Shown here: piece by piece, positions 1-64,000 of the stretch | How the letters are laid out: each line of letters opens with the position of its first letter | How positions within the stretch are numbered: the first letter of the stretch is position 1 | DNA from: Ruegeria lacuscaerulensis | GTDB lineage: Bacteria > Pseudomonadota > Alphaproteobacteria > Rhodobacterales > Rhodobacteraceae | DNA length: 64,000 bases | Assembly (NCBI RefSeq): GCF_013031245.1 | Contig: NZ_WPZL01000004.1 | Coordinates: 62,001 to 126,000, forward strand | Reading direction: 5' to 3' | Position numbers and translations under genes: made by a program | Notes under the pieces: model-generated | Told to the model about the DNA's origin: nothing | Seen by the model: the letters and a program-made list of their open reading frames with translations, nothing else | The model's database searches: none

Positions 1-676
1 CCTGCAGATGGGTTCGACGTTCTCCGACAAACCCACCGTCACCAAATTGGAAGAACTGTTCGGCACCAAGAACCGCGTGACGGGCACGCAGCTTGGCCGG
101 ATCGCCATGCAGTTGCTGAACCTGAATCCGGTGCCGGTTGCGTGGGAAGAGACGCTGGACGCACTGAAGACCGGTCTGATCGACGGGGCGGAAACCTGGG
201 CCTCGGCCGTGGCCTACGCCAACATGTCGCCTGTGGTATCGCAATCTGTGAACCTGAAATTCTTCTGTGGCACTGAACATACGTCGATGTCCGCCAAGGT
301 CTTTGACGGGCTCGGCGGTGAGCTGCAGGACGCGGTCATGGAGTCCTCGTATTTCACTCAGGCCTTGATTCAGGGGGCCAACGAAGCCGCGCTGCTGAAC
401 ACCGTTGGCTTCTCGGACCCTCAACTGCCCAACACGATCTTTGCCGAAAACGGCGTACGCCCGGCCTTCCTGGCGGACGATCAGATCAAGCTGGCGGAAG
501 AGATGTGCGCCCCGAACTTTAACCCCGAACCCTGGGCGCAATGGCGCGAACGGCTGAACAAATGGGCGGGCGGCATCGATACCTATCAGGAAATCTACGA
601 TATCGCGCGGGAAATCCCGGCGGACACGTTGCCGGAAAATGTCGAACCGCGCCGTTGGTGGAAAGGCGAAGCTTGA
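1..676 (+). CDS. TRAP transporter solute-binding protein, C-terminal part (5' end cut by window)
   Basis: Periplasmic receptor of a tripartite (TRAP) transporter; it would bind an organic solute, usually a carboxylate, and hand it to the membrane subunits encoded next. The reading frame is open to the left edge, so the signal peptide and first domain are missing. The visible part has the family signature in which a conserved Arg region is followed by NPVPVAWEETLDALKTGLID and then AETWASAV; the C-terminus is rich in Trp and Pro. It lies 67 bp before a DctQ and a DctM gene, which settles the assignment to TRAP. The ligand cannot be read from the sequence. Confidence 0.93.
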   Translation, partial: LQMGSTFSDKPTVTKLEELFGTKNRVTGTQLGRIAMQLLNLNPVPVAWEETLDALKTGLIDGAETWASAVAYANMSPVVSQSVNLKFFCGTEHTSMSAKVFDGLGGELQDAVMESSYFTQALIQGANEAALLNTVGFSDPQLPNTIFAENGVRPAFLADDQIKLAEEMCAPNFNPEPWAQWRERLNKWAGGIDTYQEIYDIAREIPADTLPENVEPRRWWKGEA

Positions 677-743
677 TACAACATTGTGAATCGGCCCTGA
701 CAGGGGCCGGTTCCACCTAACACCGACTGGGAGGACGGGGTTC

Positions 744-1409
744 ATGTCATTTTGGGCAGATGTAGGTGCGATTTTCAGTGCCATTCTCAGCCAGGATTCA
801 TTCGAGATTCAATCCGCATTGGAGTCTGATGCAACTTGGGTCGTCGGCACAGTAGTCTCAGCTTTGGGTGGCTTACTCATCATGCTGATCTATCGGAAAG
901 TACCGTTCATTGAACGACACTTTGAGCGGGCTGTGATGGTCTATTCGTACCTGGCCATCGCATTGATTATCTTCTGGGGCGTGATTGACCGGTTTGTCTT
1001 TAACGATCAGGAGCCCTGGTCCACCACTATTCCTCCTCTGTTGTTCATGGTCATGGCCTGGTTCGGCGCTTCCTATAACGTGCGTTTGCGCACCCATCTG
1101 AGCTTCAGCGAATTCCGCACAGCCATGCCGCGTGGCGGACAATTGGCATGTCTGTTCCTGGATGCAGTCCTTTGGTTCATTTTTGCAGTCATTGTTATCG
1201 TCACTACGACGCGGCTGGTGGCGCTTTCGGCCTCGAACTTTCAGATCGTTCTGGGGACTGACAATATCATGCAGTGGTGGTTCCTGCTCGCAGCACCGCT
1301 GTCCTTCTTTCTTATGGTCGGACGGGTGTTTCAGAACCTCGCCGATGATTTGCACAACTGGAAAACAGGCAAGCCGCTGATCAAGCAGGCCGTGATAGGG
1401 GCAGACTGA
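744..1409 (+). CDS. TRAP transporter small permease (DctQ family)
   Basis: Four-helix inner-membrane subunit that joins the binding protein to the large permease. The 221-aa product has hydrophobic segments at roughly residues 32-50, 67-88, 96-110, 132-155 and 172-192, with the Trp-rich loops usual for DctQ. It is longer at the N-terminus than typical DctQ proteins (about 160-190 aa). A GGGAGG Shine-Dalgarno sequence lies just before the ATG. Its TGA overlaps the ATG of the large permease by one base, so the two are translationally coupled. Confidence 0.9.
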   Translation: MSFWADVGAIFSAILSQDSFEIQSALESDATWVVGTVVSALGGLLIMLIYRKVPFIERHFERAVMVYSYLAIALIIFWGVIDRFVFNDQEPWSTTIPPLLFMVMAWFGASYNVRLRTHLSFSEFRTAMPRGGQLACLFLDAVLWFIFAVIVIVTTTRLVALSASNFQIVLGTDNIMQWWFLLAAPLSFFLMVGRVFQNLADDLHNWKTGKPLIKQAVIGAD

Positions 1410-2767
1410 TGACAGACGGAACCATGGTCACACTGATCTCGCTTGGGGTCACATTTCTGTTCATGCTGGGCGTGCCCGTGCTGCTGGTCATCGGCTATTG
1501 GGTGATCGGATGCTCGTTCGTGCTGGGTCTGACCCTGGACAATATGGGGGCAGAACTGCTGAACGTGTTCAACAAGGGCTTTGCGCTGCTGGCGATGCCC
1601 CTGTTCATCCTGACAGGAGACCTGATCAACAAATCAGGCATCGCCCGACGGCTCAGCGATTTTGCCTATTCCTGTCTTGGTTGGATACGCGGTGGGCTGG
1701 CCATGGCCTCGCTAGGGGCGTGCGGGCTGTTCGCAGCGATCTCGGGCTCCAACTCTGCGACGACGGCAACAATCGGGTCGATGCTGCACCCGGAAATGGT
1801 CAAAGGTGGCTATGACGAACGGTTCAGCGCCGCCACCGCGGCGGCAGGCGGTACGGTGGGTATCATCATCCCGCCCTCGATCATCTTCATCGTCTACGGA
1901 TTCCTGATGAACCTGCCCATTTCCGAGCTGTTCGTGGCGGGTATCCTGCCCGGTGCGCTGATGGTCATGGGAATGCAATTCGCCTGCTGGATCATCTGCC
2001 GCATGAATGGCTGGGGCCACCTTATCCCGTTGCAACTGAACCGGGTTCTGAAAACCGCCTTCGGGGCGTGGCTCGGTTTCTTCGCCATCGGTCTGGTGCT
2101 GTGGGGCATCTATACCGGCAAATTCTCACCCACCGAGGCGGCTGGCGTGACGGTTGGGTTCTGCGTGATCGCCGGGTTGGTCAGCTATCCCATCAACCGG
2201 ATCATGGGCGCGCGCGACGATGTCTCACCCACCGACAAGAGTTTTGCCGAAATGCTGGTAGTCGAAGGGTTCACCATCCCCGAAATCCCATCAATCGTCA
2301 TCCGCTCGGCCCAGATCACCGGCATCCTCGCACCGCTGATAGCAATATCCGTCGTCATGCAACAGATCCTGTCCTTGCTTGGCGCCCAGCAGACCATTGG
2401 TGATTTTGTGACGTCAATGGGGGGCTACTACGCCGTGTTGTTCACATCGATGGTAATCGTCTTCTTCTCGGGCATGGTGCTGGAAAGCCTGCCGGTTACG
2501 ATCATCCTGGCTCCGATTCTTGCACCTATCGCCGCCTCCGTCGGGGTCGATCCAATCCATTTCTCGGTGATTTTTCTGGTTGGCGCATCAATCGGGTTCA
2601 TCACGCCGCCTTACGGGCTGAACCTTTATGTCGCTTCCGGTGTGACGGGCGTGCCCTATTTCCGGCTATTGCGCTATACGGTGCCGTATTTGGTAGCGTT
2701 GCTTTCGGTCTGGATAATGGTGTCGCTGGTCCCTGATCTGGCCTTGATCCTGCTGCCAAATAACTAG
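1409..2767 (+). CDS. TRAP transporter large permease (DctM family)
   Basis: The 452-aa ion-coupled transport subunit, with about 12 hydrophobic segments. Seen motifs include the Gly/Ser/Ala-rich ISGSNSATTATIGSMLHPEM, the GGTVGIIIPPSI hairpin loop, and near the C-terminus GASIGFITPPYGLNLYVASG, a pair of repeats typical of DctM and the wider IT superfamily. It is coupled to dctQ by a one-base overlap and followed after 11 bp by an IclR regulator, so binding protein, two permeases and regulator probably form one transcript. Confidence 0.95.
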   Translation: MTDGTMVTLISLGVTFLFMLGVPVLLVIGYWVIGCSFVLGLTLDNMGAELLNVFNKGFALLAMPLFILTGDLINKSGIARRLSDFAYSCLGWIRGGLAMASLGACGLFAAISGSNSATTATIGSMLHPEMVKGGYDERFSAATAAAGGTVGIIIPPSIIFIVYGFLMNLPISELFVAGILPGALMVMGMQFACWIICRMNGWGHLIPLQLNRVLKTAFGAWLGFFAIGLVLWGIYTGKFSPTEAAGVTVGFCVIAGLVSYPINRIMGARDDVSPTDKSFAEMLVVEGFTIPEIPSIVIRSAQITGILAPLIAISVVMQQILSLLGAQQTIGDFVTSMGGYYAVLFTSMVIVFFSGMVLESLPVTIILAPILAPIAASVGVDPIHFSVIFLVGASIGFITPPYGLNLYVASGVTGVPYFRLLRYTVPYLVALLSVWIMVSLVPDLALILLPNN

Positions 2768-2778
2768 AATGTTGCAGG

Positions 2779-3558
2779 ATGGCCGAGACGGATACACAAA
2801 ACAAAGAAACCCAGATTCCGACCAACCTGCGTTTGCTTCTTATACTGGAAGAGGTGGCCCGGCGTGGCGTGGCGGTCAAACCCGCTGATTTGATCGAAAC
2901 GCTGGGTCTGGCCAAGCCAACCGTCCACAGATTGCTGCAAACTGCCGAGGCTGAGGGGTTCTTGCAGCGCGATCTGGATGGCCGGTCCTATGGTCCGGGC
3001 CGGCGCCTGCGGTTGTTATCCGTGAACACCATGTCGTCAGAACATCTGCGCACCGCACGCCTCGCGATCCTGCGCGGCGTCGCAGATGAAATCGGCGAAA
3101 CCTGTAATATTGCCATCCCGGATCGGGAGGGGATGATCTATCTTGATAGGGTCGAGACCAAATGGCCGCTGCGCATTCAGCTGCCCATTGGCAGTCAGGT
3201 TCCGTTTCACTGCACCGCCAGCGGAAAGATGTACCTTTCTACGCTTCGCCGAAACACACTGAACGGTTTTCTTTCTGCGCGTGAGCTGAACGAGAATACC
3301 AAAAAAACCATAATCAACCCTGAAGCATTAAGCGCCGAAATCATCCGCATTGCGCGAAATGGGTACTCGACCGACGACGAAGAATTTATGCCGGGCATGG
3401 TGGCCATAGCGGTGCCTGTTTTGGATGGGCACGACAGACTGGTTGCAACATTGTCAGTTCATGCGCCAACCCAACGCTACGACTTGGAAAGTTTGACGCA
3501 GTTCCTTTCCTTATTGCAGGTTGGAGCACGCAAACTCTCGGGTTTGCTCGCGTCTTAG
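2779..3558 (+). CDS. IclR-family transcriptional regulator
   Basis: The 259-aa protein has an N-terminal winged helix-turn-helix (about residues 14-75, with ADLIETLGLAKPTVHRLLQT as the HTH) and a C-terminal IclR effector domain (about 85-255) containing PIGSQVPFHCTASGKMYLS and EFMPGMVAIAVPV. IclR proteins bind small metabolites and usually control the neighbouring catabolic or uptake operon; here the likely target is the TRAP operon just upstream in the same direction. The effector is unknown. Confidence 0.92.
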   Translation: MAETDTQNKETQIPTNLRLLLILEEVARRGVAVKPADLIETLGLAKPTVHRLLQTAEAEGFLQRDLDGRSYGPGRRLRLLSVNTMSSEHLRTARLAILRGVADEIGETCNIAIPDREGMIYLDRVETKWPLRIQLPIGSQVPFHCTASGKMYLSTLRRNTLNGFLSARELNENTKKTIINPEALSAEIIRIARNGYSTDDEEFMPGMVAIAVPVLDGHDRLVATLSVHAPTQRYDLESLTQFLSLLQVGARKLSGLLAS

Positions 3559-3940
3559 ATAGGTTCTGGATTCAAAATCATTTGGCGGTCCAAAGGAAAT
3601 TGATCGGTTTTCTGCAACCTGGACCTCCACTTAACCGCGTATGATTCCTGCATTTTTCCGAGGGTGAACCGGCTGCGCGTATTGTCACGTTGAGATGTGA
3701 AGACGCACGTGGAATCGTCTGGGCCAAAATAATCGGATCCGACCGTCAATGGTTCTTCCATCCACCTTACAAGAGATTTCCGCGTTATCTCGATCCAAAC
3801 CGGCTTTTACGTCCTGCTTTGGATGATCGACATGCCCTCTTTGACCTGACCGGTTGCATACACGGACATTCCGGTGGCTGCCCGCAAATGGCGGCTCAGC
3901 GCAACAAGGCTGGCGTTTCCAGGATTTTTCAAATGGCCTG
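3559..3940. other. 382-bp intergenic stretch, no supported gene
   Basis: This lies between the convergent IclR and LysR genes. Short frames on both strands lack family features and good ribosome-binding sites. On the minus strand, directly after the LysR stop, about 41 codons read with ordinary composition (including VALSRHLRAATGMSVYATGQ) before a stop. This may be a gene remnant, but I do not recognise it and do not call it as a gene. Confidence 0.4.
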
Positions 3941-4813
3941 TCAGGACTGGCTTTGAAGCCAGTCGGAAAAAACCCGTACTGTTTCAGTCGCTGCAACACG
4001 GTCCGGTCGAACGAGGAAATAGCCATATTCGGACAGTTCGGCGCCGGACAACCGAACAAGCCTGCCCGTGTCCAGCTCGTCCCTGATCAGATCATCCATC
4101 AAGGCGATCCCCTGACCATCGATCACGGCTTGCACCCGCACGTTGGGGTCCGGGACGATCAAGACGTCTCTGCGAGATTGGGGAGGCAATTCTGCCGTGT
4201 TGAGCCAATCCGACCAGGCGTTGCTGTCATCGCGATCCCGCAGCAACGTGAAGTGCGAAATTGCCTGTTCAATCCCCAGGTCTTCGACCAGTCGGGCAGC
4301 GTCAGAATTTCCGACAGGAAAGGTTGGCATAGGCATGAACGGCGTCACCACACCGCCGCCAAAACAACCGTTGCCCCATCTGATGGCCAGATCAATGTCC
4401 TGCATTTCGTGGTCGGAAAACTGGATCATCGGCTGAATGCGCAGCTGCACATCCCCATGCGCTTGCATGAAAGACATCAGCCGCGGTGACAGCCAGCGCG
4501 CAGCGAAATAGGTTGATACCCCAACCGTCAGCGTTTTGGATGATGTGCCCTGCAGCGCCAGCAGATCAGCCTCGATATCCTGATACCGCCCCTGGCAGGC
4601 CGCCAGCACTCCCTGCCCTAGTTTTGTCAGCGCAACTCCGCGTGTCGTGCGTTGGAACAGGACCATGCCCAGATCGGCCTCCAGTGTTTTAATTTGGTAA
4701 CTGATTGCACCCTTGGTCATGTTCAGCGCCTCGGCCGCTTCCGAGAAACTCGGGTAGCGGGCGATTTCCGCGAATAGCCTGAGAAGATCATGGTGTCGGA
4801 ACCGGGTCGGCAT
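3941..4813 (-). CDS. LysR-family transcriptional regulator
   Basis: The 290-aa protein has a LysR DNA-binding domain at about residues 5-65 (FAEIARYPSFSEAAEALNMT then KGAISYQIKTLEADLG and LFQRTTRGVALT) and a GcvA-like substrate-binding domain after it. Gly-Asn-Gly-rich DLAIRWGNGCFGG and the position of VDxx-type effector loops match the GcvA/AmpR subgroup. The frame is open far upstream, but the extra residues are low-quality and overlap the opposite gene, so the ATG giving MPTRFRHHDLL is chosen. It is divergent from the methyltransferase gene and probably controls it; a perfect palindrome lies 7 bp upstream of this start, which would also suit autoregulation. Confidence 0.93.
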   Translation of the reverse strand: MPTRFRHHDLLRLFAEIARYPSFSEAAEALNMTKGAISYQIKTLEADLGMVLFQRTTRGVALTKLGQGVLAACQGRYQDIEADLLALQGTSSKTLTVGVSTYFAARWLSPRLMSFMQAHGDVQLRIQPMIQFSDHEMQDIDLAIRWGNGCFGGGVVTPFMPMPTFPVGNSDAARLVEDLGIEQAISHFTLLRDRDDSNAWSDWLNTAELPPQSRRDVLIVPDPNVRVQAVIDGQGIALMDDLIRDELDTGRLVRLSGAELSEYGYFLVRPDRVAATETVRVFSDWLQSQS

Positions 4814-4820
4814 GTTCTTT

Positions 4821-4841
4821 GCGTACAAAATTTTTGTACGC
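4821..4841. promoter_or_regulatory. 21-bp perfect palindrome, probable LysR operator
   Basis: Two 10-base arms, GCGTACAAAA and TTTTGTACGC, surround a single T. The site sits between the divergent LysR and MttB-type genes, 7 bp before the LysR start and 79 bp before the chosen start of the methyltransferase. LysR-type regulators commonly bind interrupted dyads (T-N11-A) in such divergent control regions, and GTAC-N9-GTAC inside this dyad fits that layout. Binding is inferred, not shown. Confidence 0.6.
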
Positions 4842-4920
4842 ATTGGAAAGAAAATTTCGATTTTCAAGCTCCGTGGCCCATGCACACATGATCTTGTTTC
4901 CAGGAAATGGAGGACGTGCG

Positions 4921-6483
4921 TTGGGAAGCTTGAACGCAGAACCAAATCCGGCCAGGCAGTTGTCACACCGGGCCAGGTCGCGCCGGGGGCGCTTATCACG
5001 TCACAATGCGCCGCATGAGGCGCTTCCTTTCCGAGGGCGCAAGATACCGGCTTATGGTCTTCTGGGCGACGCGGCGCTAACCCGGATCGAAGAGCAGGCC
5101 GATTGGATTCTGGAACAGATCGGTGTTGAGTTCCGGGGGGATCGAACCGCGCTGGATCTCTTTTCACAGGCGGGCGCACGGATTGACGGCGAGCGGGTGC
5201 GTTTCGAGCCTGGGCATGTCCGTGAACTCTGCGCCTCTGCCCCGGCTGAATTTCAGCTTAAAGGGCGTGATTCTGCCCATACCGTAACACTTGGCGGAGA
5301 CAACGTGGTGCTGATGCCGGGGTACGGCGCGCCATTCGTAAGTGATCTTGAGAAGGGCCGGCGTTATGCAACGCTGGCGGATTTCCGAAACTTCGTGAAG
5401 CTCGCCTACAGCGCACCTGCCATGCACCATTCCGGTGGCACAATCGTTGAACCGACCGATGTGCCGGTCAACAAGCGGCATCTGGACATGATGCTGGCGC
5501 ATCTCACTTTGTCGACCAAGCCTTTCATGGGATCCGTCACCGCGCCCGAGCGCGCAAGGGACAGCATCGAAATGGCAAGGTTGGTCTTCGGACGTGGCTT
5601 GATGGACCGCCATGCGGTGATGCAGGCCAATATCAACGTCAACTCACCGCTGATCTACGATGACACGATGTCGGGCGCGCTGCGCGTCTATGCCGAGGCG
5701 AACCAATGTGTCTGCGTTTCTCCGGCGATCTTTGCCGGGGCTATGGGCCCGCTGTCACCCGCCGCCGTCGCGGCGCAGACTTTAGCCGAGGCGATGGTCG
5801 GCATTGCACTTACACAGCTGGTCCGGACCGGCTGTCCGGTTGTCTTTGGCAGCTTCCACTCCACGGTGAACCTGCGCACCGGTGCGCTGACTTTTGGCTC
5901 ACCTGAGGCCAACCTGACAACGATGGCATTGACCCAACTGGGCCGCAGACTGGGTGTCCCGGTCCGCTCTGGAGGCGGGCAGATCACAGCCTCGAATGCG
6001 CCCGACGGACAGGCCATGCAGGACAGTGCGGGCGCCATGTGGGCCACTCTTTTGTCTGGGGCGCATCAGGTCTGGCATGCGGCGGGCTGGCTCGAAGGCG
6101 GATTGGTCATGTCCTACGAGAAATTCGTGATGGACCTCGACCATTGCGGCGCGATGCTGAAACTACTGCAAGGGTTTGGAACCGAAGACGAAGCTTTTGG
6201 CCGCGACGCTTATCTAGAGACCGGACCGGGCGAGAATTTCCTGTCCACAAGCCACACGTTGCGTCACTACACCTCGGCCAATTTCGAACCGCAGATTTCA
6301 GATGCGGGGCCTTATGAAACATGGGCCGAAAACGGATCGCTGACCTCTGATCAGCGCGCCTTGGCGCGGTGGCGGCAGATGCTGGCCGATTATCAACAAC
6401 CTGAAATCAAACCCGAAATCCAAGCTGCTTTGGAAGACTTTGTCGCCGAGCGCAAAGCCTCGATGCCTGACGAATGGCACTAG
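4921..6483 (+). CDS. MttB-family (trimethylamine methyltransferase-like) protein, non-pyrrolysine
   Basis: The 520-aa TIM-barrel methyltransferase belongs to the MttB superfamily; visible segments include IEEQADWILEQIGVEFRGD near the N-terminus, GYGAPFVSDLEKGRRYATLADF, PFMGSVTAPERARDSIEMARLVFG and the Gly-rich QLGRRLGVPVRSGGGQITAS. There is no in-frame amber codon, so it is of the pyrrolysine-free type, members of which demethylate quaternary amines such as glycine betaine. The frame extends upstream through the palindrome, but the TTG at 4921 is chosen because a GGAGG lies 7 bases before it; an ATG at 4888 is the alternative. No corrinoid protein gene is adjacent; a GcvT-type gene follows after 12 bp. 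The substrate is unknown. Confidence 0.85.
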   Translation: MGSLNAEPNPARQLSHRARSRRGRLSRHNAPHEALPFRGRKIPAYGLLGDAALTRIEEQADWILEQIGVEFRGDRTALDLFSQAGARIDGERVRFEPGHVRELCASAPAEFQLKGRDSAHTVTLGGDNVVLMPGYGAPFVSDLEKGRRYATLADFRNFVKLAYSAPAMHHSGGTIVEPTDVPVNKRHLDMMLAHLTLSTKPFMGSVTAPERARDSIEMARLVFGRGLMDRHAVMQANINVNSPLIYDDTMSGALRVYAEANQCVCVSPAIFAGAMGPLSPAAVAAQTLAEAMVGIALTQLVRTGCPVVFGSFHSTVNLRTGALTFGSPEANLTTMALTQLGRRLGVPVRSGGGQITASNAPDGQAMQDSAGAMWATLLSGAHQVWHAAGWLEGGLVMSYEKFVMDLDHCGAMLKLLQGFGTEDEAFGRDAYLETGPGENFLSTSHTLRHYTSANFEPQISDAGPYETWAENGSLTSDQRALARWRQMLADYQQPEIKPEIQAALEDFVAERKASMPDEWH

Positions 6484-6495
6484 AAAGGACCCGAA

Positions 6496-7587
6496 ATGAC
6501 TGAGGAACTCAGCCGCACCTCTGCGCTGGCCTCCCGCCATGCCGACCTTGGCTCCGGGCTGGAGGATTGGAACGGTATGGGTACCGCCTGGACCTACAAC
6601 ACCGATCCGAACGATGAACATGATGCTGTGCGCGAAAGGGCGGGAATGTTCGACATGTCGCCCCTTAAAAAAGTGTTCGTGCGCGGCCCGGACGCGCAGG
6701 CGGTGCTGGATCACCTGACCACACGAGACTTGTCGAAAGTCACGCCCGGTAAGGCGGCCTATCTCTGTGTTATAACGGATCACGGCGGCATCGCGGATGA
6801 TGCCATCGTATCGAATAACGGCGGCGACGAGTGGATGATCGTGCACGGTTCGGGCGATACCATGGCTTTGTTGGAGGCCTCGGCAGGCGCGCGCGATGTT
6901 CAGCTGCAGTTCACAGATGATCTGCATGACCTGTCGGTGCAAGGACCAGCGGCGCTGGATATCCTCAACGCCTACACAGATAAAGACCTGGGAATGCTGG
7001 CCTATTTTGAACACGCCCCTGTGACGCTGTTCGGCCACGCCTGCCGGATCTCGCGTACCGGTTATTCCGGCGAACGCGGCTACGAGATATTTGCCGATGG
7101 AAGCGTGATCACCGATATCTGGGACAAGCTCGTCGAAGCGGGCGTCATGCCCTGTTCCTTCACCACGCTGGACAAGGTCCGCATCGAGGCAGGCCTCTTG
7201 TTCTACGGCTACGACATGACCGAGGAAAACACCCCATGGGAAGTTGGGCTCGGCTTCACTGTCAGCAAGTTCAAGGGCGATTTCCGCGGCAAGGCAGCTG
7301 TTTTGACGGCCCAAGGGGCGGAGACGGTCAACAATGTCTGTCTCGACATCGACCACCCGGATATGGTCGCAGGCGGTGAAACCTTGTCTTTGAATGGCGA
7401 AAAGGTGGGGGTCGTCAACAGCCCCTGTTATTCGCACCGAATGGGCAAATCTCTTGCCCTCGCCCATGTCCGACCGGGCTTGCCCGTCGGAGCATCCTTG
7501 GGGGTTTCGGGCGATGGTTTGGATACGACGGCAACAATCGTTTCAAGCCCCGTTTATGATCCGGGGAAGACACGCACGCACGGCTAA
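6496..7587 (+). CDS. GcvT-family (aminomethyltransferase-like) folate-dependent enzyme
   Basis: The 363-aa protein has the T-protein fold: an N-terminal folate-binding domain with AGMFDMSPLKKVFVRGPDA, the conserved GGIADDAIV containing the Asp that is catalytic in glycine-cleavage T-protein, SRTGYSGERGYEIF, and a C-terminal beta-barrel domain ending with GKSLALAHVRPG. It is not beside gcvH or gcvP, so a glycine-cleavage role is unlikely. Following an MttB-type methyltransferase it could move a methyl or one-carbon group to or from tetrahydrofolate, as DmdA does for DMSP. The methyl donor cannot be told from the sequence. Confidence 0.87.
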   Translation: MTEELSRTSALASRHADLGSGLEDWNGMGTAWTYNTDPNDEHDAVRERAGMFDMSPLKKVFVRGPDAQAVLDHLTTRDLSKVTPGKAAYLCVITDHGGIADDAIVSNNGGDEWMIVHGSGDTMALLEASAGARDVQLQFTDDLHDLSVQGPAALDILNAYTDKDLGMLAYFEHAPVTLFGHACRISRTGYSGERGYEIFADGSVITDIWDKLVEAGVMPCSFTTLDKVRIEAGLLFYGYDMTEENTPWEVGLGFTVSKFKGDFRGKAAVLTAQGAETVNNVCLDIDHPDMVAGGETLSLNGEKVGVVNSPCYSHRMGKSLALAHVRPGLPVGASLGVSGDGLDTTATIVSSPVYDPGKTRTHG

Positions 7588-8145
7588 ACCCGATGGCACC
7601 GTCAACGTGGTGACGACAGGTGACTGCGCTATTCAGACTTGCCTAGTGCACCGGCCACGGTGCCGACCATGGCGTTCGGGTGAGACTTGAACTGGCGGGC
7701 AGCCCTCGCGACCATGCGTTGTTCAACGCTGATATCGATTGCAAGCCGAACACTGTCGCGGGCGTGGCAATGCCAAACTCCTCGGAGCAATGACTTTGGT
7801 CGCAATGGCGGCAGAGAGCCCGGTGCGGCCGTTCTCTTCCTAAATTCATCCCGGCACTGACGCGCGTTGGTTCTCTTGTGCCCGAGAGTTACCACCAATG
7901 GTCAGGCATTCGCAGGCAAAAATCTGACGGTCCTTCCGGTCATACTCGAGACATGCGAACCGCTCTCCACCCCACAGCGCTAGATGTGCCGGAAAACGCT
8001 CCAATTTAGCCTGGAGCTGGCGAAAAACTGCTAATCGGTCGCTGTACGACAGAGATTCAAGTCTCACGGCAGCATCTATGCCCGCGCTGCGCGGAGGCTG
8101 TGCTATACTCCTCTAAAATTAGATGCATTGTTGTGGAGGTTAGTC
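7588..8145. other. 558-bp stretch with possible degraded minus-strand gene
   Basis: No intact gene is supported. On the minus strand, ordinary-looking protein sequence is spread over two or three frames: a frame from about 8067 (MRLESLSYSDRLAVFRQLQ) runs to a stop near 7846, and a different frame ends near 7629 with SHPNAMVGTVAGALGKSE. This looks like a gene broken by frameshifts, but I cannot name the family. The last 40 bases contain the ribosome-binding site of the next gene. Confidence 0.35.
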
Positions 8146-9360
8146 ATGATTATTCGCTTATTAACAACGCTTGGCATCGCGCTTTCATTTGCGATGGCCG
8201 CTCCTCAAATTGCCCGAGCCGATGCCGGTGATTTCATCGGCGGTGCGGTCGTCGGTGGAGTCGTGGGTTACGCGATTGGCAAGGACCAGCAAAAGAAAAA
8301 GTCCCAATCAACAACAACTCGGACCTACCGGTCGGGCATTCCATCGACCTCACAAGGCGCGCAGACCCAGACGGCACTCAACTATTTCGGCTACAATGCC
8401 GGAAGGGTCGATGGCCAGGTCGGCGGTGGTACCCGAGCAGCAATCGAACGTTATCAGGCTTCAATGGGCTATCCTGTAAATGGCTATGACTTTCAGCCCT
8501 ATCAGCGCGACTTCCTGATGCAGGCCTATTACTGGGGTACAAGCGGCGGTCAGGCCGCAACTCAACTCTCGGGCCAGCCGCTTCTGATGGCGTACCGCCG
8601 ACAAATCCAAACCGGTTCTGCCCTGGCGGTCGCTCCTCAGGCTCCGGCACAGGCCACCCCGGTTGTTACACCCCAGAGTGACGCGCCCGCGACAAACACT
8701 GCCGAAACAACGGCTTCTAGCCTACCGAGCCTGTTCTCTGGCGGTACCACGGGACCTTCGCTCGCCAATCGCTGTAGCGCGGTTATGCTTCAAACCTCAA
8801 CCAATGGCGGCTACACGACTCTGTCAAATATGTCCGATCCAAATTTTGCACTAAGCGAACAGTTCTGCCTCGCCCGCAGCTACGCGATGGCGCGCGGTGA
8901 AGAGCTAATGTCGGACGTCCAGGGATTGACGCCGGATCAGGTGGCTGCTCAGTGCGACGCTTACGGTGAAACGTTGGCGCCGCAAGTTGTCAAGCTGTCT
9001 CTGAGCTCAAAAGCAGAAGCGGAATCTCAGATGCGCGAATTTGCGTTAGGCACCGGGCTCAGCCCTGAAGATCTGGCGGCAACAAGCAAGGTCTGCCTGG
9101 CAATTGGCTACCGTCAGGACAACATGGATAGCGCACTTGGTTCTGCACTGATGTTGGTCGCAATGGGCGAGCCTGCCTATGGAGAGTTGATAGGGCATCA
9201 CCTGCGTGAAGGCTTCGGTGTGCAGGAACGCCGCGATCTTGCGATGCAGTGGTATGATGCCAGCCTTACGGCGCTGGACGCCGGATCGCAGGCTGTCTTC
9301 CTGCCGTCTCAGTCCGACCGCCCGCAACTCTTGCGAGCAGCTATGACTGGCGCGCAGTAA
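8146..9360 (+). CDS. Secreted peptidoglycan-binding-domain protein
   Basis: The 404-aa product starts with a signal peptide (about residues 1-27, ending ARADA), followed by a glycine-zipper stretch (FIGGAVVGGVVGYAIGK) and a peptidoglycan-binding type 1 domain at about 70-115 (TQTALNYFGYNAGRVDGQVG, TRAAIERYQ). A Pro/Ala/Thr-rich linker leads to a C-terminal region of about 200 residues with several Cys that I do not recognise. It probably sits at the outer membrane or wall. The ATG at 8146 is chosen for a GGAGG six bases upstream; six codons of open frame further up lack support. It is a single-gene unit followed by a strong hairpin. Confidence 0.8.
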   Translation: MIIRLLTTLGIALSFAMAAPQIARADAGDFIGGAVVGGVVGYAIGKDQQKKKSQSTTTRTYRSGIPSTSQGAQTQTALNYFGYNAGRVDGQVGGGTRAAIERYQASMGYPVNGYDFQPYQRDFLMQAYYWGTSGGQAATQLSGQPLLMAYRRQIQTGSALAVAPQAPAQATPVVTPQSDAPATNTAETTASSLPSLFSGGTTGPSLANRCSAVMLQTSTNGGYTTLSNMSDPNFALSEQFCLARSYAMARGEELMSDVQGLTPDQVAAQCDAYGETLAPQVVKLSLSSKAEAESQMREFALGTGLSPEDLAATSKVCLAIGYRQDNMDSALGSALMLVAMGEPAYGELIGHHLREGFGVQERRDLAMQWYDASLTALDAGSQAVFLPSQSDRPQLLRAAMTGAQ

Positions 9361-9377
9361 GCCGAAATTGCCGCCCA

Positions 9378-9404
9378 CCCGCAGGCAAACTGACTGCCTG
9401 CGGG
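9378..9404 (+). terminator. Hairpin after the peptidoglycan-binding gene
   Basis: Arms CCCGCAGGCA and TGCCTGCGGG pair over 10 bp with a 7-base loop, starting 18 bp after the stop codon. No T-run follows, so it may act as an RNA-stabilising end or a weak terminator. Confidence 0.55.
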
Positions 9405-9856
9405 ACCAATCTAAAATCCGATTCTAACAGCTGCATGCCCAATCACCGGGCTTGTATTGGCTGTGCGATGCATAGAGGCTGAGCCCAGTACGTGGGCCAT
9501 TATCTGACCTCTCAAGCCGCTCCACACCGAACGGCAATCACGTCCGCAGTGCTGCCATTTCCGACCCGTACGATGTTTTATATTCCCCAACGTCCACCTT
9601 GGGGCAGCGGCAGCGTTCAACCTTAATGATGGTGGCTTTGGGCCGATCTCGCGGCTTTGCAAAGTCCGCATCCATTGCGGAGGTGATTTACAATGCCCAA
9701 AGATCAGTTCGCTCCACCCACCTGGTCTTTTATGAATAAAGGAATGACTGTGCCTGCCCGGAAATGATACTCTTCGAACATCGCGAATTCGGAAATCCTC
9801 ACTCGCACTTTCGGCAAGCCATCTATAGAGTTCCACCGGTAAGTGGAAACCGCGCG
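9405..9856. other. 452-bp intergenic stretch
   Basis: This lies between two convergent genes. The only long frame (minus strand, about 9411-9836) is rich in Arg, Ser, Trp and His and has no family features, so it is judged non-coding. No repeat unit or RNA gene was recognised. Confidence 0.4.
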
Positions 9857-11380
9857 CTAGGTCTGTTTTTCGACCTCTTTGTCAATGGGCTCGACATCAG
9901 GCCGGACGGGTTCAACCTCGATTTCGATAACTTCGGGATCAACCGGTTCCTCGGTCTCTTCCACTTCAGGTTCAGGTTCAAGTTCAGGTTCTGCCGTGTC
10001 CTCCAACGCACCGACGATCAAGGGCAGCATGTGCACACCTGTTGCAGTCGCAATTTCGGGCGTTTGTGGGGTTTGCCAGCTGAGCGTGTCAAAGCTGTGG
10101 CAGTTCTGGCAGACCGGGCCCCATTCCGCCTGAATATCATGGCAATTGTCACAGACCCATTGCGGACCCCGCGGCGCGTTCAGTGCCTTGGCCAGCCAGC
10201 CCTGAACCACAGCATCCGTGGCGCCTTCGCCCCGCTCAATAGCCGCCATCAGGGTATAGGCTCGCGCGTCGGCCTGTTTTTCAACCACGTCACCCAGCGC
10301 TCTGCGCGCTTCCGGGAAATCCTCGGCCACAATGTTCAGCTCCGCAAGGATCAGGCGGGTTTCCATGTTCTCCGGGTGAATGCGGGTCAGCGCTGTGAAC
10401 CGCTTGATCCGTTCTGTCGGTGTTTCGTCCGGCGCGATCTCGGCAAAGGCATGGGCCAGATCGGGATGGGGCTGAACCTCCCACGCTTTTTTCAGAATCT
10501 TGGTCGCGGGGCGCGGTTTGCCCTTTTCGATATAGGCTCGCGCGGCCATCGCCGCGGCTGGTACCAGATCGGGCGACAGGCGGTTGGCCTCGATCGCGTG
10601 TTCCTGCTGTTCGACGGTGGCGCTGTCGTCCAGAATATCCTTGGCCTCGGACAGGGCCAGCACTGCGTCCCGACGTTTGAACACGTCGCGCGGCAGGTGA
10701 CCGGCCTTCAGTTTGGCCGTCAGAGTTGACCGCGCCCCGACCCAGTCCTGCGCCTTGGTTTGCAGACCCAGCAGAATATCCTGCGTCTCCCCATGGCGTG
10801 GTTTGATGGCCAGCGCCTTTTCGGCCAGCTTGCGGGCGGTTTCGTCATCGCCCTCGGCCAGCTTCTGTTTCATGATGCCACGCACACCAACAAAGCGGGT
10901 GGCGTTGTTCGTGACCAGTTTCTTGTAGGTGTCCGACGCTTTTTTGGTGTCGCCATTCATCTCGGCGGCTTGCGCCACCAGCAGGTTGGTCAGTTCTGGC
11001 TTGTTCAGCAGTTTCTCGGCCTTGGTGGCCTTGTTCATGGCCACACGACCCTCACCCGAGGCCAACGCCATCAGGCCATCCGCCAGTGCCTGATATCCGC
11101 GCTTCTCGCGGCTACGGTCGAAATAGCGCGACAAGGCGGTTTCGTCGCCGTTGAGGAAATGAAGCGTCGCGACCAGAAGGGTCAGCAGCTTAAAGAACAG
11201 CCAGATCACAAGCACCAATACGCCCAGCGCAATCACCGACTGCAACGGTCCCAATGTATATTCGGTCCCTGCGGCAGTGATCTGCACGCCGCCGCTGGTA
11301 TCCATCAGGAATATTGCGCCCATGGCCAGCAGGCCGACAATCGCAACAAAAACAAGGATCTTTAACAGTGACCACAGCAT
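9857..11380 (-). CDS. hemY: HemY-like TPR membrane protein of the heme cluster
   Basis: The 507-aa protein begins with two transmembrane helices (about residues 4-26 and 44-70), as in the HemY N-terminal domain, followed by the conserved RSREKRGYQALADGLMALAS and a long run of TPR-like helices. Near residues 405-432 a CX2C-CX2C motif (CDNC and CQNC) suggests a small zinc ribbon, and the last 50 residues are Glu/Pro/Val-rich and acidic. HemY_N proteins accompany late heme-synthesis genes but have no proven enzymatic activity; they are not the HemY protoporphyrinogen oxidase of Gram-positives. The gene is downstream of hemD and the Mic60-like gene, 10 bp from the latter. Confidence 0.88.
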   Translation of the reverse strand: MLWSLLKILVFVAIVGLLAMGAIFLMDTSGGVQITAAGTEYTLGPLQSVIALGVLVLVIWLFFKLLTLLVATLHFLNGDETALSRYFDRSREKRGYQALADGLMALASGEGRVAMNKATKAEKLLNKPELTNLLVAQAAEMNGDTKKASDTYKKLVTNNATRFVGVRGIMKQKLAEGDDETARKLAEKALAIKPRHGETQDILLGLQTKAQDWVGARSTLTAKLKAGHLPRDVFKRRDAVLALSEAKDILDDSATVEQQEHAIEANRLSPDLVPAAAMAARAYIEKGKPRPATKILKKAWEVQPHPDLAHAFAEIAPDETPTERIKRFTALTRIHPENMETRLILAELNIVAEDFPEARRALGDVVEKQADARAYTLMAAIERGEGATDAVVQGWLAKALNAPRGPQWVCDNCHDIQAEWGPVCQNCHSFDTLSWQTPQTPEIATATGVHMLPLIVGALEDTAEPELEPEPEVEETEEPVDPEVIEIEVEPVRPDVEPIDKEVEKQT

Positions 11381-11390
11381 GGCAGGTCCT

Positions 11391-12575
11391 TCAGTTCGAG
11401 TTTACGCTTGATTGAAGCGCATTTGCGGCATCCACAGCTGCGACCCGCGCCTGCGCTGCCTTTTCCCAGTCGGCCAAAGCAGCCTGCGCCGCATCGGGCA
11501 GGGATTTGAGTTCGGTCAGGACGGCAGAAACATCCCCATCCGACAGCGCTGCCTGCGCGCGCGACAGAATGGCATCCGGGCCGTCACCCTCTTGTGGAGT
11601 CACAGACCGGGCACCTGTCTGGCGCTGCAGGAATGCGACCAGGCCCGTGCCTTTATCCGCGTCCCGCGCATCCGCTAGCGCGGTGCGCGCCGCAGGTGCA
11701 AATGAACTGCGCAATGCGGCAAGTGTCGCCACACCCTCGCTGGCAGGGGTCGAAAGGGCCTCGGGCACCGTCACGCCACCGGCCGAAAGTTCCGCGAGCA
11801 GATCGGCATAAGGCTGACCCGCATCCAGCTGCCCATTCACCTGAGACAGGATCGCCGCGTTGGTCGCGGCTTGCGCCTTCGCGGCGGCTTTGACCTCTAA
11901 CGCCTGCGCATCCGAGACCATTTTTTCGACCTCAGCGCGCTGCGCGGCCAGTGAATCCTGCAATTTCTTCAATTCCGCTTCAAAAGCGGCAGTAACTTCG
12001 GGCGATGCGCCTTGCGTCAGCGCACCGCTTTCCAGGTCGCTCAGGCGGTTTGCCAGCGGATCAACCTTACCCGCCAGGCCTTCGACACTGGATTTCACCG
12101 CATCCAGATCCGAGGTAATCGGCGCAATCTGATCGGTCAGCGCCGTGATTTTCGTGTTCAGATCCGCACTGTCAGCAAGGGATTTCGACAAAGCCTCGAG
12201 CTGGCCGGACTGGTCGTTGAGCTTCGATTCCAGCGCGGCAATCGCGTCGGTCTCATCCGAATTGAACAGGCCGGCATTGCCCGCCGCAAACCCGATCGCC
12301 GCCGCAATCACGCCACCGATCAGCGCGGGCACGAACCCGCCGCGCTTTTCTTCCTTACGCTCAACGGGCTTTTCTGCGACCGGTTCAACAACCGCTTCGG
12401 CTTCGGCTTCGGCTTCGGCTTCGGCTTCGGCTTCGGCTTCGGCTTCGGAAAGGGCCTCTTCTACCGGCTCGGGCAGGTCAAGAAGCGCGTCGTCCGGCTT
12501 GGAAACGGATTCGACCGCCTCATCCGACTTGGGGTCCTCTACCGGCTTTTGATCGGTTTTCTTCTTACCAGCCAC
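11391..12575 (-). CDS. Mitofilin/Mic60-like inner-membrane protein
   Basis: The 394-aa protein has an acidic N-terminal tail with nine Glu-Ala pairs, one transmembrane helix at about residues 80-100 (FVPALIGGVIAAAIGFAAG), a long coiled-coil region (about 105-240, heptad-like with SKLNDQSGQLEALSKSLADS), and a C-terminal helical domain resembling the mitofilin signature. Alphaproteobacterial Mic60 homologues are encoded beside hemD and hemY, exactly as here, and shape intracytoplasmic membranes or link inner and outer membranes. It is likely co-transcribed with hemY. The function is inferred from fold and synteny. Confidence 0.8.
   Translation of the reverse strand: MAGKKKTDQKPVEDPKSDEAVESVSKPDDALLDLPEPVEEALSEAEAEAEAEAEAEAEAEAVVEPVAEKPVERKEEKRGGFVPALIGGVIAAAIGFAAGNAGLFNSDETDAIAALESKLNDQSGQLEALSKSLADSADLNTKITALTDQIAPITSDLDAVKSSVEGLAGKVDPLANRLSDLESGALTQGASPEVTAAFEAELKKLQDSLAAQRAEVEKMVSDAQALEVKAAAKAQAATNAAILSQVNGQLDAGQPYADLLAELSAGGVTVPEALSTPASEGVATLAALRSSFAPAARTALADARDADKGTGLVAFLQRQTGARSVTPQEGDGPDAILSRAQAALSDGDVSAVLTELKSLPDAAQAALADWEKAAQARVAAVDAANALQSSVNSN
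12394..12447. repeat. Hexanucleotide tandem repeat, (GCTTCG) x 9
   Basis: Nine perfect copies of GCTTCG (plus-strand reading) lie inside the Mic60-like gene and encode nine Glu-Ala pairs on the minus strand. Because the unit is six bases, slippage would change tail length by two residues without breaking the frame. Confidence 0.97.
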
Positions 12576-12629
12576 CGCAACATTCCCCTTATCGAATCCA
12601 AAATCATATGAATAACAGGCCAGTCTAAG

Positions 12630-13343
12630 TTAATCGGTGGCCTCGCCGCCCTCAACCCGCATCGCATGTTTCACAAGCTTTTTAACGGCTTTCCGCATTT
12701 TCTTCGGTGTCGGCTCTCTGGCGATCTTCAGACGCGCATAGTCCAAGGAATAAAGGGGTTCGGCGGTCGCGTCACTGATCGCGGCCAGCCACAAAGGTGC
12801 CGATCCGGTCCAGATATCGGCAAATTGTCGCGCCGTTCTGGGGGAAAACAATGGGGCGATTACCGGTGTTTCACCGTCGGCAGCAGCGATCGCTTCGGGT
12901 GTCAGCGGTAACAGACACTGCTGATACACCGCCTTTTCCTGAACACTCAGCCCGGATTCGATCAGGCGTTCGGCAACATTTCCCCGGCTGTGCTCTCCGC
13001 GCAGGTGCAACAGAGGGCTTTCTGGTCTGTGTTTCAGCAGATAGGCCACCAGCTCTTCGGCCGTTGCCCCTACCATCTGGGCATCCCACCCCGACCCTTT
13101 AGCTGTTCCAGTGGTGGCCGGTCCGACGCAAAACGCGGGCAAATCCCGCGCCAGGCCCAGGGACACAGCAGCATTTACCCCATTGGCCGAAGTGAAAATA
13201 AGCCCCCGTACCCTACTTGCATCGACTTGCATCGGAAGCGGCCTGATTTCCAGGATCGGAGAATAGATGACCTGAACCCGTGACCTGACGCGGGTCGGCA
13301 ACTGCGCGACAAACCTTTCAGAGGCGGCACGCGGGCGGGTCAT
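12630..13343 (-). CDS. hemD: Uroporphyrinogen-III synthase
   Basis: HemD closes and inverts ring D of hydroxymethylbilane to give uroporphyrinogen III. The protein is 237 aa, normal for the family, starting MTRPRAASERFVAQL; it contains GLIFTSANGVNAA and the FCVGPATTGTAKGSGW segment, with HLRGEHSRGNVAERL following. The frame is open for about 49 more codons upstream, but those residues are basic and unlike HemD, so the ATG before the Arg-Pro-Arg motif is chosen. It is divergent from tsaD (97 bp) and leads the hemD / Mic60-like / hemY group. Confidence 0.88.
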   Translation of the reverse strand: MTRPRAASERFVAQLPTRVRSRVQVIYSPILEIRPLPMQVDASRVRGLIFTSANGVNAAVSLGLARDLPAFCVGPATTGTAKGSGWDAQMVGATAEELVAYLLKHRPESPLLHLRGEHSRGNVAERLIESGLSVQEKAVYQQCLLPLTPEAIAAADGETPVIAPLFSPRTARQFADIWTGSAPLWLAAISDATAEPLYSLDYARLKIAREPTPKKMRKAVKKLVKHAMRVEGGEATD

Positions 13344-13440
13344 CAACAATTTCAACACTCGGCGCCTTCGGCCTTGGGATTGTTTGCATCCGCGCAGGGT
13401 GATACCCCGCTTGGCAGTCATGATGTAACGGATCAGACCA

Positions 13441-14538
13441 ATGGTGCAAACACTTACCGTGCTCGGGTTGGAAAGCAGTTGCGACGACACCGCTGCAGCC
13501 GTCGTGCGTCAAACCGATGGCGCACGGGCCGAGGTGCTATCGTCGGTTGTGCACGGCCAGACCGAATTGCACAGCGCGTTCGGCGGTGTGGTTCCCGAAA
13601 TTGCTGCCCGGGCGCATGCGGAAAAGCTGGATACTTGCGTCATCCAGGCGCTTGAGGCTGCGGGCCTGACCCTTTCTGATATGGACGCCATCGCCGTGAC
13701 CGCCGGGCCGGGTCTGATCGGAGGCGTCATGTCCGGTGTCATGTGCGCCAAGGGGCTGAGCGCCGCGACCGGCCTGCCCCTTATTGGTGTGAATCATCTG
13801 GCGGGGCATGCGCTGACTCCGCGCCTGACGGATGGGATTGCCTTTCCCTACCTGATGCTTCTGGTTTCGGGTGGGCATTGCCAATATCTGATCGCGCACG
13901 GCCCCGAAGAATTCACCCGTCTGGGCGGCACAATTGATGACGCCCCCGGCGAGGCCTTCGACAAAACCGCCCGTCTGCTGGGCCTGCCGCAACCCGGTGG
14001 CCCCTCGGTCGAGGCCGAGGCACGCTCGGGCGATCCGAAACGGTTTCGCTTTCCACGACCGTTGCTGGATCGGCCGGGATGTGACCTGTCCTTTTCCGGC
14101 CTCAAGACCGCGCTGATGCGGATGCGGGACCAAATTGTCGCCGAAAAGGGCGGCCTGACCCGGCAGGACCGTGCTGACCTGTGCGCGGGGTTTCAGCAGG
14201 CTGTCGTAGATACGCTGGCCGAGAAAACACGCCGGGCAATTGACCGATATCTGGAGGAATCCCCTTTGGACCCGGTCATTGCGGTTGCCGGCGGTGTCGC
14301 TGCAAACTCGGCCATTCGGGCTGCGTTAGAGACTGTTTGTGCCGAAAAAGGCGCCCGTTTCACCGCGCCGCCGCTGGCCTTATGCACCGACAACGCGGCA
14401 ATGATTGCCTTTGCCGGAATGGAACGTTTTCGCGCCGGCGCACGCGATGGGCTGGACCTGACCGCCCGACCCCGCTGGCCTCTGGATCAATCCAGCCCTG
14501 CCATGCTGGGCGGCGGCAAGAAAGGAGCCAAGGCATGA
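13441..14538 (+). CDS. tsaD: tRNA threonylcarbamoyladenosine biosynthesis protein TsaD
   Basis: TsaD transfers the threonylcarbamoyl group to A37 of ANN-decoding tRNAs together with TsaB and TsaE. The 365-aa protein has the ASKHA-fold signatures: [14 protein letters not shown] at the N-terminus, the metal-binding NHLAGH at about 118-123, [34 protein letters not shown], and [13 protein letters not shown]. It overlaps gpsA by four bases (ATGA). The partner tsaE is found 12 kb away at 26302. Confidence 0.97.
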
Positions 14539-15497
14539 GCGTTTCTGTACTGGGATCCGGTGCGTTCGGCACGGCTCTGGCCATCTCGCTGGCTGGAAAC
14601 GGGCCGGTGACGCTGTGGTCGCGGGACACGGATCAGGCCAGGCAAATGCAGAAGAGTCGTGAGAATGCGCTGCGCCTGCCGAATGTGGCTCTGCCCCGCG
14701 AGATCACTGTGACGTCGGATATCAAACAGGCTGTCGAATGCGACGCCGTCCTCGTATCCGTACCAATGCAACAGTTGCGCAAAGCCCTGCAGGAGCACGC
14801 GTCGGTTCTGGTCGGAAAGACGCTGGTCGCCTGTTGCAAGGGGATTGAGCTGTCTTCGGGCCTTGGGCCCATCTCGGTGATCCGTCAGACGATTCCGGAC
14901 GCACGCCCCGCTCTATTGACCGGACCCAGTTTTGCCGATGACATCGCGCGCGGGCTGCCCACCGCCCTGACACTGGCCTGTTCTGATGCTGATCTGAGCC
15001 AAACATTGCAGTCCGAACTGACCACAGCAAATCTGCGCCTTTATCGCACGACCGATGTAGTCGGCGCAGAACTGGGCGGCGCCTTGAAAAACGTGATGGC
15101 CATCGGCTGCGGAGCCGCCATCGGCGCCGGGCTGGGCGACAGCGCCCGCGCCGCATTGATGACGCGCGGATTTGCCGAGATGCAGCGGTTTGCCCTGATG
15201 CGTGGCGCGCGGTCGGATACGCTGATGGGTCTGTCCGGACTGGGGGATCTGGTGCTGACCTGCTCCTCTGATTTGTCCAGAAACTACCGTTTTGGCCTGT
15301 CTTTGGGTCTGAATCGTCCATTTGACGCCAACACGACCGTCGAAGGTGTCGCCACGGCCCGCGCTATGTCCGAGATTGCCACCACGGAAGGGTTGGACAT
15401 GCCCATCAGTGGTACGGTGGCGGATCTCAGCAGCGGCGCTTACAGTGTAGCGCAAGCCATCCAAACCCTGCTCAACCGCCCCCTCAAGGAGGAATAA
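14535..15497 (+). CDS. gpsA: Glycerol-3-phosphate dehydrogenase [NAD(P)+]
   Basis: GpsA reduces dihydroxyacetone phosphate to sn-glycerol 3-phosphate for phospholipid synthesis. The 320-aa protein has a Rossmann motif at the N-terminus ([12 protein letters not shown]), [18 protein letters not shown], the catalytic-Lys segment [17 protein letters not shown], and [12 protein letters not shown]. The start overlapping the tsaD stop is chosen because it places the nucleotide-binding motif at residue 5; the frame itself opens further upstream inside tsaD. Confidence 0.97.
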
Positions 15498-15498
15498 C

Positions 15499-15768
15499 AT
15501 GCTGATCGCCCTCATCGCCCGTGACAAGGACGGCGCCCTGCAAACCCGGCTGGACAACCGCGCGGCCCATCTGGCCTATATCGAGGAAACCGGTGTGGTT
15601 GCACAGGCAGGCCCGCTTTTGGAAGGTGACGCCATGATCGGGTCCCTGATCATCCTCGAGGTCGAGGACATGGCCGCGGCGCAAAACTGGGCGGACAATG
15701 ATCCCTACGCCAAAGCCGGGTTGTTCCAGTCCGTTGACCTGATTGCCTGGAAAAAGGTCATAGGCTGA
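15499..15768 (+). CDS. YciI-family protein
   Basis: The 89-aa single-domain protein has a ferredoxin-like (dimeric alpha/beta barrel) fold, with the conserved R-HLAY start region (NRAAHLAYIEETGVVAQAGPL) and the Asp in DNDPYAKAGLFQ. The family's catalytic role is unclear. An AAGGAGG ribosome-binding site overlaps the end of gpsA, and its stop overlaps the next start by one base, so it belongs to the tsaD-gpsA transcript. Confidence 0.88.
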   Translation: MLIALIARDKDGALQTRLDNRAAHLAYIEETGVVAQAGPLLEGDAMIGSLIILEVEDMAAAQNWADNDPYAKAGLFQSVDLIAWKKVIG

Positions 15769-16190
15769 TGGCTTATTGGTTGTTCAAGTCCGAACCGTCG
15801 ACCTGGAGCTGGGACCAACAGGTGGCCAAGGGCGATGTGGGCGAAGAATGGGATGGCGTCCGGAACTATCAGGCGCGCAATTTCATGCGTCAGATGGCAG
15901 TAGGCGACCGGGGGTTTTTCTATCATTCTCAAAAGGACAAAGCGATTGTCGGCATCGTCGAGGTTTGTGCCGAAGTACATCCCGACAGCACCACCGACGA
16001 CGCGCGCTGGGAATGCGTGGACATTAAGGCTGTGCGCCCATTCACAACGCCTGTAACGCTGGACCAGATCAAGGCGGATGAACGCCTGGCCGAGATGGTT
16101 TTGGTCAAAAACTCACGCCTGTCTGTTCAACCGGTCAGCGCGGCAGAGTGGTCAGTAATTTGCGCGCTGGGAAACACGCAATCCGATTGA
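15768..16190 (+). CDS. EVE-domain protein
   Basis: The 140-aa product is a single EVE domain (relative of thymocyte nuclear protein 1, PUA-like fold). It begins YWLFKSEPSTWSWD and contains WDGVRNYQARNFMR, GDRGFFYHS and the closing LVKNSRLSVQPV. EVE proteins bind modified bases in nucleic acids, but the target in bacteria of this type is unknown. It is the last gene of the tsaD-gpsA-yciI-EVE run; a small GC-rich inverted repeat follows its stop. Confidence 0.92.
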   Translation: MAYWLFKSEPSTWSWDQQVAKGDVGEEWDGVRNYQARNFMRQMAVGDRGFFYHSQKDKAIVGIVEVCAEVHPDSTTDDARWECVDIKAVRPFTTPVTLDQIKADERLAEMVLVKNSRLSVQPVSAAEWSVICALGNTQSD

Positions 16191-16351
16191 GCCGGTCCGG
16201 CTTTGGAACGCAAACCTTCTCAATTACGCAATAAAATGCTATAAATTATGGGTTCGCGCCGGTTTTGGGGGCTTGGTGGCAATTTGAATGTGATCGGGAC
16301 TTCGTCGGCATAAATAAGGAATAGTACGTTCATTTTCGAAAGTATTGACCC

Positions 16352-17386
16352 ATGTCTGACGCTAATGGCAGCAGTGGGGCATTCGAGGACCTAGATAACG
16401 CGCATCAAACAGCAAGTTGGGAAGCGCGCCTGGAATTGGCGCGAAAACAACGGGCAAAAATTCTGGCTGAGGCCAATCGGTCGGCCGATGTCACACCCGA
16501 AAAGACTGGCGCGCAAAAGAACCTTGTCAATGGGGCACTTTACGCGCCGCCAGACACTGAATTTGAGCGTTCTGAGGACCATTTCGGTGCAGAAAATCGT
16601 GCTTCGGAACCTCGGAAGACAAGAAAGACCAGCGCCAGCATTCTCGCCCTGGCGTCCTTGCTGTGTGGCGTTTTTCTGGGATTGGCATCCTCTCAAATTG
16701 CGGCGGGATGGCAGCAGAACCCTGCGATATCTGCGCAAAAAAAAATGGCAATCGCGAAGGTGATCCCAAGCGAAGCTTTACCGCCAACCGCTATCGGAAC
16801 TGCACCTTCTGGTCTGAGCTTTCAATTTCAAACTGTCGGCCTACGCCCGGATCCATTTTTGGCGCTCAGCCCTCCAGGCAAAGTCACCAGATCTGGCCAG
16901 CCGGACCCATTGCCAGTGCAAAAACCCGTCTCTGGTAGCTTTGCGTTCAACGAGCCAGCGCCTCCGGTGCCCGTACCGTCGTCACTCTCCGAAGTTAAGC
17001 CTCTCCCGTCATCGGTGCGTGGCCCAGCCATAGAGGTGTCCTTGTTCGTGCCTGTGGAAGTATCGGCCGAAGCAAGTGACAATGCGCTGGACGTTCTGAC
17101 AAGTGGCAGGGCGTCGGTCGTGGCGACGGCTCGGGTGGGGTTTTCAGTCAAGGAAACCCAGGTGCGCTACTATCACCCGGGTGACGCGGAAGAAGCCATG
17201 TTGGCCGCTGGTGCTTTGGGTGGAATTTCCCGCGACTTTACCAACTCCGCAACGAAAACACGGCCCGGTCGACTCGAGGTTTATCTGGCTGGGAATGGCG
17301 CAAGTTCTGGCCAGAAAAGGAACTTGAGAGGCCAACCGAACCAGTTTGACGTGTTTATCGCCCGGCTTCTGGACGAACTTCGGTAG
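16352..17386 (+). CDS. Single-pass membrane protein of unknown function
   Basis: The 344-aa protein has a charged cytoplasmic N-terminus with a basic helix at about residues 20-45, one transmembrane segment at about 93-118 (ASILALASLLCGVFLGLASS), a Pro/Ser-rich region (120-220) and a C-terminal module of about 100 residues (VRYYHPGDAEEAMLAAGALG, then RDFTNS and RLEVYLAGNG). That module resembles short SPOR- or LytR-C-like alpha/beta units seen near wall proteins, but this is a guess from pattern only. It stands alone, with 161 bp before it and a terminator region after. Confidence 0.7.
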   Translation: MSDANGSSGAFEDLDNAHQTASWEARLELARKQRAKILAEANRSADVTPEKTGAQKNLVNGALYAPPDTEFERSEDHFGAENRASEPRKTRKTSASILALASLLCGVFLGLASSQIAAGWQQNPAISAQKKMAIAKVIPSEALPPTAIGTAPSGLSFQFQTVGLRPDPFLALSPPGKVTRSGQPDPLPVQKPVSGSFAFNEPAPPVPVPSSLSEVKPLPSSVRGPAIEVSLFVPVEVSAEASDNALDVLTSGRASVVATARVGFSVKETQVRYYHPGDAEEAMLAAGALGGISRDFTNSATKTRPGRLEVYLAGNGASSGQKRNLRGQPNQFDVFIARLLDELR

Positions 17387-17549
17387 AAATTTCGGGAAGG
17401 CCCTGACAGATGCAGAACCTTCCCTACCCCGCGTGCTCCCAACTCACCACACGCGTATAGAAATCTTTGGTTCTGACCGTCCTGGTCACATTTTGACACT
17501 AACCGATCAGGCCGGGTCAGCACAAACACCAAGTGCTTAAAATTGAAAA

Positions 17550-17573
17550 CGCCCGCCGGCGATCCGACGGGCG
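17550..17573 (-). terminator. Rho-independent terminator of the DUF2853 gene
   Basis: On the minus strand a 10-bp GC-rich stem (CGCCCGTCGG with CCGGCGGGCG, one G-T pair) and a 4-base loop are followed by TTTTC, 23 bp after the DUF2853 stop. A run of eight A on the other flank makes the structure nearly symmetric, so it may stop transcription from both sides. Confidence 0.75.
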
Positions 17574-17595
17574 CTAAAAAAAATTGTTATCGGGA

Positions 17596-17937
17596 TCAGC
17601 CGTAGACCGACTCTTTGCCGAATTGTTTGGTCAACATGTAATAGACAACCGCGCGATACTTGTTGCGCTCGGACATGCCATAGGTTTCCAGTACTTTGTT
17701 GATACCCTCCATCAACTCAGGACCATCTGACAGACCCAGCTTTTTGATTAGGAAATTGTTCTTGACCGTTTCAAGCTCACCCTCTTGGCTGGCGGCCACG
17801 GTTGACGCGTCAGCGTCATAGATCGCAGGACCACAGCCGATCGTGACTTTGGTCAACAGGTCCATATCAGCGTCCATTCCACATTTGGACTTCAGGTCTT
17901 CCGCATATTTAGCGATCAACTCGTCGCGTTTTCCCAT
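17596..17937 (-). CDS. DUF2853-family protein
   Basis: This 113-aa small, acidic, soluble protein has KYAEDLKSKCGMDADMDLL at the N-terminus and KYRAVVYYMLTKQFGKES at the C-terminus, matching the DUF2853 family common in Rhodobacteraceae. No function is known. It is a monocistronic gene with its own terminator. Confidence 0.85.
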   Translation of the reverse strand: MGKRDELIAKYAEDLKSKCGMDADMDLLTKVTIGCGPAIYDADASTVAASQEGELETVKNNFLIKKLGLSDGPELMEGINKVLETYGMSERNKYRAVVYYMLTKQFGKESVYG

Positions 17938-18084
17938 TGTTGTCTCCTGATTTGGGTTCGTTTCTGGTCAATCCGTCACCTAAATACGGTAATGGTCAGT
18001 GGAATTTGTACAAAGGGAAAATTTTGCGGCTTTCCCCCTAACCTTGTCCCCGCGCTTGTTCAGGCTTGATTTCTGCCATTTTTC

Positions 18085-18106
18085 TATTTAACATTATTGT
18101 TAAATA
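18085..18106. promoter_or_regulatory. Palindrome in the DUF899 promoter region
   Basis: Arms TATTTAACA and TGTTAAATA pair perfectly over 9 bp around TTAT and lie 18 bp before the DUF899 start, close to the ribosome-binding site. It is AT-rich against a GC-rich background and looks like a repressor operator of the MarR, ArsR or TetR kind. No regulator gene is adjacent. Confidence 0.55.
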
Positions 18107-18124
18107 AAAGATCAGGAGATTACC

Positions 18125-18772
18125 ATGACCGTTTCCCTGCCAAACGAAAGCCCGGAATACAGAGTTGCGCGAAACAGCTTGCTGTCCGCCGAAGCAGACC
18201 TGCGAGCAAAGATTGAAGAAGTAGCCAGCTTAAGACGCGGTCTTCCCAAAGGCGGCATGGTGCCTCAAGACTATGGATTCAGAACCCTTCAGGGCGCAGA
18301 TGCTCCTCTCTCTTCTTTGTTTGGCCCTCATGACACCTTGGCGGTTTATTCTCTGATGTACGGGCCAAATGCGGATTTACCCTGCCCCATGTGCTCGGCT
18401 TTCCTTGACGGATTGAACGGGCAGATCGCGCATATTTCGCAAAAGATCAGCTTTGCCGTCGTTGCCCAGAACACGCCCGGGAAACTGTCTGACCTGAAGA
18501 CGCGGATGGGGTGGAGTGAATTGCCGCTCTATTCGGCGCTCGGCACCGATTATCAACGCGACTATCTGGCCGAAGGTGAGGACGGAAGCCAGTTGCCAAT
18601 CCTGAACGTTTTTCAGCGTGATCAGGATGGGGTTCATCACTTCTGGAGTTCCGAGCTGTTTTTCGAACCCAGCGACTGGCATCCACGGCACATAGATGCG
18701 GCATGGCCGCTTTGGAACATATTGGATTTCACGCCACAGGGCCGCAGTGATTTCTTTCCGTCCCTGCGCTAG
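18125..18772 (+). CDS. DUF899-family thioredoxin-like protein
   Basis: The 215-aa protein starts with a helical segment (residues 1-45) and has a thioredoxin-like domain with GPNADLPCPMCSAFLDGL, where the CPMC pair occupies the redox-site position, and later NVFQRDQDGVHHFWSSELFF. DUF899 proteins are AhpC/TSA relatives with no settled activity. The AAGATCAGGAG leader supplies the ribosome-binding site. It sits alone behind a palindromic promoter region. Confidence 0.87.
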   Translation: MTVSLPNESPEYRVARNSLLSAEADLRAKIEEVASLRRGLPKGGMVPQDYGFRTLQGADAPLSSLFGPHDTLAVYSLMYGPNADLPCPMCSAFLDGLNGQIAHISQKISFAVVAQNTPGKLSDLKTRMGWSELPLYSALGTDYQRDYLAEGEDGSQLPILNVFQRDQDGVHHFWSSELFFEPSDWHPRHIDAAWPLWNILDFTPQGRSDFFPSLR

Positions 18773-18782
18773 GGGCCAGACA

Positions 18783-18811
18783 CAAAAAAACGGCGGCCGC
18801 GTTGGCCGCCG
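18783..18811 (-). terminator. Rho-independent terminator of ahcY
   Basis: On the minus strand, CGGCGGCC and GGCCGCCG form an 8-bp GC stem with a 5-base loop followed directly by seven T, 25 bp after the ahcY stop. This is a canonical intrinsic terminator. Confidence 0.88.
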
Positions 18812-18835
18812 CTCCGATTCCGCTAACCGCGGAAA

Positions 18836-20224
18836 TCAATAACGATAATGCTCCGGCTTGTACGGACCTTCGGGCTTAACGCCAATATAAGCGGCCTGTT
18901 CGCTGTCCATCTTAGTCAGTTTCACGCCGATGCGATCCAGATGCAGGCGTGCCACTTTCTCATCCAGATGCTTGGGCAGGATGTAAACCTTGTTCTCGTA
19001 TTCATCACCCTTGGTGAACAGCTCGATCTGGGCCAGAACCTGGTTGGTGAACGAGGCCGACATCACGAAAGACGGGTGCCCGGTGGCGTTGCCGAGGTTC
19101 AGCAGACGACCTTCGGACAACAGGATGATGCGGTTGCCCGTGGGCATCTCGATCATGTCCACCTGTTCCTTGATGTTGGTCCATTTGTGGTTCTTCAGGT
19201 TGGCGACCTGAATTTCGTTGTCGAAGTGGCCGATATTGCCAACGATGGCCATGTCCTTCATCTCGCGCATATGCTCGATGCGGATCACGTCCTTGTTTCC
19301 GGTGGTGGTGATGAAGATGTCCGCGCTGGCAACTTCGTCTTCCAGCAGCGTGACCTCAAATCCGTCCATTGCGGCCTGCAAGGCGCAGATCGGGTCGACC
19401 TCGGTCACTTTCACACGGGCACCGGCGCCGCGCAGCGAGGCGGCCGAGCCTTTGCCCACGTCACCATAGCCGCAGACCACGGCGACCTTACCGGCCATCA
19501 TCGTGTCGGTGGCGCGACGGATGCCATCAACCAGCGATTCCTTACAGCCGTATTTGTTGTCGAATTTCGACTTGGTGACGCTGTCATTCACGTTGATTGC
19601 CGGGAATGGCAGTTGGCCGTCTTTCACCAGTTGGTACAGGCGGTTTACGCCGGTGGTTGTTTCCTCGGACACGCCCTGAATCTGTTCGCGCATCTTGGTG
19701 AACCAGCCGGGGGATGCGGCCAAACGCTTTTTGATCTGCGCCTTGATCACCTCTTCCTCTTCCGAAGACGGAACCGGGATGATGTCCTCACCCGCTTCGG
19801 CGCGTGCGCCCAGCAGGATGTACAGCGTCGCATCGCCGCCGTCGTCCAGGATCATGTTGGGGCCGTCTTCGAACAGGAAGGATTTGTCCAGATAATCCCA
19901 ATGCTCTTCCAGCGTCTGGCCTTTGATGGCAAAGACCGGGATGCCAGCCTCGGCAATCGCTGCCGCTGCATGGTCCTGGGTTGAGAAAATGTTGCATGAT
20001 GCCCAGCGCACATCCGCGCCCAGCGCCACCAGCGTTTCGATCAGTACAGCCGTCTGGATGGTCATGTGCAGCGAACCTACGATGCGCGCACCTTTCAGCG
20101 GCTTGCTTTCACTGTATTCGGTGCGCAGAGCCATCAGGCCCGGCATCTCAGTTTCGGCGATATCCAGTTCCTTGCGGCCAAACCCGGCCAGCGAAATGTC
20201 TTTTACTATATAGTCCCCGGCCAT
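18836..20224 (-). CDS. ahcY: Adenosylhomocysteinase
   Basis: AhcY hydrolyses S-adenosylhomocysteine to homocysteine and adenosine, relieving product inhibition of methyltransferases. The 462-aa protein has the active-site segments [41 protein letters not shown] and the NAD-binding [20 protein letters not shown], ending with the family's KPEHYRY. The start at [10 protein letters not shown] is taken because a GGAG lies upstream at a normal distance; four more upstream codons are possible. Confidence 0.98.
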
Positions 20225-20259
20225 CAGGTACTCCACTCCGGTAAATCACAGTCCGGGAT

Positions 20260-20280
20260 GCCCCTAGCATTCCTCGGGGC
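20260..20280 (-). promoter_or_regulatory. Small hairpin in the ahcY leader
   Basis: On the minus strand GCCCC and GGGGC pair around an 11-base loop about 35 bases before the ahcY start. The loop begins with GAGGA, which resembles a short piece of the SAH riboswitch, but the pseudoknot and second stem of that class are not present. It is reported only as leader structure. Confidence 0.25.
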
Positions 20281-20326
20281 AGGTGGCAACGCGGATGGCC
20301 GGAAACAGGAGATTCCGTCGCTAAAA

Positions 20327-20641
20327 TCAGCTGGGCTGACCCTTCAGTTTAATCTTCGGGATCGCTTCAAAAAAATCTGTGCCAACGGCGACAATACAAC
20401 TAATGCCGTTCGCCTGGGTCACCAGAACCGTGTAGCTTCCGGTTTCCTTCGAGGTCCAGACCTCCATGATCGCCTGCGCGCCGCGCGTTTTTTGCAATCC
20501 GCCAAAGGTCAGCTCTTCCGAATAGCTGTCCTGCAGCTTGGCAATGACATGCTCACGCTGTGCGCAACTTTTGGCAAATGCAGGGGGGGCGGTGGCGGCC
20601 ATTCCAAAGGCCAGTGCAATTCCAAATATTCGCTTAAACAT
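20327..20641 (-). CDS. Small secreted protein of unknown function
   Basis: The 104-aa product has a clear signal peptide (MFKRIFGIALAFGMAATAPPAFA) and a mature part with two Cys (CAQREHVIAKLQDSYSEEL and NGISCIVAVGTDFF), likely a disulfide. Roseobacter genomes carry many such short periplasmic proteins with the pattern L-Y-E-x-x-x-G-L. The ATG is selected because GGAG is seven bases upstream; the frame runs further but without support. Confidence 0.75.
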   Translation of the reverse strand: MFKRIFGIALAFGMAATAPPAFAKSCAQREHVIAKLQDSYSEELTFGGLQKTRGAQAIMEVWTSKETGSYTVLVTQANGISCIVAVGTDFFEAIPKIKLKGQPS

Positions 20642-20846
20642 AGCTAGCTCCTTTCGATACGAGTTACGTTCCGAGAGGGGCACACCGGGAGGAGCATGCA
20701 CCCCCCTCAGTACAAATGTCGGTATCACCAGGCGTCGATTCAAAGCACGAATGCTCAAGAAAAAGTTGGCAGCTGGTGATATCGACAGGTACATCATACC
20801 ACAAAAACGCGAAACTTACGTGTTCAACTTCACAAGGCATGGCATA

Positions 20847-21440
20847 ATGGCAACACAACCCAGAGCGTGGCAAAGGATGCTGTCGGGTCGCCGGCTGGAT
20901 TTGCTGGATCCGACGCCGGTGGACATCGAAATCGAAGATATTGCCCACGGATTGGCTTTTGTGGCCCGCTGGAACGGCCAAACCGCTGGGAATTTTGCCT
21001 ATTCCGTGGCCGAGCATTCCCTGCTGGTCGAAGAGCTTTTTGGCCGGATTGCACCCAATGCACCGGTGAAATGGCGGCTCGCGGCTTTGTTACATGATGC
21101 GCCGGAATATGTGATCGGAGATATGATCTCGCCGGTGAAATCCGCCGTCGGTCCGGATTACGGCGCGCTGGATGACCGTCTGGCGGCAGCGATCCACATC
21201 CGGTTCGGCCTGCCTGCTGCGGTGCCGAAAACGGTGAAGCGGCAGATCAAAAAGGCCGACAAGATCAGCGCCTGGATGGAGGCGACCCAGATTGCCGGGT
21301 TTTCCGAGGCCGAAGCGACAAAGTTCTTTGGTCGCCCGGACAAAGCGGTGATGGAGGGGTTGGAGATTACCTTGCGCCCGCCGGTTGAGGTCCGAGAGGC
21401 ATATATGGCGCGGCATGGCGAACTGTTGGCGGCGTGCTGA
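20847..21440 (+). CDS. HD-domain phosphohydrolase (YfbR-like)
   Basis: The 197-aa protein has an HD metal-binding core: His in YSVAEHSLLVEEL, the His-Asp doublet in AALLHDAPEYVIGDMISPVK, and a later Asp in KKADKISAWMEATQI. This arrangement matches the YfbR 5'-deoxynucleotidase group, which removes phosphate from nucleoside monophosphates. The ATG giving MATQPRAWQRML is taken; longer upstream frame overlaps the divergent secreted-protein gene. Confidence 0.85.
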   Translation: MATQPRAWQRMLSGRRLDLLDPTPVDIEIEDIAHGLAFVARWNGQTAGNFAYSVAEHSLLVEELFGRIAPNAPVKWRLAALLHDAPEYVIGDMISPVKSAVGPDYGALDDRLAAAIHIRFGLPAAVPKTVKRQIKKADKISAWMEATQIAGFSEAEATKFFGRPDKAVMEGLEITLRPPVEVREAYMARHGELLAAC

Positions 21441-21483
21441 AACACTTTGCTTCTGGTTGCGTATCCAAACAAAGAGAATCTGA

Positions 21484-21915
21484 ATGAATGAAACATCCAT
21501 TTATCAAGCTGTAAGAAGCAAACTTATTACTCACGGGGCCGATAAAACCAAAGAAGGTCGGGTCACTTTTAAAGACCCAAATTTATTCGGATTGTTTGTA
21601 AAACTAGAAAAGGCTGCAAAAGGGTCAAGTTTTTCCGCAACTCAATCCACTGTCCAAGAAATCGAAGATTATGCCTTTTCTATTGGCAAGAGGCATTTGG
21701 TTGTCTTCGCTCTCATGTACCTGCGGTTTTCCGACCTGACTCCTAAGACTTGGGAACTAGACGAAGAACTGCCTGACGGGAAAGTAAAAACAACCAATAT
21801 CTATGAGAGAGAGCTTTCCGAAGAAGAAATGCTCATCGGTCTTTGGGCGAAGGTACGGTACGATTCCGTCGGCCAGGATTACCTTTCGGCTGTCTACAAG
21901 GACGAACACTCTTAA
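21484..21915 (+). CDS. Orphan protein, AT-leaning gene
   Basis: The 143-aa soluble protein has a mixed-charge sequence (SIGKRHLVVFALMYLRFSDL, ELSEEEMLIGLWAKVRYDSV). I recognise no family. Codons end in A or T far more often than in neighbouring genes, and the upstream AGAGAATCTGA gives a weak ribosome-binding site. Composition and lack of recognisable relatives suggest recent acquisition. The nearest neighbours are conserved genes (HD hydrolase and regA) with no mobile-element remnants seen. Confidence 0.7.
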   Translation: MNETSIYQAVRSKLITHGADKTKEGRVTFKDPNLFGLFVKLEKAAKGSSFSATQSTVQEIEDYAFSIGKRHLVVFALMYLRFSDLTPKTWELDEELPDGKVKTTNIYERELSEEEMLIGLWAKVRYDSVGQDYLSAVYKDEHS

Positions 21916-21935
21916 GACTATTTCAGCCAGAAGTT

Positions 21936-22490
21936 TTACCGCGGGCTACGCTTCGCCAATATCCGTTGCAAGGTCCGACGATGCATGTTCAGGCGACGCG
22001 CTGTCTCGGAAACGTTCCGGTCGCACAGCTCATAGACCCTCTGGATATGTTCCCAGCGGACGCGGTCCGCACTCATGGGGTTTTCTGGTGGCGGCGGCAG
22101 TTCGTCGCCCTTGGCCAGCAGCGCGTTGGTTATGTCAGTGGCGTCGGCGGGTTTAGACAGGTAATCGGTCGCACCGATCTTGACCGCTGCAACAGCGGTG
22201 GCAATTGCGCCATATCCGGTCAGAACCACTACCCGGCTGTCGGGGCGTTTCTCGCGCAGAACCTCGACCACATCCAGCCCGTTGCCATCCTCCAGGCGCA
22301 GGTCAACGACGGCATAGGCGGGGGGGCGGGCTGTGGAAATGGCGCGACCCGCGGCAACGGAACCGGCGGTTTCAACTTCGAACCCGCGTTTCTCCATGGC
22401 CTTGGCCAGGCGTCTCAGAAACGGCTCGTCATCATCCACCAACAACAGTGATTTATCGGGGCCGATGTCGAGTTCAGAGCTGTCCGCCAT
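21936..22490 (-). CDS. regA: Redox response regulator RegA/PrrA/ActR
   Basis: RegA is the response regulator partner of RegB; in phototrophic and respiring alphaproteobacteria it controls photosynthesis, carbon and nitrogen fixation, and terminal oxidases. The 184-aa protein has a receiver domain with phosphoacceptor Asp63 (VVDLRLEDGNGLD), Lys in YLSKPAD, a Pro-rich linker (ELPPPPENP) and the highly conserved Fis-type HTH ending NVSETARRLNMHRRTLQRIL. It lies downstream of senC on the same strand, 86 bp apart, and opposite regB. Confidence 0.97.
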   Translation of the reverse strand: MADSSELDIGPDKSLLLVDDDEPFLRRLAKAMEKRGFEVETAGSVAAGRAISTARPPAYAVVDLRLEDGNGLDVVEVLREKRPDSRVVVLTGYGAIATAVAAVKIGATDYLSKPADATDITNALLAKGDELPPPPENPMSADRVRWEHIQRVYELCDRNVSETARRLNMHRRTLQRILAKRSPR

Positions 22491-22576
22491 ATTCTGTTCT
22501 TTCCGCTATTTCCTGCCTCTGGCTTAAACATGAGTAATAGCAGCGCCATTCCAAAGGTCAAATAACCCGTTGCGCC

Positions 22577-23197
22577 TTAGAGCTTGTCCAAAAAGCACCC
22601 GACCTTGTCGGCCATCTGTTCGGCGGTGTCGTCGCGGTTGAAAAATTCGATGAACCCGTCCTCGGGTGTGACCAGATAGGTAAAGGTCGAATGGTCGACC
22701 AGATAGAACTCGTCGCTTTTGTCATGCGCCTTATAATAGGTCTTATAGGCCTGGCTTGCCGCCTTGACCTGTTCGGGTGAACCGGTCAGCGCGATCATGC
22801 GTTCATGCAGGTTGAACGCATAGTCGCCGACCACTTCCGGTGTGTCGCGGTCGGGGTCGATCGAGATGAACAGCGGCGTCACCGATTGTCCGCGCTCGGC
22901 CAGAATATCCACGGCCTCGGCATTGCGGGACATGTCGAAGGGGCAGACATCGGGGCAGAAGGTGTAGCCGAAGTAAACCAGTGTCGGTTCGGTGATCACA
23001 TCCTTGTCCGTGACTGTCTCACCATTGCCGTTGACCAGTTCGAAAGGACCACCGATGGCCGCTGCGCCACCCGCGATCTGGCTTGACCGGCATTGCGCGA
23101 ACTTGTCGTTTGCCCCCGAGCCGCGCGTCAGCAGCCACATGGCCCCCAGGCCCACGGCCAGAACAACGGTTGCGAGGACGGCATAAAGACGGACCAT
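22577..23197 (-). CDS. senC: SCO1/SenC copper-binding protein (PrrC type)
   Basis: This membrane-anchored thioredoxin-like copper chaperone for cytochrome c oxidase assembly also modulates RegB signalling in some species. The 206-aa product has an N-terminal anchor helix (residues 3-24), the Cu-binding CX3C (Cys81 and Cys85 in FCPDVCPFD) and the third ligand His169 in VDHSTFTYLV. The frame continues upstream to a TTG, but the ATG before VRLYAVLATVV is chosen since it begins the anchor directly. It is divergent from regB with 92 bp between them. Confidence 0.94.
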   Translation of the reverse strand: MVRLYAVLATVVLAVGLGAMWLLTRGSGANDKFAQCRSSQIAGGAAAIGGPFELVNGNGETVTDKDVITEPTLVYFGYTFCPDVCPFDMSRNAEAVDILAERGQSVTPLFISIDPDRDTPEVVGDYAFNLHERMIALTGSPEQVKAASQAYKTYYKAHDKSDEFYLVDHSTFTYLVTPEDGFIEFFNRDDTAEQMADKVGCFLDKL

Positions 23198-23289
23198 GAC
23201 ATCAATCCTGACATGAGAGGGGTTGTTGATCGTTTCGGCCGGGACACCTATCAAGATGATCAGCCGATGCAACAGGACATAATAGACCG

Positions 23290-24687
23290 ATGGCAAATTC
23301 CAACATCACATTATGGCGCGGTCAGGAACGCAGCAGCTGGATTCGGCTGCGTACGCTGATCCTGTTGCGCTGGGTGGCCATCATCGGCCAGATCACCGCC
23401 ATCACCGTCGCGCAACGCACCTATGGCGTCCAGCTGGATGTTACTCTGTGCTATCTGGCCATCGGCGTTTCGGTCATGGGCAATCTGACCGCCATCCTGC
23501 TGTTTCCCCGCAACAAGCGCCTGTCCGAGTTCGAAAACTTCCTGATGGTGCTGTTCGACCTGTTGCAACTGACTATCCTGCTGTACCTGACCGGCGGGTT
23601 GAACAACCCGTTTGCGTTGTTGCTGGTCGGTCCTGTGACTATCTCGGCCAGCGTCATGAGCACCCGGTCGACCATGGTCATTGGCGGCGTCGCAATTGTT
23701 CTGACCACCCTGCTGGCTGAATTTCATCTGCCGTTGCGCACTGACGTGGGGGTTGATCTGGTCATCCCGGATATCCTGCTGTTCGGCAACTGGGCCGCTA
23801 TCGTGATCGCCATCGTCTTTCTGGGCGCTTATTCCCACCGTGTCAGCTCCGAAGTGCAATCGATGTCCGAAGCACTTTCAGCCACGCATATGGCGCTGGC
23901 CCGCGAGCAGAAGCTGACCGATCTCGGCGGTGTGGTCGCCGCCGCCGCGCATGAGCTGGGCACACCTCTGGCCACGATCAAGCTGACCAGTTCCGAACTG
24001 ATCGAGGAACTGGACGACCGGCCCGACCTGAAGGAAGACGCCGCCCTGATCCGCGAACAGGCCAACCGCTGCCGCGATATTCTGCGCGATATGGGCCGGG
24101 CCGGTAAGGACGACCTGCACTTGCGGCAGGCACCCTTGTCTACGGTCGTTCATGAAGCAGCCGAACCGCATATCCATCGCGGCAAGACTGTTCACTTTGC
24201 CGAAGGTCCGGCCGAGGACGGCGATGTGCAGCAGCCGTCGATCCTGCGCAAGCCCGAGATCATCCATGGGCTGCGTAACCTGATTCAGAACGCGGTGGAT
24301 TTCGCCCGCTCCAATGTCTGGGTCGAGGCCGAATGGACCACCGATCAGATTACCGTAAAAATCATGGATGACGGGCGTGGATATCCGTCACAGATGATTG
24401 GCAGAATTGGTGATCCCTTCATGCGCCGCCGCCGGGCCGAATCCGATCGAAAAGCCAGACCGGAGTATGAAGGCATGGGGCTGGGACTGTTCATCGCAAA
24501 AACGTTGCTGGAACGCAGCGGCGCGGAACTGGATTTTGCCAACGGCTCCGACCCGTACCAAACCCTGTCTGATAACCCCGAGCGCCGAGGGGCGATTGTC
24601 CGGGTTTCGTGGCCACGCAAAATTGTGGACGCCCAGATTGGCGACACACCTGTGCCATCGGGTGCAAACCAGCAGATCCAGGTTTGA
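23290..24687 (+). CDS. regB: Redox sensor histidine kinase RegB/PrrB/ActS
   Basis: The 465-aa kinase has six transmembrane helices in the first 180 residues, the quinone-site heptad GGLNNPF at about residues 102-108, the phospho-His at about 220 (AAHELGTPLATI), and a Cys at about 260 in NRCRDILRDMGRAGK, equivalent to the redox-active Cys of the Rhodobacter protein. The C-terminal ATPase domain has NLIQNAVDFA, DDGRGYP and GMGLGLFIAKTLLE. It signals to RegA, encoded on the other side of senC. Confidence 0.97.
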   Translation: MANSNITLWRGQERSSWIRLRTLILLRWVAIIGQITAITVAQRTYGVQLDVTLCYLAIGVSVMGNLTAILLFPRNKRLSEFENFLMVLFDLLQLTILLYLTGGLNNPFALLLVGPVTISASVMSTRSTMVIGGVAIVLTTLLAEFHLPLRTDVGVDLVIPDILLFGNWAAIVIAIVFLGAYSHRVSSEVQSMSEALSATHMALAREQKLTDLGGVVAAAAHELGTPLATIKLTSSELIEELDDRPDLKEDAALIREQANRCRDILRDMGRAGKDDLHLRQAPLSTVVHEAAEPHIHRGKTVHFAEGPAEDGDVQQPSILRKPEIIHGLRNLIQNAVDFARSNVWVEAEWTTDQITVKIMDDGRGYPSQMIGRIGDPFMRRRRAESDRKARPEYEGMGLGLFIAKTLLERSGAELDFANGSDPYQTLSDNPERRGAIVRVSWPRKIVDAQIGDTPVPSGANQQIQV

Positions 24688-24751
24688 GTTAAGACCCCGT
24701 TAACCATTCAGGCGCATAGTCATAGCTCGTGATTTCCGCCGAGGAGAGCGC

Positions 24752-26260
24752 ATGGTCGACTGGATCATTCTGGCCGCGATCAGCCTGGTATCTGCCAGCC
24801 TGGCGGTTCAATGGCTTTTGCCTCGCCGCAGGCAAAGGGGCGACAATTTCGGCCTGTCCTCGCCCGCATCGCTGTTCGATACGGTGTTTCTGTTCGACGG
24901 CAACCGCCTGATCAGCCACTCCGACATAGCGCTTGAAGGGTTTGAGGCCGTTCGCGACTGGCCCGATCTGCGCCGCCTTTTACAGCGGGATTTCCCCACG
25001 TTTCCTGAAACGCCCGACCGCATTCGGCACGCGGGCACTCTGGTCATTCCCGCCATTGACTGCACGGTTGAGCGTGACGTTTTGTGCGAATGGATCGATG
25101 GCATTGTCCGCGTTCAGCTGCGCGACAGTACCGAACATCCGACTCCGATTCAGCGCGACGCACTTGACCCGATCCGCCTGGCCATGGAGCAGGCACCCTA
25201 CCCTGTCTGGCTGCTGGACCACCAAAATAACGTCCGCTGGTGCAATGCGGCCTATGTCTCGCTGGTGCGCAAGGTTCGGGGTCAGAATACGGATCTGACC
25301 GCACCGCTGTTTCCCGCTTCGGACGAGGACGAGCGATTGAGTGCGAAGACGCGCATCTCGATCTCGTCAGACGGCAGCGACAACAGGCTCTGGTTTGACC
25401 TGACTATGGTCAGCCACCCCGAGGGGCACCTGTGTTACGCCGTCGATATCAATGCCATCGTTGCTGCAGAAACGGCCCAGCGCAAATTTGTTCAGACGAT
25501 GACAAAGACCTTTGCGCAGCTCTCCATCGGGCTGGCCATTTTTGACCGCAACCGGCAACTTGCGCTGTTCAACCCGGCCCTGATCGATCTGACCACCCTG
25601 CCCCCGGACTTCCTGAGCTGCCGCCCAAGCCTTTCCAGCTTTTTCGACCGGCTGCGTGACCAGCACATGATGCCGGAGCCCAAGAATTACCGCAGCTGGC
25701 GCAGTCAGATGAACGACCTGCTCGAAGCGGCAGAGGACGGAAACTATCAGGAAACCTGGTCACTGCCGTCCGGATCGGTCTATTCGGTCAGCGGTCGCCC
25801 CCATCCCGATGGCGCCGTCGCCTTTCTGTTCGAGGATATCACCGCCGAGATCACCCTGACCCGGCGGTTCCGTTCGGAAATGGACCTGATGCAGTCCGTT
25901 CTGGACAAGCTGGCAGATGCTATCGCAGTGTTTGGCGATGACGGTACGCTGGCCTTGACAAATCTTGCCTATCAAAATCTCTGGGGCGATTCGGGCGAAG
26001 CCGGGTTCGAACCGGATTCCGTTCTGGATGTCACGCGATCCTGGCAGAAACTCTGCGCTGCATCGCCGATCCTGGGCGAAATCCGCGACTTCGTCGGGAT
26101 GCGGGACAACCGCGCCGAGTGGTCGGGCGATCTTCGGATGCGTAACGGTACCAAACTGACATGCACCGTCAGTCCCATGCAGAACGGTGCAACGATTGTT
26201 CGGTTCGCGGTGGACGACGTTGCTTTGGCTTCACATCCGATCCAACAAATCAGCGCCTGA
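24752..26260 (+). CDS. PAS-domain membrane protein without a kinase domain
   Basis: The 502-aa protein has an N-terminal transmembrane helix (residues 3-24) and at least two, probably three, PAS-like modules: about 145-230 (APYPVWLLDHQNNVRWCNAA), 255-365 (LSIGLAIFDRNRQLALFNPA) and 380-490 (LADAIAVFGDDGTLALTNLA). A helix typical of a histidine-kinase dimerisation segment (TLTRRFRSEMDLMQSVLDKL) precedes the last PAS, but no HATPase follows and no phospho-His box is seen. It may be a signalling scaffold. It follows regB by 64 bp and precedes tsaE. Confidence 0.78.
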   Translation: MVDWIILAAISLVSASLAVQWLLPRRRQRGDNFGLSSPASLFDTVFLFDGNRLISHSDIALEGFEAVRDWPDLRRLLQRDFPTFPETPDRIRHAGTLVIPAIDCTVERDVLCEWIDGIVRVQLRDSTEHPTPIQRDALDPIRLAMEQAPYPVWLLDHQNNVRWCNAAYVSLVRKVRGQNTDLTAPLFPASDEDERLSAKTRISISSDGSDNRLWFDLTMVSHPEGHLCYAVDINAIVAAETAQRKFVQTMTKTFAQLSIGLAIFDRNRQLALFNPALIDLTTLPPDFLSCRPSLSSFFDRLRDQHMMPEPKNYRSWRSQMNDLLEAAEDGNYQETWSLPSGSVYSVSGRPHPDGAVAFLFEDITAEITLTRRFRSEMDLMQSVLDKLADAIAVFGDDGTLALTNLAYQNLWGDSGEAGFEPDSVLDVTRSWQKLCAASPILGEIRDFVGMRDNRAEWSGDLRMRNGTKLTCTVSPMQNGATIVRFAVDDVALASHPIQQISA

Positions 26261-26301
26261 ACCGGGTTGCAGCCGACCGGGCGCGAGGTCATTGTGGCGC
26301 C

Positions 26302-26775
26302 ATGACGTTGCACTCCCTCTCATTCACGCTGAATTCGCCGGAAGAAACCGCTGATCTTGCGGCCCGGCTCGGCGCGGAATTGCGACCCGGTGACATACTG
26401 CTTCTCGAAGGCGAGATCGGCAGCGGTAAGACCCATTTCGCGCGCAGCCTGATCCAATCGTTGATGACGGTGCCCGAGGATGTCCCCTCACCCACGTTCA
26501 CGCTGGTGCAGGCCTATGACACCGAGGCCGGCGAAATCTGGCATTGCGATCTCTATCGGCTGAGCGCGGTGGAAGAAATCGAGGAACTGGGGCTGATCGA
26601 GGCCTTTGACGCCGCCATCTGCCTGGTCGAATGGCCGGACGCACTGGGTCCGCTGACTCCCGGCGCCGCCCTGAAACTGACTTTTGAAACAGACCCTAAT
26701 TCAATGGATACACGCCATCTGACCCTGTCCTGGTCCGATCCGAAATGGCCCCCGAAACTGGAGACCGCCGCATGA
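26302..26775 (+). CDS. tsaE: tRNA threonylcarbamoyladenosine biosynthesis ATPase TsaE
   Basis: The 157-aa ATPase resets the TsaBD complex during t6A37 synthesis. It shows the P-loop LEGEIGSGKTHFARSLIQ, SPTFTLVQAYD (switch region), WHCDLYRLSAVEE and LVEWPDALG, all family hallmarks. The start after the PAS gene (ATGACGTTGCACTCC) is taken since the longer frame is inside that gene. It overlaps amgK by four bases. Confidence 0.95.
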   Translation: MTLHSLSFTLNSPEETADLAARLGAELRPGDILLLEGEIGSGKTHFARSLIQSLMTVPEDVPSPTFTLVQAYDTEAGEIWHCDLYRLSAVEEIEELGLIEAFDAAICLVEWPDALGPLTPGAALKLTFETDPNSMDTRHLTLSWSDPKWPPKLETAA

Positions 26776-27776
26776 CAAACCGCGCTGTGCTGGCCGAAGC
26801 GCTGATCGCACAAACACCTTGGGCCAACGCAATCCGCGCGCCTCTGGCCGGGGATGCCTCATACCGCCGGTATGAACGCCTGACTGACCCGGCGACCGGT
26901 CGGACGGCCGTATTGATGGATTCCCCTCCGGGCCAGGCCGAACCTGTCGAAGCCTTCGTGCGTATGGCAGAGTATTTGCGATCCATCGGGCTCAGCGCAC
27001 CCGAGATTTATGCCGAGGACACACAATATGGCTTCCTGCTGCTCGAAGACTTGGGCGATGACCTGTTCGCCCGTGTTCTTGAGCAGCACCCTCAGATGGA
27101 ACGCGAGTTGTATGAGGCCGCAACGGATGTACTAATCGAGCTTCACGACGCACCCACCCTGTCGTTGCAATCCTATGACCCTACCCTGATGACAGAACTG
27201 GCCGCGCTATCCTTTACCACATACGCACAGGCGGTTCTTGGGACACATGATGCCGACGCGCGCGTGCGGTTCGAACATCGCTTTTCCGATATTCTGCATC
27301 AGGAGACTTCGGGAAAGAAAGTGGTCATCCAGCGGGATTACCACGCGGAAAACATGATCTGGCTACCGGATCGGACGGGAGTCCAGCGGGTCGGCCTGCT
27401 GGATTTTCAGACCGCAATGCTGGGCCATCCAGCCTATGACCTCGTCTCGATGCTGCAAGACGTCCGCCGCAATGTGGGACTGGGAACCGAAATGCGGATG
27501 CTGAACCGCTATATCGCGGCAACAGGCGAAAATGATCACGATTTTCGGACAGCTTACGCTGTGCTGGGGGCGCAGCGAAACCTGCGTATTTTGGGGGTCT
27601 TCGCGCGTCTGGCGACAGAACGTGGCAAACCTCAGTATGTGGATCTGATCCCGGCTGCCTGGGCGCATCTGATGCGCGATCTGGAACATCCTGCTCTGGT
27701 CAACGTTGCTGATCTGCTGCGAAGCGCCCTTCCCAACCCAACACCGGAAAATCTGAACAGGCTCAGACAGAAATGA
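26772..27776 (+). CDS. amgK: N-acetylmuramate/N-acetylglucosamine kinase (AmgK)
   Basis: AmgK phosphorylates the anomeric carbon of MurNAc or GlcNAc in the peptidoglycan-recycling route that bypasses de novo UDP-MurNAc synthesis. The 334-aa APH-fold kinase has GDASYRRYERL near the N-terminus, LLLEDLGDDLFA (hinge), the catalytic QRDYHAENMIWL and LDFQTAMLGHPAYDLVSML. Aminoglycoside phosphotransferase annotation is often given to this family, but the MurU gene four bases downstream supports AmgK. Confidence 0.92.
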   Translation: MTNRAVLAEALIAQTPWANAIRAPLAGDASYRRYERLTDPATGRTAVLMDSPPGQAEPVEAFVRMAEYLRSIGLSAPEIYAEDTQYGFLLLEDLGDDLFARVLEQHPQMERELYEAATDVLIELHDAPTLSLQSYDPTLMTELAALSFTTYAQAVLGTHDADARVRFEHRFSDILHQETSGKKVVIQRDYHAENMIWLPDRTGVQRVGLLDFQTAMLGHPAYDLVSMLQDVRRNVGLGTEMRMLNRYIAATGENDHDFRTAYAVLGAQRNLRILGVFARLATERGKPQYVDLIPAAWAHLMRDLEHPALVNVADLLRSALPNPTPENLNRLRQK

Positions 27777-28459
27777 CTCAACACCCCAATGCTGTCATGT
27801 TGTTTGCCGCCGGGTTCGGGACCCGCATGGGTGCGTTGACCAAAGATCGGCCCAAACCGCTGATCGAGGTCGCAGGTCGGCCCCTGATCGACCACGCGCT
27901 TGATCTGGTGGATGACCTGCGTCCCAACCGCGTGGTCGCTAACCTGCATTACCTTCCCGAACAGCTTGAGGCACATCTGGGCCCCAAAGGCGTACTGATT
28001 TCGCGGGAAGAGCCAGACATTCTTGAAACCGGCGGCGGGCTGCGCGCTGCACTGCCCTTGCTGGGATCGGGACCGGTGTTCACCCTGAACACCGATGCGA
28101 TCTGGTCCGGGCCAAACCCTCTGACCCTGCTGCGCGAGGCATGGGACCCCGACAGGATGGACGCGTTGATGATGTGCGTTCCCACCGCCCAGGCCATCGG
28201 GCACACCGGGAAAGGCGATTTTACCGCCGATGAGGATGGCCGGATCACCCGCGGCCCCGGATTGATCTATGGGGGCGCCCAGATCATGAAGACCGGGGGG
28301 CTGCAGAACTTCTCGGAAAAAGCGTTCTCACTGAACCTGCTTTGGGATCAGATGCAGAAGCAGGGCCGCTTGTTCGCCCTGTCATACCCCGGCCGCTGGT
28401 GCGATGTCGGACGCCCCGAAGGGATCGCTTTGGCCGAGGGGTTGATTGCCGATGTTTGA
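27773..28459 (+). CDS. murU: N-acetylmuramate-1-phosphate uridylyltransferase (MurU)
   Basis: MurU converts MurNAc-1-phosphate and UTP to UDP-MurNAc, completing the anabolic recycling route begun by AmgK. The 228-aa nucleotidyltransferase starts with AAGFGTRMGALTKDRPKPLI (nucleotide-binding loop and Lys) and has LETGGGLRAALPLLG, FTLNTDAIW (metal-binding Asp) and WCDVGRPEG at the end. Its stop lies within addB, an eight-base overlap. Confidence 0.93.
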   Translation: MTQHPNAVMLFAAGFGTRMGALTKDRPKPLIEVAGRPLIDHALDLVDDLRPNRVVANLHYLPEQLEAHLGPKGVLISREEPDILETGGGLRAALPLLGSGPVFTLNTDAIWSGPNPLTLLREAWDPDRMDALMMCVPTAQAIGHTGKGDFTADEDGRITRGPGLIYGGAQIMKTGGLQNFSEKAFSLNLLWDQMQKQGRLFALSYPGRWCDVGRPEGIALAEGLIADV

Positions 28460-31379
28460 GCCCAGCTCCGCACCGCGCGTCTTTGCGGTTCCACCCGGCG
28501 CGGATTTTCCGAAAGCGCTGGTCCACGGGCTGAGAAACCGCAACGCAGATTGCCCACCCGAGGCGTTGGCGCGGGTTCATCTGGTCGTCAACACCCGCCG
28601 CATGGCGCGCCGCGTGCGCGATCTGTTCGATCAGGGCCCGGCCTGTCTGTTGCCGCGCCTGTCGCTGGTCACCGATCTGGGCGAAAGCGTCGATCTGGCC
28701 CAAATTCCACCCGCCATCCCTCCGCTGCGGCGCAGGCTGGAACTGACACAATTAATTGCCAAATTGTTGGAACAACAGCCTGATCTGGCGGCGCGATCAT
28801 CCTTGTTTGACCTGTCTGACAGTCTGGCGGCCCTTATTGATGAAATGCAGGGCGAAGGTGTCTCACCCGACGCGATCCGGCAACTGGATGTCAGTGATAT
28901 GTCCGGCCACTGGGCTCGCGCGCAGGCTTTCATCGGCATTGCTGATCACTTCATCGACTCCGGCCCCGATACGCTGGATGCGCAGGCACGGCAGCGACTT
29001 GTGGTGGAGAACCTGATCGATCGCTGGCAAGGCGATCCGCCGCAGCACCCGGTCATCCTTGCCGGGTCTACCGGGTCGCGGGGGACTACGCTGATGCTGA
29101 TGGAGGCTGTCGCGCGCCTGCCGCAAGGGGCGCTGATCCTGCCGGGCTATGATTTCGACCAACCGGATCATGTCTGGCGGGGATTGGATGATGCCCTGGC
29201 CTCAGAGGATCACCCGCAATACCGGTTCCGCAAGTTGATGAACCAGCTTGAAATGCAGCCCGATCAGGTCATGCACTGGACCAACGATTGGCCTCCCTCA
29301 CCTGCGCGTAACCGCCTGATTTCACTTGCATTACGCCCGGCGCCGATCACCGATGCCTGGATGTCCGAAGGCCCTCGGTTGACCGAATTGGACAGCGCCA
29401 CCAATGACCTCACGTTGGTCGAGGCGCAATCTCCCCGTGCCGAGGCGCTCGCCATCGCCCTGCGCCTGCGGCAAGCAGCTGAGACCGGCCAGACCGCTGC
29501 ACTGATCACACCCGACCGGATGCTGACCCGTCAGGTCAGCGCTGCGCTGGACCGGTGGAATATCCTGCCCGATGACAGCGCCGGCTTACCGTTGCAATTG
29601 TCTCCGCCCGGCCGGTTCCTGCGCCATGTGGCAGGTCTTTTCGCCCGGCGTCTGGATGGTGAGGCGCTGCTGACCCTGCTCAAAAATCCGCTGTGCCACG
29701 ATGGCGGCGATCGCGGTGGGCATCTGTTGCATACCCGCGATCTGGAACTGGATTTACGGCGCCATGGTCCCCCATTCCCGGACAGCGCCAGCCTGACCGC
29801 ATTTGCCATTCGCAAGGAAATGCCCGAGGGCTGGATACAATGGCTGACGCGGCATTTCTGCGATCAGCAAATGGCGGGCGAGCGCCCTCTGTCTGACTGG
29901 GTTGCCCGACTACGCACACTGGCCGAGGCAATTTCGGCGGGGAGCGTCGGGGAAAGTGGCACGCTCTGGGACAAAAATGCAGGCCAAAACGCGCTGACAG
30001 TTTTGGCCGGATTGGAAGCAGAGGCGCAGCATGGCGGCCCAATGACCGCCTATGATTTCGCCGATTTGCTGGGTGCGCTTTTGGCGGGTGAAGAAGTTCG
30101 CGACCGGGACGCGCCGCACCCCCACATCATGATCTGGGGCACACTCGAAGCCCGTGTTCAGGGTGCAGACCTGCTTATACTGGGCGGTCTGAATGAAGGC
30201 AGTTGGCCTGAAGCCGCGTCGCCAGACCCATGGCTGAATCGTCAGATGCGCGACAAGGCCGGGCTTTTGCTACCAGAACGCCGGATTGGCCTGTCTGCAC
30301 ACGACTTCCAACAAGCTGTCGGTGCACCGGAGGTCTGGCTGACCCGCGCGACCCGGTCCGATGACGCGGAAACCGTGCCGTCGCGCTGGCTGAACAGGCT
30401 GACGAACCTGTTGCAGGGCTTGCCGGGGCAGGGTGGACCCGACGCCCTGTCCGATATGCGCAAACGCGGGCAGCAATGGCTGCGCTGGTCCGAGCAATTG
30501 GAAGTTGCGCCGCGAATAGACCCCGCACCGCGCCCGTCTCCGCGCCCACCGGTCCCGACCCGTCCGCGTCGTCTGAGCGTGACGGAAATCAAACGGCTGA
30601 TCCGCGACCCGTATGCGATCTACGCCAAACATGTGCTGCGTCTGAAGCCTCTGGACCCGTTGGTGCAGGCACCGGACGCCTTGCTCCGCGGTATCGTCAT
30701 CCACGAGATTCTGGAGCATTTCGTCAAAGACAGTGTGCTGGACATGGCATTGCTGACCCGAGAGAATTTCCTCAAGCGCGCCGAAAGCCTTTTGGATCAG
30801 CATGTTGCCTGGCCTACCGCTCGCAAGCTATGGCTGGCGCGGCTTGAATGTATCGCCGATGATTTTCTGAACGCTGAAACCGCCCGTCGTGGCGATGGTG
30901 GGCCAGTAGCGTTTGAAGCCGCAATGAAGCTGGTGCTGTCGCCGCTGGATTTCACAATTGCAGGCCGGGCGGACCGCATCGACCGCAACAGCCGGGGCGC
31001 CCTGCGGATCGTGGATTACAAAACCGGGACGCCGCCCACCGAAAGCCAGCAGGCCAAATTCGATAAGCAATTGTTGATTGAGGCCGCAATGGCCGAGCAG
31101 GGCGGTATTGAAGGAATCGACCCGACATCCGTCGCCGAGGCTGTGTTTATCGGCATGGGCGGGACCTATAAAGAGGTGCCCGCGCCACTGGTCAAGGAGC
31201 CTTCGGAAAAGGTTCTGGCCGAGCTGAAAGAGTTGATTTCCTCTTATTTAGAGCCTGATCAGGGATTCTCGTCCCGTCGAATGCTGCACAAGGATACGGA
31301 CATTGGCGATTATGATCATCTGGCCCGGTTCGGTGAATGGGACCGCACTGATGAAACTACGCCAGAGGACCTGACATGA
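28452..31379 (+). CDS. addB: Double-strand break repair protein AddB (alphaproteobacterial type)
   Basis: AddB is the second subunit of the AddAB helicase-nuclease that processes DNA ends for RecA. The 975-aa protein has an inactivated helicase-like body and a C-terminal RecB-type nuclease: RRLSVTEIKRLIRDPYAIYA at about 710, GIVIHEILEHF at about 746, and the metal-binding Asp and Lys residues in FTIAGRADRIDRNS and RIVDYKTGTPP at about 835-857. The ATG at 28452 is taken over a TTG six bases upstream. It overlaps addA by four bases. Confidence 0.95.
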   Translation: MFEPSSAPRVFAVPPGADFPKALVHGLRNRNADCPPEALARVHLVVNTRRMARRVRDLFDQGPACLLPRLSLVTDLGESVDLAQIPPAIPPLRRRLELTQLIAKLLEQQPDLAARSSLFDLSDSLAALIDEMQGEGVSPDAIRQLDVSDMSGHWARAQAFIGIADHFIDSGPDTLDAQARQRLVVENLIDRWQGDPPQHPVILAGSTGSRGTTLMLMEAVARLPQGALILPGYDFDQPDHVWRGLDDALASEDHPQYRFRKLMNQLEMQPDQVMHWTNDWPPSPARNRLISLALRPAPITDAWMSEGPRLTELDSATNDLTLVEAQSPRAEALAIALRLRQAAETGQTAALITPDRMLTRQVSAALDRWNILPDDSAGLPLQLSPPGRFLRHVAGLFARRLDGEALLTLLKNPLCHDGGDRGGHLLHTRDLELDLRRHGPPFPDSASLTAFAIRKEMPEGWIQWLTRHFCDQQMAGERPLSDWVARLRTLAEAISAGSVGESGTLWDKNAGQNALTVLAGLEAEAQHGGPMTAYDFADLLGALLAGEEVRDRDAPHPHIMIWGTLEARVQGADLLILGGLNEGSWPEAASPDPWLNRQMRDKAGLLLPERRIGLSAHDFQQAVGAPEVWLTRATRSDDAETVPSRWLNRLTNLLQGLPGQGGPDALSDMRKRGQQWLRWSEQLEVAPRIDPAPRPSPRPPVPTRPRRLSVTEIKRLIRDPYAIYAKHVLRLKPLDPLVQAPDALLRGIVIHEILEHFVKDSVLDMALLTRENFLKRAESLLDQHVAWPTARKLWLARLECIADDFLNAETARRGDGGPVAFEAAMKLVLSPLDFTIAGRADRIDRNSRGALRIVDYKTGTPPTESQQAKFDKQLLIEAAMAEQGGIEGIDPTSVAEAVFIGMGGTYKEVPAPLVKEPSEKVLAELKELISSYLEPDQGFSSRRMLHKDTDIGDYDHLARFGEWDRTDETTPEDLT

Positions 31380-34300
31380 GTGCCCGCAATGACGCAACTG
31401 AACGGCAGGTGCAGGCCGCGCGACCCGATGCCTCGACCTGGCTGGCGGCCAATGCGGGGTCGGGCAAGACGCGGGTTCTGACGGACCGGGTGGCCCGCCT
31501 GTTGCTGGGCGGGGTTCAGCCACAACACATTCTGTGCCTGACCTACACCAAAGCCGCCGCCAGCGAGATGCAGAACCGGTTGTTCAGGCGGTTGGGCGAA
31601 TGGGCCATGTTGGGAGATGGGCCGTTGCTGGCGCAATTGACCGATTTGGGTGTTCCGGGGATCATCAACCCCGACAGGCTTGCGCAAGCCCGCACGTTGT
31701 TTGCGCGCGCGATCGAAACACCCGGCGGGTTGAAGATTCAGACAATTCACTCGTTCTGCGCCTCATTGCTGCGACGCTTTCCGCTTGAAGCCGGCGTCAG
31801 CCCGCAATTTTCGGAAATGGAAGACCGAGCGGCGGCACTGCTGCGTGAAGAAATTGTCGAGGATTTCGCCGAAGGCCTGCAGGCCGCATTGATCGAAGAT
31901 GTCGCCCATTTCGTCACCGATACCGGGTTCGACAAGCTCACGGCTGCCATATCCCAAAAGCGCAACCTGTTTGCGCAGCCGATGGAGTGGTCCGACTTGC
32001 TGCTGCAGTTCGACCTGCCCGACGGGTTTGACGAAGACACCTTGCAGGCCCGCGTATTTCTGGGTGGCGAGGTTGAACTGATTCGCTCGATCCTGCCTGC
32101 TTTGACTGAAAGCGGCGGCAACAATGCCAAGGCCGCAGCAAAGCTCGCGGCGTTCACCGAGGCGCGGATCAGCAGCTTGCCTGTTTTGGAAAGCGTGTTT
32201 CTGACCGGAAAATCCGCCAAGGAACCCTTTACGGCAAAGATCAACAGCTTCCCAACCAAAGCGCTGCGCGAAGGGGCGCTGGCTGGGCACATGCCCAAGT
32301 TGGAAGCCTTCATGCTGCGGATCGAGGCCGCGCGGGAACACCGGCTGGCGCTGGTCGCCGCCCGCAAGACGCTGGTGCTGCACCGCTTCGCCGCTGCCTT
32401 CCTGCCGGAATACGAGCGGCGCAAGCAACTGCGCGGCTGGTTGGATTTCGACGATCTGATCCTGCGCGCGCGGCAGGTGCTGAACGATCCGGTCGTGGCA
32501 GAATGGGTGCTGTACCGGCTGGACGGCGGTATCGACCACATTCTGGTGGACGAGGCGCAAGACACCAGCCCCGATCAATGGGATGTGGTCGAGAAACTTG
32601 CGCAGGAATTCACCAGCGGGGAAGGGGCCCGGTCGGGGGTCGAGCGCACAATATTCGTCGTCGGTGATAAGAAGCAGTCGATCTATTCTTTCCAGGGCGC
32701 CGACCCGCAAGCCTTTGACCTGATGCAGGCTGAGTTCGGGCGAAAACTCACAGAATCAGGCTCTAAATTGTGGGATTTCACGCTTGAATACTCGTTCCGA
32801 TCGTCGAGCGCGATCCTGTCTCTGGTCGATATCCTGTTCGAGAACCGCGCTGATGCCGGTTTTCACAAGGAAAGCCAGCACCGCGCGTTCAAGGCCGATC
32901 TGCCCGGTCGCGTCGACCTATGGCCGGTGGTTGAAAAGGTCGAAGAGGACGATGATGGGAATTGGACCGATCCGGTGGATCGACCCGGCGCGCGGCACCA
33001 CAACACCATTCTGGCCGAGCAGGTCGCGCAGTCGATCAAGACGATGATCGACCGGGGTGAGACAATCCCGGAAGATGGCAAAACGACGGGCACATTTGTG
33101 CGCCGCAAGGTTCAACCAGGGGATTTTCTGATCCTCGTCCAACGCCGCTCGGACCTGTTTGCCGAGATCATTCGTGCCTGCAAGGCCGCAAACCTGCCCA
33201 TCGCCGGGGCCGACCGGCTGAAAGTGGGGGCGGAACTGGCCGTTAAGGATCTTGCCGCGCTGCTGAGCTTTCTTGCTACGCCCGAAGACAGCCTGTCTCT
33301 GGCCACCGTCTTGAAATCTCCGCTGTTTGGATGGACCGAACAACAGCTTTTCGATCTGGCCCATCGGCGAGAGGAACAATTCCTCTGGGCAGCGCTGCGG
33401 CGCCGCGCCGAGGAGTTTCCCGAAACGACGGCCGCGTTGAACAACCTGCGCTGTCAGATCGACTTTCTGCGTCCCTATGACCTGATCGAGCGCATCCTGA
33501 CGCGCCATGACGGGCGTCGTAAGCTGCTGGGTCGCCTGGGTGCCGAAGCCGAAGACGGGATCAATGCGCTGTTGTCGCAGGCGCTGGCTTACGAACGTAC
33601 CGACATTCCCAGCCTGACAGGATTTCTGGTCTGGATGCAAACCGACGATCTGGAAATCAAACGGCAGATGAGCGGCGTCGGCAACATGATCCGGGTGATG
33701 ACGGTGCATGGCGCCAAGGGGCTGGAGGCGCCGATTGTGATCTTGCCGGACACAGGAAAACGGCAGGCCCCGCGCGATGCCGAGATCATGGTGGGTGACG
33801 GAAAAGCCCTTTGGAAAGTACCCGCCGATGCCTCACCGGCGCTGATCGCCCGCGCACGTGCAGATGCCAGAGAGCGGGAGGAAAACGAACGGCTCCGGTT
33901 GCTATATGTGGCTCTAACACGGGCAGAAAAGTGGTTGATCGTGGGGGCTGCCGGGGATGTCGGCAAGGATGGAGGTAGCTGGTATCAGATGGTCGAGGCG
34001 GCAATGGCTCGTGCCGGAGCCACGCAGCTGCCGGGTTCCGGGACCTTGAGGTTGGCACACGGAGATTGGGAGGCGCTTCCGCTTGCGGAACGGGCAGGCA
34101 CTGCGGTCACCGAGACAGCGCTGCCCCGGCAATTCCTGTTACCTGCCACCGCACCCGAACCCGCTCCGGAAACGCTCAGCCCCTCAGATCTGGGTGGTGC
34201 CAAGGCACTGTCCGGCGACACGGGATTGCATGAAGAGGCCGCAAAGCTACGTGGCACACGCCTGCACCTGCTGCTCGAGCACCTGCCGTCCGTTGCCTCG

Positions 34301-34735
34301 GACAAATGGACACAGCTCGGCGTCCGGATTCTGCCCGATATGCAGGAAACGGAACGGCAAGAGCTGCTGGATGAGGCGCGCAGCGTGCTGACGGCGGACC
34401 ATCTGCAACCGGTTTTCGCGGCGGATGCGCTGGCCGAAGTGCCCGTTACGGCTGACCTGAACGGCCATCGGATGCATGGTGTGATCGACCGTCTTATCGT
34501 GACCGATGTCGACGTTCAGGTTGTTGATTTCAAATCGAATATGATGGTTCCGGACAGCCCGTTCGCGTGCCCCGAAGGTCTGCTGCGGCAGATGGGGGCC
34601 TATGCCCGGGCACTGTCTCAGATCTATCCCGACCGCGAGGTCCGCACCGCCATACTGTGGACGCGCACGGCGGACCTGATGTGGCTGCCACACGATCTTG
34701 TGACGGATGCACTGGGTCGCACCCAGATATCTTGA
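31376..34735 (+). CDS. addA: Double-strand break repair helicase AddA
   Basis: This 1119-aa UvrD-type helicase plus nuclease has Walker A AANAGSGKTRVL at about residues 24-35, motif Ia LTYTKAAASEMQNRL, the DEAQDTSPDQW Walker B/motif II, GDKKQSIYSFQGADP (motif III), MTVHGAKGLEAPIV (motif V) and LLYVALTRAEKWL (motif VI). The C-terminal nuclease has RGTRLHLLLEHLP, HGVIDRLIV and VVDFKSN. With AddB it makes a two-nuclease complex. It ends the tsaE-amgK-murU-addB-addA run. Confidence 0.97.
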   Translation: MSARNDATERQVQAARPDASTWLAANAGSGKTRVLTDRVARLLLGGVQPQHILCLTYTKAAASEMQNRLFRRLGEWAMLGDGPLLAQLTDLGVPGIINPDRLAQARTLFARAIETPGGLKIQTIHSFCASLLRRFPLEAGVSPQFSEMEDRAAALLREEIVEDFAEGLQAALIEDVAHFVTDTGFDKLTAAISQKRNLFAQPMEWSDLLLQFDLPDGFDEDTLQARVFLGGEVELIRSILPALTESGGNNAKAAAKLAAFTEARISSLPVLESVFLTGKSAKEPFTAKINSFPTKALREGALAGHMPKLEAFMLRIEAAREHRLALVAARKTLVLHRFAAAFLPEYERRKQLRGWLDFDDLILRARQVLNDPVVAEWVLYRLDGGIDHILVDEAQDTSPDQWDVVEKLAQEFTSGEGARSGVERTIFVVGDKKQSIYSFQGADPQAFDLMQAEFGRKLTESGSKLWDFTLEYSFRSSSAILSLVDILFENRADAGFHKESQHRAFKADLPGRVDLWPVVEKVEEDDDGNWTDPVDRPGARHHNTILAEQVAQSIKTMIDRGETIPEDGKTTGTFVRRKVQPGDFLILVQRRSDLFAEIIRACKAANLPIAGADRLKVGAELAVKDLAALLSFLATPEDSLSLATVLKSPLFGWTEQQLFDLAHRREEQFLWAALRRRAEEFPETTAALNNLRCQIDFLRPYDLIERILTRHDGRRKLLGRLGAEAEDGINALLSQALAYERTDIPSLTGFLVWMQTDDLEIKRQMSGVGNMIRVMTVHGAKGLEAPIVILPDTGKRQAPRDAEIMVGDGKALWKVPADASPALIARARADAREREENERLRLLYVALTRAEKWLIVGAAGDVGKDGGSWYQMVEAAMARAGATQLPGSGTLRLAHGDWEALPLAERAGTAVTETALPRQFLLPATAPEPAPETLSPSDLGGAKALSGDTGLHEEAAKLRGTRLHLLLEHLPSVASDKWTQLGVRILPDMQETERQELLDEARSVLTADHLQPVFAADALAEVPVTADLNGHRMHGVIDRLIVTDVDVQVVDFKSNMMVPDSPFACPEGLLRQMGAYARALSQIYPDREVRTAILWTRTADLMWLPHDLVTDALGRTQIS

Positions 34736-34795
34736 CCTTGGAATGTCGCGACCCTACGTTCAGTTCCCGAGTTTACCCCATTCAGGAGACAGAAT

Positions 34796-35116
34796 ATGTC
34801 GACCGTAGCCGTAACCGACGAAACCTTTGACGCCGAGGTTAAGAATTCCGACATCCCCGTGGTTGTCGATTTCTGGGCCGAGTGGTGCGGACCCTGTAAG
34901 CAGATCGGCCCGGCTCTGGAAGAACTGGCCAATGAATACGGCGGCAAGGTGAAAATCGCCAAGGTGGACGTCGACAGCAACCCAAATGCAGCCGCTGCAA
35001 TGGGAGTGCGCGGTATTCCGGCGCTGTTCATCTTCAAGGACGGTCAGGTCGTCTCGAACCGCGCTGGTGCCGCGCCGAAGGCCGCGCTGCAAAGCTGGAT
35101 CGACGAATCCATCTGA
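34796..35116 (+). CDS. trxA: Thioredoxin
   Basis: General cytoplasmic disulfide reductant. At 106 aa it has the normal length, with the active site WCGPC (Cys31, Cys34), the cis-Pro loop GIPALFIF and the Asp in [15 protein letters not shown] provides the ribosome-binding site. It is 60 bp downstream of addA and ends in an intrinsic terminator, so it may be read from its own promoter as well as from the addA transcript. Confidence 0.98.
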
Positions 35117-35135
35117 TCTGAGCGTTTTCTGATCA

Positions 35136-35166
35136 ACGGGCATCGCTGTGCGGTGCCCGTTTTTTC
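35136..35166 (+). terminator. Rho-independent terminator of trxA
   Basis: ACGGGCA and TGCCCGT pair over 7 bp around a 11-base loop and are followed by six T, 19 bp after the trxA stop. Confidence 0.88.
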
Positions 35167-35171
35167 TTTGG

Positions 35172-35936
35172 TTAGTCCGCACCTGACTCCGGTCCGATCC
35201 ATTCCAGCGGCAAGTTCACAACCGGCCCGTTTGGCCGATGGCGCCTGTCCAGAGCGTGAGGAAAACTCGTTGACCGGACTTTCCGTTTTGCGCGATCCCG
35301 CCGCACGAACGTGGCCTCGATCACTCGGGGAAATGTCTCATCTTCAATGTCCACAGTGCCAGAGGCATTATTGGGATGGATATGAGCGCACACAAACCCG
35401 TCTTTCAGGGCTGACAGGGCAGGGTGCGCCCTTTTGAAAGCAGCGGGCTTGGTGAGGATCGACGGAATGCGGTGAAGCTCCAGCACGATGAGGCGAAAGC
35501 GGTTCAGGTATTCGGCTGGCAGGGTAGAAAGAACGTTATACTCCGCACCTTCGATATCCATCTGCAGAATCATGTCGCCATCGGTCGGCGCAAACTGATC
35601 CATCCAATCCTGCAGCGAGATGACATCCTCGCCCGTTGCCGCGGCCAGATGCTTTTTGACAAAGACAGAGTCCGGGACGTTCAGCATCGGTTCGTCAACC
35701 GAGCCATCCGCCATAAAAGACGGGATCCCATGCTTCGCCAGGTCCAATTCAAAGCTGGATTGCCGCGAAACGCCCGGTGAAAAACAGGCGACGATACCTT
35801 CCAGATCGCTGGGCAACAGATACCCGCCATCGCCAAAATCACCTACGCGGATGAGCTTGTACCCCAGATCATAAGGTCTGATCACATCAGCGAAAAAAAC
35901 CCGGCGGTCGGCAGTCGTCATATCAGATCCGGACAT
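35172..35936 (-). CDS. FkbM-family methyltransferase
   Basis: The 254-aa SAM-dependent methyltransferase of the FkbM type has GDFGDGGYLLPSDL at about residues 32-45, GDMILQMDIEGAEYNVLSTL (SAM-binding/catalytic core, Asp-Ile-Glu-Gly) and RLIVLELHRIP. FkbM enzymes methylate sugars or polyketides, and in bacteria often accompany polysaccharide genes, none of which is nearby here. An alternative start five codons in (MTTADRR) is possible. It is convergent with trxA. Confidence 0.85.
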   Translation of the reverse strand: MSGSDMTTADRRVFFADVIRPYDLGYKLIRVGDFGDGGYLLPSDLEGIVACFSPGVSRQSSFELDLAKHGIPSFMADGSVDEPMLNVPDSVFVKKHLAAATGEDVISLQDWMDQFAPTDGDMILQMDIEGAEYNVLSTLPAEYLNRFRLIVLELHRIPSILTKPAAFKRAHPALSALKDGFVCAHIHPNNASGTVDIEDETFPRVIEATFVRRDRAKRKVRSTSFPHALDRRHRPNGPVVNLPLEWIGPESGAD

Positions 35937-36161
35937 AGAAACTCCGCTGAGGCTGATCTCTTCAGGTCAACATGTCTTGTCACGCAAAATTGCGGAATAC
36001 CAGTATTGTTTAGCTTCTGGATCTAACCGGGTCTTCAGAACGCATGATCGCTCCAGTTGTTATAAAGGCCTATTCCAGGCAGCATTTTTGTTTGAACCCG
36101 AACAGGATATCGGGTTGCCTTGCCGCATATGAGCACCCTCTCCAAACCAGATGAGGCAGAA

Positions 36162-36512
36162 ATGGCAAAAACACGGGTTCTTGTGGAATTCGGCATGGGC
36201 ACCTCGCTAAGGCGCAAGGATTACACCGAGGCCGCATTGCGCGCGATCAAGGACGCGCTGTGGCACAACTCGATTAACATGGCCGAGCTGTTCGGCTTTC
36301 CGAAAGAAGCGATGATCATCGATGCGGAGATCGGCGTGCAGCAGCCGGATCAGGTCGATGTAGAGAGGCTGAAAGCGGTTTTCCCCTACGGCCAGCCCAA
36401 CATCACTGTTACCCAGGGTGGTCTGGATGTCGATAAACCAGACAGCGAAGGCCGCACGGTTATCGCCAACGCGGCCCTTGTCGTTTCCTTTGATATAGAG
36501 CCCGCACAATGA
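36162..36512 (+). CDS. Lin0512-family protein, first of a tandem pair
   Basis: This 116-aa conserved hypothetical starts AKTRVLVEFGMGTSLRRKDY and continues with AALRAIKDALWHNSINMAEL and TQGGLDV, matching the small Lin0512 family whose role is not established. The start at 36162 aligns with its paralogue; two upstream ATGs would add 11 or 14 unmatched residues. It overlaps its paralogue by four bases (ATGA), so equal production of the two is likely. Confidence 0.8.
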   Translation: MAKTRVLVEFGMGTSLRRKDYTEAALRAIKDALWHNSINMAELFGFPKEAMIIDAEIGVQQPDQVDVERLKAVFPYGQPNITVTQGGLDVDKPDSEGRTVIANAALVVSFDIEPAQ

Positions 36513-36871
36513 CCGAAAAACGTATCATTCTGGAAATGGGCACCGGGAACGACCTTTATGGTCAGAATTACACCAAGGCGGCGCAGCGCGCGGTGCAGGA
36601 CGCGCTGCACCATTCCTCGATCACGTTGTTTTCAAAGCTGGGAATCGACCATTCGGAAATGCGCGTTAACGTAACAATCGGTGTGCAACGGCCTGAAGAG
36701 GTGGATTGCGATCAGGTAACCGCCGATCTGCCACGGGGGCTGGCAAAGGTGCGTGTAGTCAAAGGGGGGCTGGATGTTGTCGATGACGCAGCAGGAACGC
36801 GCCACGTGGTGGCCACGGCTGCGATCGAAGCTTTCCTGGAGGAGCTGTCCGGAAGGTACAAGCTGTCCTGA
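36509..36871 (+). CDS. Lin0512-family protein, second of a tandem pair
   Basis: This 120-aa paralogue of the preceding gene has a parallel layout: EKRIILEMGTGNDLYGQNYT, KAAQRAVQDALHHSSITLFS, VTIGVQRPEEVD and VVKGGLDV. The two share the first 35 residues position by position (E-G-T-G/M-G-T, Y-T-x-A-x-x-A-x-x-D-A-L) but differ in charge. They probably form a heteromer. No function is known. Confidence 0.82.
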   Translation: MTEKRIILEMGTGNDLYGQNYTKAAQRAVQDALHHSSITLFSKLGIDHSEMRVNVTIGVQRPEEVDCDQVTADLPRGLAKVRVVKGGLDVVDDAAGTRHVVATAAIEAFLEELSGRYKLS

Positions 36872-36900
36872 AAAAGAAAAAGCCGCTCGGATGAGCGGCT
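36871..36900 (-). terminator. Terminator of the DUF1127 gene
   Basis: On the minus strand AGCCGCTC and GAGCGGCT form an 8-bp stem with a 4-base loop, followed by a T-rich stretch (TTTTCTTTTT). It sits between the convergent DUF1127 and Lin0512 genes, and its stem can also form on plus-strand RNA, though without a T-run there. Confidence 0.82.
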
Positions 36901-36927
36901 AATCTAAGTTGTCGAGCGGGTCGCGGA

Positions 36928-37122
36928 TCAGATATTTTTGATATCCGCGCGGCACAGGCCGATATCTTCCAGCTGTGCATCGCTCAGGACCGACAGGGCC
37001 TTGCGGGTCTTGCGGGAGTCGTTCCACGCAACTGCTTTTTCGTATGTTCCGAAGAACGCGTCCACTACATGCAGGATGGTAGCTGCTCCGAGCGGCGCAT
37101 GGATATTTGCGGTAGTTGCCAT
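36928..37122 (-). CDS. DUF1127-family small protein
   Basis: The 64-aa protein has a C-terminal DUF1127 (YjiS-like) Arg-rich helix: KTRKALSVLSDAQLEDIGLC followed by RADI. Such small proteins are widespread in alphaproteobacteria; in Rhodobacter one is co-transcribed with stress-induced small RNAs and some bind RNA. AAGGA lies eight bases before the chosen ATG. The frame is open much further upstream but those residues are unlike the family. A 5-bp hairpin (CCGAC/GTCGG) lies in the leader. Confidence 0.87.
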   Translation of the reverse strand: MATTANIHAPLGAATILHVVDAFFGTYEKAVAWNDSRKTRKALSVLSDAQLEDIGLCRADIKNI

Positions 37123-37264
37123 TTGCGCATTCCTTTTAACTGAAACAGCCGACCTCGTGTCGGTTGTGAGGCTCATGTAAGATTTTCCACTGAGTCTCAC
37201 AATTGCTGGTTCGACAGCCCCGAATTGCATTTTGTGCATATCTTTTGGGCTGCTTTGGAACGGG

Positions 37265-37293
37265 TTGCACCAATCGCGCACCCGGCCCATATA
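37265..37293 (+). promoter_or_regulatory. Probable heat-shock (RpoH-type) promoter of hslV
   Basis: A -35-like TTGCAC at 37265 and a -10-like CCCATATA at 37286 are 16 bases apart, which matches alphaproteobacterial RpoH promoters (TTG-N-A and CCATAT). It lies 27 bp before the hslV start and overlaps the upstream ATG at 37293, so that ATG cannot be the translation start if this promoter is used. Confidence 0.55.
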
Positions 37294-37319
37294 TGAGCCC
37301 GGAGATAACGGAGGCTTTG

Positions 37320-37877
37320 ATGGCAGACAGCGATTTTCCCGGTTGGCATGGCACGACAATTATTGGCGTCAAGAAAGGCGGCCATGTGGTGATTGCCGGG
37401 GACGGGCAGGTCAGCCTGGGCCAGACCGTGATCAAGGGCACCGCCCGCAAAGTCCGTCGCCTGTCGCCGGGCGGTTTCGAGGTTGTCGCGGGCTTCGCCG
37501 GATCGACCGCCGATGCCTTCACCCTGCTGGAGCGGCTGGAAGCCAAGCTTGAGGCAACGCCCGGCCAATTGGCCCGCGCCTCGGTCGAACTGGCCAAGGA
37601 CTGGCGCACCGACAAGTACCTGCAAAAGCTTGAGGCGATGTTGATCGTCACCGACGGAAACGACCTGCTGGTGATCACAGGGGCAGGGGACGTGCTGGAG
37701 CCCGAACACAACGTGGCTGCCATCGGATCGGGCGGCAATTATGCCCTAGCCGCGGCCCGCGCGATGATGGACGGCGACAAGTCGGCTGAACAGGTGGCAC
37801 GTGAGGCCATGGCGATTGCCGCCGATATCTGTGTCTATACCAACGGCAACCTGACGGTTGAGACGATCTCAGGCTAG
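37320..37877 (+). CDS. hslV: ATP-dependent protease subunit HslV
   Basis: HslV is the threonine peptidase ring of the HslUV protease. The 185-aa precursor has an 11-residue propeptide, so the mature nucleophile is Thr12 in [41 protein letters not shown] and the C-terminal [18 protein letters not shown]-like end (here [13 protein letters not shown]) are family features. GGAGG nine bases upstream of the ATG decides the start. The partner hslU is 1.9 kb away on the same strand, with two opposite genes between. Confidence 0.97.
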
Positions 37878-39110
37878 CAGCGCTGAAATCTCTTTCCCTT
37901 TCCAGCGCATATGCATCCCGATCAGGCCCATCAGGGCCGTTGCTACGACGATGTAATAGGGCAGGCGAATATCAAAGCTCATCAGCCCGCCGCCGATCAG
38001 TGACATGATCCCGCCGGCCAGACAGAACACGGCGGTGGTCACACCCATGACCCAGCCCTGATCGGCCTCGCTGACCGATGAGGAAAACAGGCCCAGCATG
38101 GTCGGATACGAGACGCCGAAAAAGAAATAGAAGAAGAAGACCGGGAAATAGCTCAGTACCCCGTTGGGGCTGAAGGCAAAGGCAAACCCGCAGATCACCA
38201 TGACCACCAGCGAGGTGTAGATGATCACGTGCTTGCTGAACTTTTCCTGTGCAGGTTTGACCAGGAAGGTACTGGAGAACGCCAGCGCAAAGCCGATGAC
38301 CACCATCGCCACGCTGCCGCCGATCACACCGTACCCGAAGGCGCTGGTCAGGAAGTTGTCGACGAACACATAGAAAGTGACGTTGGCGATCATGAACAAC
38401 GCATAGACCGGCAGGATTTTCATAACCATCGGGTGACCCCGGACGGCGATCAGGCTGTCGGTGATGTCCCGCGGACGGAACACAAACGCGGTGCGCTCGG
38501 TGCGGGTGTCCTTGAAGAAGAACAGAACCAGGAAAATGGCAACCAGTACCAGAACAAAGGCGCCGTAAAACGGGGTTTTCAACGTGGCCGCACTACCCAG
38601 AAGGGTCGCATCCGACAGCACGGCGCCGATTATCGGCCCGCCCACCAGACCAAAGCTGACACCGGTGACGATATACCCCATGTTACGATCCCGGTCGGCA
38701 GCGTCGGTGCTGCCGTCGATCATGGCGGCTTGTGCAATAGGCTGATTTCCTGCGGTAAACCCGGTGATAGAGCGCCCGGCGATCAGCAGCAGAAGGCTGT
38801 TCAGGTACAGGGCTGCAATGGTGATGGCGTATCCGGCAAGCGCGCCGCCCAGACAGACCAGCAAAGCATTCTTGCGACCGATGGAATCCGAAACCTTCGA
38901 CACATAAACGACCCCCAGAAACCAGGACAGGAAGAAGCACCCGATCACCAGACCGTAATAGAAGTGGCGTCGCCCCTGCGGAGTACCTTCCGGCAGGAAA
39001 CCTGATTTTGTCTCCATGATCAGAGAGTTGATGATGGGAAAGACCAGTCCTTGCCCGATCAGATCAACAAAAACCACGAACAGCAGGGTGATCTTGGCAA
39101 TCTTCGACAT
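37869..39110 (-). CDS. Major facilitator superfamily transporter
   Basis: The 413-aa protein has 12 predicted membrane helices; the loop between helices 2 and 3 carries the MFS motif A variant [18 protein letters not shown], and helix 4 has [19 protein letters not shown], as in TetA/TCR-type drug:H+ antiporters. Substrate unknown. It is convergent with hslV, the last nine bases overlapping. The start [11 protein letters not shown] is preferred to one eight codons upstream because it begins the first helix. Confidence 0.88.
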
Positions 39111-39225
39111 ACAACTCGTCCCTGTTTCCAACATCTTGGACGAGTGTAGCAGATATGCGCCGCGTCACCTAACAGCGCAACAGAGGCCGGACGTGCCGGC
39201 CTCGGTACCTTTGGTCCGGCACGGG

Positions 39226-39621
39226 TTACTTGAGCGTTGCTACACCCAACGGAACGCCCGCGACCTCGCACCAGATATAAACCTCGTTGTAATTCGACAC
39301 GTCCAGCGTCGGCGGCACGGCATAGGATTGCTTGCCGGTCAGGTGCAGCAGAGCGCCCAGCTTGGTATCGGGGTCATATGAGCCGTCCTTGCCCAGCGCC
39401 ACGCGCGGGTCGGGGCCGCCATCCAGCGAAAAATCATCCCCCAGCTCGACGATATAGCGGTCACCATCCTTGACCATTTTGACGGTTCCGGATGTGACAT
39501 GGTTGGAGCGGCCCTCGAATTGGCCCTCATGGCCACCGGCCACGGCAAAAGTGGTGCTGGCCAGGGTCAAAGCCGCACCTGTAGCTGCAGCGTTAAGAAA
39601 GAGCGAACGGCGCGTCATCAT
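39226..39621 (-). CDS. DM13-domain periplasmic protein
   Basis: The 131-aa product has an N-terminal export signal with a twin-Arg-like start (TRRSLFLNAAATGAALTLAS) and a DM13 domain: FEGRSNHVTSGTVKMVKDGD, YIVELGDDFSLDGGPDPRVA and the closing IWCEVAGVPLGVATL. DM13 domains are proposed to carry out redox or electron-transfer functions through the conserved Cys, but biochemical proof is scarce. It is alone between two divergent or opposite genes. Confidence 0.8.
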   Translation of the reverse strand: MMTRRSLFLNAAATGAALTLASTTFAVAGGHEGQFEGRSNHVTSGTVKMVKDGDRYIVELGDDFSLDGGPDPRVALGKDGSYDPDTKLGALLHLTGKQSYAVPPTLDVSNYNEVYIWCEVAGVPLGVATLK

Positions 39622-39820
39622 GATGATTGATCTCCATTGAAGTTGCGCAGGCGGTCTTGCCTGCCACCAACCTTATGACCGAGCCGCACTCAAACATGCC
39701 ATTCACAACACTACGAAATCCCGTGTGCGCCCCGTGTATTGTCGTGATCTTTGCGTGATCGGCTTGTGTTTTCGCGCCCCATGATTAGGTTCCGGTGCGA
39801 AACAAACGGATAGAAAACAC

Positions 39821-41128
39821 ATGACCGACCTGACCCCGCGCGAGATTGTCTCGGAACTGGATCGTTTTATCATCGGACAGAATGACGCCAAACGCGCGGT
39901 GGCCGTGGCGCTGCGCAACCGCTGGCGGCGCAAGCAGCTGGCCGATGATCTCCGGGACGAGGTCTATCCCAAGAATATCCTGATGATCGGCCCCACCGGC
40001 GTCGGCAAGACCGAGATCAGCCGCCGTCTGGCCAAACTGGCTCGCGCGCCTTTTATCAAGGTCGAAGCGACCAAGTTTACCGAGGTCGGCTATGTCGGCC
40101 GTGACGTCGAACAGATCGTGCGTGATCTGGCCGATGCGGCAATCATCCAGACCCGCGAGTACATGCGCGAGGATGTCAAAGCCCGTGCCCATCAAGCCGC
40201 CGAAGACCGCGTGATCGAAGCCATCGCCGGTACCGACGCCAGAGAGGGCACGCGCGAGATGTTCCGCAAAAAGCTGAAGGCGGGTGAACTGGACGACACA
40301 GAAATCGAACTGGAACTGTCCGACACTTCGAACCCGATGCCGATGTTCGACATTCCCGGACAGCCCGGCAGCCAGATGGGGATGATGAATCTGGGCGATA
40401 TCTTCGGCAAAGCCTTTGGCGGGCGCACCGTCAAACGCAAGATGACCGTCGCAGAAAGTTATGAGGCTTTGATCGGGGAAGAGGCCGACAAGTTGCTTGA
40501 CGATGAAACCGTCAACCGCGTCGCGCTGGAATCGGTCGAACAGAACGGCATCGTGTTTCTGGATGAGATCGACAAGGTCTGCGCCCGTGCGGAAGCGCGC
40601 GGTGGCGATGTCAGCCGCGAGGGGGTTCAGCGCGACCTGTTGCCTCTGATCGAAGGCACAACTGTATCGACCAAGCACGGGCCGGTCAAAACCGACCACA
40701 TCCTGTTCATTGCCTCTGGCGCGTTCCACATCGCCAAGCCGTCGGACCTGTTGCCTGAATTGCAGGGCCGCCTGCCGATCCGCGTCGAACTGCGGGCGCT
40801 GACCGAAGAGGATTTCGTGCGTATCCTGACCGAGACCGACAACGCCCTGACCCTTCAGTACACCGCGCTGATGGGCACCGAGGAGGTCACGGTCAGTTTC
40901 ACCGAAGACGGCATCGCCGCTCTTGCGCGTATCGCGGCGGATGTGAACCAAAGCATTGAAAACATCGGCGCGCGGCGTCTGTACACGGTGATGGAACGGG
41001 TGTTCGAGGACCTGTCCTTTGCCGCCCCCGACAAGGCCGGGACTGAAATTACGGTCGACGCGCAATTCGTGAATGACAATCTGGGTGAGTTGACCAAGTC
41101 GACAGACCTCAGCCGTTACGTTCTGTAA
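39821..41128 (+). CDS. hslU: ATP-dependent protease ATPase subunit HslU
   Basis: The 435-aa AAA+ unfoldase of HslUV has Walker [21 protein letters not shown] at about residues 57-76, [12 protein letters not shown] (pore-loop segment), [15 protein letters not shown] (Walker B), [18 protein letters not shown] and the C-terminal [20 protein letters not shown] and SRYVL tail that docks into HslV. The usual hslVU adjacency is broken by an MFS gene and a DM13 gene on the opposite strand. Confidence 0.98.
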
Positions 41129-41224
41129 CACGTTCAGCCGGAATTCGCCGCCAATCTCGCCCCATGTCGCTGGACGTGGGGCCAGAATTCGATAGCTTAG
41201 CGCAAAAGGCTCTGAGGACGTCCC

Positions 41225-42325
41225 GTGCTGCGCTATTTGATTATTCTTTTTGTGTCCCTTTCACTTGGTGCCTGCGTTGATCGGACCGTATCCGAGATTG
41301 TGCCTTCGGCTCTGAATGTTGGTACACCGGAAACCATTTTCGCAAGCACGACCCGGGCTCGTGAAGCCGACGGGAACTATGGATTCCGACGTGGCGAAAC
41401 GCTGAAATTTCTGGAAACCACGGTGTCCATCCCGCCCACGCACACGCCGGGAACGCTGAAATTCTCCTATGCGAATCCAAATCCGAAAAAGGAATTCGTT
41501 CTGGCAGATGTGACAGAACTGGACGGACCGCAGGGGCTGCGAGAACACCTGCACGGCCAGGACGACGTTACCATCTTTGTGCATGGGTATAACTCGACCC
41601 AGACTGAGACCCTTTTCCGCGCGGCTCAGCTGACCCATGATATCGGTCTACCGGGATCCACTTTGGTCTATTCCTGGCCCAGTCGGGCGACGGGCTATGG
41701 ATATGCCTACGATCTGGACAGCATGTTGTTTGCCCGTGACGGGTTGGAGCAAACCATCCGTGAACTGAAGTCCATGGGTGTTAAACGTGTCATTCTGGTT
41801 GCACATTCCATGGGCGGCGCCCTGTCGATGGAGATGATGCGGCAGGCGGAACTGCAGGAACCCGGCTGGGCCAACAGAAACATCGAAGGGGTGGTGCTGA
41901 TTTCCCCCGATCTGGATGTGGATCTGTTCCGGTCGCAGATGGAGCGAATCAAAAACCCGCCCGAACCCTTTGTCGTGATGGTGTCGCAGAAGGATAAAAT
42001 CCTGAACATCTCGTCCCGCCTCCGTGGAACAGCCGAAGGCGAAAGGTTAGGGAACATAAGCTCGATCGACACACTGGAAGAGTTTCCGATCAACGTGATC
42101 GACACCACCGCCTTTAGCAGCGATGCTGGGTCGTCGCATTTCGTCGCCGCCACGTCTCCGGCGCTGCTGGCGATCCTCAGTTCGGTCCGGCGGGTCAGCA
42201 ATACGTTCGGGCCTGACGAACGACCAGGGATCGACGTTCTGGTCCCGCCAAGCCAGCGCAACCCCGATGGCGCGACCGAGATCATTCTGACGGAAACCGG
42301 AGAAGCGCAGGTTAGTACTCCGTGA
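41225..42325 (+). CDS. Alpha/beta-hydrolase lipoprotein (DUF900)
   Basis: The 366-aa product has a lipoprotein signal peptide with lipobox LGAC (lipidated Cys17) and an alpha/beta-hydrolase domain of the DUF900 type: FVHGYNSTQTETLFRAAQLT, VYSWPSRATGYGYAYDLDS and the nucleophile elbow VAHSMGGALSMEM (Ser at about 195). It is likely an outer-membrane-anchored esterase or lipase of unknown substrate. Its stop overlaps the GTG of the next gene. Confidence 0.9.
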   Translation: MLRYLIILFVSLSLGACVDRTVSEIVPSALNVGTPETIFASTTRAREADGNYGFRRGETLKFLETTVSIPPTHTPGTLKFSYANPNPKKEFVLADVTELDGPQGLREHLHGQDDVTIFVHGYNSTQTETLFRAAQLTHDIGLPGSTLVYSWPSRATGYGYAYDLDSMLFARDGLEQTIRELKSMGVKRVILVAHSMGGALSMEMMRQAELQEPGWANRNIEGVVLISPDLDVDLFRSQMERIKNPPEPFVVMVSQKDKILNISSRLRGTAEGERLGNISSIDTLEEFPINVIDTTAFSSDAGSSHFVAATSPALLAILSSVRRVSNTFGPDERPGIDVLVPPSQRNPDGATEIILTETGEAQVSTP

Positions 42326-43542
42326 CCCGGTTCAGTCTGCGTCGGTATCTGATCCGGAACGCAGGCTGGCTGAGCGCGGGAATTCTGCTGACGTTTCTGT
42401 CCAGTTTCGGGCAAACTTTCTTCATTTCGATCTTTTCCGGGCAGATCCGCGCCGAGTTTGGCCTCAGCCACGGGACATGGGGCGGAATATACTCACTGGG
42501 CACGACGGTATCGGCCATCGTGATGATCTGGGCCGGAGGATTGACCGACATTTTCCGCGTTCGGATTCTGGGGCCGGTGGTCCTGTCTGGTCTTGCGCTT
42601 GCCGCGCTATCCATGGCCCTGAATAGCTGGGCGATGATGCTGCCGTTTGTGATCTTTCTTCTGCGCGCCTTTGGTCAGGGGATGAGCATGCATCTGGCGC
42701 AGGTCGCCATGGCGCGCTGGTTCATCGCCACGCGGGGAAAGGCGCTTTCCATTGCATCGCTGGGTTATGCGATCGGGGAATCCCTGCTGCCATTGGTATT
42801 TGTCGCCGCTATGGCCTTTTTGGATTGGCGCTGGCTGTGGGTGATCGCTGCAGGTATCACAATTCTGGGCATACCGGTTCTGATACGGCTATTGCGGCAG
42901 GAAAGAACGCCGCAAAGCCTTGCCAGCGATCATTCGGCTACAGGTATGCAAGACCGGCACTGGACCCGACACGAGGCGCTGTGGAATCCCTTGTTCTGGT
43001 TCATGGTGCCCGCGATCCTTGGACCGTCTGCCTTCATCACCGCTTTCTTTTTTCATCAGGTCCATCTGGCCGAGGTCAAGGGCTGGCTCCATATCCAGCT
43101 GGTTGCTTTGTTCCCGGTCTTTACTGGTGTTTCGATCCTGTCGATGTTCGCAGCGGGCTGGGCGCTGGACAGGTGGGGTACCGCGCGGATCATGCCTTTT
43201 TATCAACTGCCGATGGCTGTTGGTTTTGCTGTCCTCGCCTTTTCGGGCACCATCGGCGGGGCGCTGATCGGCCTTGTCTTTCTGGGCCTGACTGTCGGGG
43301 CGCACAGTACATTGCCCAGCGCCTTTTGGGCTGAGTTCTACGGCACCCTGCACATCGGTGCGATCAAAGCCATGGCGGCGGCAGTCTTGGTTCTGGGCTC
43401 GGCCATCGGACCTGCGCTGACCGGAGTGCTGATTGACCGCGGTGTCTCGCTAAGCACACAGTTCCTTTGGATCGCCGCATTTTTCATCCTTGTCTGTGCG
43501 CTTGTCTGGATCGGCATCCGCCGCGCAAAGGACGAGTATTAA
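42322..43542 (+). CDS. Major facilitator superfamily transporter
   Basis: The 406-aa protein has about 12 membrane helices. It starts with GTG (four-base overlap with the lipoprotein gene). GLSHGTWGGIYSLGTTVSAI, AGGLTDIFRVRILGPVVLSG and ARWFIATRGKALSIASLGYA are typical of the organic-anion or oxalate/formate-like MFS branches. Substrate unknown; coupling to a surface esterase suggests uptake or efflux of an ester product, but this is only inference. It is convergent with the smr gene. Confidence 0.85.
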   Translation: MTRFSLRRYLIRNAGWLSAGILLTFLSSFGQTFFISIFSGQIRAEFGLSHGTWGGIYSLGTTVSAIVMIWAGGLTDIFRVRILGPVVLSGLALAALSMALNSWAMMLPFVIFLLRAFGQGMSMHLAQVAMARWFIATRGKALSIASLGYAIGESLLPLVFVAAMAFLDWRWLWVIAAGITILGIPVLIRLLRQERTPQSLASDHSATGMQDRHWTRHEALWNPLFWFMVPAILGPSAFITAFFFHQVHLAEVKGWLHIQLVALFPVFTGVSILSMFAAGWALDRWGTARIMPFYQLPMAVGFAVLAFSGTIGGALIGLVFLGLTVGAHSTLPSAFWAEFYGTLHIGAIKAMAAAVLVLGSAIGPALTGVLIDRGVSLSTQFLWIAAFFILVCALVWIGIRRAKDEY

Positions 43543-44126
43543 CGGTTCCGGCGCAGATAGACGTAATAGGCACCGTCGCCGCCATGACTGATATGGGCAG
43601 GCGTCACCTGCAATACCGCCTGCGCCAAAGGCGGCAGAGACAGCCATTGCGGCACCTGGTTGCGCAGCACCCCGCGCGGGGTTGGTATAGGGCCGGGTTC
43701 GTCCCGATCCTTGCCTTTGCCGGTGATCACCAGAACCAACCGTTTGCCCTGCGCCTGTGCCGTCAGGATGAACCGCACCAATGCAGGATGCGCCGTGTCG
43801 ATCCGCATCCCATGCAGGTCCAGCTTGCCTTCCGGCTTTAGCTTGCCCCGTTTCATCCGGCCAAAGGCCTTGGTGTCCATCTGAACTGGGCTGGTCCGCA
43901 GGCTATCGGTCACTGAGGGTTTCAGCGCATGGTGCGCGGGTTTTGCCGATGCATCCCGGCCTACTTCGAACCCATCAAGCCGCAGCTTGGGCGTCTTTGT
44001 GGGCTTGGGCTTGGGCAGGGTGATCGGATGCATCGATTGGGGAATCTCAGGATGCATGCGCTCAGCCTGTTTGGCGACCTTGCGCCACAGCTCGATCTCT
44101 TCTGCGGTCAATTTGCGCCGGGACAT
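43539..44126 (-). CDS. Smr-domain protein
   Basis: The 195-aa protein has a basic N-terminal arm (ELWRKVAKQAERMHPEIPQ) and a C-terminal Smr domain (about 105-190) with KLDLHGMRIDTAHPALVRF, LVLVITGKGKD and the closing HGGDGAYYVYLRR. Smr domains are structure-specific nucleases or RNA-binding modules. It is coupled to mltA by a one-base overlap, in the conserved tim44-mltA-smr order. Confidence 0.92.
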   Translation of the reverse strand: MSRRKLTAEEIELWRKVAKQAERMHPEIPQSMHPITLPKPKPTKTPKLRLDGFEVGRDASAKPAHHALKPSVTDSLRTSPVQMDTKAFGRMKRGKLKPEGKLDLHGMRIDTAHPALVRFILTAQAQGKRLVLVITGKGKDRDEPGPIPTPRGVLRNQVPQWLSLPPLAQAVLQVTPAHISHGGDGAYYVYLRRNR

Positions 44127-45166
44127 CAGAACTCATCCGGTAACAGGGCATAGGCGCGCTGGATCGGCAGCAACAGGACCATTCGGCCCGAATCCTTCAG
44201 CCGTCCTGCGGCCTGACCTGCGGCATCTCCGGTGCCAAAGAAGATATCCGCACGCTGCGCCCCTTTGATGGCCGCACCGGTATCCTGCGCAATCATAAGC
44301 CGGCGCAATGGGGTTTTGCCGTCCTTTTCGACCCAGACCGGAGCGCCCAAAGGCGTGTAAGCAGGATCGGCCGCAATACTGCGCATGGTAGTTACGGATC
44401 GGTTCATCGCCCCCAAAGGACCAAGCTCGGGTGCAACCCGCGTCACTTCGCGAAAGAACACGTAAGACGGATTGTGAAACAACAACTCCGCACCAGCCTC
44501 GGGGTTTTTGCGAACCCAGGCGCGGATCATCTGGGCGCTGACCTCATGCGCACCCAATGCGCCTTGGCGGATCAGTTCGGCCCCGATTGAGCGGTAGGGA
44601 TGCCCGTTTGCACCGCCATAACCAACCCGCAGTGCGCTGCCATCAGGTAGACGGATACGGCCCGAGCCCTGAATTTGCAGAAAGAACAGTTCGACCGGGT
44701 CATCCACCCAGGCGATTTCCAGCCCTCTGCCTGTCATGGCATCGCCGGTCAGAATCTCGCGGCGGCTGAGCCATTTTTCGGTGGCCCGCGCCTCGGGCGG
44801 CATTTTGTAGATCGGGTATCTGAACCGCCCCGAAGGAGTTTTCGATCCATCCAGCTCTGGTTCAAAATACCCGGTGAACAAGGCATCATTGCCGTCTTCG
44901 ACCAGTACCGGGCGAAAGAACAGCTCAAAGAAAGACTGCGCTGCATCCGGCTCATAGGTCTTGGCCACCCCGCACAGAGCGCGCCAGTCCGGGTCCTTCA
45001 GATCACCGCATGTGTTCAGGAAAACCGAAAGGGCAGCGCCGTGATCATCGTCGGCCCAGCTTTCCAGGTCATCAAACGACAGGATGGATCGCGTCGCCTC
45101 GGCTCCGGCGACGCTGGCGGTGGTCATGGCGCCCACCAGAAAGAGCGACCGGAGTGCGGCACTCAT
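44126..45166 (-). CDS. mltA: Membrane-bound lytic murein transglycosylase A
   Basis: MltA cuts glycan strands to 1,6-anhydro-muropeptides. The 346-aa exported protein has a signal peptide (SLFLVGAMTTASVAGAEA), TGYFEPELDGS, RYPIYKMPPEA, IQGSGRIRLPDGSALRVGYG and the C-terminal 3D domain with LMIAQDTGAAIKGAQRADIF, whose Asp residues are catalytic. It may feed muropeptides into the AmgK-MurU recycling route encoded at 26.8-28.5 kb. It overlaps tim44 by four bases. Confidence 0.95.
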   Translation of the reverse strand: MSAALRSLFLVGAMTTASVAGAEATRSILSFDDLESWADDDHGAALSVFLNTCGDLKDPDWRALCGVAKTYEPDAAQSFFELFFRPVLVEDGNDALFTGYFEPELDGSKTPSGRFRYPIYKMPPEARATEKWLSRREILTGDAMTGRGLEIAWVDDPVELFFLQIQGSGRIRLPDGSALRVGYGGANGHPYRSIGAELIRQGALGAHEVSAQMIRAWVRKNPEAGAELLFHNPSYVFFREVTRVAPELGPLGAMNRSVTTMRSIAADPAYTPLGAPVWVEKDGKTPLRRLMIAQDTGAAIKGAQRADIFFGTGDAAGQAAGRLKDSGRMVLLLPIQRAYALLPDEF

Positions 45167-45822
45167 GCGTCCGTGGCAACAAGCAGCCAGTTCGGATCGT
45201 CAGCGCCCATGACACGGGCAAAGGTCCAGCTGTCCTTTTGGCGTTTGACGGTGTTCGGGCTGCCCTCGATGATATCGCCTCCGCGATCACGCACGACCGA
45301 CGTCAGCTCACCGACGAACTTCATGGTGATCTCGGCCTGATTGGTGTCTTTGTCGAATTTAACATCGGCCAGCGATGTCTCGCGCACACCGACGAACTCG
45401 GCTTCGATGGTCAGGCCCTGATCTTCGCGGTCGGCGACGACAGAAACGAAAGTGTCGAACACCTCTTCGGACAGGAAGGGCTGGATTTCGTCCAGATTAC
45501 CCTTTTCGAACCCCATGACGATCATCTCATAGGCGCCGCGCGCACCCTGCACAAACTCGGTCACGGAAAAACCGGGCTCGATCCGCTTCATCGCGGCAAG
45601 CGTTTGCGCCTGTTCGCTGTCCTCGGCAACATGGTCCGTGATGTCGTGATCCGGGCCACCGTCGATCACTTCGAACCCGCGGCGGGATTTATGTGGTTCA
45701 GGCTGTTGCTGAAGCGGCGGTTTTTCAAAACCCTCACGGGTGCCCAGCACGCTTTTCAGGCGCAGGATCAGGAAAACGGCAATTCCGGCCAGGACCAGCA
45801 ACTGGATCATCGGTTCGTTCAT
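45163..45822 (-). CDS. Tim44/TimA-like domain protein
   Basis: The 219-aa protein has an N-terminal transmembrane helix (MIQLLVLAGIAVFLILRLK) and a C-terminal Tim44-like domain (about 75-215) with FVQGARGAYEMIVMGFEKGN and VRETSLADVKFDKDTNQAEI. The domain is related to the mitochondrial import protein Tim44, and bacterial versions are thought to act at the inner membrane in protein handling. It is the first gene of the tim44-mltA-smr operon, divergent from fxsA. Confidence 0.92.
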   Translation of the reverse strand: MNEPMIQLLVLAGIAVFLILRLKSVLGTREGFEKPPLQQQPEPHKSRRGFEVIDGGPDHDITDHVAEDSEQAQTLAAMKRIEPGFSVTEFVQGARGAYEMIVMGFEKGNLDEIQPFLSEEVFDTFVSVVADREDQGLTIEAEFVGVRETSLADVKFDKDTNQAEITMKFVGELTSVVRDRGGDIIEGSPNTVKRQKDSWTFARVMGADDPNWLLVATDA

Positions 45823-45929
45823 TTCATCCTCTTTTCAGACTGCGACTTTGTATACGCAGCCTCATGCCACTATGTAGGTGACAGTTGGGGGCAAGTCCAC
45901 CGCCCGGCCCATGGTAAAGGATAACGCAA

Positions 45930-46430
45930 ATGTACCTGTTCTTGGCATTTTTATTGGTCCCGATCATCGAGATCGCCCTGTTTATTCAGGTTGGTGGTCT
46001 GATCGGCCTTTGGCCAACCCTTGCAATAGTGGTTCTGACGGCCGTTCTGGGCACCGTATTGGTCAGGACACAAGGTCGCATGGCGCTGGCCAATCTGCAG
46101 CGGTCCTTTGCCGAGTTGGACGACCCGACCGAGCCACTGGCCCATGGCGCGATGATCCTGCTGTCCGGCGTTTTGCTGCTGACACCCGGATTTTTCACCG
46201 ACGCCGTTGGTTTTGCGCTGCTCATACCGGGCGTGCGGGTGGCCGTATTTCGATATATTAAGTCCAAGGCGACCATCACGCATTTCCAGATGGGCTCCGG
46301 GGCGCAGTTTCGCACCGGTCCGGCCCCGTTTGATCAGGATGACGTGATCGACGGCGAATTTACCGAAGTGCGCCCGCGTCAGGATCCCTCGAAGCGGTCC
46401 AAATGGGTCGAAGGGCCGCACCAGCATTGA
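45930..46430 (+). CDS. fxsA: FxsA-family membrane protein
   Basis: The 166-aa protein has three or four helices at the N-terminus (FLALFLLVP-type start, here MYLFLAFLLVPIIEIALFIQ) with the conserved TAVLGTVLVRTQGR and PGFFTDAVGFALLIPGVRVA. In E. coli FxsA relieves phage T7 exclusion by F plasmid. A long hydrophilic tail follows. AAGGA is positioned before the ATG. It precedes secB in the same direction with a 54-bp gap. Confidence 0.9.
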   Translation: MYLFLAFLLVPIIEIALFIQVGGLIGLWPTLAIVVLTAVLGTVLVRTQGRMALANLQRSFAELDDPTEPLAHGAMILLSGVLLLTPGFFTDAVGFALLIPGVRVAVFRYIKSKATITHFQMGSGAQFRTGPAPFDQDDVIDGEFTEVRPRQDPSKRSKWVEGPHQH

Positions 46431-46484
46431 GGTGCCGCGTCCAACTTGCTAAGCAGTGGCGAATTTCAATTTCGGAGTAGATCC

Positions 46485-46982
46485 ATGGCTGACGAAAGCC
46501 CTGCAGAAAATACCGCGGCCCAGGCCGCCCCGCAAATTCAGATGCGTGTTCTGGGACAATTCATTCGCGACCTGTCCTTTGAAAACGTGATGGCGCAAAA
46601 AGGTGTGTCCGGCGACGTTCAGCCCGAAATCGCGGTACAGGTGAACCTGGATGCGAAAAAACGCCCAACGGAACACCAGTACGAAGTTGCGGTCAAGCTG
46701 AACATCAAGTCCAAAGCCAAGGGCCTGGAGGACATCCTGTTCCTGTGTGAGCTCGACTATTGCGGTCTGTTCCACATCGAAGGTGTGGCCGAGGACCAGT
46801 TGCATCCGTTCCTGATGATCGAATGCCCGCGCATGCTGTTCCCGTTCCTGCGCCGCATCGTCAGCGACATCACCCGTGACGGTGGTTTCCCACCGGTCAA
46901 TCTGGACAATATCGACTTTGTTGCACTGTACCGCAATGAACTGATGCGCCGTCAGGCCGAAGCGCAGAAAACCGAAGCCTGA
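46485..46982 (+). CDS. secB: Protein-export chaperone SecB
   Basis: This 165-aa tetrameric chaperone keeps preproteins unfolded for SecA. The core includes IQMRVLGQFIRDLSFENVMA, YEVAVKLNIKSKA, ELDYCGLFHIEGV, the SecA-contact segment ECPRMLFPFLRRIVSDITRD and the GGFPPVNLDNIDFVALY end. CGGAG seven bases upstream supports this ATG. secB next to dnaQ-coaE-aroE-maf is conserved near alphaproteobacterial origins. Confidence 0.98.
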   Translation: MADESPAENTAAQAAPQIQMRVLGQFIRDLSFENVMAQKGVSGDVQPEIAVQVNLDAKKRPTEHQYEVAVKLNIKSKAKGLEDILFLCELDYCGLFHIEGVAEDQLHPFLMIECPRMLFPFLRRIVSDITRDGGFPPVNLDNIDFVALYRNELMRRQAEAQKTEA

Positions 46983-46989
46983 TAAATTT

Positions 46990-47022
46990 GACCCGCGCCA
47001 GGCCTGGTCTCAGGCGCGGGTC
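46990..47022. terminator. Hairpin between convergent secB and dnaQ
   Basis: GACCCGCGCC and GGCGCGGGTC pair over 10 bp around a 13-base loop; the right arm lies within the last codons of dnaQ. No long T-run on either side, so at best a weak bidirectional terminator. Confidence 0.5.
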
Positions 47023-47732
47023 CACAGGGCGTTTTCGCCCAGTTTTTCCACAAAGGCCTCATGTGCCGCGCGTTCTTCTTCGGTGATCTTCGACGCCAGC
47101 GGTGTCGGGCGCGCCGTAGGACGCCAATCATCTCCGCCCCAGGACGCAGAGGACGCAGCCGTGGACAGACCGAAATCCGGTTGCCGTCCGCCGATCAGCT
47201 CCAGATACACCTCGGCCAGGATTTCCGAGTCGAGCAAAGCTCCGTGCAGCACTCGGTTCGAGTTGTCGATGTTGAACCGTCGGCACAGCGCATCCAGCGA
47301 GGCGGGTGAACCGGGGAACCGTTTGCGCGCAATCGCCAACGTGTCCAGCGCCTGATCCATTGGGATTGGTGGCAAACCCATCCATTTGAGTTCCGCGTTC
47401 AGGAACTTCATGTCGAAGGACGCGTTGTGGATTACCAATTTCGCATCACCGACAAACTCCCGGAACCCCTGACCGACCTTGGCAAAGACCGGCTTGTCCT
47501 TCAGCGTCACCTGACCTTTTTCCGGCGGGCGCGGTGGTTCCAACAGGTCAGGGCCAATACCATGCACGCCGAACGCCTCTTCGGGCATGGACCGTTCGGG
47601 GTTGATATAGACATGATAAGTCTCGCCCGTGGCCACGTGGTTCCACAGCTCAACTGCACCGATCTCGACAATCCGGTCGCCGCTTTCCGGGTCAAACCCG
47701 GTGGTTTCGGTATCGAGCACAATCTCACGCAT
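47010..47732 (-). CDS. dnaQ: DNA polymerase III subunit epsilon
   Basis: The 240-aa 3'-5' proofreading exonuclease has the DEDDh motifs: REIVLDTETTGFDPESGDRI (Asp-x-Glu), IHNASFDMKFLNAEL (Asp), and HGALLDSEILAEVYLELIGG (His and Asp). The start is taken as the ATG that begins MREIVLDTE, eight bases inside coaE, as the longer frame adds residues unlike the family. Confidence 0.97.
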   Translation of the reverse strand: MREIVLDTETTGFDPESGDRIVEIGAVELWNHVATGETYHVYINPERSMPEEAFGVHGIGPDLLEPPRPPEKGQVTLKDKPVFAKVGQGFREFVGDAKLVIHNASFDMKFLNAELKWMGLPPIPMDQALDTLAIARKRFPGSPASLDALCRRFNIDNSNRVLHGALLDSEILAEVYLELIGGRQPDFGLSTAASSASWGGDDWRPTARPTPLASKITEEERAAHEAFVEKLGENALWTRA

Positions 47733-48318
47733 TTGCCATCCCCGCCCGTATCTGCCTGACCACATCCTGCACCTGCGCGCGGGCGTGGTCCAGTGTGTCG
47801 GTCACGATCACAAAATCCGACCGCGCGCATTTTTCGTCATTCGGCATCTGCTTGGCACGGATATGCTCAAACTGGTCCTCGGTCATGGTGCTGCGCTCCA
47901 TCACGCGGCGTTTTTGCTCGTCTGCCGGGATTGAGACACAGGCGACGGCATCCATCGCCACCTCGCCGCCGGTTTCGAACAGCAGAGGGATATCGAACAC
48001 CAGAATATCCGCTGTGGCGGTTTCCCGGAAAGCGGTCCGATCGGCGGCGACCAGAGGGTGAACGATCCCTTCGATCACTTTCAAAGCCGCTGGATCGGTT
48101 GAAAGGATCTGTTTCAACGCATCCCGGCTAACTGCGCCGTCAAGAACAGCATCCGGAAACGCAACGCTCATCGGTGCAACCGCGGCACCTTCCCTTGAAT
48201 AGAGTCTATGCACAGCCGCATCCGCATCCCACAACGCACAGCCTTCTTCCACGAACATCTGCGCGGTGGTGCTTTTGCCCATTCCGATCGAGCCCGTCAG
48301 GCCAAGTGCAAAGCTCAT
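47725..48318 (-). CDS. coaE: Dephospho-CoA kinase
   Basis: CoaE adds the 3'-phosphate to dephospho-CoA in the last step of CoA synthesis. The 197-aa P-loop kinase has LTGSIGMGKSTTAQMFVEEG at the N-terminus, LWDADAAVHRLY, FDIPLLFETGGEVAMDAVAC and the lid segment with RVMERSTMTEDQF. It overlaps aroE by four bases upstream and dnaQ downstream. Confidence 0.97.
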   Translation of the reverse strand: MSFALGLTGSIGMGKSTTAQMFVEEGCALWDADAAVHRLYSREGAAVAPMSVAFPDAVLDGAVSRDALKQILSTDPAALKVIEGIVHPLVAADRTAFRETATADILVFDIPLLFETGGEVAMDAVACVSIPADEQKRRVMERSTMTEDQFEHIRAKQMPNDEKCARSDFVIVTDTLDHARAQVQDVVRQIRAGMANA

Positions 48319-49148
48319 TCCAGCACCGCCGCGCGAAGGTCGTCTGTCACCTCGGGACGCTTGCCAAACCAGCGTTCAAAACCGGGCACGGCCTGATGCA
48401 ATAACATGCCCAACCCATCGACCGTGGTGCACCCGGCCGCTTCGGCCTGCTGCAGCAGACGGGTTTTCAGCGGTGCGTAGACCAGATCGGTCACAACCGA
48501 TCCGGGTTGCAAGCCGTCCAGAGGCACACGCAATTCCGGCTGTCCCTGCATCCCCAGCGAAGTCGTGTTGACCACCAGCTCGGCATTTTCGATGGCATTA
48601 CCGGCCTGTACCCAGTCGACGACAGTAATGGGCTCGCCAAACTCCTCTTTCAACTGGTCCGCGCGGGCGCGGGTGCGATTGGTCAGCAGAATCTCGGGTA
48701 CACCTGCTTCTGCCAGCGCCTGCAAAACGGCCCGGGCTGCGCCACCAGCGCCAAAGACAACGGCCGGGCCATCTGACGGGTTCCAGTCGGGCGCTCCGCT
48801 GCGCAGGTTCTCCATGAACCCGTAGCCATCGGTATTGTCGGCGTGAATTGCTCCGTCATCATCAAAGACCAGCGTGTTCGCCGCGCCAATTAAAGAGGCC
48901 CGGTCAGAAACATGATCCGCCAGACGCAAAGCAGCCTCTTTATGCGGTACGGTCACATTGGCACCGACATACCCGGCCTTGGGCAAGGTCCGCAGAACAG
49001 TCTCCAGATCTTCGGGCGCGACATCCATAGGGATATAGTGCCCTGGCAACCCGTGGCTCTTTAACCAGTGACCATGCAGCCGAGGCGATTTCGAATGAGC
49101 TATAGGGTGCCCGATCACTCCGGCCAGCGGAATACGGTTATGCGTCAT
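48315..49148 (-). CDS. aroE: Shikimate dehydrogenase
   Basis: AroE reduces 3-dehydroshikimate with NADPH in chorismate synthesis. The 277-aa protein has the shikimate-binding GVIGHPIAHSKSPRLHGHWL, NVTVPHKEAALRLAD (catalytic Lys), ADNTDGYGFMENL, and the NADP-binding VFGAGGAARAVLQALAEAG with NRTRARADQL. It overlaps maf and coaE by four bases at either end. Confidence 0.97.
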   Translation of the reverse strand: MTHNRIPLAGVIGHPIAHSKSPRLHGHWLKSHGLPGHYIPMDVAPEDLETVLRTLPKAGYVGANVTVPHKEAALRLADHVSDRASLIGAANTLVFDDDGAIHADNTDGYGFMENLRSGAPDWNPSDGPAVVFGAGGAARAVLQALAEAGVPEILLTNRTRARADQLKEEFGEPITVVDWVQAGNAIENAELVVNTTSLGMQGQPELRVPLDGLQPGSVVTDLVYAPLKTRLLQQAEAAGCTTVDGLGMLLHQAVPGFERWFGKRPEVTDDLRAAVLE

Positions 49149-49744
49149 TGATCGATCACCCCTTTGACAGCCAGAAAATTGAGCAGTTCCAACAGGGGCA
49201 TACCCAAGACATTAAAATAGTCCCCGTCAATGGTGGCAAACAGACGAACGCCTTCCTCTTCCAGCTTATAAGCCCCCACCGCATGACGAATACTGTCCCA
49301 GTTGCGTTCAATATAGCCGCGCAGATAGGCGTCCGAACTCATCCGCATCCGCAAGCGCACCTGCCCCACATGCCGCCAGATTGGTTCACCATCCTGATAG
49401 ATAACAGCTGCAGACAGCAACATATGACGCTTGCCCCGCATCGCTTTGAGTTGCACCAGCGCGTCTTCGGGCGATTTCGGCTTGGACAAGAGCAGCCCGT
49501 CGAAGTCCAGAACCTGATCACAGCCCAGAACCATCGCACCGGGGGTCTTGTCGCTGACTTTGCGGGCCTTCATCTCGGCCAGTGTGTCCGCGATATCGCG
49601 GGGCGGCGCGTTTTCGGCCAGCAGAGCGCGTTTGGCTGTATCCTCGTCAACGCGCGCGGTCTGCACGGTGAACGGCACGCCCGCATTCCGCAACAGCTGT
49701 GCGCGAATGGATGACCCCGACGCCAGGATGATGGGGACAGACAT
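49145..49744 (-). CDS. maf: Maf-family nucleotide pyrophosphatase
   Basis: Maf proteins hydrolyse non-canonical or modified nucleoside triphosphates. The 199-aa protein begins PIILASGSSIRAQLLRNAGV and includes GAMVLGCDQVLDFDGLLLSK (Asp base) and YKLEEEGVRLFATIDGDYFN. The ATG at 49744 is chosen since family homology begins at residue 3; the open frame upstream lies in the putative origin. First gene of maf-aroE-coaE-dnaQ. Confidence 0.95.
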   Translation of the reverse strand: MSVPIILASGSSIRAQLLRNAGVPFTVQTARVDEDTAKRALLAENAPPRDIADTLAEMKARKVSDKTPGAMVLGCDQVLDFDGLLLSKPKSPEDALVQLKAMRGKRHMLLSAAVIYQDGEPIWRHVGQVRLRMRMSSDAYLRGYIERNWDSIRHAVGAYKLEEEGVRLFATIDGDYFNVLGMPLLELLNFLAVKGVIDQ

Positions 49745-50148
49745 GTGGAAAACCCCCTGAGCAAATCGTTGAGTGTTCTGGGATGGTTTGTATGGTTTTC
49801 CGGTTGACACGCAACCCCGGGAAATTCGCGAAAACCTCCCCTGAGTCGCTCGAACTCTGTCCAATCGGGACAAGGATAAGTTCCAAATGCGGGATAACGG
49901 AGATCTCCCGTGTTACCCAAAGGGTTATCCCCAGAGATGTATATTCAGAACCAATATAACTTGCTGTAATAGCATAATTTTTTATAGAATCAACAGAATC
50001 ACCTCATTTGGAAATATTTCTGTCCACCTGGGGAAAACGTTTGGGTAAAAAAGTAATCCACGGAAATTACCCACCCTACAAAACCATCTTCCTTTTTCTT
50101 TTCTTATTTTTTTATTAGGGAGGGTTCCGAGCAACGACCGGAGCCGGA
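49745..50148. other. Putative chromosomal replication origin (oriC)
   Basis: The 404-bp gap separates maf (minus) and hemJ (plus); all flanking genes point away from it. DnaA-box-like nonamers: TGTGGAAAA at 49744-49752 (complement TTTTCCACA, one mismatch to TTATCCACA), TTATCCCCA at 49925-49933 (one mismatch), TGGGGAAAA at 50029-50037 (two mismatches), and TAATCCACG near 50054. An AT-rich block spans about 49939-49995 and a T-rich tract 50089-50118. Three GANTC methylation sites lie at 49843, 49987 and 49996. In Caulobacter the origin is likewise beside the maf-aroE-coaE-dnaQ-secB block. Function is inferred. Confidence 0.8.
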
Positions 50149-50598
50149 ATGACCGATCTTCTTTTCACGATTTACCCGTGGGTGAAGTCTTTACACATCA
50201 TGGCCGTGATCTCGTGGATGGCTGGGTTGTTCTATCTGCCCAGGCTGTTCGTCTATCACGTAGAAAAAGCGCAAGCTGTCGACGGGGCGCAGGAAATCTT
50301 CTTTGAAATGGAAGAAAAGCTTTTGCGTGTGATCATGCGCCCTGCGATGTACGTGGCGTGGATCTGCGGGCTGATCATGGTCTTTACGCCAGGCATCGTC
50401 GGGTGGGACTGGACCTGGCCGTGGGTTAAAGGTGCAGCCGTGATCGGCATGACCTGGTTTCATCACTGGCTGATGGCACGGCGCAAGGATTTCCTGGAAG
50501 GCCGAAATACGCTCACTGGGCGCCAGTATCGCATGATGAACGAGGTTCCCACCGTTTTGATGGTTGCCATCGTCCTGGCGGTCGTTCTGAAGTTCTGA
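50149..50598 (+). CDS. hemJ: Protoporphyrinogen IX oxidase HemJ
   Basis: HemJ oxidises protoporphyrinogen IX to protoporphyrin IX in the membrane, the penultimate step to heme. The 149-aa protein has four helices and the conserved His in WVKSLHIMAVISWMAGLFYL, Arg/Pro segment LPRLFVYH, KLLRVIMRPAMYVAWICG and WFHHWLMARRKDF. It is the first plus-strand gene after the putative origin. hemD lies in the same window 36 kb away; the terminal ferrochelatase gene is not seen. Confidence 0.95.
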   Translation: MTDLLFTIYPWVKSLHIMAVISWMAGLFYLPRLFVYHVEKAQAVDGAQEIFFEMEEKLLRVIMRPAMYVAWICGLIMVFTPGIVGWDWTWPWVKGAAVIGMTWFHHWLMARRKDFLEGRNTLTGRQYRMMNEVPTVLMVAIVLAVVLKF

Positions 50599-50724
50599 GG
50601 GCCCATTTGACTCCGGAGCGGCGGATGCGTATGTAACGCATAACACGCCCGTCCGGGCGGCGTATCTTCCGTACTGAAATTCCACTGTAGTGCCGCGATC
50701 CATGCGGACAAGGTTCGTATCATC

Positions 50725-51996
50725 ATGACAGCTGAATCCCTGAATCTGGCCGACCTGAAGGCCAAAAGCCCCAAAGACCTTCTGGCGATGGCCGAAGAGC
50801 TCGAGGTCGAAAACGCCTCGACCATGCGCAAGGGCGAGATGATGTTCCAGATTCTGCGTGAACGCGCGGATGAGGGCTGGACCGTCGGTGGCGATGGCGT
50901 GCTTGAGGTTCTGCAGGACGGGTTCGGCTTCCTGCGCTCGCCCGAGGCGAATTATCTGCCGGGTCCTGACGACATCTACGTGTCGCCCGACATGATCCGC
51001 CAGCACTCCCTGCGGACCGGTGATACGGTCGAAGGCGATATCAAGGCCCCGGATGAGAACGAACGCTATTTTGCGCTGATCAAGGTCACCAAAATCAACT
51101 TTGAAGAGCCAGAGAAAGCCAAGCACAAGATCCTGTTCGACAACCTGACGCCTCTGTATCCCGACGAACGTCTGAAGATGGAGATCGAGGATCCCACCAT
51201 CAAAGACAAATCGGCCCGTGTGATCGATCTGGTTTCACCCATCGGCAAAGGCCAGCGTTCGCTGATTGTGGCGCCGCCGCGGACCGGTAAAACGGTGATC
51301 CTGCAGAACATTGCGCATTCGATCGAACAGAACCACCCGGAATGCTATCTGATCGTTCTGCTGATCGATGAACGCCCGGAAGAGGTCACCGACATGCAGC
51401 GCTCGGTGAAGGGTGAGGTCGTGTCCTCGACCTTTGACGAACCAGCAACCCGGCACGTCGCCGTGTCGGAAATGGTCATTGAAAAAGCCAAGCGATTGGT
51501 CGAACATAAACGAGATGTTGTTATTCTTCTCGATTCTATCACAAGACTTGGTAGGGCGTTTAACACTGTGGTGCCTTCGTCCGGTAAAGTTCTGACCGGC
51601 GGTGTGGACGCCAACGCCCTGCAACGGCCCAAGCGGTTCTTCGGCGCTGCGCGGAATATCGAAGAGGGTGGCTCGCTGACCATTATCGCTACTGCGCTGA
51701 TCGATACCGGCAGCCGGATGGACGAAGTGATCTTCGAAGAATTCAAGGGCACCGGTAACTCAGAAATCGTTCTGGACCGCAAGATCGCGGACAAGCGTGT
51801 GTTCCCGGCCATCGACATCCTCAAATCCGGTACAAGGAAAGAGGACTTGCTGGTCGACAAGGGCGATCTGGCCAAGACCTTCGTTCTGCGCCGCATCCTC
51901 AACCCGATGGGCACGACTGACGCGATTGAATTCCTGTTATCCAAGTTGAAGCAGACCAAAACAAACGGTGAATTCTTCGACTCGATGAACACCTGA
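50725..51996 (+). CDS. rho: Transcription termination factor Rho
   Basis: This 423-aa hexameric RNA helicase has an N-terminal helix bundle ([20 protein letters not shown]), an OSB RNA-binding domain ([36 protein letters not shown]), Walker [19 protein letters not shown] at about 183-190, the Q- and R-loop segments and [17 protein letters not shown] at the C-terminus. The 126-bp leader holds two short inverted repeats (ATGCGT/ACGCAT and CGCCCG/CGGGCG). Confidence 0.98.
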
Positions 51997-52026
51997 CACA
52001 GGTCTTAAACAACGCGAGGCCTTCGA

Positions 52027-53313
52027 ATGGATACGATATTCGCCTTGGCCAGCGCGCAAGGCAAAGCAGGGGTGGCGGTCATCCGCCTCTCTGGCCCAAA
52101 CGCGCATCCCGCTGCGGCCGGCCTGACAGGCGGTACGTTGCCACCCCGTGGAATGCGGGTGCGCACGCTGCACGCAGGTGACGGATCACGGCTGGATGAT
52201 GGCCTGGTTCTGACTTTTCAGGCACCGGCCAGTTTCAGCGGCGAGGACGTGGCTGAGCTGCAGATTCATGGCAGCACGGCTTCGGTGAATGCTGTGATGC
52301 GATCACTGTCCGACACCGAGGGGCTGCGTCTGGCGGAGCCCGGTGAGTTCACCCGCCGTGCACTGGAAAACGGCAAGATGGACCTGACCCAAGTCGAAGG
52401 TCTTGCCGATCTGATCGATGCGGAAACCGAGGCGCAGCGCAAACAGGCCCAGACCATTCTGGCCGGCGAATTGGGCGCTCTCGCTGAACGCTGGCGGCGC
52501 GATCTGATCCGGGCGGCATCTTTGCTGGAAGCCGTCATCGATTTCGCCGATGAGGAAGTGCCTACCGACGTCACGCCCGAAGTGCGGTCATTGATCTCTG
52601 GTGTTATGGCGGATTTGCAACGCGAAGCTGAGGGCGTGCGGATTGCAGAACGAATTCGGACCGGATTTGAGGTTGCCATCGTTGGGCTTCCGAATGCCGG
52701 CAAGTCGACTTTGCTGAATGCGCTGGCGGGCAGGGACGCCGCTATCACTTCGGAATTTGCCGGAACGACCCGGGATGTTATCGAAGTTCGCATGGATCTG
52801 GGCGGGCTTCCGGTTACTTTGTTGGATACCGCCGGGTTGCGCGAAACTGAGGATCATGTCGAGAACCTTGGTATTGAACTGGCCAGAAAAAGGGCGGAAG
52901 CTGCGGATCTGCGCGTATTTTTGACCGAAAATCCAACTGAACTTGGTGTTGAAATGCTGGTAGGAGATATTCAGGTATTCCCGAAATCTGATCTCCGAGA
53001 TGTGACGGAAGGTGGAATTTCCGGAAAAACAGGGCAGGGGATTGATCAGCTGATCGCCCAGATATCGCGTGTACTAGCTGAGAGAACCACAAGCCATGGT
53101 ATAGCCACTCGGGAAAGGCATCGTGTTGCGCTTGACAATGCCAGGGAAGCCCTGGGTGCGGCAATGGCAGTTCTGGAATCAGGGCCGGACTTGTATGATA
53201 TTGCAGCGGAAGAAATGCGTACAGCAATCCGTGCCCTTGAAACCCTGGTAGGCAGGATTGGCGTTGAGGATCTTTTGGATGAAATATTCTCGAGCTTCTG
53301 TCTGGGTAAATAG
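52027..53313 (+). CDS. mnmE: tRNA modification GTPase MnmE
   Basis: With MnmG it makes the 5-carboxymethylaminomethyl (or related) modification at U34 of several tRNAs. The 428-aa protein has the folate-binding N-domain ([20 protein letters not shown]), the G-domain with P-loop [18 protein letters not shown] at about 220-227 and DTAGLRET, and the C-terminal FCLGK with the conserved Cys. It is slightly shorter than the E. coli protein (454 aa). Four bases separate it from mnmG. Confidence 0.97.
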
Positions 53314-53316
53314 GGA

Positions 53317-55194
53317 GTGTTTCACGTGAAACATTCAAAGTTCGATGTCGTTGTGGTTGGCGCTGGACATGCCGGAACCGAAGCTGCGCATGCCGCAGCA
53401 CGCATGGGTGCTGAAACCGCTCTGGTCACCCTGTCCGCGTCAGACATCGGAGTGATGTCCTGCAATCCGGCAATAGGCGGCTTAGGTAAGGGACATCTGG
53501 TTCGGGAAATTGACGCGCTGGATGGCGTTATGGGGCGCGTTGCGGATCAAGCCGGAATTCAGTTTCGCCTTTTGAACCGCCGGAAAGGACCTGCGGTTCA
53601 AGGTCCAAGGACTCAGGCGGATCGCGCGCTGTATCGCGCTGCTATGCAAAAAGAAACCCATGCCCAGCAACGACTAACAGTTGTAGTTGGTGAGGTTGTT
53701 GACTTTTTGATGGACGGGTCACGGGTAGCTGGTATCAGGCTGGCTGATGAGTCTGAAATCCATGCTGAGGCAGTTATTCTGACATCTGGCACATTTTTGC
53801 GTGGTGTCATTCATATTGGAGATGTATCCCGCCCAGGTGGTCGTATGGGTGGTCGGCCTTCAGTCAAACTGGCAGAAAGGTTGGACAGCTTCGATTTACC
53901 TTTGGGACGGCTGAAAACGGGTACCCCACCCAGGTTGGACGGTCGCACAATTGATTGGTCAGAGCTTGAACGACAGGATGGAGATGAAGAGCCCACGTTA
54001 TTTTCCTTCCTCTCGACTTCGGTTGTCGCGCCGCAAATTTCCTGCGGAATCACGCATACAAATACGCGTACCCATGAAATTATTGAAAAAAATCTGTCCA
54101 GATCCGCGATGTACGGCGGGCATATAGATGGTATAGGTCCACGATATTGTCCGTCGATCGAGGACAAGATTGTCCGCTTTTCCGACAAAGAATCGCATCA
54201 GATTTTTCTGGAACCTGAGGGGGTCAACGATCATACGATTTATCCCAACGGAATTTCCACGTCGCTGCCACAGGATGTACAGCAGGAATATGTCCGCTCG
54301 ATCATGGGGCTTGAAAATGCGGAAATTCTTCAACCGGGTTATGCGATTGAATATGATTATGTGGATCCCCGCGTACTGACGTCTTCACTGTCACTGCCGG
54401 ACGCCCCCGGCCTATATCTTGCGGGCCAAATCAACGGAACCACAGGATATGAGGAAGCTGCGGCGCAAGGCTTAGTTGCTGGCTTGAATGCTGCATTGGA
54501 AGTTTTTGGACGAAACCCGGTCCATTTTTCTCGGGCCGATAGTTATATCGGCGTGATGATCGACGATCTGACAACGCGTGGCGTCGCGGAACCCTATCGA
54601 ATGTTTACTTCTCGGGCAGAGTTTCGATTATCTCTGCGAGCAGATAACGCCGATCAAAGGCTGACGCACGTTGGGCTTCAATTGGGGTGCGTCGGCGACA
54701 GGCGCAAGGCCAGGTTCGGTGAAAAGATGGAAATGCTGACGGCGGCCAAGTCGAAACTATCGGAACGGACTTATACCCCGAAAGAGATCAGGGCAGTTGG
54801 CATTAACGTCAATCAAGATGGGAACCGTCGGGATGGTTTCGCAATCTTGGCTTTCCCCGACGTTGCTTTTGACGACTTGATTCCTCTGGTTCCTTCGTTG
54901 CGTGAAGTTGAGCCTGATATTCGATTACAGGTCGAGCGTGACGCACTTTATGCAAATTACATCGCGCGGCAACAAAAGGACGTCGAAGCTATGAAGCGCG
55001 ACGAATCCTATGAAATTCCACGTGATTTTGACTATTTCTTGCTGGAAGGCCTGTCTTCCGAGATAAAACAAAAGCTTTCGCAGGCGCGGCCTGAGACAAT
55101 TGCTCAGGCAAGCCGGGTTGAGGGGGTTACCCCAGCCGCACTTACGTTATTGCTGGCAAAGCTAAGGCGCGAGCAAAAGGTCCGTAAAGCATGA
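53317..55194 (+). CDS. mnmG: tRNA uridine-5-carboxymethylaminomethyl modification enzyme MnmG (GidA)
   Basis: This 625-aa FAD protein is the partner of MnmE. It starts with GTG; codons 1-6 coincide with a perfect parS site, giving the unusual N-terminus fMet-Phe-His-Val-Lys-His. Then FAD-binding [19 protein letters not shown] (about 15-33), [20 protein letters not shown] with the conserved Cys, and late [20 protein letters not shown]. Overlaps rsmG by four bases. Third-position base use is more AT-leaning than in rho upstream. Confidence 0.98.
53318..53333. other. parS centromere site 1
   Basis: TGTTTCACGTGAAACA is a perfect 16-bp palindrome identical to the bacterial parS consensus bound by ParB. 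It lies over the GTG start of mnmG, about 3.2 kb from the putative origin and 3.3 kb from parB. Confidence 0.96.
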
Positions 55195-55805
55195 GCTATG
55201 CGAATTTTGAGAACTTGGGTGTTTCACGTGAAACATTCAACCGCCTTGAGGCATATGTTGACCTGGTCCGACGGTGGAACCCAAAAATCAATCTGGTGTC
55301 GCGAAACAGTTTGAACGACATTTGGACGCGGCACATTCAGGACTCTGTTCAAGTCTTTCGTTGCGCGGATTCATTTGACACCTGGGCAGACCTTGGCAGC
55401 GGGGGCGGATTTCCCGGAATGGTCTGTGCACTTATGGCGATTGAGGAAGCACCGGGAACTCATTTTACGTTCGTGGAAAGCGATCAGAGAAAGTCAGCTT
55501 TTTTACGCAATGTCTCCCGTGAGTGCGGCGCAAACTGCACGGTTATTTCAAGACGTATCGAAGCAGTTGACCTACTGAATGCGGATATCCTGTCAGCACG
55601 TGCTTTGGCTGATCTGAATACTCTATTGTCCTTTTGTGACAGACATTTAAGCAAATCCGGTACCGCCCTGTTGCCGAAAGGCGCGAACTGGAAAAAAGAG
55701 GTGGAGGACGCGCGCGAAGAATGGAGTTTCGATTCTGAGGCGATTACAAGTTTAACTGAACCCCAGGCTGTTATCCTAAAGATCAAAGGAGTATCACGTG
55801 GTTGA
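55191..55805 (+). CDS. rsmG: 16S rRNA (guanine527-N7) methyltransferase RsmG (GidB)
   Basis: RsmG methylates G527 of 16S rRNA (loss gives low-level streptomycin resistance in other bacteria). The 204-aa protein has the SAM-binding [37 protein letters not shown] and [17 protein letters not shown]. Codons 10-15 coincide with the second parS site. It overlaps mnmG by four bases and parA by eight bases. Confidence 0.97.
55220..55235. other. parS centromere site 2
   Basis: TGTTTCACGTGAAACA, identical to site 1, lies inside rsmG 1.9 kb from it and about 0.6 kb before parA. Two perfect 16-mers in this spacing cannot be chance. Confidence 0.96.
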
Positions 55806-56610
55806 TCTGTCTCGCCCCTCAGGGCCCCGGATAATTGCGGTTGCCAATCAAAAAGGTGGGGTGGGAAAAACGACGACTGCGATAAATCTTGCTGCAGGAA
55901 TGGCTGAAGCCGGATGCAAAGTGTTGGTTGTCGATCTTGATCCGCAGGGAAACGCGTCCACTGGTCTTGGCGTGGAAGATCGGGACTGGACAACATATGA
56001 TCTTATTCTTGATGATGCGCCGCTTGATGCCGTTGTACAGGATACTGAAATCCAGGGTCTTTTTGTTGTGCCGGCAACTGTAGATCTGAGTTCGGCGGAT
56101 ATTGAGCTGATATCCAATGAAAAGCGCAGTTATTTGTTGCACGATGCGTTACGTCAGACCGCGATCGACAAGTTTGATCTGGATTTTGTTCTGATCGATT
56201 GCCCTCCGTCCCTGAATCTTCTGACCGTTAATGCAATGGTTGCCGCCCATTCGGTTTTGGTCCCGTTACAAAGTGAGTTTTTCGCGCTGGAGGGTTTGTC
56301 GCAGCTGATGTTGACGATCCGAGAAGTCCGACAAACCGCGAATCCGGACCTCAGAATCGAAGGTGTTGTGTTAACCATGTATGACAACCGCAATAACTTG
56401 TCCCGGCAGGTTGAGAAAGACGCGCGTGACAATCTGGGTGAGATGGTATTTAAAACCAAGATACCCAGAAATGTGCGGGTCAGCGAAGCGCCTTCATACG
56501 CATTGCCGGTTCTGCAATATGATTCAGGGTCGCTCGGTGCGATGGCATATCGGCATTTGGCACGCGAAGTGATCCACAAAAATAAAAATGTGTCGGCTGA
56601 GCGACAGTGA
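55798..56610 (+). CDS. parA: Chromosome partitioning ATPase ParA
   Basis: This 270-aa Walker-type ATPase drives movement of the ParB-parS complex. N-terminal RIIAVANQKGGVGKTTTAIN contains the deviant Walker A (residues 19-26), then VLVVDLDPQGNASTGLG, VLIDCPPSLNLLTVNAMVAA and LVPLQSEFFALEGLSQLM. GTG start with AAAGGAG upstream, overlapping rsmG by eight bases. Confidence 0.98.
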   Translation: MVDLSRPSGPRIIAVANQKGGVGKTTTAINLAAGMAEAGCKVLVVDLDPQGNASTGLGVEDRDWTTYDLILDDAPLDAVVQDTEIQGLFVVPATVDLSSADIELISNEKRSYLLHDALRQTAIDKFDLDFVLIDCPPSLNLLTVNAMVAAHSVLVPLQSEFFALEGLSQLMLTIREVRQTANPDLRIEGVVLTMYDNRNNLSRQVEKDARDNLGEMVFKTKIPRNVRVSEAPSYALPVLQYDSGSLGAMAYRHLAREVIHKNKNVSAERQ

Positions 56611-56620
56611 GGAGGGCGCA

Positions 56621-57514
56621 GTGACCGTCAAAAAATCAAAATCCAGAGGATTGGGCCGTGGGCTGTCCGCTCTTATGGCTGATGTGACGCAGGATGTTGA
56701 AGGTCTGGCCCCGATGGAACCCCGCCGCCCCGACCTGAAAATTCCGATTGAAAAACTGCGTGCCAATCCAAACCAGCCACGCAGGACGTTTTCGCAGGAT
56801 CAATTGAATGAGCTGGCAGCCTCGGTCAAGGAAAAGGGGATCATTCAACCGCTGATCGTGCGTGAAATCAATGGCGGTGAGTATGAAATTGTAGCCGGTG
56901 AGCGCCGCTGGCGCGCGGCCCAAATGGCACAATTGCACGATATTCCGGTTATCGTGCGGGATTTCGACGACACCGAGGTGTTGGAAGTTGCCATCATCGA
57001 AAATATTCAGCGTGCAGACCTGAACGCGGTGGAAGAAGCCGCAGGTTTCAAGCAGTTGATGGACCGCTTTGGTCATACGCAGGAAAAGCTGGCCGAAGCC
57101 CTGGGAAAAAGCCGCAGCCATATAGCAAACCTGCTGCGTTTGTTATCTTTGCCATTGGATGTTCAGACACTGGTGATCGAGGGTAAGCTTTCGGCTGGCC
57201 ACGCACGGGCACTCATCACGTCTGAGAACCCCTCTGAACTGGCGAAAATCGTTGTACGAGATGGGCTTTCCGTGCGCGCGACCGAAGCTCTGGTCAGGAA
57301 ACAGCAAGCTGATCCGGCGAAATCCGCACCACGCTCGAGAAACCTGGATGCCGGCAAAGACGCGGATACGCGGGCTTTGGAAAAAGACCTGTCCGCGATT
57401 CTGGCGATGAAGGTCGCGATCAATCACAAGGCGGGAACGGAAACGGGGCAAGTGGTCTTGACCTATGAAAACCTTGATCAGCTTGACGATCTGTGTGCCA
57501 AGCTCAGCCGTTAG
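56621..57514 (+). CDS. parB: Chromosome partitioning protein ParB
   Basis: The 297-aa CTP-dependent DNA clamp binds parS. It has RGLGRGLSALMAD at the N-terminus, the CTPase/ParB domain with LRANPNQPRRTFSQDQLNEL and EIVAGERRWRAAQMA (the GERRxRA box), an HTH (TQEKLAEALGKSRSHIANLL) and a C-terminal dimer domain. The GTG at 56621 is chosen for the GAGGAGG five to ten bases upstream. Its last 11 bases overlap the convergent DUF454 gene. Confidence 0.98.
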   Translation: MTVKKSKSRGLGRGLSALMADVTQDVEGLAPMEPRRPDLKIPIEKLRANPNQPRRTFSQDQLNELAASVKEKGIIQPLIVREINGGEYEIVAGERRWRAAQMAQLHDIPVIVRDFDDTEVLEVAIIENIQRADLNAVEEAAGFKQLMDRFGHTQEKLAEALGKSRSHIANLLRLLSLPLDVQTLVIEGKLSAGHARALITSENPSELAKIVVRDGLSVRATEALVRKQQADPAKSAPRSRNLDAGKDADTRALEKDLSAILAMKVAINHKAGTETGQVVLTYENLDQLDDLCAKLSR

Positions 57515-57860
57515 GCCGCGTCCAGATAAAGATCAACACGGCGCCCAGAACCACCGCCTGAATGATCAATGCATGCGTTGGCAGTGAAATCAGGACCGAC
57601 AAACCAAAGACAGCGGCGATCGACACGGTTGCCGCTTTTTTTGCAATCGGTCGAATCGCCCCGGAGCTTTGCCAATCCAGGATCATTGGTCCAAAGGCGC
57701 GGTGAGAGATCAGCCAATTGTGCAGGCGTGAGGACGACCGGGCAAAGAAAAACGCGGCCAAAAGCAGAAATGGAACTGTCGGCAATAAGGGCAGGGCGAT
57801 GCCAATTACTGCCAATCCAACACTGATCAGTCCCAATGTGGCCCAGATATACTGCATCAA
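57504..57860 (-). CDS. DUF454 (YbaN-like) membrane protein
   Basis: The 118-aa protein has three membrane helices; it contains the family segment GIALPLLPTVPFLLLAAFFF, SSSRLHNWLISHRAFGPMIL and KKAATVSIAAVFGLSVLISL. Role unknown. Its end overlaps parB by 11 bases. One base separates it from hemW upstream, so it is likely co-transcribed with hemW. Confidence 0.9.
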   Translation of the reverse strand: MMQYIWATLGLISVGLAVIGIALPLLPTVPFLLLAAFFFARSSSRLHNWLISHRAFGPMILDWQSSGAIRPIAKKAATVSIAAVFGLSVLISLPTHALIIQAVVLGAVLIFIWTRPNG

Positions 57861-59015
57861 TTATCCCAATAACTCTCGGATCACTGCATTCAGGACAGCG
57901 CGACCGTCCTTGGTGGCGATCAACTGGTCTTCTGCCTGATGAACCATACCTAAATCTATTAGGTCATTCAGCTTGTTCTGTGGCAGCGGATTGTCTGACA
58001 ATGTGTTGAATCTGTCTATATTTAGTCCTTCAGCGACTCTTAACCCCATCATGAGGTATTCATTGGCCTGATCTTGCAGTGAAAGCTCTGCGCGTTCCTT
58101 TTCCCCGCTGCCGTTAAAAGCGGCTGTTAGCCAGGTATTCGGAGACATAAAAGTTTCGGTCGCCAGCTTCCGCCCACCAACCGTTATCCGCCCATGCGCA
58201 CCGGGCCCGATGCCGACATAATCCCCGTATCGCCAATAAATCAGGTTGTGCCGTGACTCGGCGCCGGGGCGGGCATGGTTCGAGACCTCATATGCAGGCA
58301 GGCCGTGGGCTTCGCAGATCTCTTGCGTGGCAAGGTACATTTCGGCGGCGCTGTCATCTTCGGGCAGGCCGCGCAGTTTACCGATGGCATATCGGTCACC
58401 AAAAGCCGTGCCTTCTTCGATGGTCAACTGATAGAGTGACAGGTGATCAACCGCCATGGACAGCGCCTCGGTCAGTTCCGCGCGCCAGGCTTCCGGAGTT
58501 TGATGCTGGCGGGCGTAAATTAGGTCAAAACTGACCCTATCAAAGCACTTTCGGGCGATGTCGAACGCTGCGCGAGCCTCGGCCACGGTATGGATACGCC
58601 CCAGACGCCGCAAATCTTCGTCGTTCAGTGCCTGTACGCCCATCGAAGTGCGGTTTACCCCGGCATCGCGATAGGCCGCGAACCTGCCTGCCTCGACCGA
58701 GCCGGGATTGGCTTCGAGCGTGATCTCCATGTCATTGGCTGGTCGCCAGAGGGCGCGGGCCTCATCGATCACCGCGGCGACGGTTTCGGGAGCCATCAAG
58801 GACGGTGTACCGCCACCGAAGAAGATCGTGTTCAGGACGCGGTCAGGAGTTTCGGCCGCCGCTCGGTTCAACTCGCTTAGATATGCCGTAAGCCATTGTT
58901 TTTGATCTATTTTACTTGAAACATGGCTGTTGAAATCGCAGTAGGGGCATTTGGCCTCGCAAAAAGGCCAATGCACATACAGGCCAAAGCCCCCGTTGCG
59001 CCAATCATCCGCCAA
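57861..59015 (-). CDS. hemW: HemW-like radical SAM heme chaperone
   Basis: The 384-aa radical SAM protein was long annotated as coproporphyrinogen III oxidase, but this short form lacks that enzyme's features and is taken as the heme chaperone HemW. The cluster ligands are Cys19, Cys23 and Cys26 (HWPFCEAKCPYCDFNSH); also FFGGGTPSLMAPE, EITLEANPGSVEAGRF and SMGVQALNDEDLRRLGR. It overlaps rdgB by 11 bases. Confidence 0.93.
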   Translation of the reverse strand: MADDWRNGGFGLYVHWPFCEAKCPYCDFNSHVSSKIDQKQWLTAYLSELNRAAAETPDRVLNTIFFGGGTPSLMAPETVAAVIDEARALWRPANDMEITLEANPGSVEAGRFAAYRDAGVNRTSMGVQALNDEDLRRLGRIHTVAEARAAFDIARKCFDRVSFDLIYARQHQTPEAWRAELTEALSMAVDHLSLYQLTIEEGTAFGDRYAIGKLRGLPEDDSAAEMYLATQEICEAHGLPAYEVSNHARPGAESRHNLIYWRYGDYVGIGPGAHGRITVGGRKLATETFMSPNTWLTAAFNGSGEKERAELSLQDQANEYLMMGLRVAEGLNIDRFNTLSDNPLPQNKLNDLIDLGMVHQAEDQLIATKDGRAVLNAVIRELLG

Positions 59016-59619
59016 AACAGCCCTTCACGAACATCTCCACCGCACGGCCGCGATGGCTGATCTTGTTCTTTTCCCAACGATCCATCTCGGCAAAGGTAAT
59101 GTCGTACCCGTCGGGGACAAACATCGGGTCATAACCAAAGCCGTCTTTGCCCCGAATAGGCCAGGTGAGATGACCGGGGGCGATGCCCTCGAACACTTCG
59201 TCATGCCCATCGGGCCAGGCCAGAACGAGGGTGCAGCGGAACTGAGCGGTACGAGGGTGCGCGGCGTCTTTCGCCTCAAGTTCGTTATGTGCCCGCGTCA
59301 TTGCCATCAGGAAATCGCGGCCATTACCGGTTTCGGCCCAATCGGCGGTATAAACCCCGGGCGCGCCGCCCAGCGCGTCGATGGTGATCCCGGAATCGTC
59401 CGACAGGGCAGGCAGGCCGGTGGCTTGGGCCGCGGCGTGGGCCTTGATCCGGGCGTTGCCGACGAATGTATCTTCGGTTTCTTCCGGTTCTGGTAGGTTC
59501 ATCGCGCCTGCACCAACAACCGTCACGCCAAAGGGTTCGAGGAGATGGGTCATCTCCTCAAGCTTACCCTTGTTGTGGGTCGCCACCAGCAGCCTGTCGC
59601 CGTCGAACTTGCGGGTCAT
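59005..59619 (-). CDS. rdgB: dITP/XTP pyrophosphatase RdgB
   Basis: The 204-aa enzyme removes non-canonical purine triphosphates. It has [40 protein letters not shown] (metal and substrate site) and [20 protein letters not shown], and ends SHRGRAVE. It overlaps rph by four bases and hemW by 11. Confidence 0.97.
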
Positions 59620-60329
59620 GCAGTAGCGACCTTCTGCGCGGCGGCCAGTTCGGCCACACCTTTTTCGGCCAGGTCCATCAGCTGATCCATCTGGGTACGG
59701 CTGAAGACCGAGCCTTCCGCGCTCATCTGCACTTCGATCAGTTTGCCCGAACCGGTCATGATGAAATTGCCGTCAACGCCCGCTTCGCTGTCTTCGGGAT
59801 AGTCCAGATCCAGAACCGGCTGACCAGCGTAAATCCCGCAGGACACGGCGGCGACCGGGTCAACCAGCGGGTCCGAGATCACGTCGCCCGCCTTCATCAG
59901 CTTGTTCACCGCCAGACGCAGCGCGACCCAGCCTCCGGTGATCGAGGCGCAGCGAGTGCCCCCATCGGCCTGAATAACGTCGCAGTCCACGGTGATCTGC
60001 CGCTCACCCAGCGCAACCCGATCCACACCGGCCCGCAGGGCACGACCGATCAGGCGTTGAATTTCCACCGTGCGGCCACCTTGCTTGCCGCTTGCCGCCT
60101 CTCGCCGCATCCGCGTATTGGTTGCGCGGGGCAGCATTCCGTATTCAGCGGTGACCCAACCCAGACCCGAGCCTTTGATGAAGGGCGGCACGCGATCCTC
60201 GATCGTGGCCGTACACAGCACATGGGTGTCGCCCATTTTGATCAGGCAGGAACCTTCGGCATGTTTGGTGAACCCCGTTTCGATTGAAACCGGGCGCATT
60301 TCGCTTAAATCTCGTCCTGAGGGTCGCAT
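59616..60329 (-). CDS. rph: Ribonuclease PH
   Basis: The 237-aa phosphorolytic exonuclease trims tRNA 3' ends. It has [20 protein letters not shown] at the N-terminus, [60 protein letters not shown] and the C-terminal [13 protein letters not shown]. First gene of rph-rdgB-hemW, divergent from hrcA. Confidence 0.98.
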
Positions 60330-60441
60330 GGAAAATCCTTTGTTTGCTGGGTTGGGGATAACGCCCCGCGGCGTTACGATGCAACCCCGATTGACCTTTC
60401 ATTTGCGTGCGATTTAATGACGGCCCAGCAGGGGAACGCCG

Positions 60442-61506
60442 ATGAGCGAAGCAAGCAAAATTCTGGCTGAGATGAATGACCGGTCGCGTGAGGTGTTCCG
60501 GTTGATTGTCGAGAGCTATCTGGACAGCGGAGAACCAGTCGGCAGCCGTACGCTGACCCGCACCCTGTCCGAAAAGGTCAGCGCCGCGACGGTGCGCAAC
60601 GTGATGCAGGATCTGGAGTTTCTCGGCCTGCTTGACAGCCCGCATGTCAGTGCGGGGCGGATTCCGACACAGCAGGGTTTACGAATGTTCGTGGATGGTT
60701 TGCTGGAAGTTGGCGATTTGGGCGCTGATGATCGGCAGAAGCTGGACGAAACTTTAGGCTCTAACGCGTGTGATGTGGGCGGAATGCTGGACCGGGTGGG
60801 CGCGGCTTTGTCACACGTGACACATGGTGCCTCATTGGTTCTGACGCCCAAGCATGAATCCGAGATCAAACATATCGAGTTTGTCTCTTTGGCTCATGAC
60901 CGCGCGCTGGTCGTATTGGTGTTTGCCGATGGACATGTGGAGAATCGCCTGTTCACACCGCCACCTGGACAAACGCCCAGCTCAATGCGCGAGGCTGCGA
61001 ATTTCCTGAACGCGCTGATAGAAGGGCGTACCCTCAGTGAAGTGCGCCGTCAGATGCAATCTCAGATCTCGGCGCGCAGGCAGGAAATCGACGCATTGGC
61101 GCGTGAGATGGTGGAAAGCGGCATGGCGGTCTGGGACGGTGATGGCTCCGATTCGGAACGTCTGATCGTGCGGGGCCGGGCGAATCTGCTGGGCGATCCG
61201 GGTGAGGCCGAGGAACTGGACCGCATTCGGACCCTGTTCGACGATCTTGAGCGCAAGCGTGATATCGCGGATTTCCTTGAACTGACCGAGGAAGGTGAGG
61301 GTGTGCGCATTTTTATCGGGTCTGAGAACAAACTTTTCTCACTTTCGGGTTCCTCTTTGGTGGTGTCTCCATATATGAACGCTGATCGAAAGATAATTGG
61401 TGCGGTCGGGGTCATCGGACCTACGCGACTGAATTATGGACGGATCGTGCCGATCGTGGATTATACGGCGCAACTGGTCGGCAAGCTGATATCCGACCGG
61501 AGCTAG
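60442..61506 (+). CDS. hrcA: Heat-inducible transcription repressor HrcA
   Basis: HrcA represses chaperone operons at CIRCE sites. The 354-aa protein has an N-terminal winged helix (VFRLIVESYLDSGEPVGSRT, VSAATVRNVMQDLEFLGLLD, HVSAGRIPTQQGLRMFVDGL) and the GAF-like core with IFIGSENKL. No CIRCE element (TTAGCACTC-N9-GAGTGCTAA) is seen before it; a TTGACC and TTTAAT pair 16 bases apart at about 60389-60416 could be its promoter, and AACGCC/GGCGTT form a small dyad upstream. Confidence 0.96.
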   Translation: MSEASKILAEMNDRSREVFRLIVESYLDSGEPVGSRTLTRTLSEKVSAATVRNVMQDLEFLGLLDSPHVSAGRIPTQQGLRMFVDGLLEVGDLGADDRQKLDETLGSNACDVGGMLDRVGAALSHVTHGASLVLTPKHESEIKHIEFVSLAHDRALVVLVFADGHVENRLFTPPPGQTPSSMREAANFLNALIEGRTLSEVRRQMQSQISARRQEIDALAREMVESGMAVWDGDGSDSERLIVRGRANLLGDPGEAEELDRIRTLFDDLERKRDIADFLELTEEGEGVRIFIGSENKLFSLSGSSLVVSPYMNADRKIIGAVGVIGPTRLNYGRIVPIVDYTAQLVGKLISDRS

Positions 61507-61516
61507 AGGGTAAGAG

Positions 61517-62080
61517 ATGGCAGAACCCAAGAACGAAGATTTTCTGGATGATATCGCAACCGCCGAGGCGGAAGAACTGGCCGAGGAATTTGCTGAGATC
61601 AGCGAAGAGGCGCTGGAAATTGATGCGCTGCGCGCAGAGCGGGACGATTTCAAGGACAAGTTCATGCGCGCGTTGGCGGATGCCGAAAATGCACGTAAGC
61701 GCGGCGACAAGGCGCGCCGGGATGCTGAACAGTACGGCGGATCGAAACTGGCCCGTGACATGCTGCCGGTTTACGACAACATGAAACGCGCGCTTGAGGC
61801 CGCAACCGATGAACAGAAAGAGGTTGCGGGACCGCTTTTGGAAGGTGTCGAACTGACCATGCGTGCGCTGAAGGACGTGTTTCAAAAACACGGGATTGAG
61901 GTAATCACGCCCGAGGTTGGTGATCGGTTCGATCCGAATATTCACGAAGCGATGTTCGAAGCGCCGGTACCGGGCACCCGCGCGGGCGACATCATTCAGG
62001 TTTCGGCCGAAGGCTTCATGCTGCATGACCGTCTGCTGCGCCCGGCGCAGGTTGGCGTGTCGTCGACGCCTGCAAGCTGA
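61517..62080 (+). CDS. grpE: Nucleotide exchange factor GrpE
   Basis: GrpE is the ADP-release factor for DnaK. The 187-aa protein has an acidic N-terminal coil (AEAEELAEEFAEISEEALEI), the long dimer helix (DDFKDKFMRALADAENARKR), DMLPVYDNMKRALEAA and the C-terminal beta domain with FDPNIHEAMFEAPVPG. Ten bases after hrcA, so one operon; dnaK and dnaJ are not in the window. Confidence 0.97.
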   Translation: MAEPKNEDFLDDIATAEAEELAEEFAEISEEALEIDALRAERDDFKDKFMRALADAENARKRGDKARRDAEQYGGSKLARDMLPVYDNMKRALEAATDEQKEVAGPLLEGVELTMRALKDVFQKHGIEVITPEVGDRFDPNIHEAMFEAPVPGTRAGDIIQVSAEGFMLHDRLLRPAQVGVSSTPAS

Positions 62081-62081
62081 A

Positions 62082-62123
62082 ACGCGCGCGAGCGCGCGTG
62101 CCTTCGGCGAGAGTATTTTTGAA
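62082..62123 (+). terminator. Terminator-like hairpin with TTCGGCGAGAGTATTTTT tail
   Basis: ACGCGCGC and GCGCGCGT pair over 8 bp directly after the grpE stop, and a conserved-looking tail, CCTTCGGCGAGAGTATTTTT, ends in five T. Intergenic elements of this kind recur after genes in Rhodobacteraceae genomes (from general knowledge). It separates grpE from the convergent mutS. Confidence 0.6.
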
Positions 62124-62138
62124 AAGATGAAGGGGCGG

Positions 62139-64000
62139 TCAGGTTCTGGCCGCCTCTTTCAGTTTGTAAATCAGGTCCAGCGCCTCGCGAGGCGTCAATT
62201 CGTCCGGCAGAATCTCGTCCAGCAAATCCCTGACCGGTGACTCCTTGGGTGCAGGGAGCGGCGGTGGTGGAGCTGCGGAAAACAGCGGCAAATCGTCGAT
62301 CAGCGCTTTTTGCTTGCCACCCTCGCGCTCGGTTTTCTCCAGTTGATCCAGCACAACGCGGGCCCGTTCGACCACGGTCGCGGGCAGACCGGCAAGCTGG
62401 GCCACCTGCACACCATAGGACCGGTCTGCGGCGCCTTTGTGAACTTCGTGCAGGAAGATCACCTCACCCTCCCATTCCTTTACCGCGACGGTGGCATTAT
62501 CGACGCCTTCCAGTTTTCCGGCCAGCGCGGTGAGTTCATGGTAATGCGTGGCAAACAGGGCGCGGCATTTGTTTGCGCCGTGCAGATGTTCCAAAGTGGC
62601 CCAGGCGATGGACAGGCCGTCATATGTCGCAGTTCCGCGACCGATCTCATCGAGGATTACCAATGCGCGGGCATCGGCCTGATTCAGGATGGCGGCGGTT
62701 TCAACCATTTCGACCATGAAGGTCGACCGGCCTCGGGCCAGGTCGTCCGAGGCACCAACGCGGCTGAATAGCTGGCTGACCACACCTATATGCGCCTGTT
62801 CTGCCGGGACATAGCTGCCCATCTGTGCCAGCAGGGCGATCAGGGCGTTCTGGCGCAGGAAGGTCGATTTACCGGCCATGTTCGGGCCAGTCAGAAGCCA
62901 GATAGAAGCGCCCTGATCTGCGGTCAGATCGCAGTCATTGGCGATGAAAGCGTCTCCACTTTGTTGACGCAGGGCATGCTCCACGACCGGATGCCGTCCG
63001 CCCTGCACCTTGAATGCACGAGACGTATCGACCTGAGGGCGGCACCAGTTTTCCCCCCGTGCCAAATCGGCCAGCGCGGTGGTCAGATCCAGCTCGGCCA
63101 GACCTCTGGCCGCTTGGTTCAGATGCGCAGCTTTGGCCAGAATATCGCCGGAAAGCCTTTGATAGAGCCGTTTCTCAATTTCCAACGCCAAATTACCAGC
63201 GTTCAGAATGCGGGTTTCGATCTCCGACAGTTCAACGGTGGTAAACCGCACCTGATTGGCGGTGGTTTGCCTGTGGATATAGGTCTCGCTGAACGGAGGG
63301 TTCAGCATCTTTTCGGCATGGGTGGCCGTTGTTTCGATGAAATAGCCGAGCACATTGTTGTGCTTGACCTTCAGAGAGGGGATGCCGGTGTGTTCCGAAT
63401 ACTTCTGCTGGAACCCGGCGATGACCGAGCGGCCTTCGTCGCGCAGAGTGCGGGCCTCGTCCAGTTCGTTGTCGAAGCCCGGCGCGATGAAACCGCCGTC
63501 GCGGGCCAGCAGGGGTGGTTCGGCGACCAGCGCTTCGTCCAGCAGGGTCAGGAGGTCATCAAAACCGGTCAGATTTTGCACGGCGGTGGCCAGTAAGACT
63601 GGCAAGTCCTGACTATCGCATAGATCAGCAATCGCCACGGCTTGTGTCAGCCCGTTGCGGATCGCAGCCAGGTCGCGGGGGCCGCCGCGTTCCAGCGACA
63701 GGCGCGACAGGGCGCGGTCCAGATCGGGAGTCTTGCGCAATGCCTCGCGCAGGTCCGAGGCGGTCAGGCTATCCTCGGCGGCGAAACTCACCGCGTCCAG
63801 CCGGGCATGGACGACATCCAGGTTTCGCGAAGGGCTGGACAGGCGCTGTTCCAGCAGTCGCGCGCCGCCGGGTGTGACGGTGCGATCCACCACCGATAAC
63901 AGCGATCCGGCACGACCACCCGAAAGGGACCGGGTCAGTTCCAGGTTGCGGCGTGTGGCGGCGTCGATCTGGACAACACGGTCTTCGGATTCTTTCAGCG
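62139..64000 (-). CDS. mutS: DNA mismatch repair protein MutS (5' part beyond window)
   Basis: MutS recognises mispairs and starts repair. About 620 residues of the C-terminal three-quarters are visible. The frame stays open to the right edge (RNLELTRSLSGGRAGSLLSV precedes the first internal GTG), so the mismatch-binding domain I lies outside. Seen: Walker A TGPNMAGKSTFLRQNALIAL, SRVGASDDLARGRSTFMVEM, VILDEIGRGTATYDGLSIAW and the HTH end. The terminal EILPDELTPREALDLIYKLK is the dimerisation tail. It is convergent with grpE. Confidence 0.97.
   Translation of the reverse strand, partial: LKESEDRVVQIDAATRRNLELTRSLSGGRAGSLLSVVDRTVTPGGARLLEQRLSSPSRNLDVVHARLDAVSFAAEDSLTASDLREALRKTPDLDRALSRLSLERGGPRDLAAIRNGLTQAVAIADLCDSQDLPVLLATAVQNLTGFDDLLTLLDEALVAEPPLLARDGGFIAPGFDNELDEARTLRDEGRSVIAGFQQKYSEHTGIPSLKVKHNNVLGYFIETTATHAEKMLNPPFSETYIHRQTTANQVRFTTVELSEIETRILNAGNLALEIEKRLYQRLSGDILAKAAHLNQAARGLAELDLTTALADLARGENWCRPQVDTSRAFKVQGGRHPVVEHALRQQSGDAFIANDCDLTADQGASIWLLTGPNMAGKSTFLRQNALIALLAQMGSYVPAEQAHIGVVSQLFSRVGASDDLARGRSTFMVEMVETAAILNQADARALVILDEIGRGTATYDGLSIAWATLEHLHGANKCRALFATHYHELTALAGKLEGVDNATVAVKEWEGEVIFLHEVHKGAADRSYGVQVAQLAGLPATVVERARVVLDQLEKTEREGGKQKALIDDLPLFSAAPPPPLPAPKESPVRDLLDEILPDELTPREALDLIYKLKEAART

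Follow-up and report, generated by a model that had tools for sequence, protein, structure and literature searches.

A predicted chromosomal replication origin in the maf–hemJ gap of Ruegeria lacuscaerulensis and its conserved candidate DNA-opening element

Where does the chromosome of Ruegeria lacuscaerulensis begin its replication? The initial annotation of a 64,000-nucleotide stretch of this genome (the window), which is part of a 349,803-bp contig in a 5.27-Mb draft assembly of 106 contigs, had proposed a putative chromosomal origin in the intergenic gap between maf and hemJ. Our analysis bears this out: the skew changepoint, the KOPS polarity, a cluster of DnaA boxes beyond chance, a conserved anatomy with an AT-rich, easily melted segment, and nearby parS sites converge on the gap, and we therefore predict with high confidence that it is the chromosomal replication origin (oriC). 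Judged from its sequence, it is almost certainly a bacterial origin of the ordinary type; its DNA-opening element is unusual in how clear it is and how well relatives conserve it.

Origins have been predicted in this family before. Kopejtka et al. 2019 obtained oriC predictions for 101 of 109 Rhodobacteraceae strains by Ori-Finder and manual curation, using the same kind of criteria, namely a skew minimum, low local GC, DnaA boxes and parAB proximity (PMC6699656), and Tomasch et al. applied such predictions to 179 closed alphaproteobacterial genomes (PMC8116508); maf is itself among the Ori-Finder indicator genes (PMC3794950). Hence, an origin at the maf–hemJ gap was to be expected, and the useful part of the present finding is the conserved unwinding element at base level. 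We describe here the anatomy and conservation of the locus, whereas the flanking genes and the unwinding element do not appear in the accessible part of the account of Kopejtka et al. (PMC6699656). More generally, we found neither marker-frequency mapping nor an account of the flanking genes for an origin from Ruegeria or other Rhodobacterales in the literature consulted, which does not prove that none exists.

As had been noted initially, the genes on the two sides of the 404-bp gap diverge, maf starting with an ATG at 49744 on the minus strand and hemJ with an ATG at 50149 on the plus strand. The gene order reads coaE, aroE and maf on the minus strand, the gap, and then hemJ, rho, mnmE, mnmG, rsmG, parA and parB on the plus strand. 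The top NCBIfam matches of these neighbors are to Maf, HemJ, Rho, MnmE, MnmG, RsmG, ParA-type, ParB-type, AroE and CoaE, the scores for Maf, HemJ and ParA lying below the curated cut-offs and that for the ParB domain model above. The closest hemJ relatives are from Ruegeria, with identity of up to 95%. The origin gene block with parAB and parS nearby, also recognized at the outset, is present:

49745..50148, no strand: whole intergenic predicted oriC region, marked by the skew changepoint, the box cluster, and conserved length and anatomy
53318..53333, plus strand: parS TGTTTCACGTGAAACA at the 5' end of mnmG, exact match
55220..55235, plus strand: parS TGTTTCACGTGAAACA near the 5' end of rsmG, exact match
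55798..57514, plus strand: parA and parB, by NCBIfam matches

The exact parS core GTTTCACGTGAAAC occurs only twice in the 5.27-Mb draft (window 53,319 and 55,221), at 3.2 and 5.1 kb from the gap. Both sites lie inside the coding 5' ends of mnmG and rsmG, so that the same bases would both encode protein and act in partition. Elsewhere in the window, a perfect hexamer repeat of GCTTCG (9.2 copies, 12394–12448) codes for a run of Ala-Glu within a minus-strand ORF of 394 aa (11391–12575), and this coding repeat is possibly prone to slippage. A reading of the gap as a non-coding RNA was set aside, since nothing in the window matched Rfam at the gathering threshold.

The chromosomal skew minimum expected at this gap could be sought on the contig of the draft. 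The best two-segment GC-skew changepoint over the whole contig falls at contig position 112,177 (window 50,177), 29 bp beyond the gap, and its gain was reached by none of 2000 shuffles of 1-kb blocks. However, the raw cumulative minimum lies at contig 91,810, approximately 20 kb to the left of the gap, and a fit with 10-kb blocks puts the change at contig 90,000 (p=0.002). Thus, skew alone places the switch only within a few tens of kb; a bootstrap within each side gave a 95% range of 94–139 kb for the changepoint, with the middle half at 110–116 kb.

To the left of the gap there is little GC skew (-0.007). To the right, the GC3 skew is positive on the plus strand for genes of both orientations, which argues that it does not arise there from gene direction alone; to the left, it has the replication sign in plus-strand genes only, the minus-strand genes fitting neither expectation. 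The KOPS motif GGGNAGGG reverses across the gap, with 7 plus- and 13 minus-strand copies on the left and 32 and 9, respectively, on the right (Fisher p=0.0017). In the complete relative G141, where hemJ is at 4.22 Mb of 4.32 Mb, skew samples are positive in seven of nine cases between 100 kb and 1.86 Mb and negative in ten of 11 between 2.08 and 4.21 Mb, the opposite switch being about half a chromosome off; in its 20-kb sample, the local skew goes from -0.073 to +0.020 across hemJ. Two further complete relatives gave local values at hemJ of -0.068/+0.003 (G123, with noisy sampled skew overall) and -0.019/+0.018 (G101, with flat sampled skew overall). Further, over about 8 kb, the right flank exceeds the left in skew in all 78 named loci of sufficient length (two of the 80 being too short), a difference to which gene orientation contributes.

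The DnaA-box-like nonamers on which the proposal had drawn were all found, as TTTTCCACA, TTATCCCCA and TTTTCCCCA, the last of which is the complement of the claimed TGGGGAAAA. Wholly inside the gap there are six nonamers with at most two mismatches to TTATCCACA against 1.41 expected (p=0.007, 300 Markov copies), and two matches to TTWTCCMCA against 0.03 expected (none of 300 first-order Markov copies reaching this). With the box that overlaps maf, the seven nonamers at up to two mismatches are the contig maximum per 400 bp. At up to one mismatch the signal is marginal, with one box wholly inside the gap against 0.08 expected (p=0.073), and the gap's two boxes equal, but do not exceed, the contig maximum, which a stretch at contig 109,027 also reaches; a perfect TTATCCACA is absent from the window's gap. 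Enrichment at this threshold over the whole window was rejected (11 against 7.6 expected, with 11 of 100 shuffles reaching 11). The genome-wide total of TTWTCCMCA is 117, near the 98 of a reversed control pattern, and among the 100 of these 117 matches that were listed, the gap is the sole locus with three within 300 bp. The boxes and related nonamers are as follows:

49744..49752, minus strand: DnaA box B1 TTTTCCACA, sharing one base with the maf start codon
49871..49879, minus strand: DnaA-box-like B2 TTATCCTTG, three mismatches to TTATCCACA, within the conserved block TTATCCTTGTCC
49889..49897, minus strand: DnaA-box-like B3 TTATCCCGC, three mismatches, columns partly conserved
49913..49921, plus strand: two-mismatch nonamer TTACCCAAA
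49925..49933, plus strand: DnaA box B4 TTATCCCCA, from nonamer scan and alignment
50020..50028, plus strand: weak DnaA-box-like B5 CTGTCCACC, three mismatches, TCCAC columns partly conserved
50029..50037, minus strand: DnaA box B6 TTTTCCCCA, from nonamer scan and alignment
50040..50048, minus strand: two-mismatch nonamer TTACCCAAA
50054..50062, plus strand: DnaA box B7 TAATCCACG, the conserved box nearest the T tract

Three of the seven nonamers with at most two mismatches (at 49913, 50040 and 50067) stand in non-conserved columns.

In many bacteria the origin lies at dnaA, and here the contig of the gap also carries dnaA, at about 325 kb, with an ORF behind it that we take to be dnaN. We give an origin at that site next to no credence: dnaA is approximately 213 kb from the gap in a stretch of mostly positive skew, the only TTWTCCMCA near it among the 100 of 117 matches listed is inside dnaA itself, and there is no exact parS core in its vicinity.

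The predicted origin at the maf–hemJ gap could also be followed across relatives, in 110 loci comprising the window's own, 29 from relatives (30 loci being taken after 129 of 149 genomes matched) and the best 80 of 429. Some assemblies are present twice among these (L003/L104 and L004/L117), and 108 distinct sequences were aligned. The gap between maf and hemJ is kept in all 110, at 359–456 bp, and at 402–417 bp in 97 of them. The alignment presents conserved blocks at B1 (whose commonest form, GTTTTCCAC, is found in 62 of the 108), B2, B4, B6, B7 and the element CTACAAAACCATC[A/T]TCC, with weaker conservation at B3 and B5. Of the 99 loci with the box, 63 have a spacing of 21 from B7 to CTAC and 14 a spacing of 22 (77 of 99 together); 11 of the 110 lack the [T/A]ATCCAC box, 11 more lack a CTAC after it, and the first CTAC counted is not always the homologous one. 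Three Leisingera loci (L125, L141 and L148) have a spacing of 12, shorter by about 10 bp or one helical turn, which suggests either a phase-preserving shift or the loss of one of two tandem boxes; the same value in L111 comes from a chance CTAC within the spacer. The pattern of box, spacer and CTACAAAACCATC occurs once in the genome, and a broad pattern matches 72 of 292 genomes, some of these matches plainly falling at other loci, one of them a second match in this genome.

In four loci (G016:C21, G327:C21, L026 and L031), two box-like sites stand 9 bp apart before the CTAC-like element, resembling the paired boxes of the Bacillus subtilis unwinding system. A second box directly after B7, present in some relatives, was rejected as a feature of the locus, as it is not conserved in Ruegeria.

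The departure of the boxes from the consensus had been read as a possible DnaA preference peculiar to this lineage, and this part of the proposal is not borne out. The C-terminal domain of DnaA aligns without gaps to the DnaA chain 1j1v_A, presumably from the E. coli DnaA–DNA complex, and its helix-turn-helix matches that chain, with the stretches ARPRQ and GGRDHTTV, whose residues we take to touch DNA, being identical. Since, in addition, a perfect TTATCCACA is found in 26 of the 110 orthologous gaps, a changed box specificity is unsupported.

The same anatomy allows us to weigh whether the gap might simply be the divergent promoter region of maf and hemJ, with DnaA acting as a transcription factor and the true origin lying elsewhere near parAB. 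The divergent pair does need promoters in the gap, and B1 overlaps the maf start codon. A consensus scan of 49600–50400 passed no sigma-70-like promoter or terminator, which is weak evidence given that only 0.6 and 1.1, respectively, were expected by chance. However, the skew, the KOPS and the box maximum fit the maf–hemJ gap, and a promoter has no need of a near-constant length, a box-spacer-T-tract architecture and a 54-nt G-free run. We accordingly regard the promoter reading as highly improbable, and an origin in the gap as the preferred one.

Between the left and right boxes lies a candidate position for a bending protein:

49957..49969, minus strand: position of the IHF-like site WATCAANNNNTTR, enriched in relatives and degraded in this genome, from a scan of the 110 gaps

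With at most one mismatch, an IHF-like site is present in 85 of the 110 gaps, as against 39% of Markov copies, and 59 minus-strand matches fall in one central twentieth of the gap length. The window's central copy fails this threshold, the single match in its gap being at 49762. An enrichment of the CcrM-type GANTC was rejected, with six strand-wise matches at three places against 3.35 expected (p=0.23).

These elements invite comparison with Cori of Caulobacter crescentus, which is flanked by hemE and COG1806 and carries five CtrA sites, as described by Ioannidis et al. 2007 (PMC1914354). Cori extends over 400 bp, with about five DnaA boxes, one IHF site and an AT-rich stretch (PMC1914354); the predicted origin here resembles it in length, boxes and AT-rich stretch, and for the IHF site the agreement is with the position seen in relatives. 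The parAB–parS proximity typical of the Cori type is likewise seen. In contrast to Cori, the flanking genes are maf and hemJ, and CtrA-type TTAA-N7-TTAA sites number zero in the window's gap at up to one mismatch (PMC1914354). Among the 110 gaps, such sites occur in 51, with a mean of 1.36 against 0.75 expected. COG1806 (PF03618) has no match anywhere in the genome, and matches to URO-D, the hemE family, are on other contigs (C63 and C39).

Where would the DNA open? The gap has a GC content of 44.1% against 57.8% for the window, in keeping with the AT-rich core claimed for it, and only a fraction of 0.00018 of contig windows is less stable than its weakest 60 bp; its least stable 30 bp are at 50088–50117. 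The right end runs in the order DnaA box, 13-bp spacer, conserved CTACAAAACCATC[A/T]TCC and T-rich tract, the last being the tract that had drawn initial attention. The relevant features are:

49940..49999, no strand: candidate unwinding core, the least stable 60 bp of the gap by nearest-neighbour energies
50063..50075, plus strand: 13-bp spacer, containing the two-mismatch nonamer TTACCCACC (50067–50075)
50064..50117, plus strand: 54-nt G-free run, exceeding every other G-free or C-free stretch of the window, the next being 27
50076..50092, plus strand: conserved element CTACAAAACCATCTTCC, putatively the lead-in with the first DnaA-trios, from the alignment
50086..50112, plus strand: nine consecutive NTN triplets (complement NAN), a DnaA-trio pattern by triplet scan that is easy to reach in a T-rich tract

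Among the relatives, 109 of the 110 loci passed the anchor score for the element, yielding 75 distinct elements, in which the first 38 positions counted from CTAC each have 3% G or less. T recurs with a period of three over element positions 9–24 (0.68 in one phase against 0.35 and 0.33), more weakly over positions 9–42 (0.62, 0.53 and 0.53).

This arrangement recalls the basal unwinding system (BUS) of B. subtilis and others, made up of a DnaA box, a spacer (most commonly of 13 bp) and at least three NAN trios, in the account available from Pelliciari et al. 2021 (PMC8287927): box, 13-bp spacer and NAN trios are common to both. Under the published rule (a box with at most two mismatches, a spacer of 0–16 bp and at least three NAN trios), the window's gap is matched through TTACCCACC, a spacer of 10 and nine triplets; 87 of the 110 gaps pass on either strand, and the rule is lax, for 29% of Markov copies pass too. 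Unlike in the BUS, the NAN run begins 23 bp past the conserved box (10 bp past the weaker, unconserved one), and ATC/TTC/CTT takes the place of CTA as the repeated triplet (PMC8287927). In Helicobacter pylori oriC2, likewise, trios and an AT-rich stretch come after a box that adjoins the unwinding element; there the perfect trio is 5'-CTA-3', and the DNA did not open once trio polarity was reversed, according to Jaworski et al. 2021, whereas the triplet repeated here reads ATC (PMC8235120). Canonical 3'-GAT-5' (5'-CTA-3') trios do not recur in the window's gap, where a single CTA at 50076 is followed by CAA and AAC, and ATC is the triplet that relatives repeat. Pelliciari et al. suspected deviant trios, for example with loss of the middle adenine, whereas the trios here retain that adenine and differ in letter order (PMC8287927). 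We tentatively raise the possibility, on balance an unlikely one, that Ruegeria and related Rhodobacteraceae open their origin by a deviant trio element consisting of one conserved box, a fixed two-turn distance to CTACAAAACC and ATC-register trios on the G-free strand, with the letters of CTA in reverse order.

From these sequence features, we infer the following likely course of initiation. DnaA would bind the array of mostly low-affinity boxes in the gap, and a central IHF-type bend, clear in relatives and degraded here, may draw the left-hand and right-hand arrays together. From its anchor at the last conserved box (50054–50062), DnaA would then be guided over the 13-bp spacer and the conserved CTACAAAACC lead-in to the trios ATC-TTC-CTT-TTT..., which it would meet as single-stranded DNA opposite the G-free tract. 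The AT-rich DNA would thereby open at the putative unwinding site, with the helicase then loaded and two forks departing in opposite directions, as the origin fires. ParB at the parS sites 3–5 kb off would segregate the new origins.

The degraded IHF-like site and the absence of a perfect box in the window's gap might be taken to mean that it is a relic origin that no longer fires. However, this genome retains B7, the CTAC element and the length of the spacer intact, all three being conserved, and no equal TTWTCCMCA cluster exists elsewhere among the 100 of 117 genome-wide matches listed; we therefore hold a relic to be extremely improbable, and favor a functional origin at this gap.

The start of replication of an ecologically important marine lineage is thus placed, probably to within a few hundred bases. 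The resulting base-level map of box, spacer, conserved element and T tract is open to mutation, and the gap offers a natural test of how strictly the DnaA-trio rule holds in Alphaproteobacteria. If the deviant ATC trios were to prove true, the DnaA of this lineage would differ in the preference or register with which it reads single strands.
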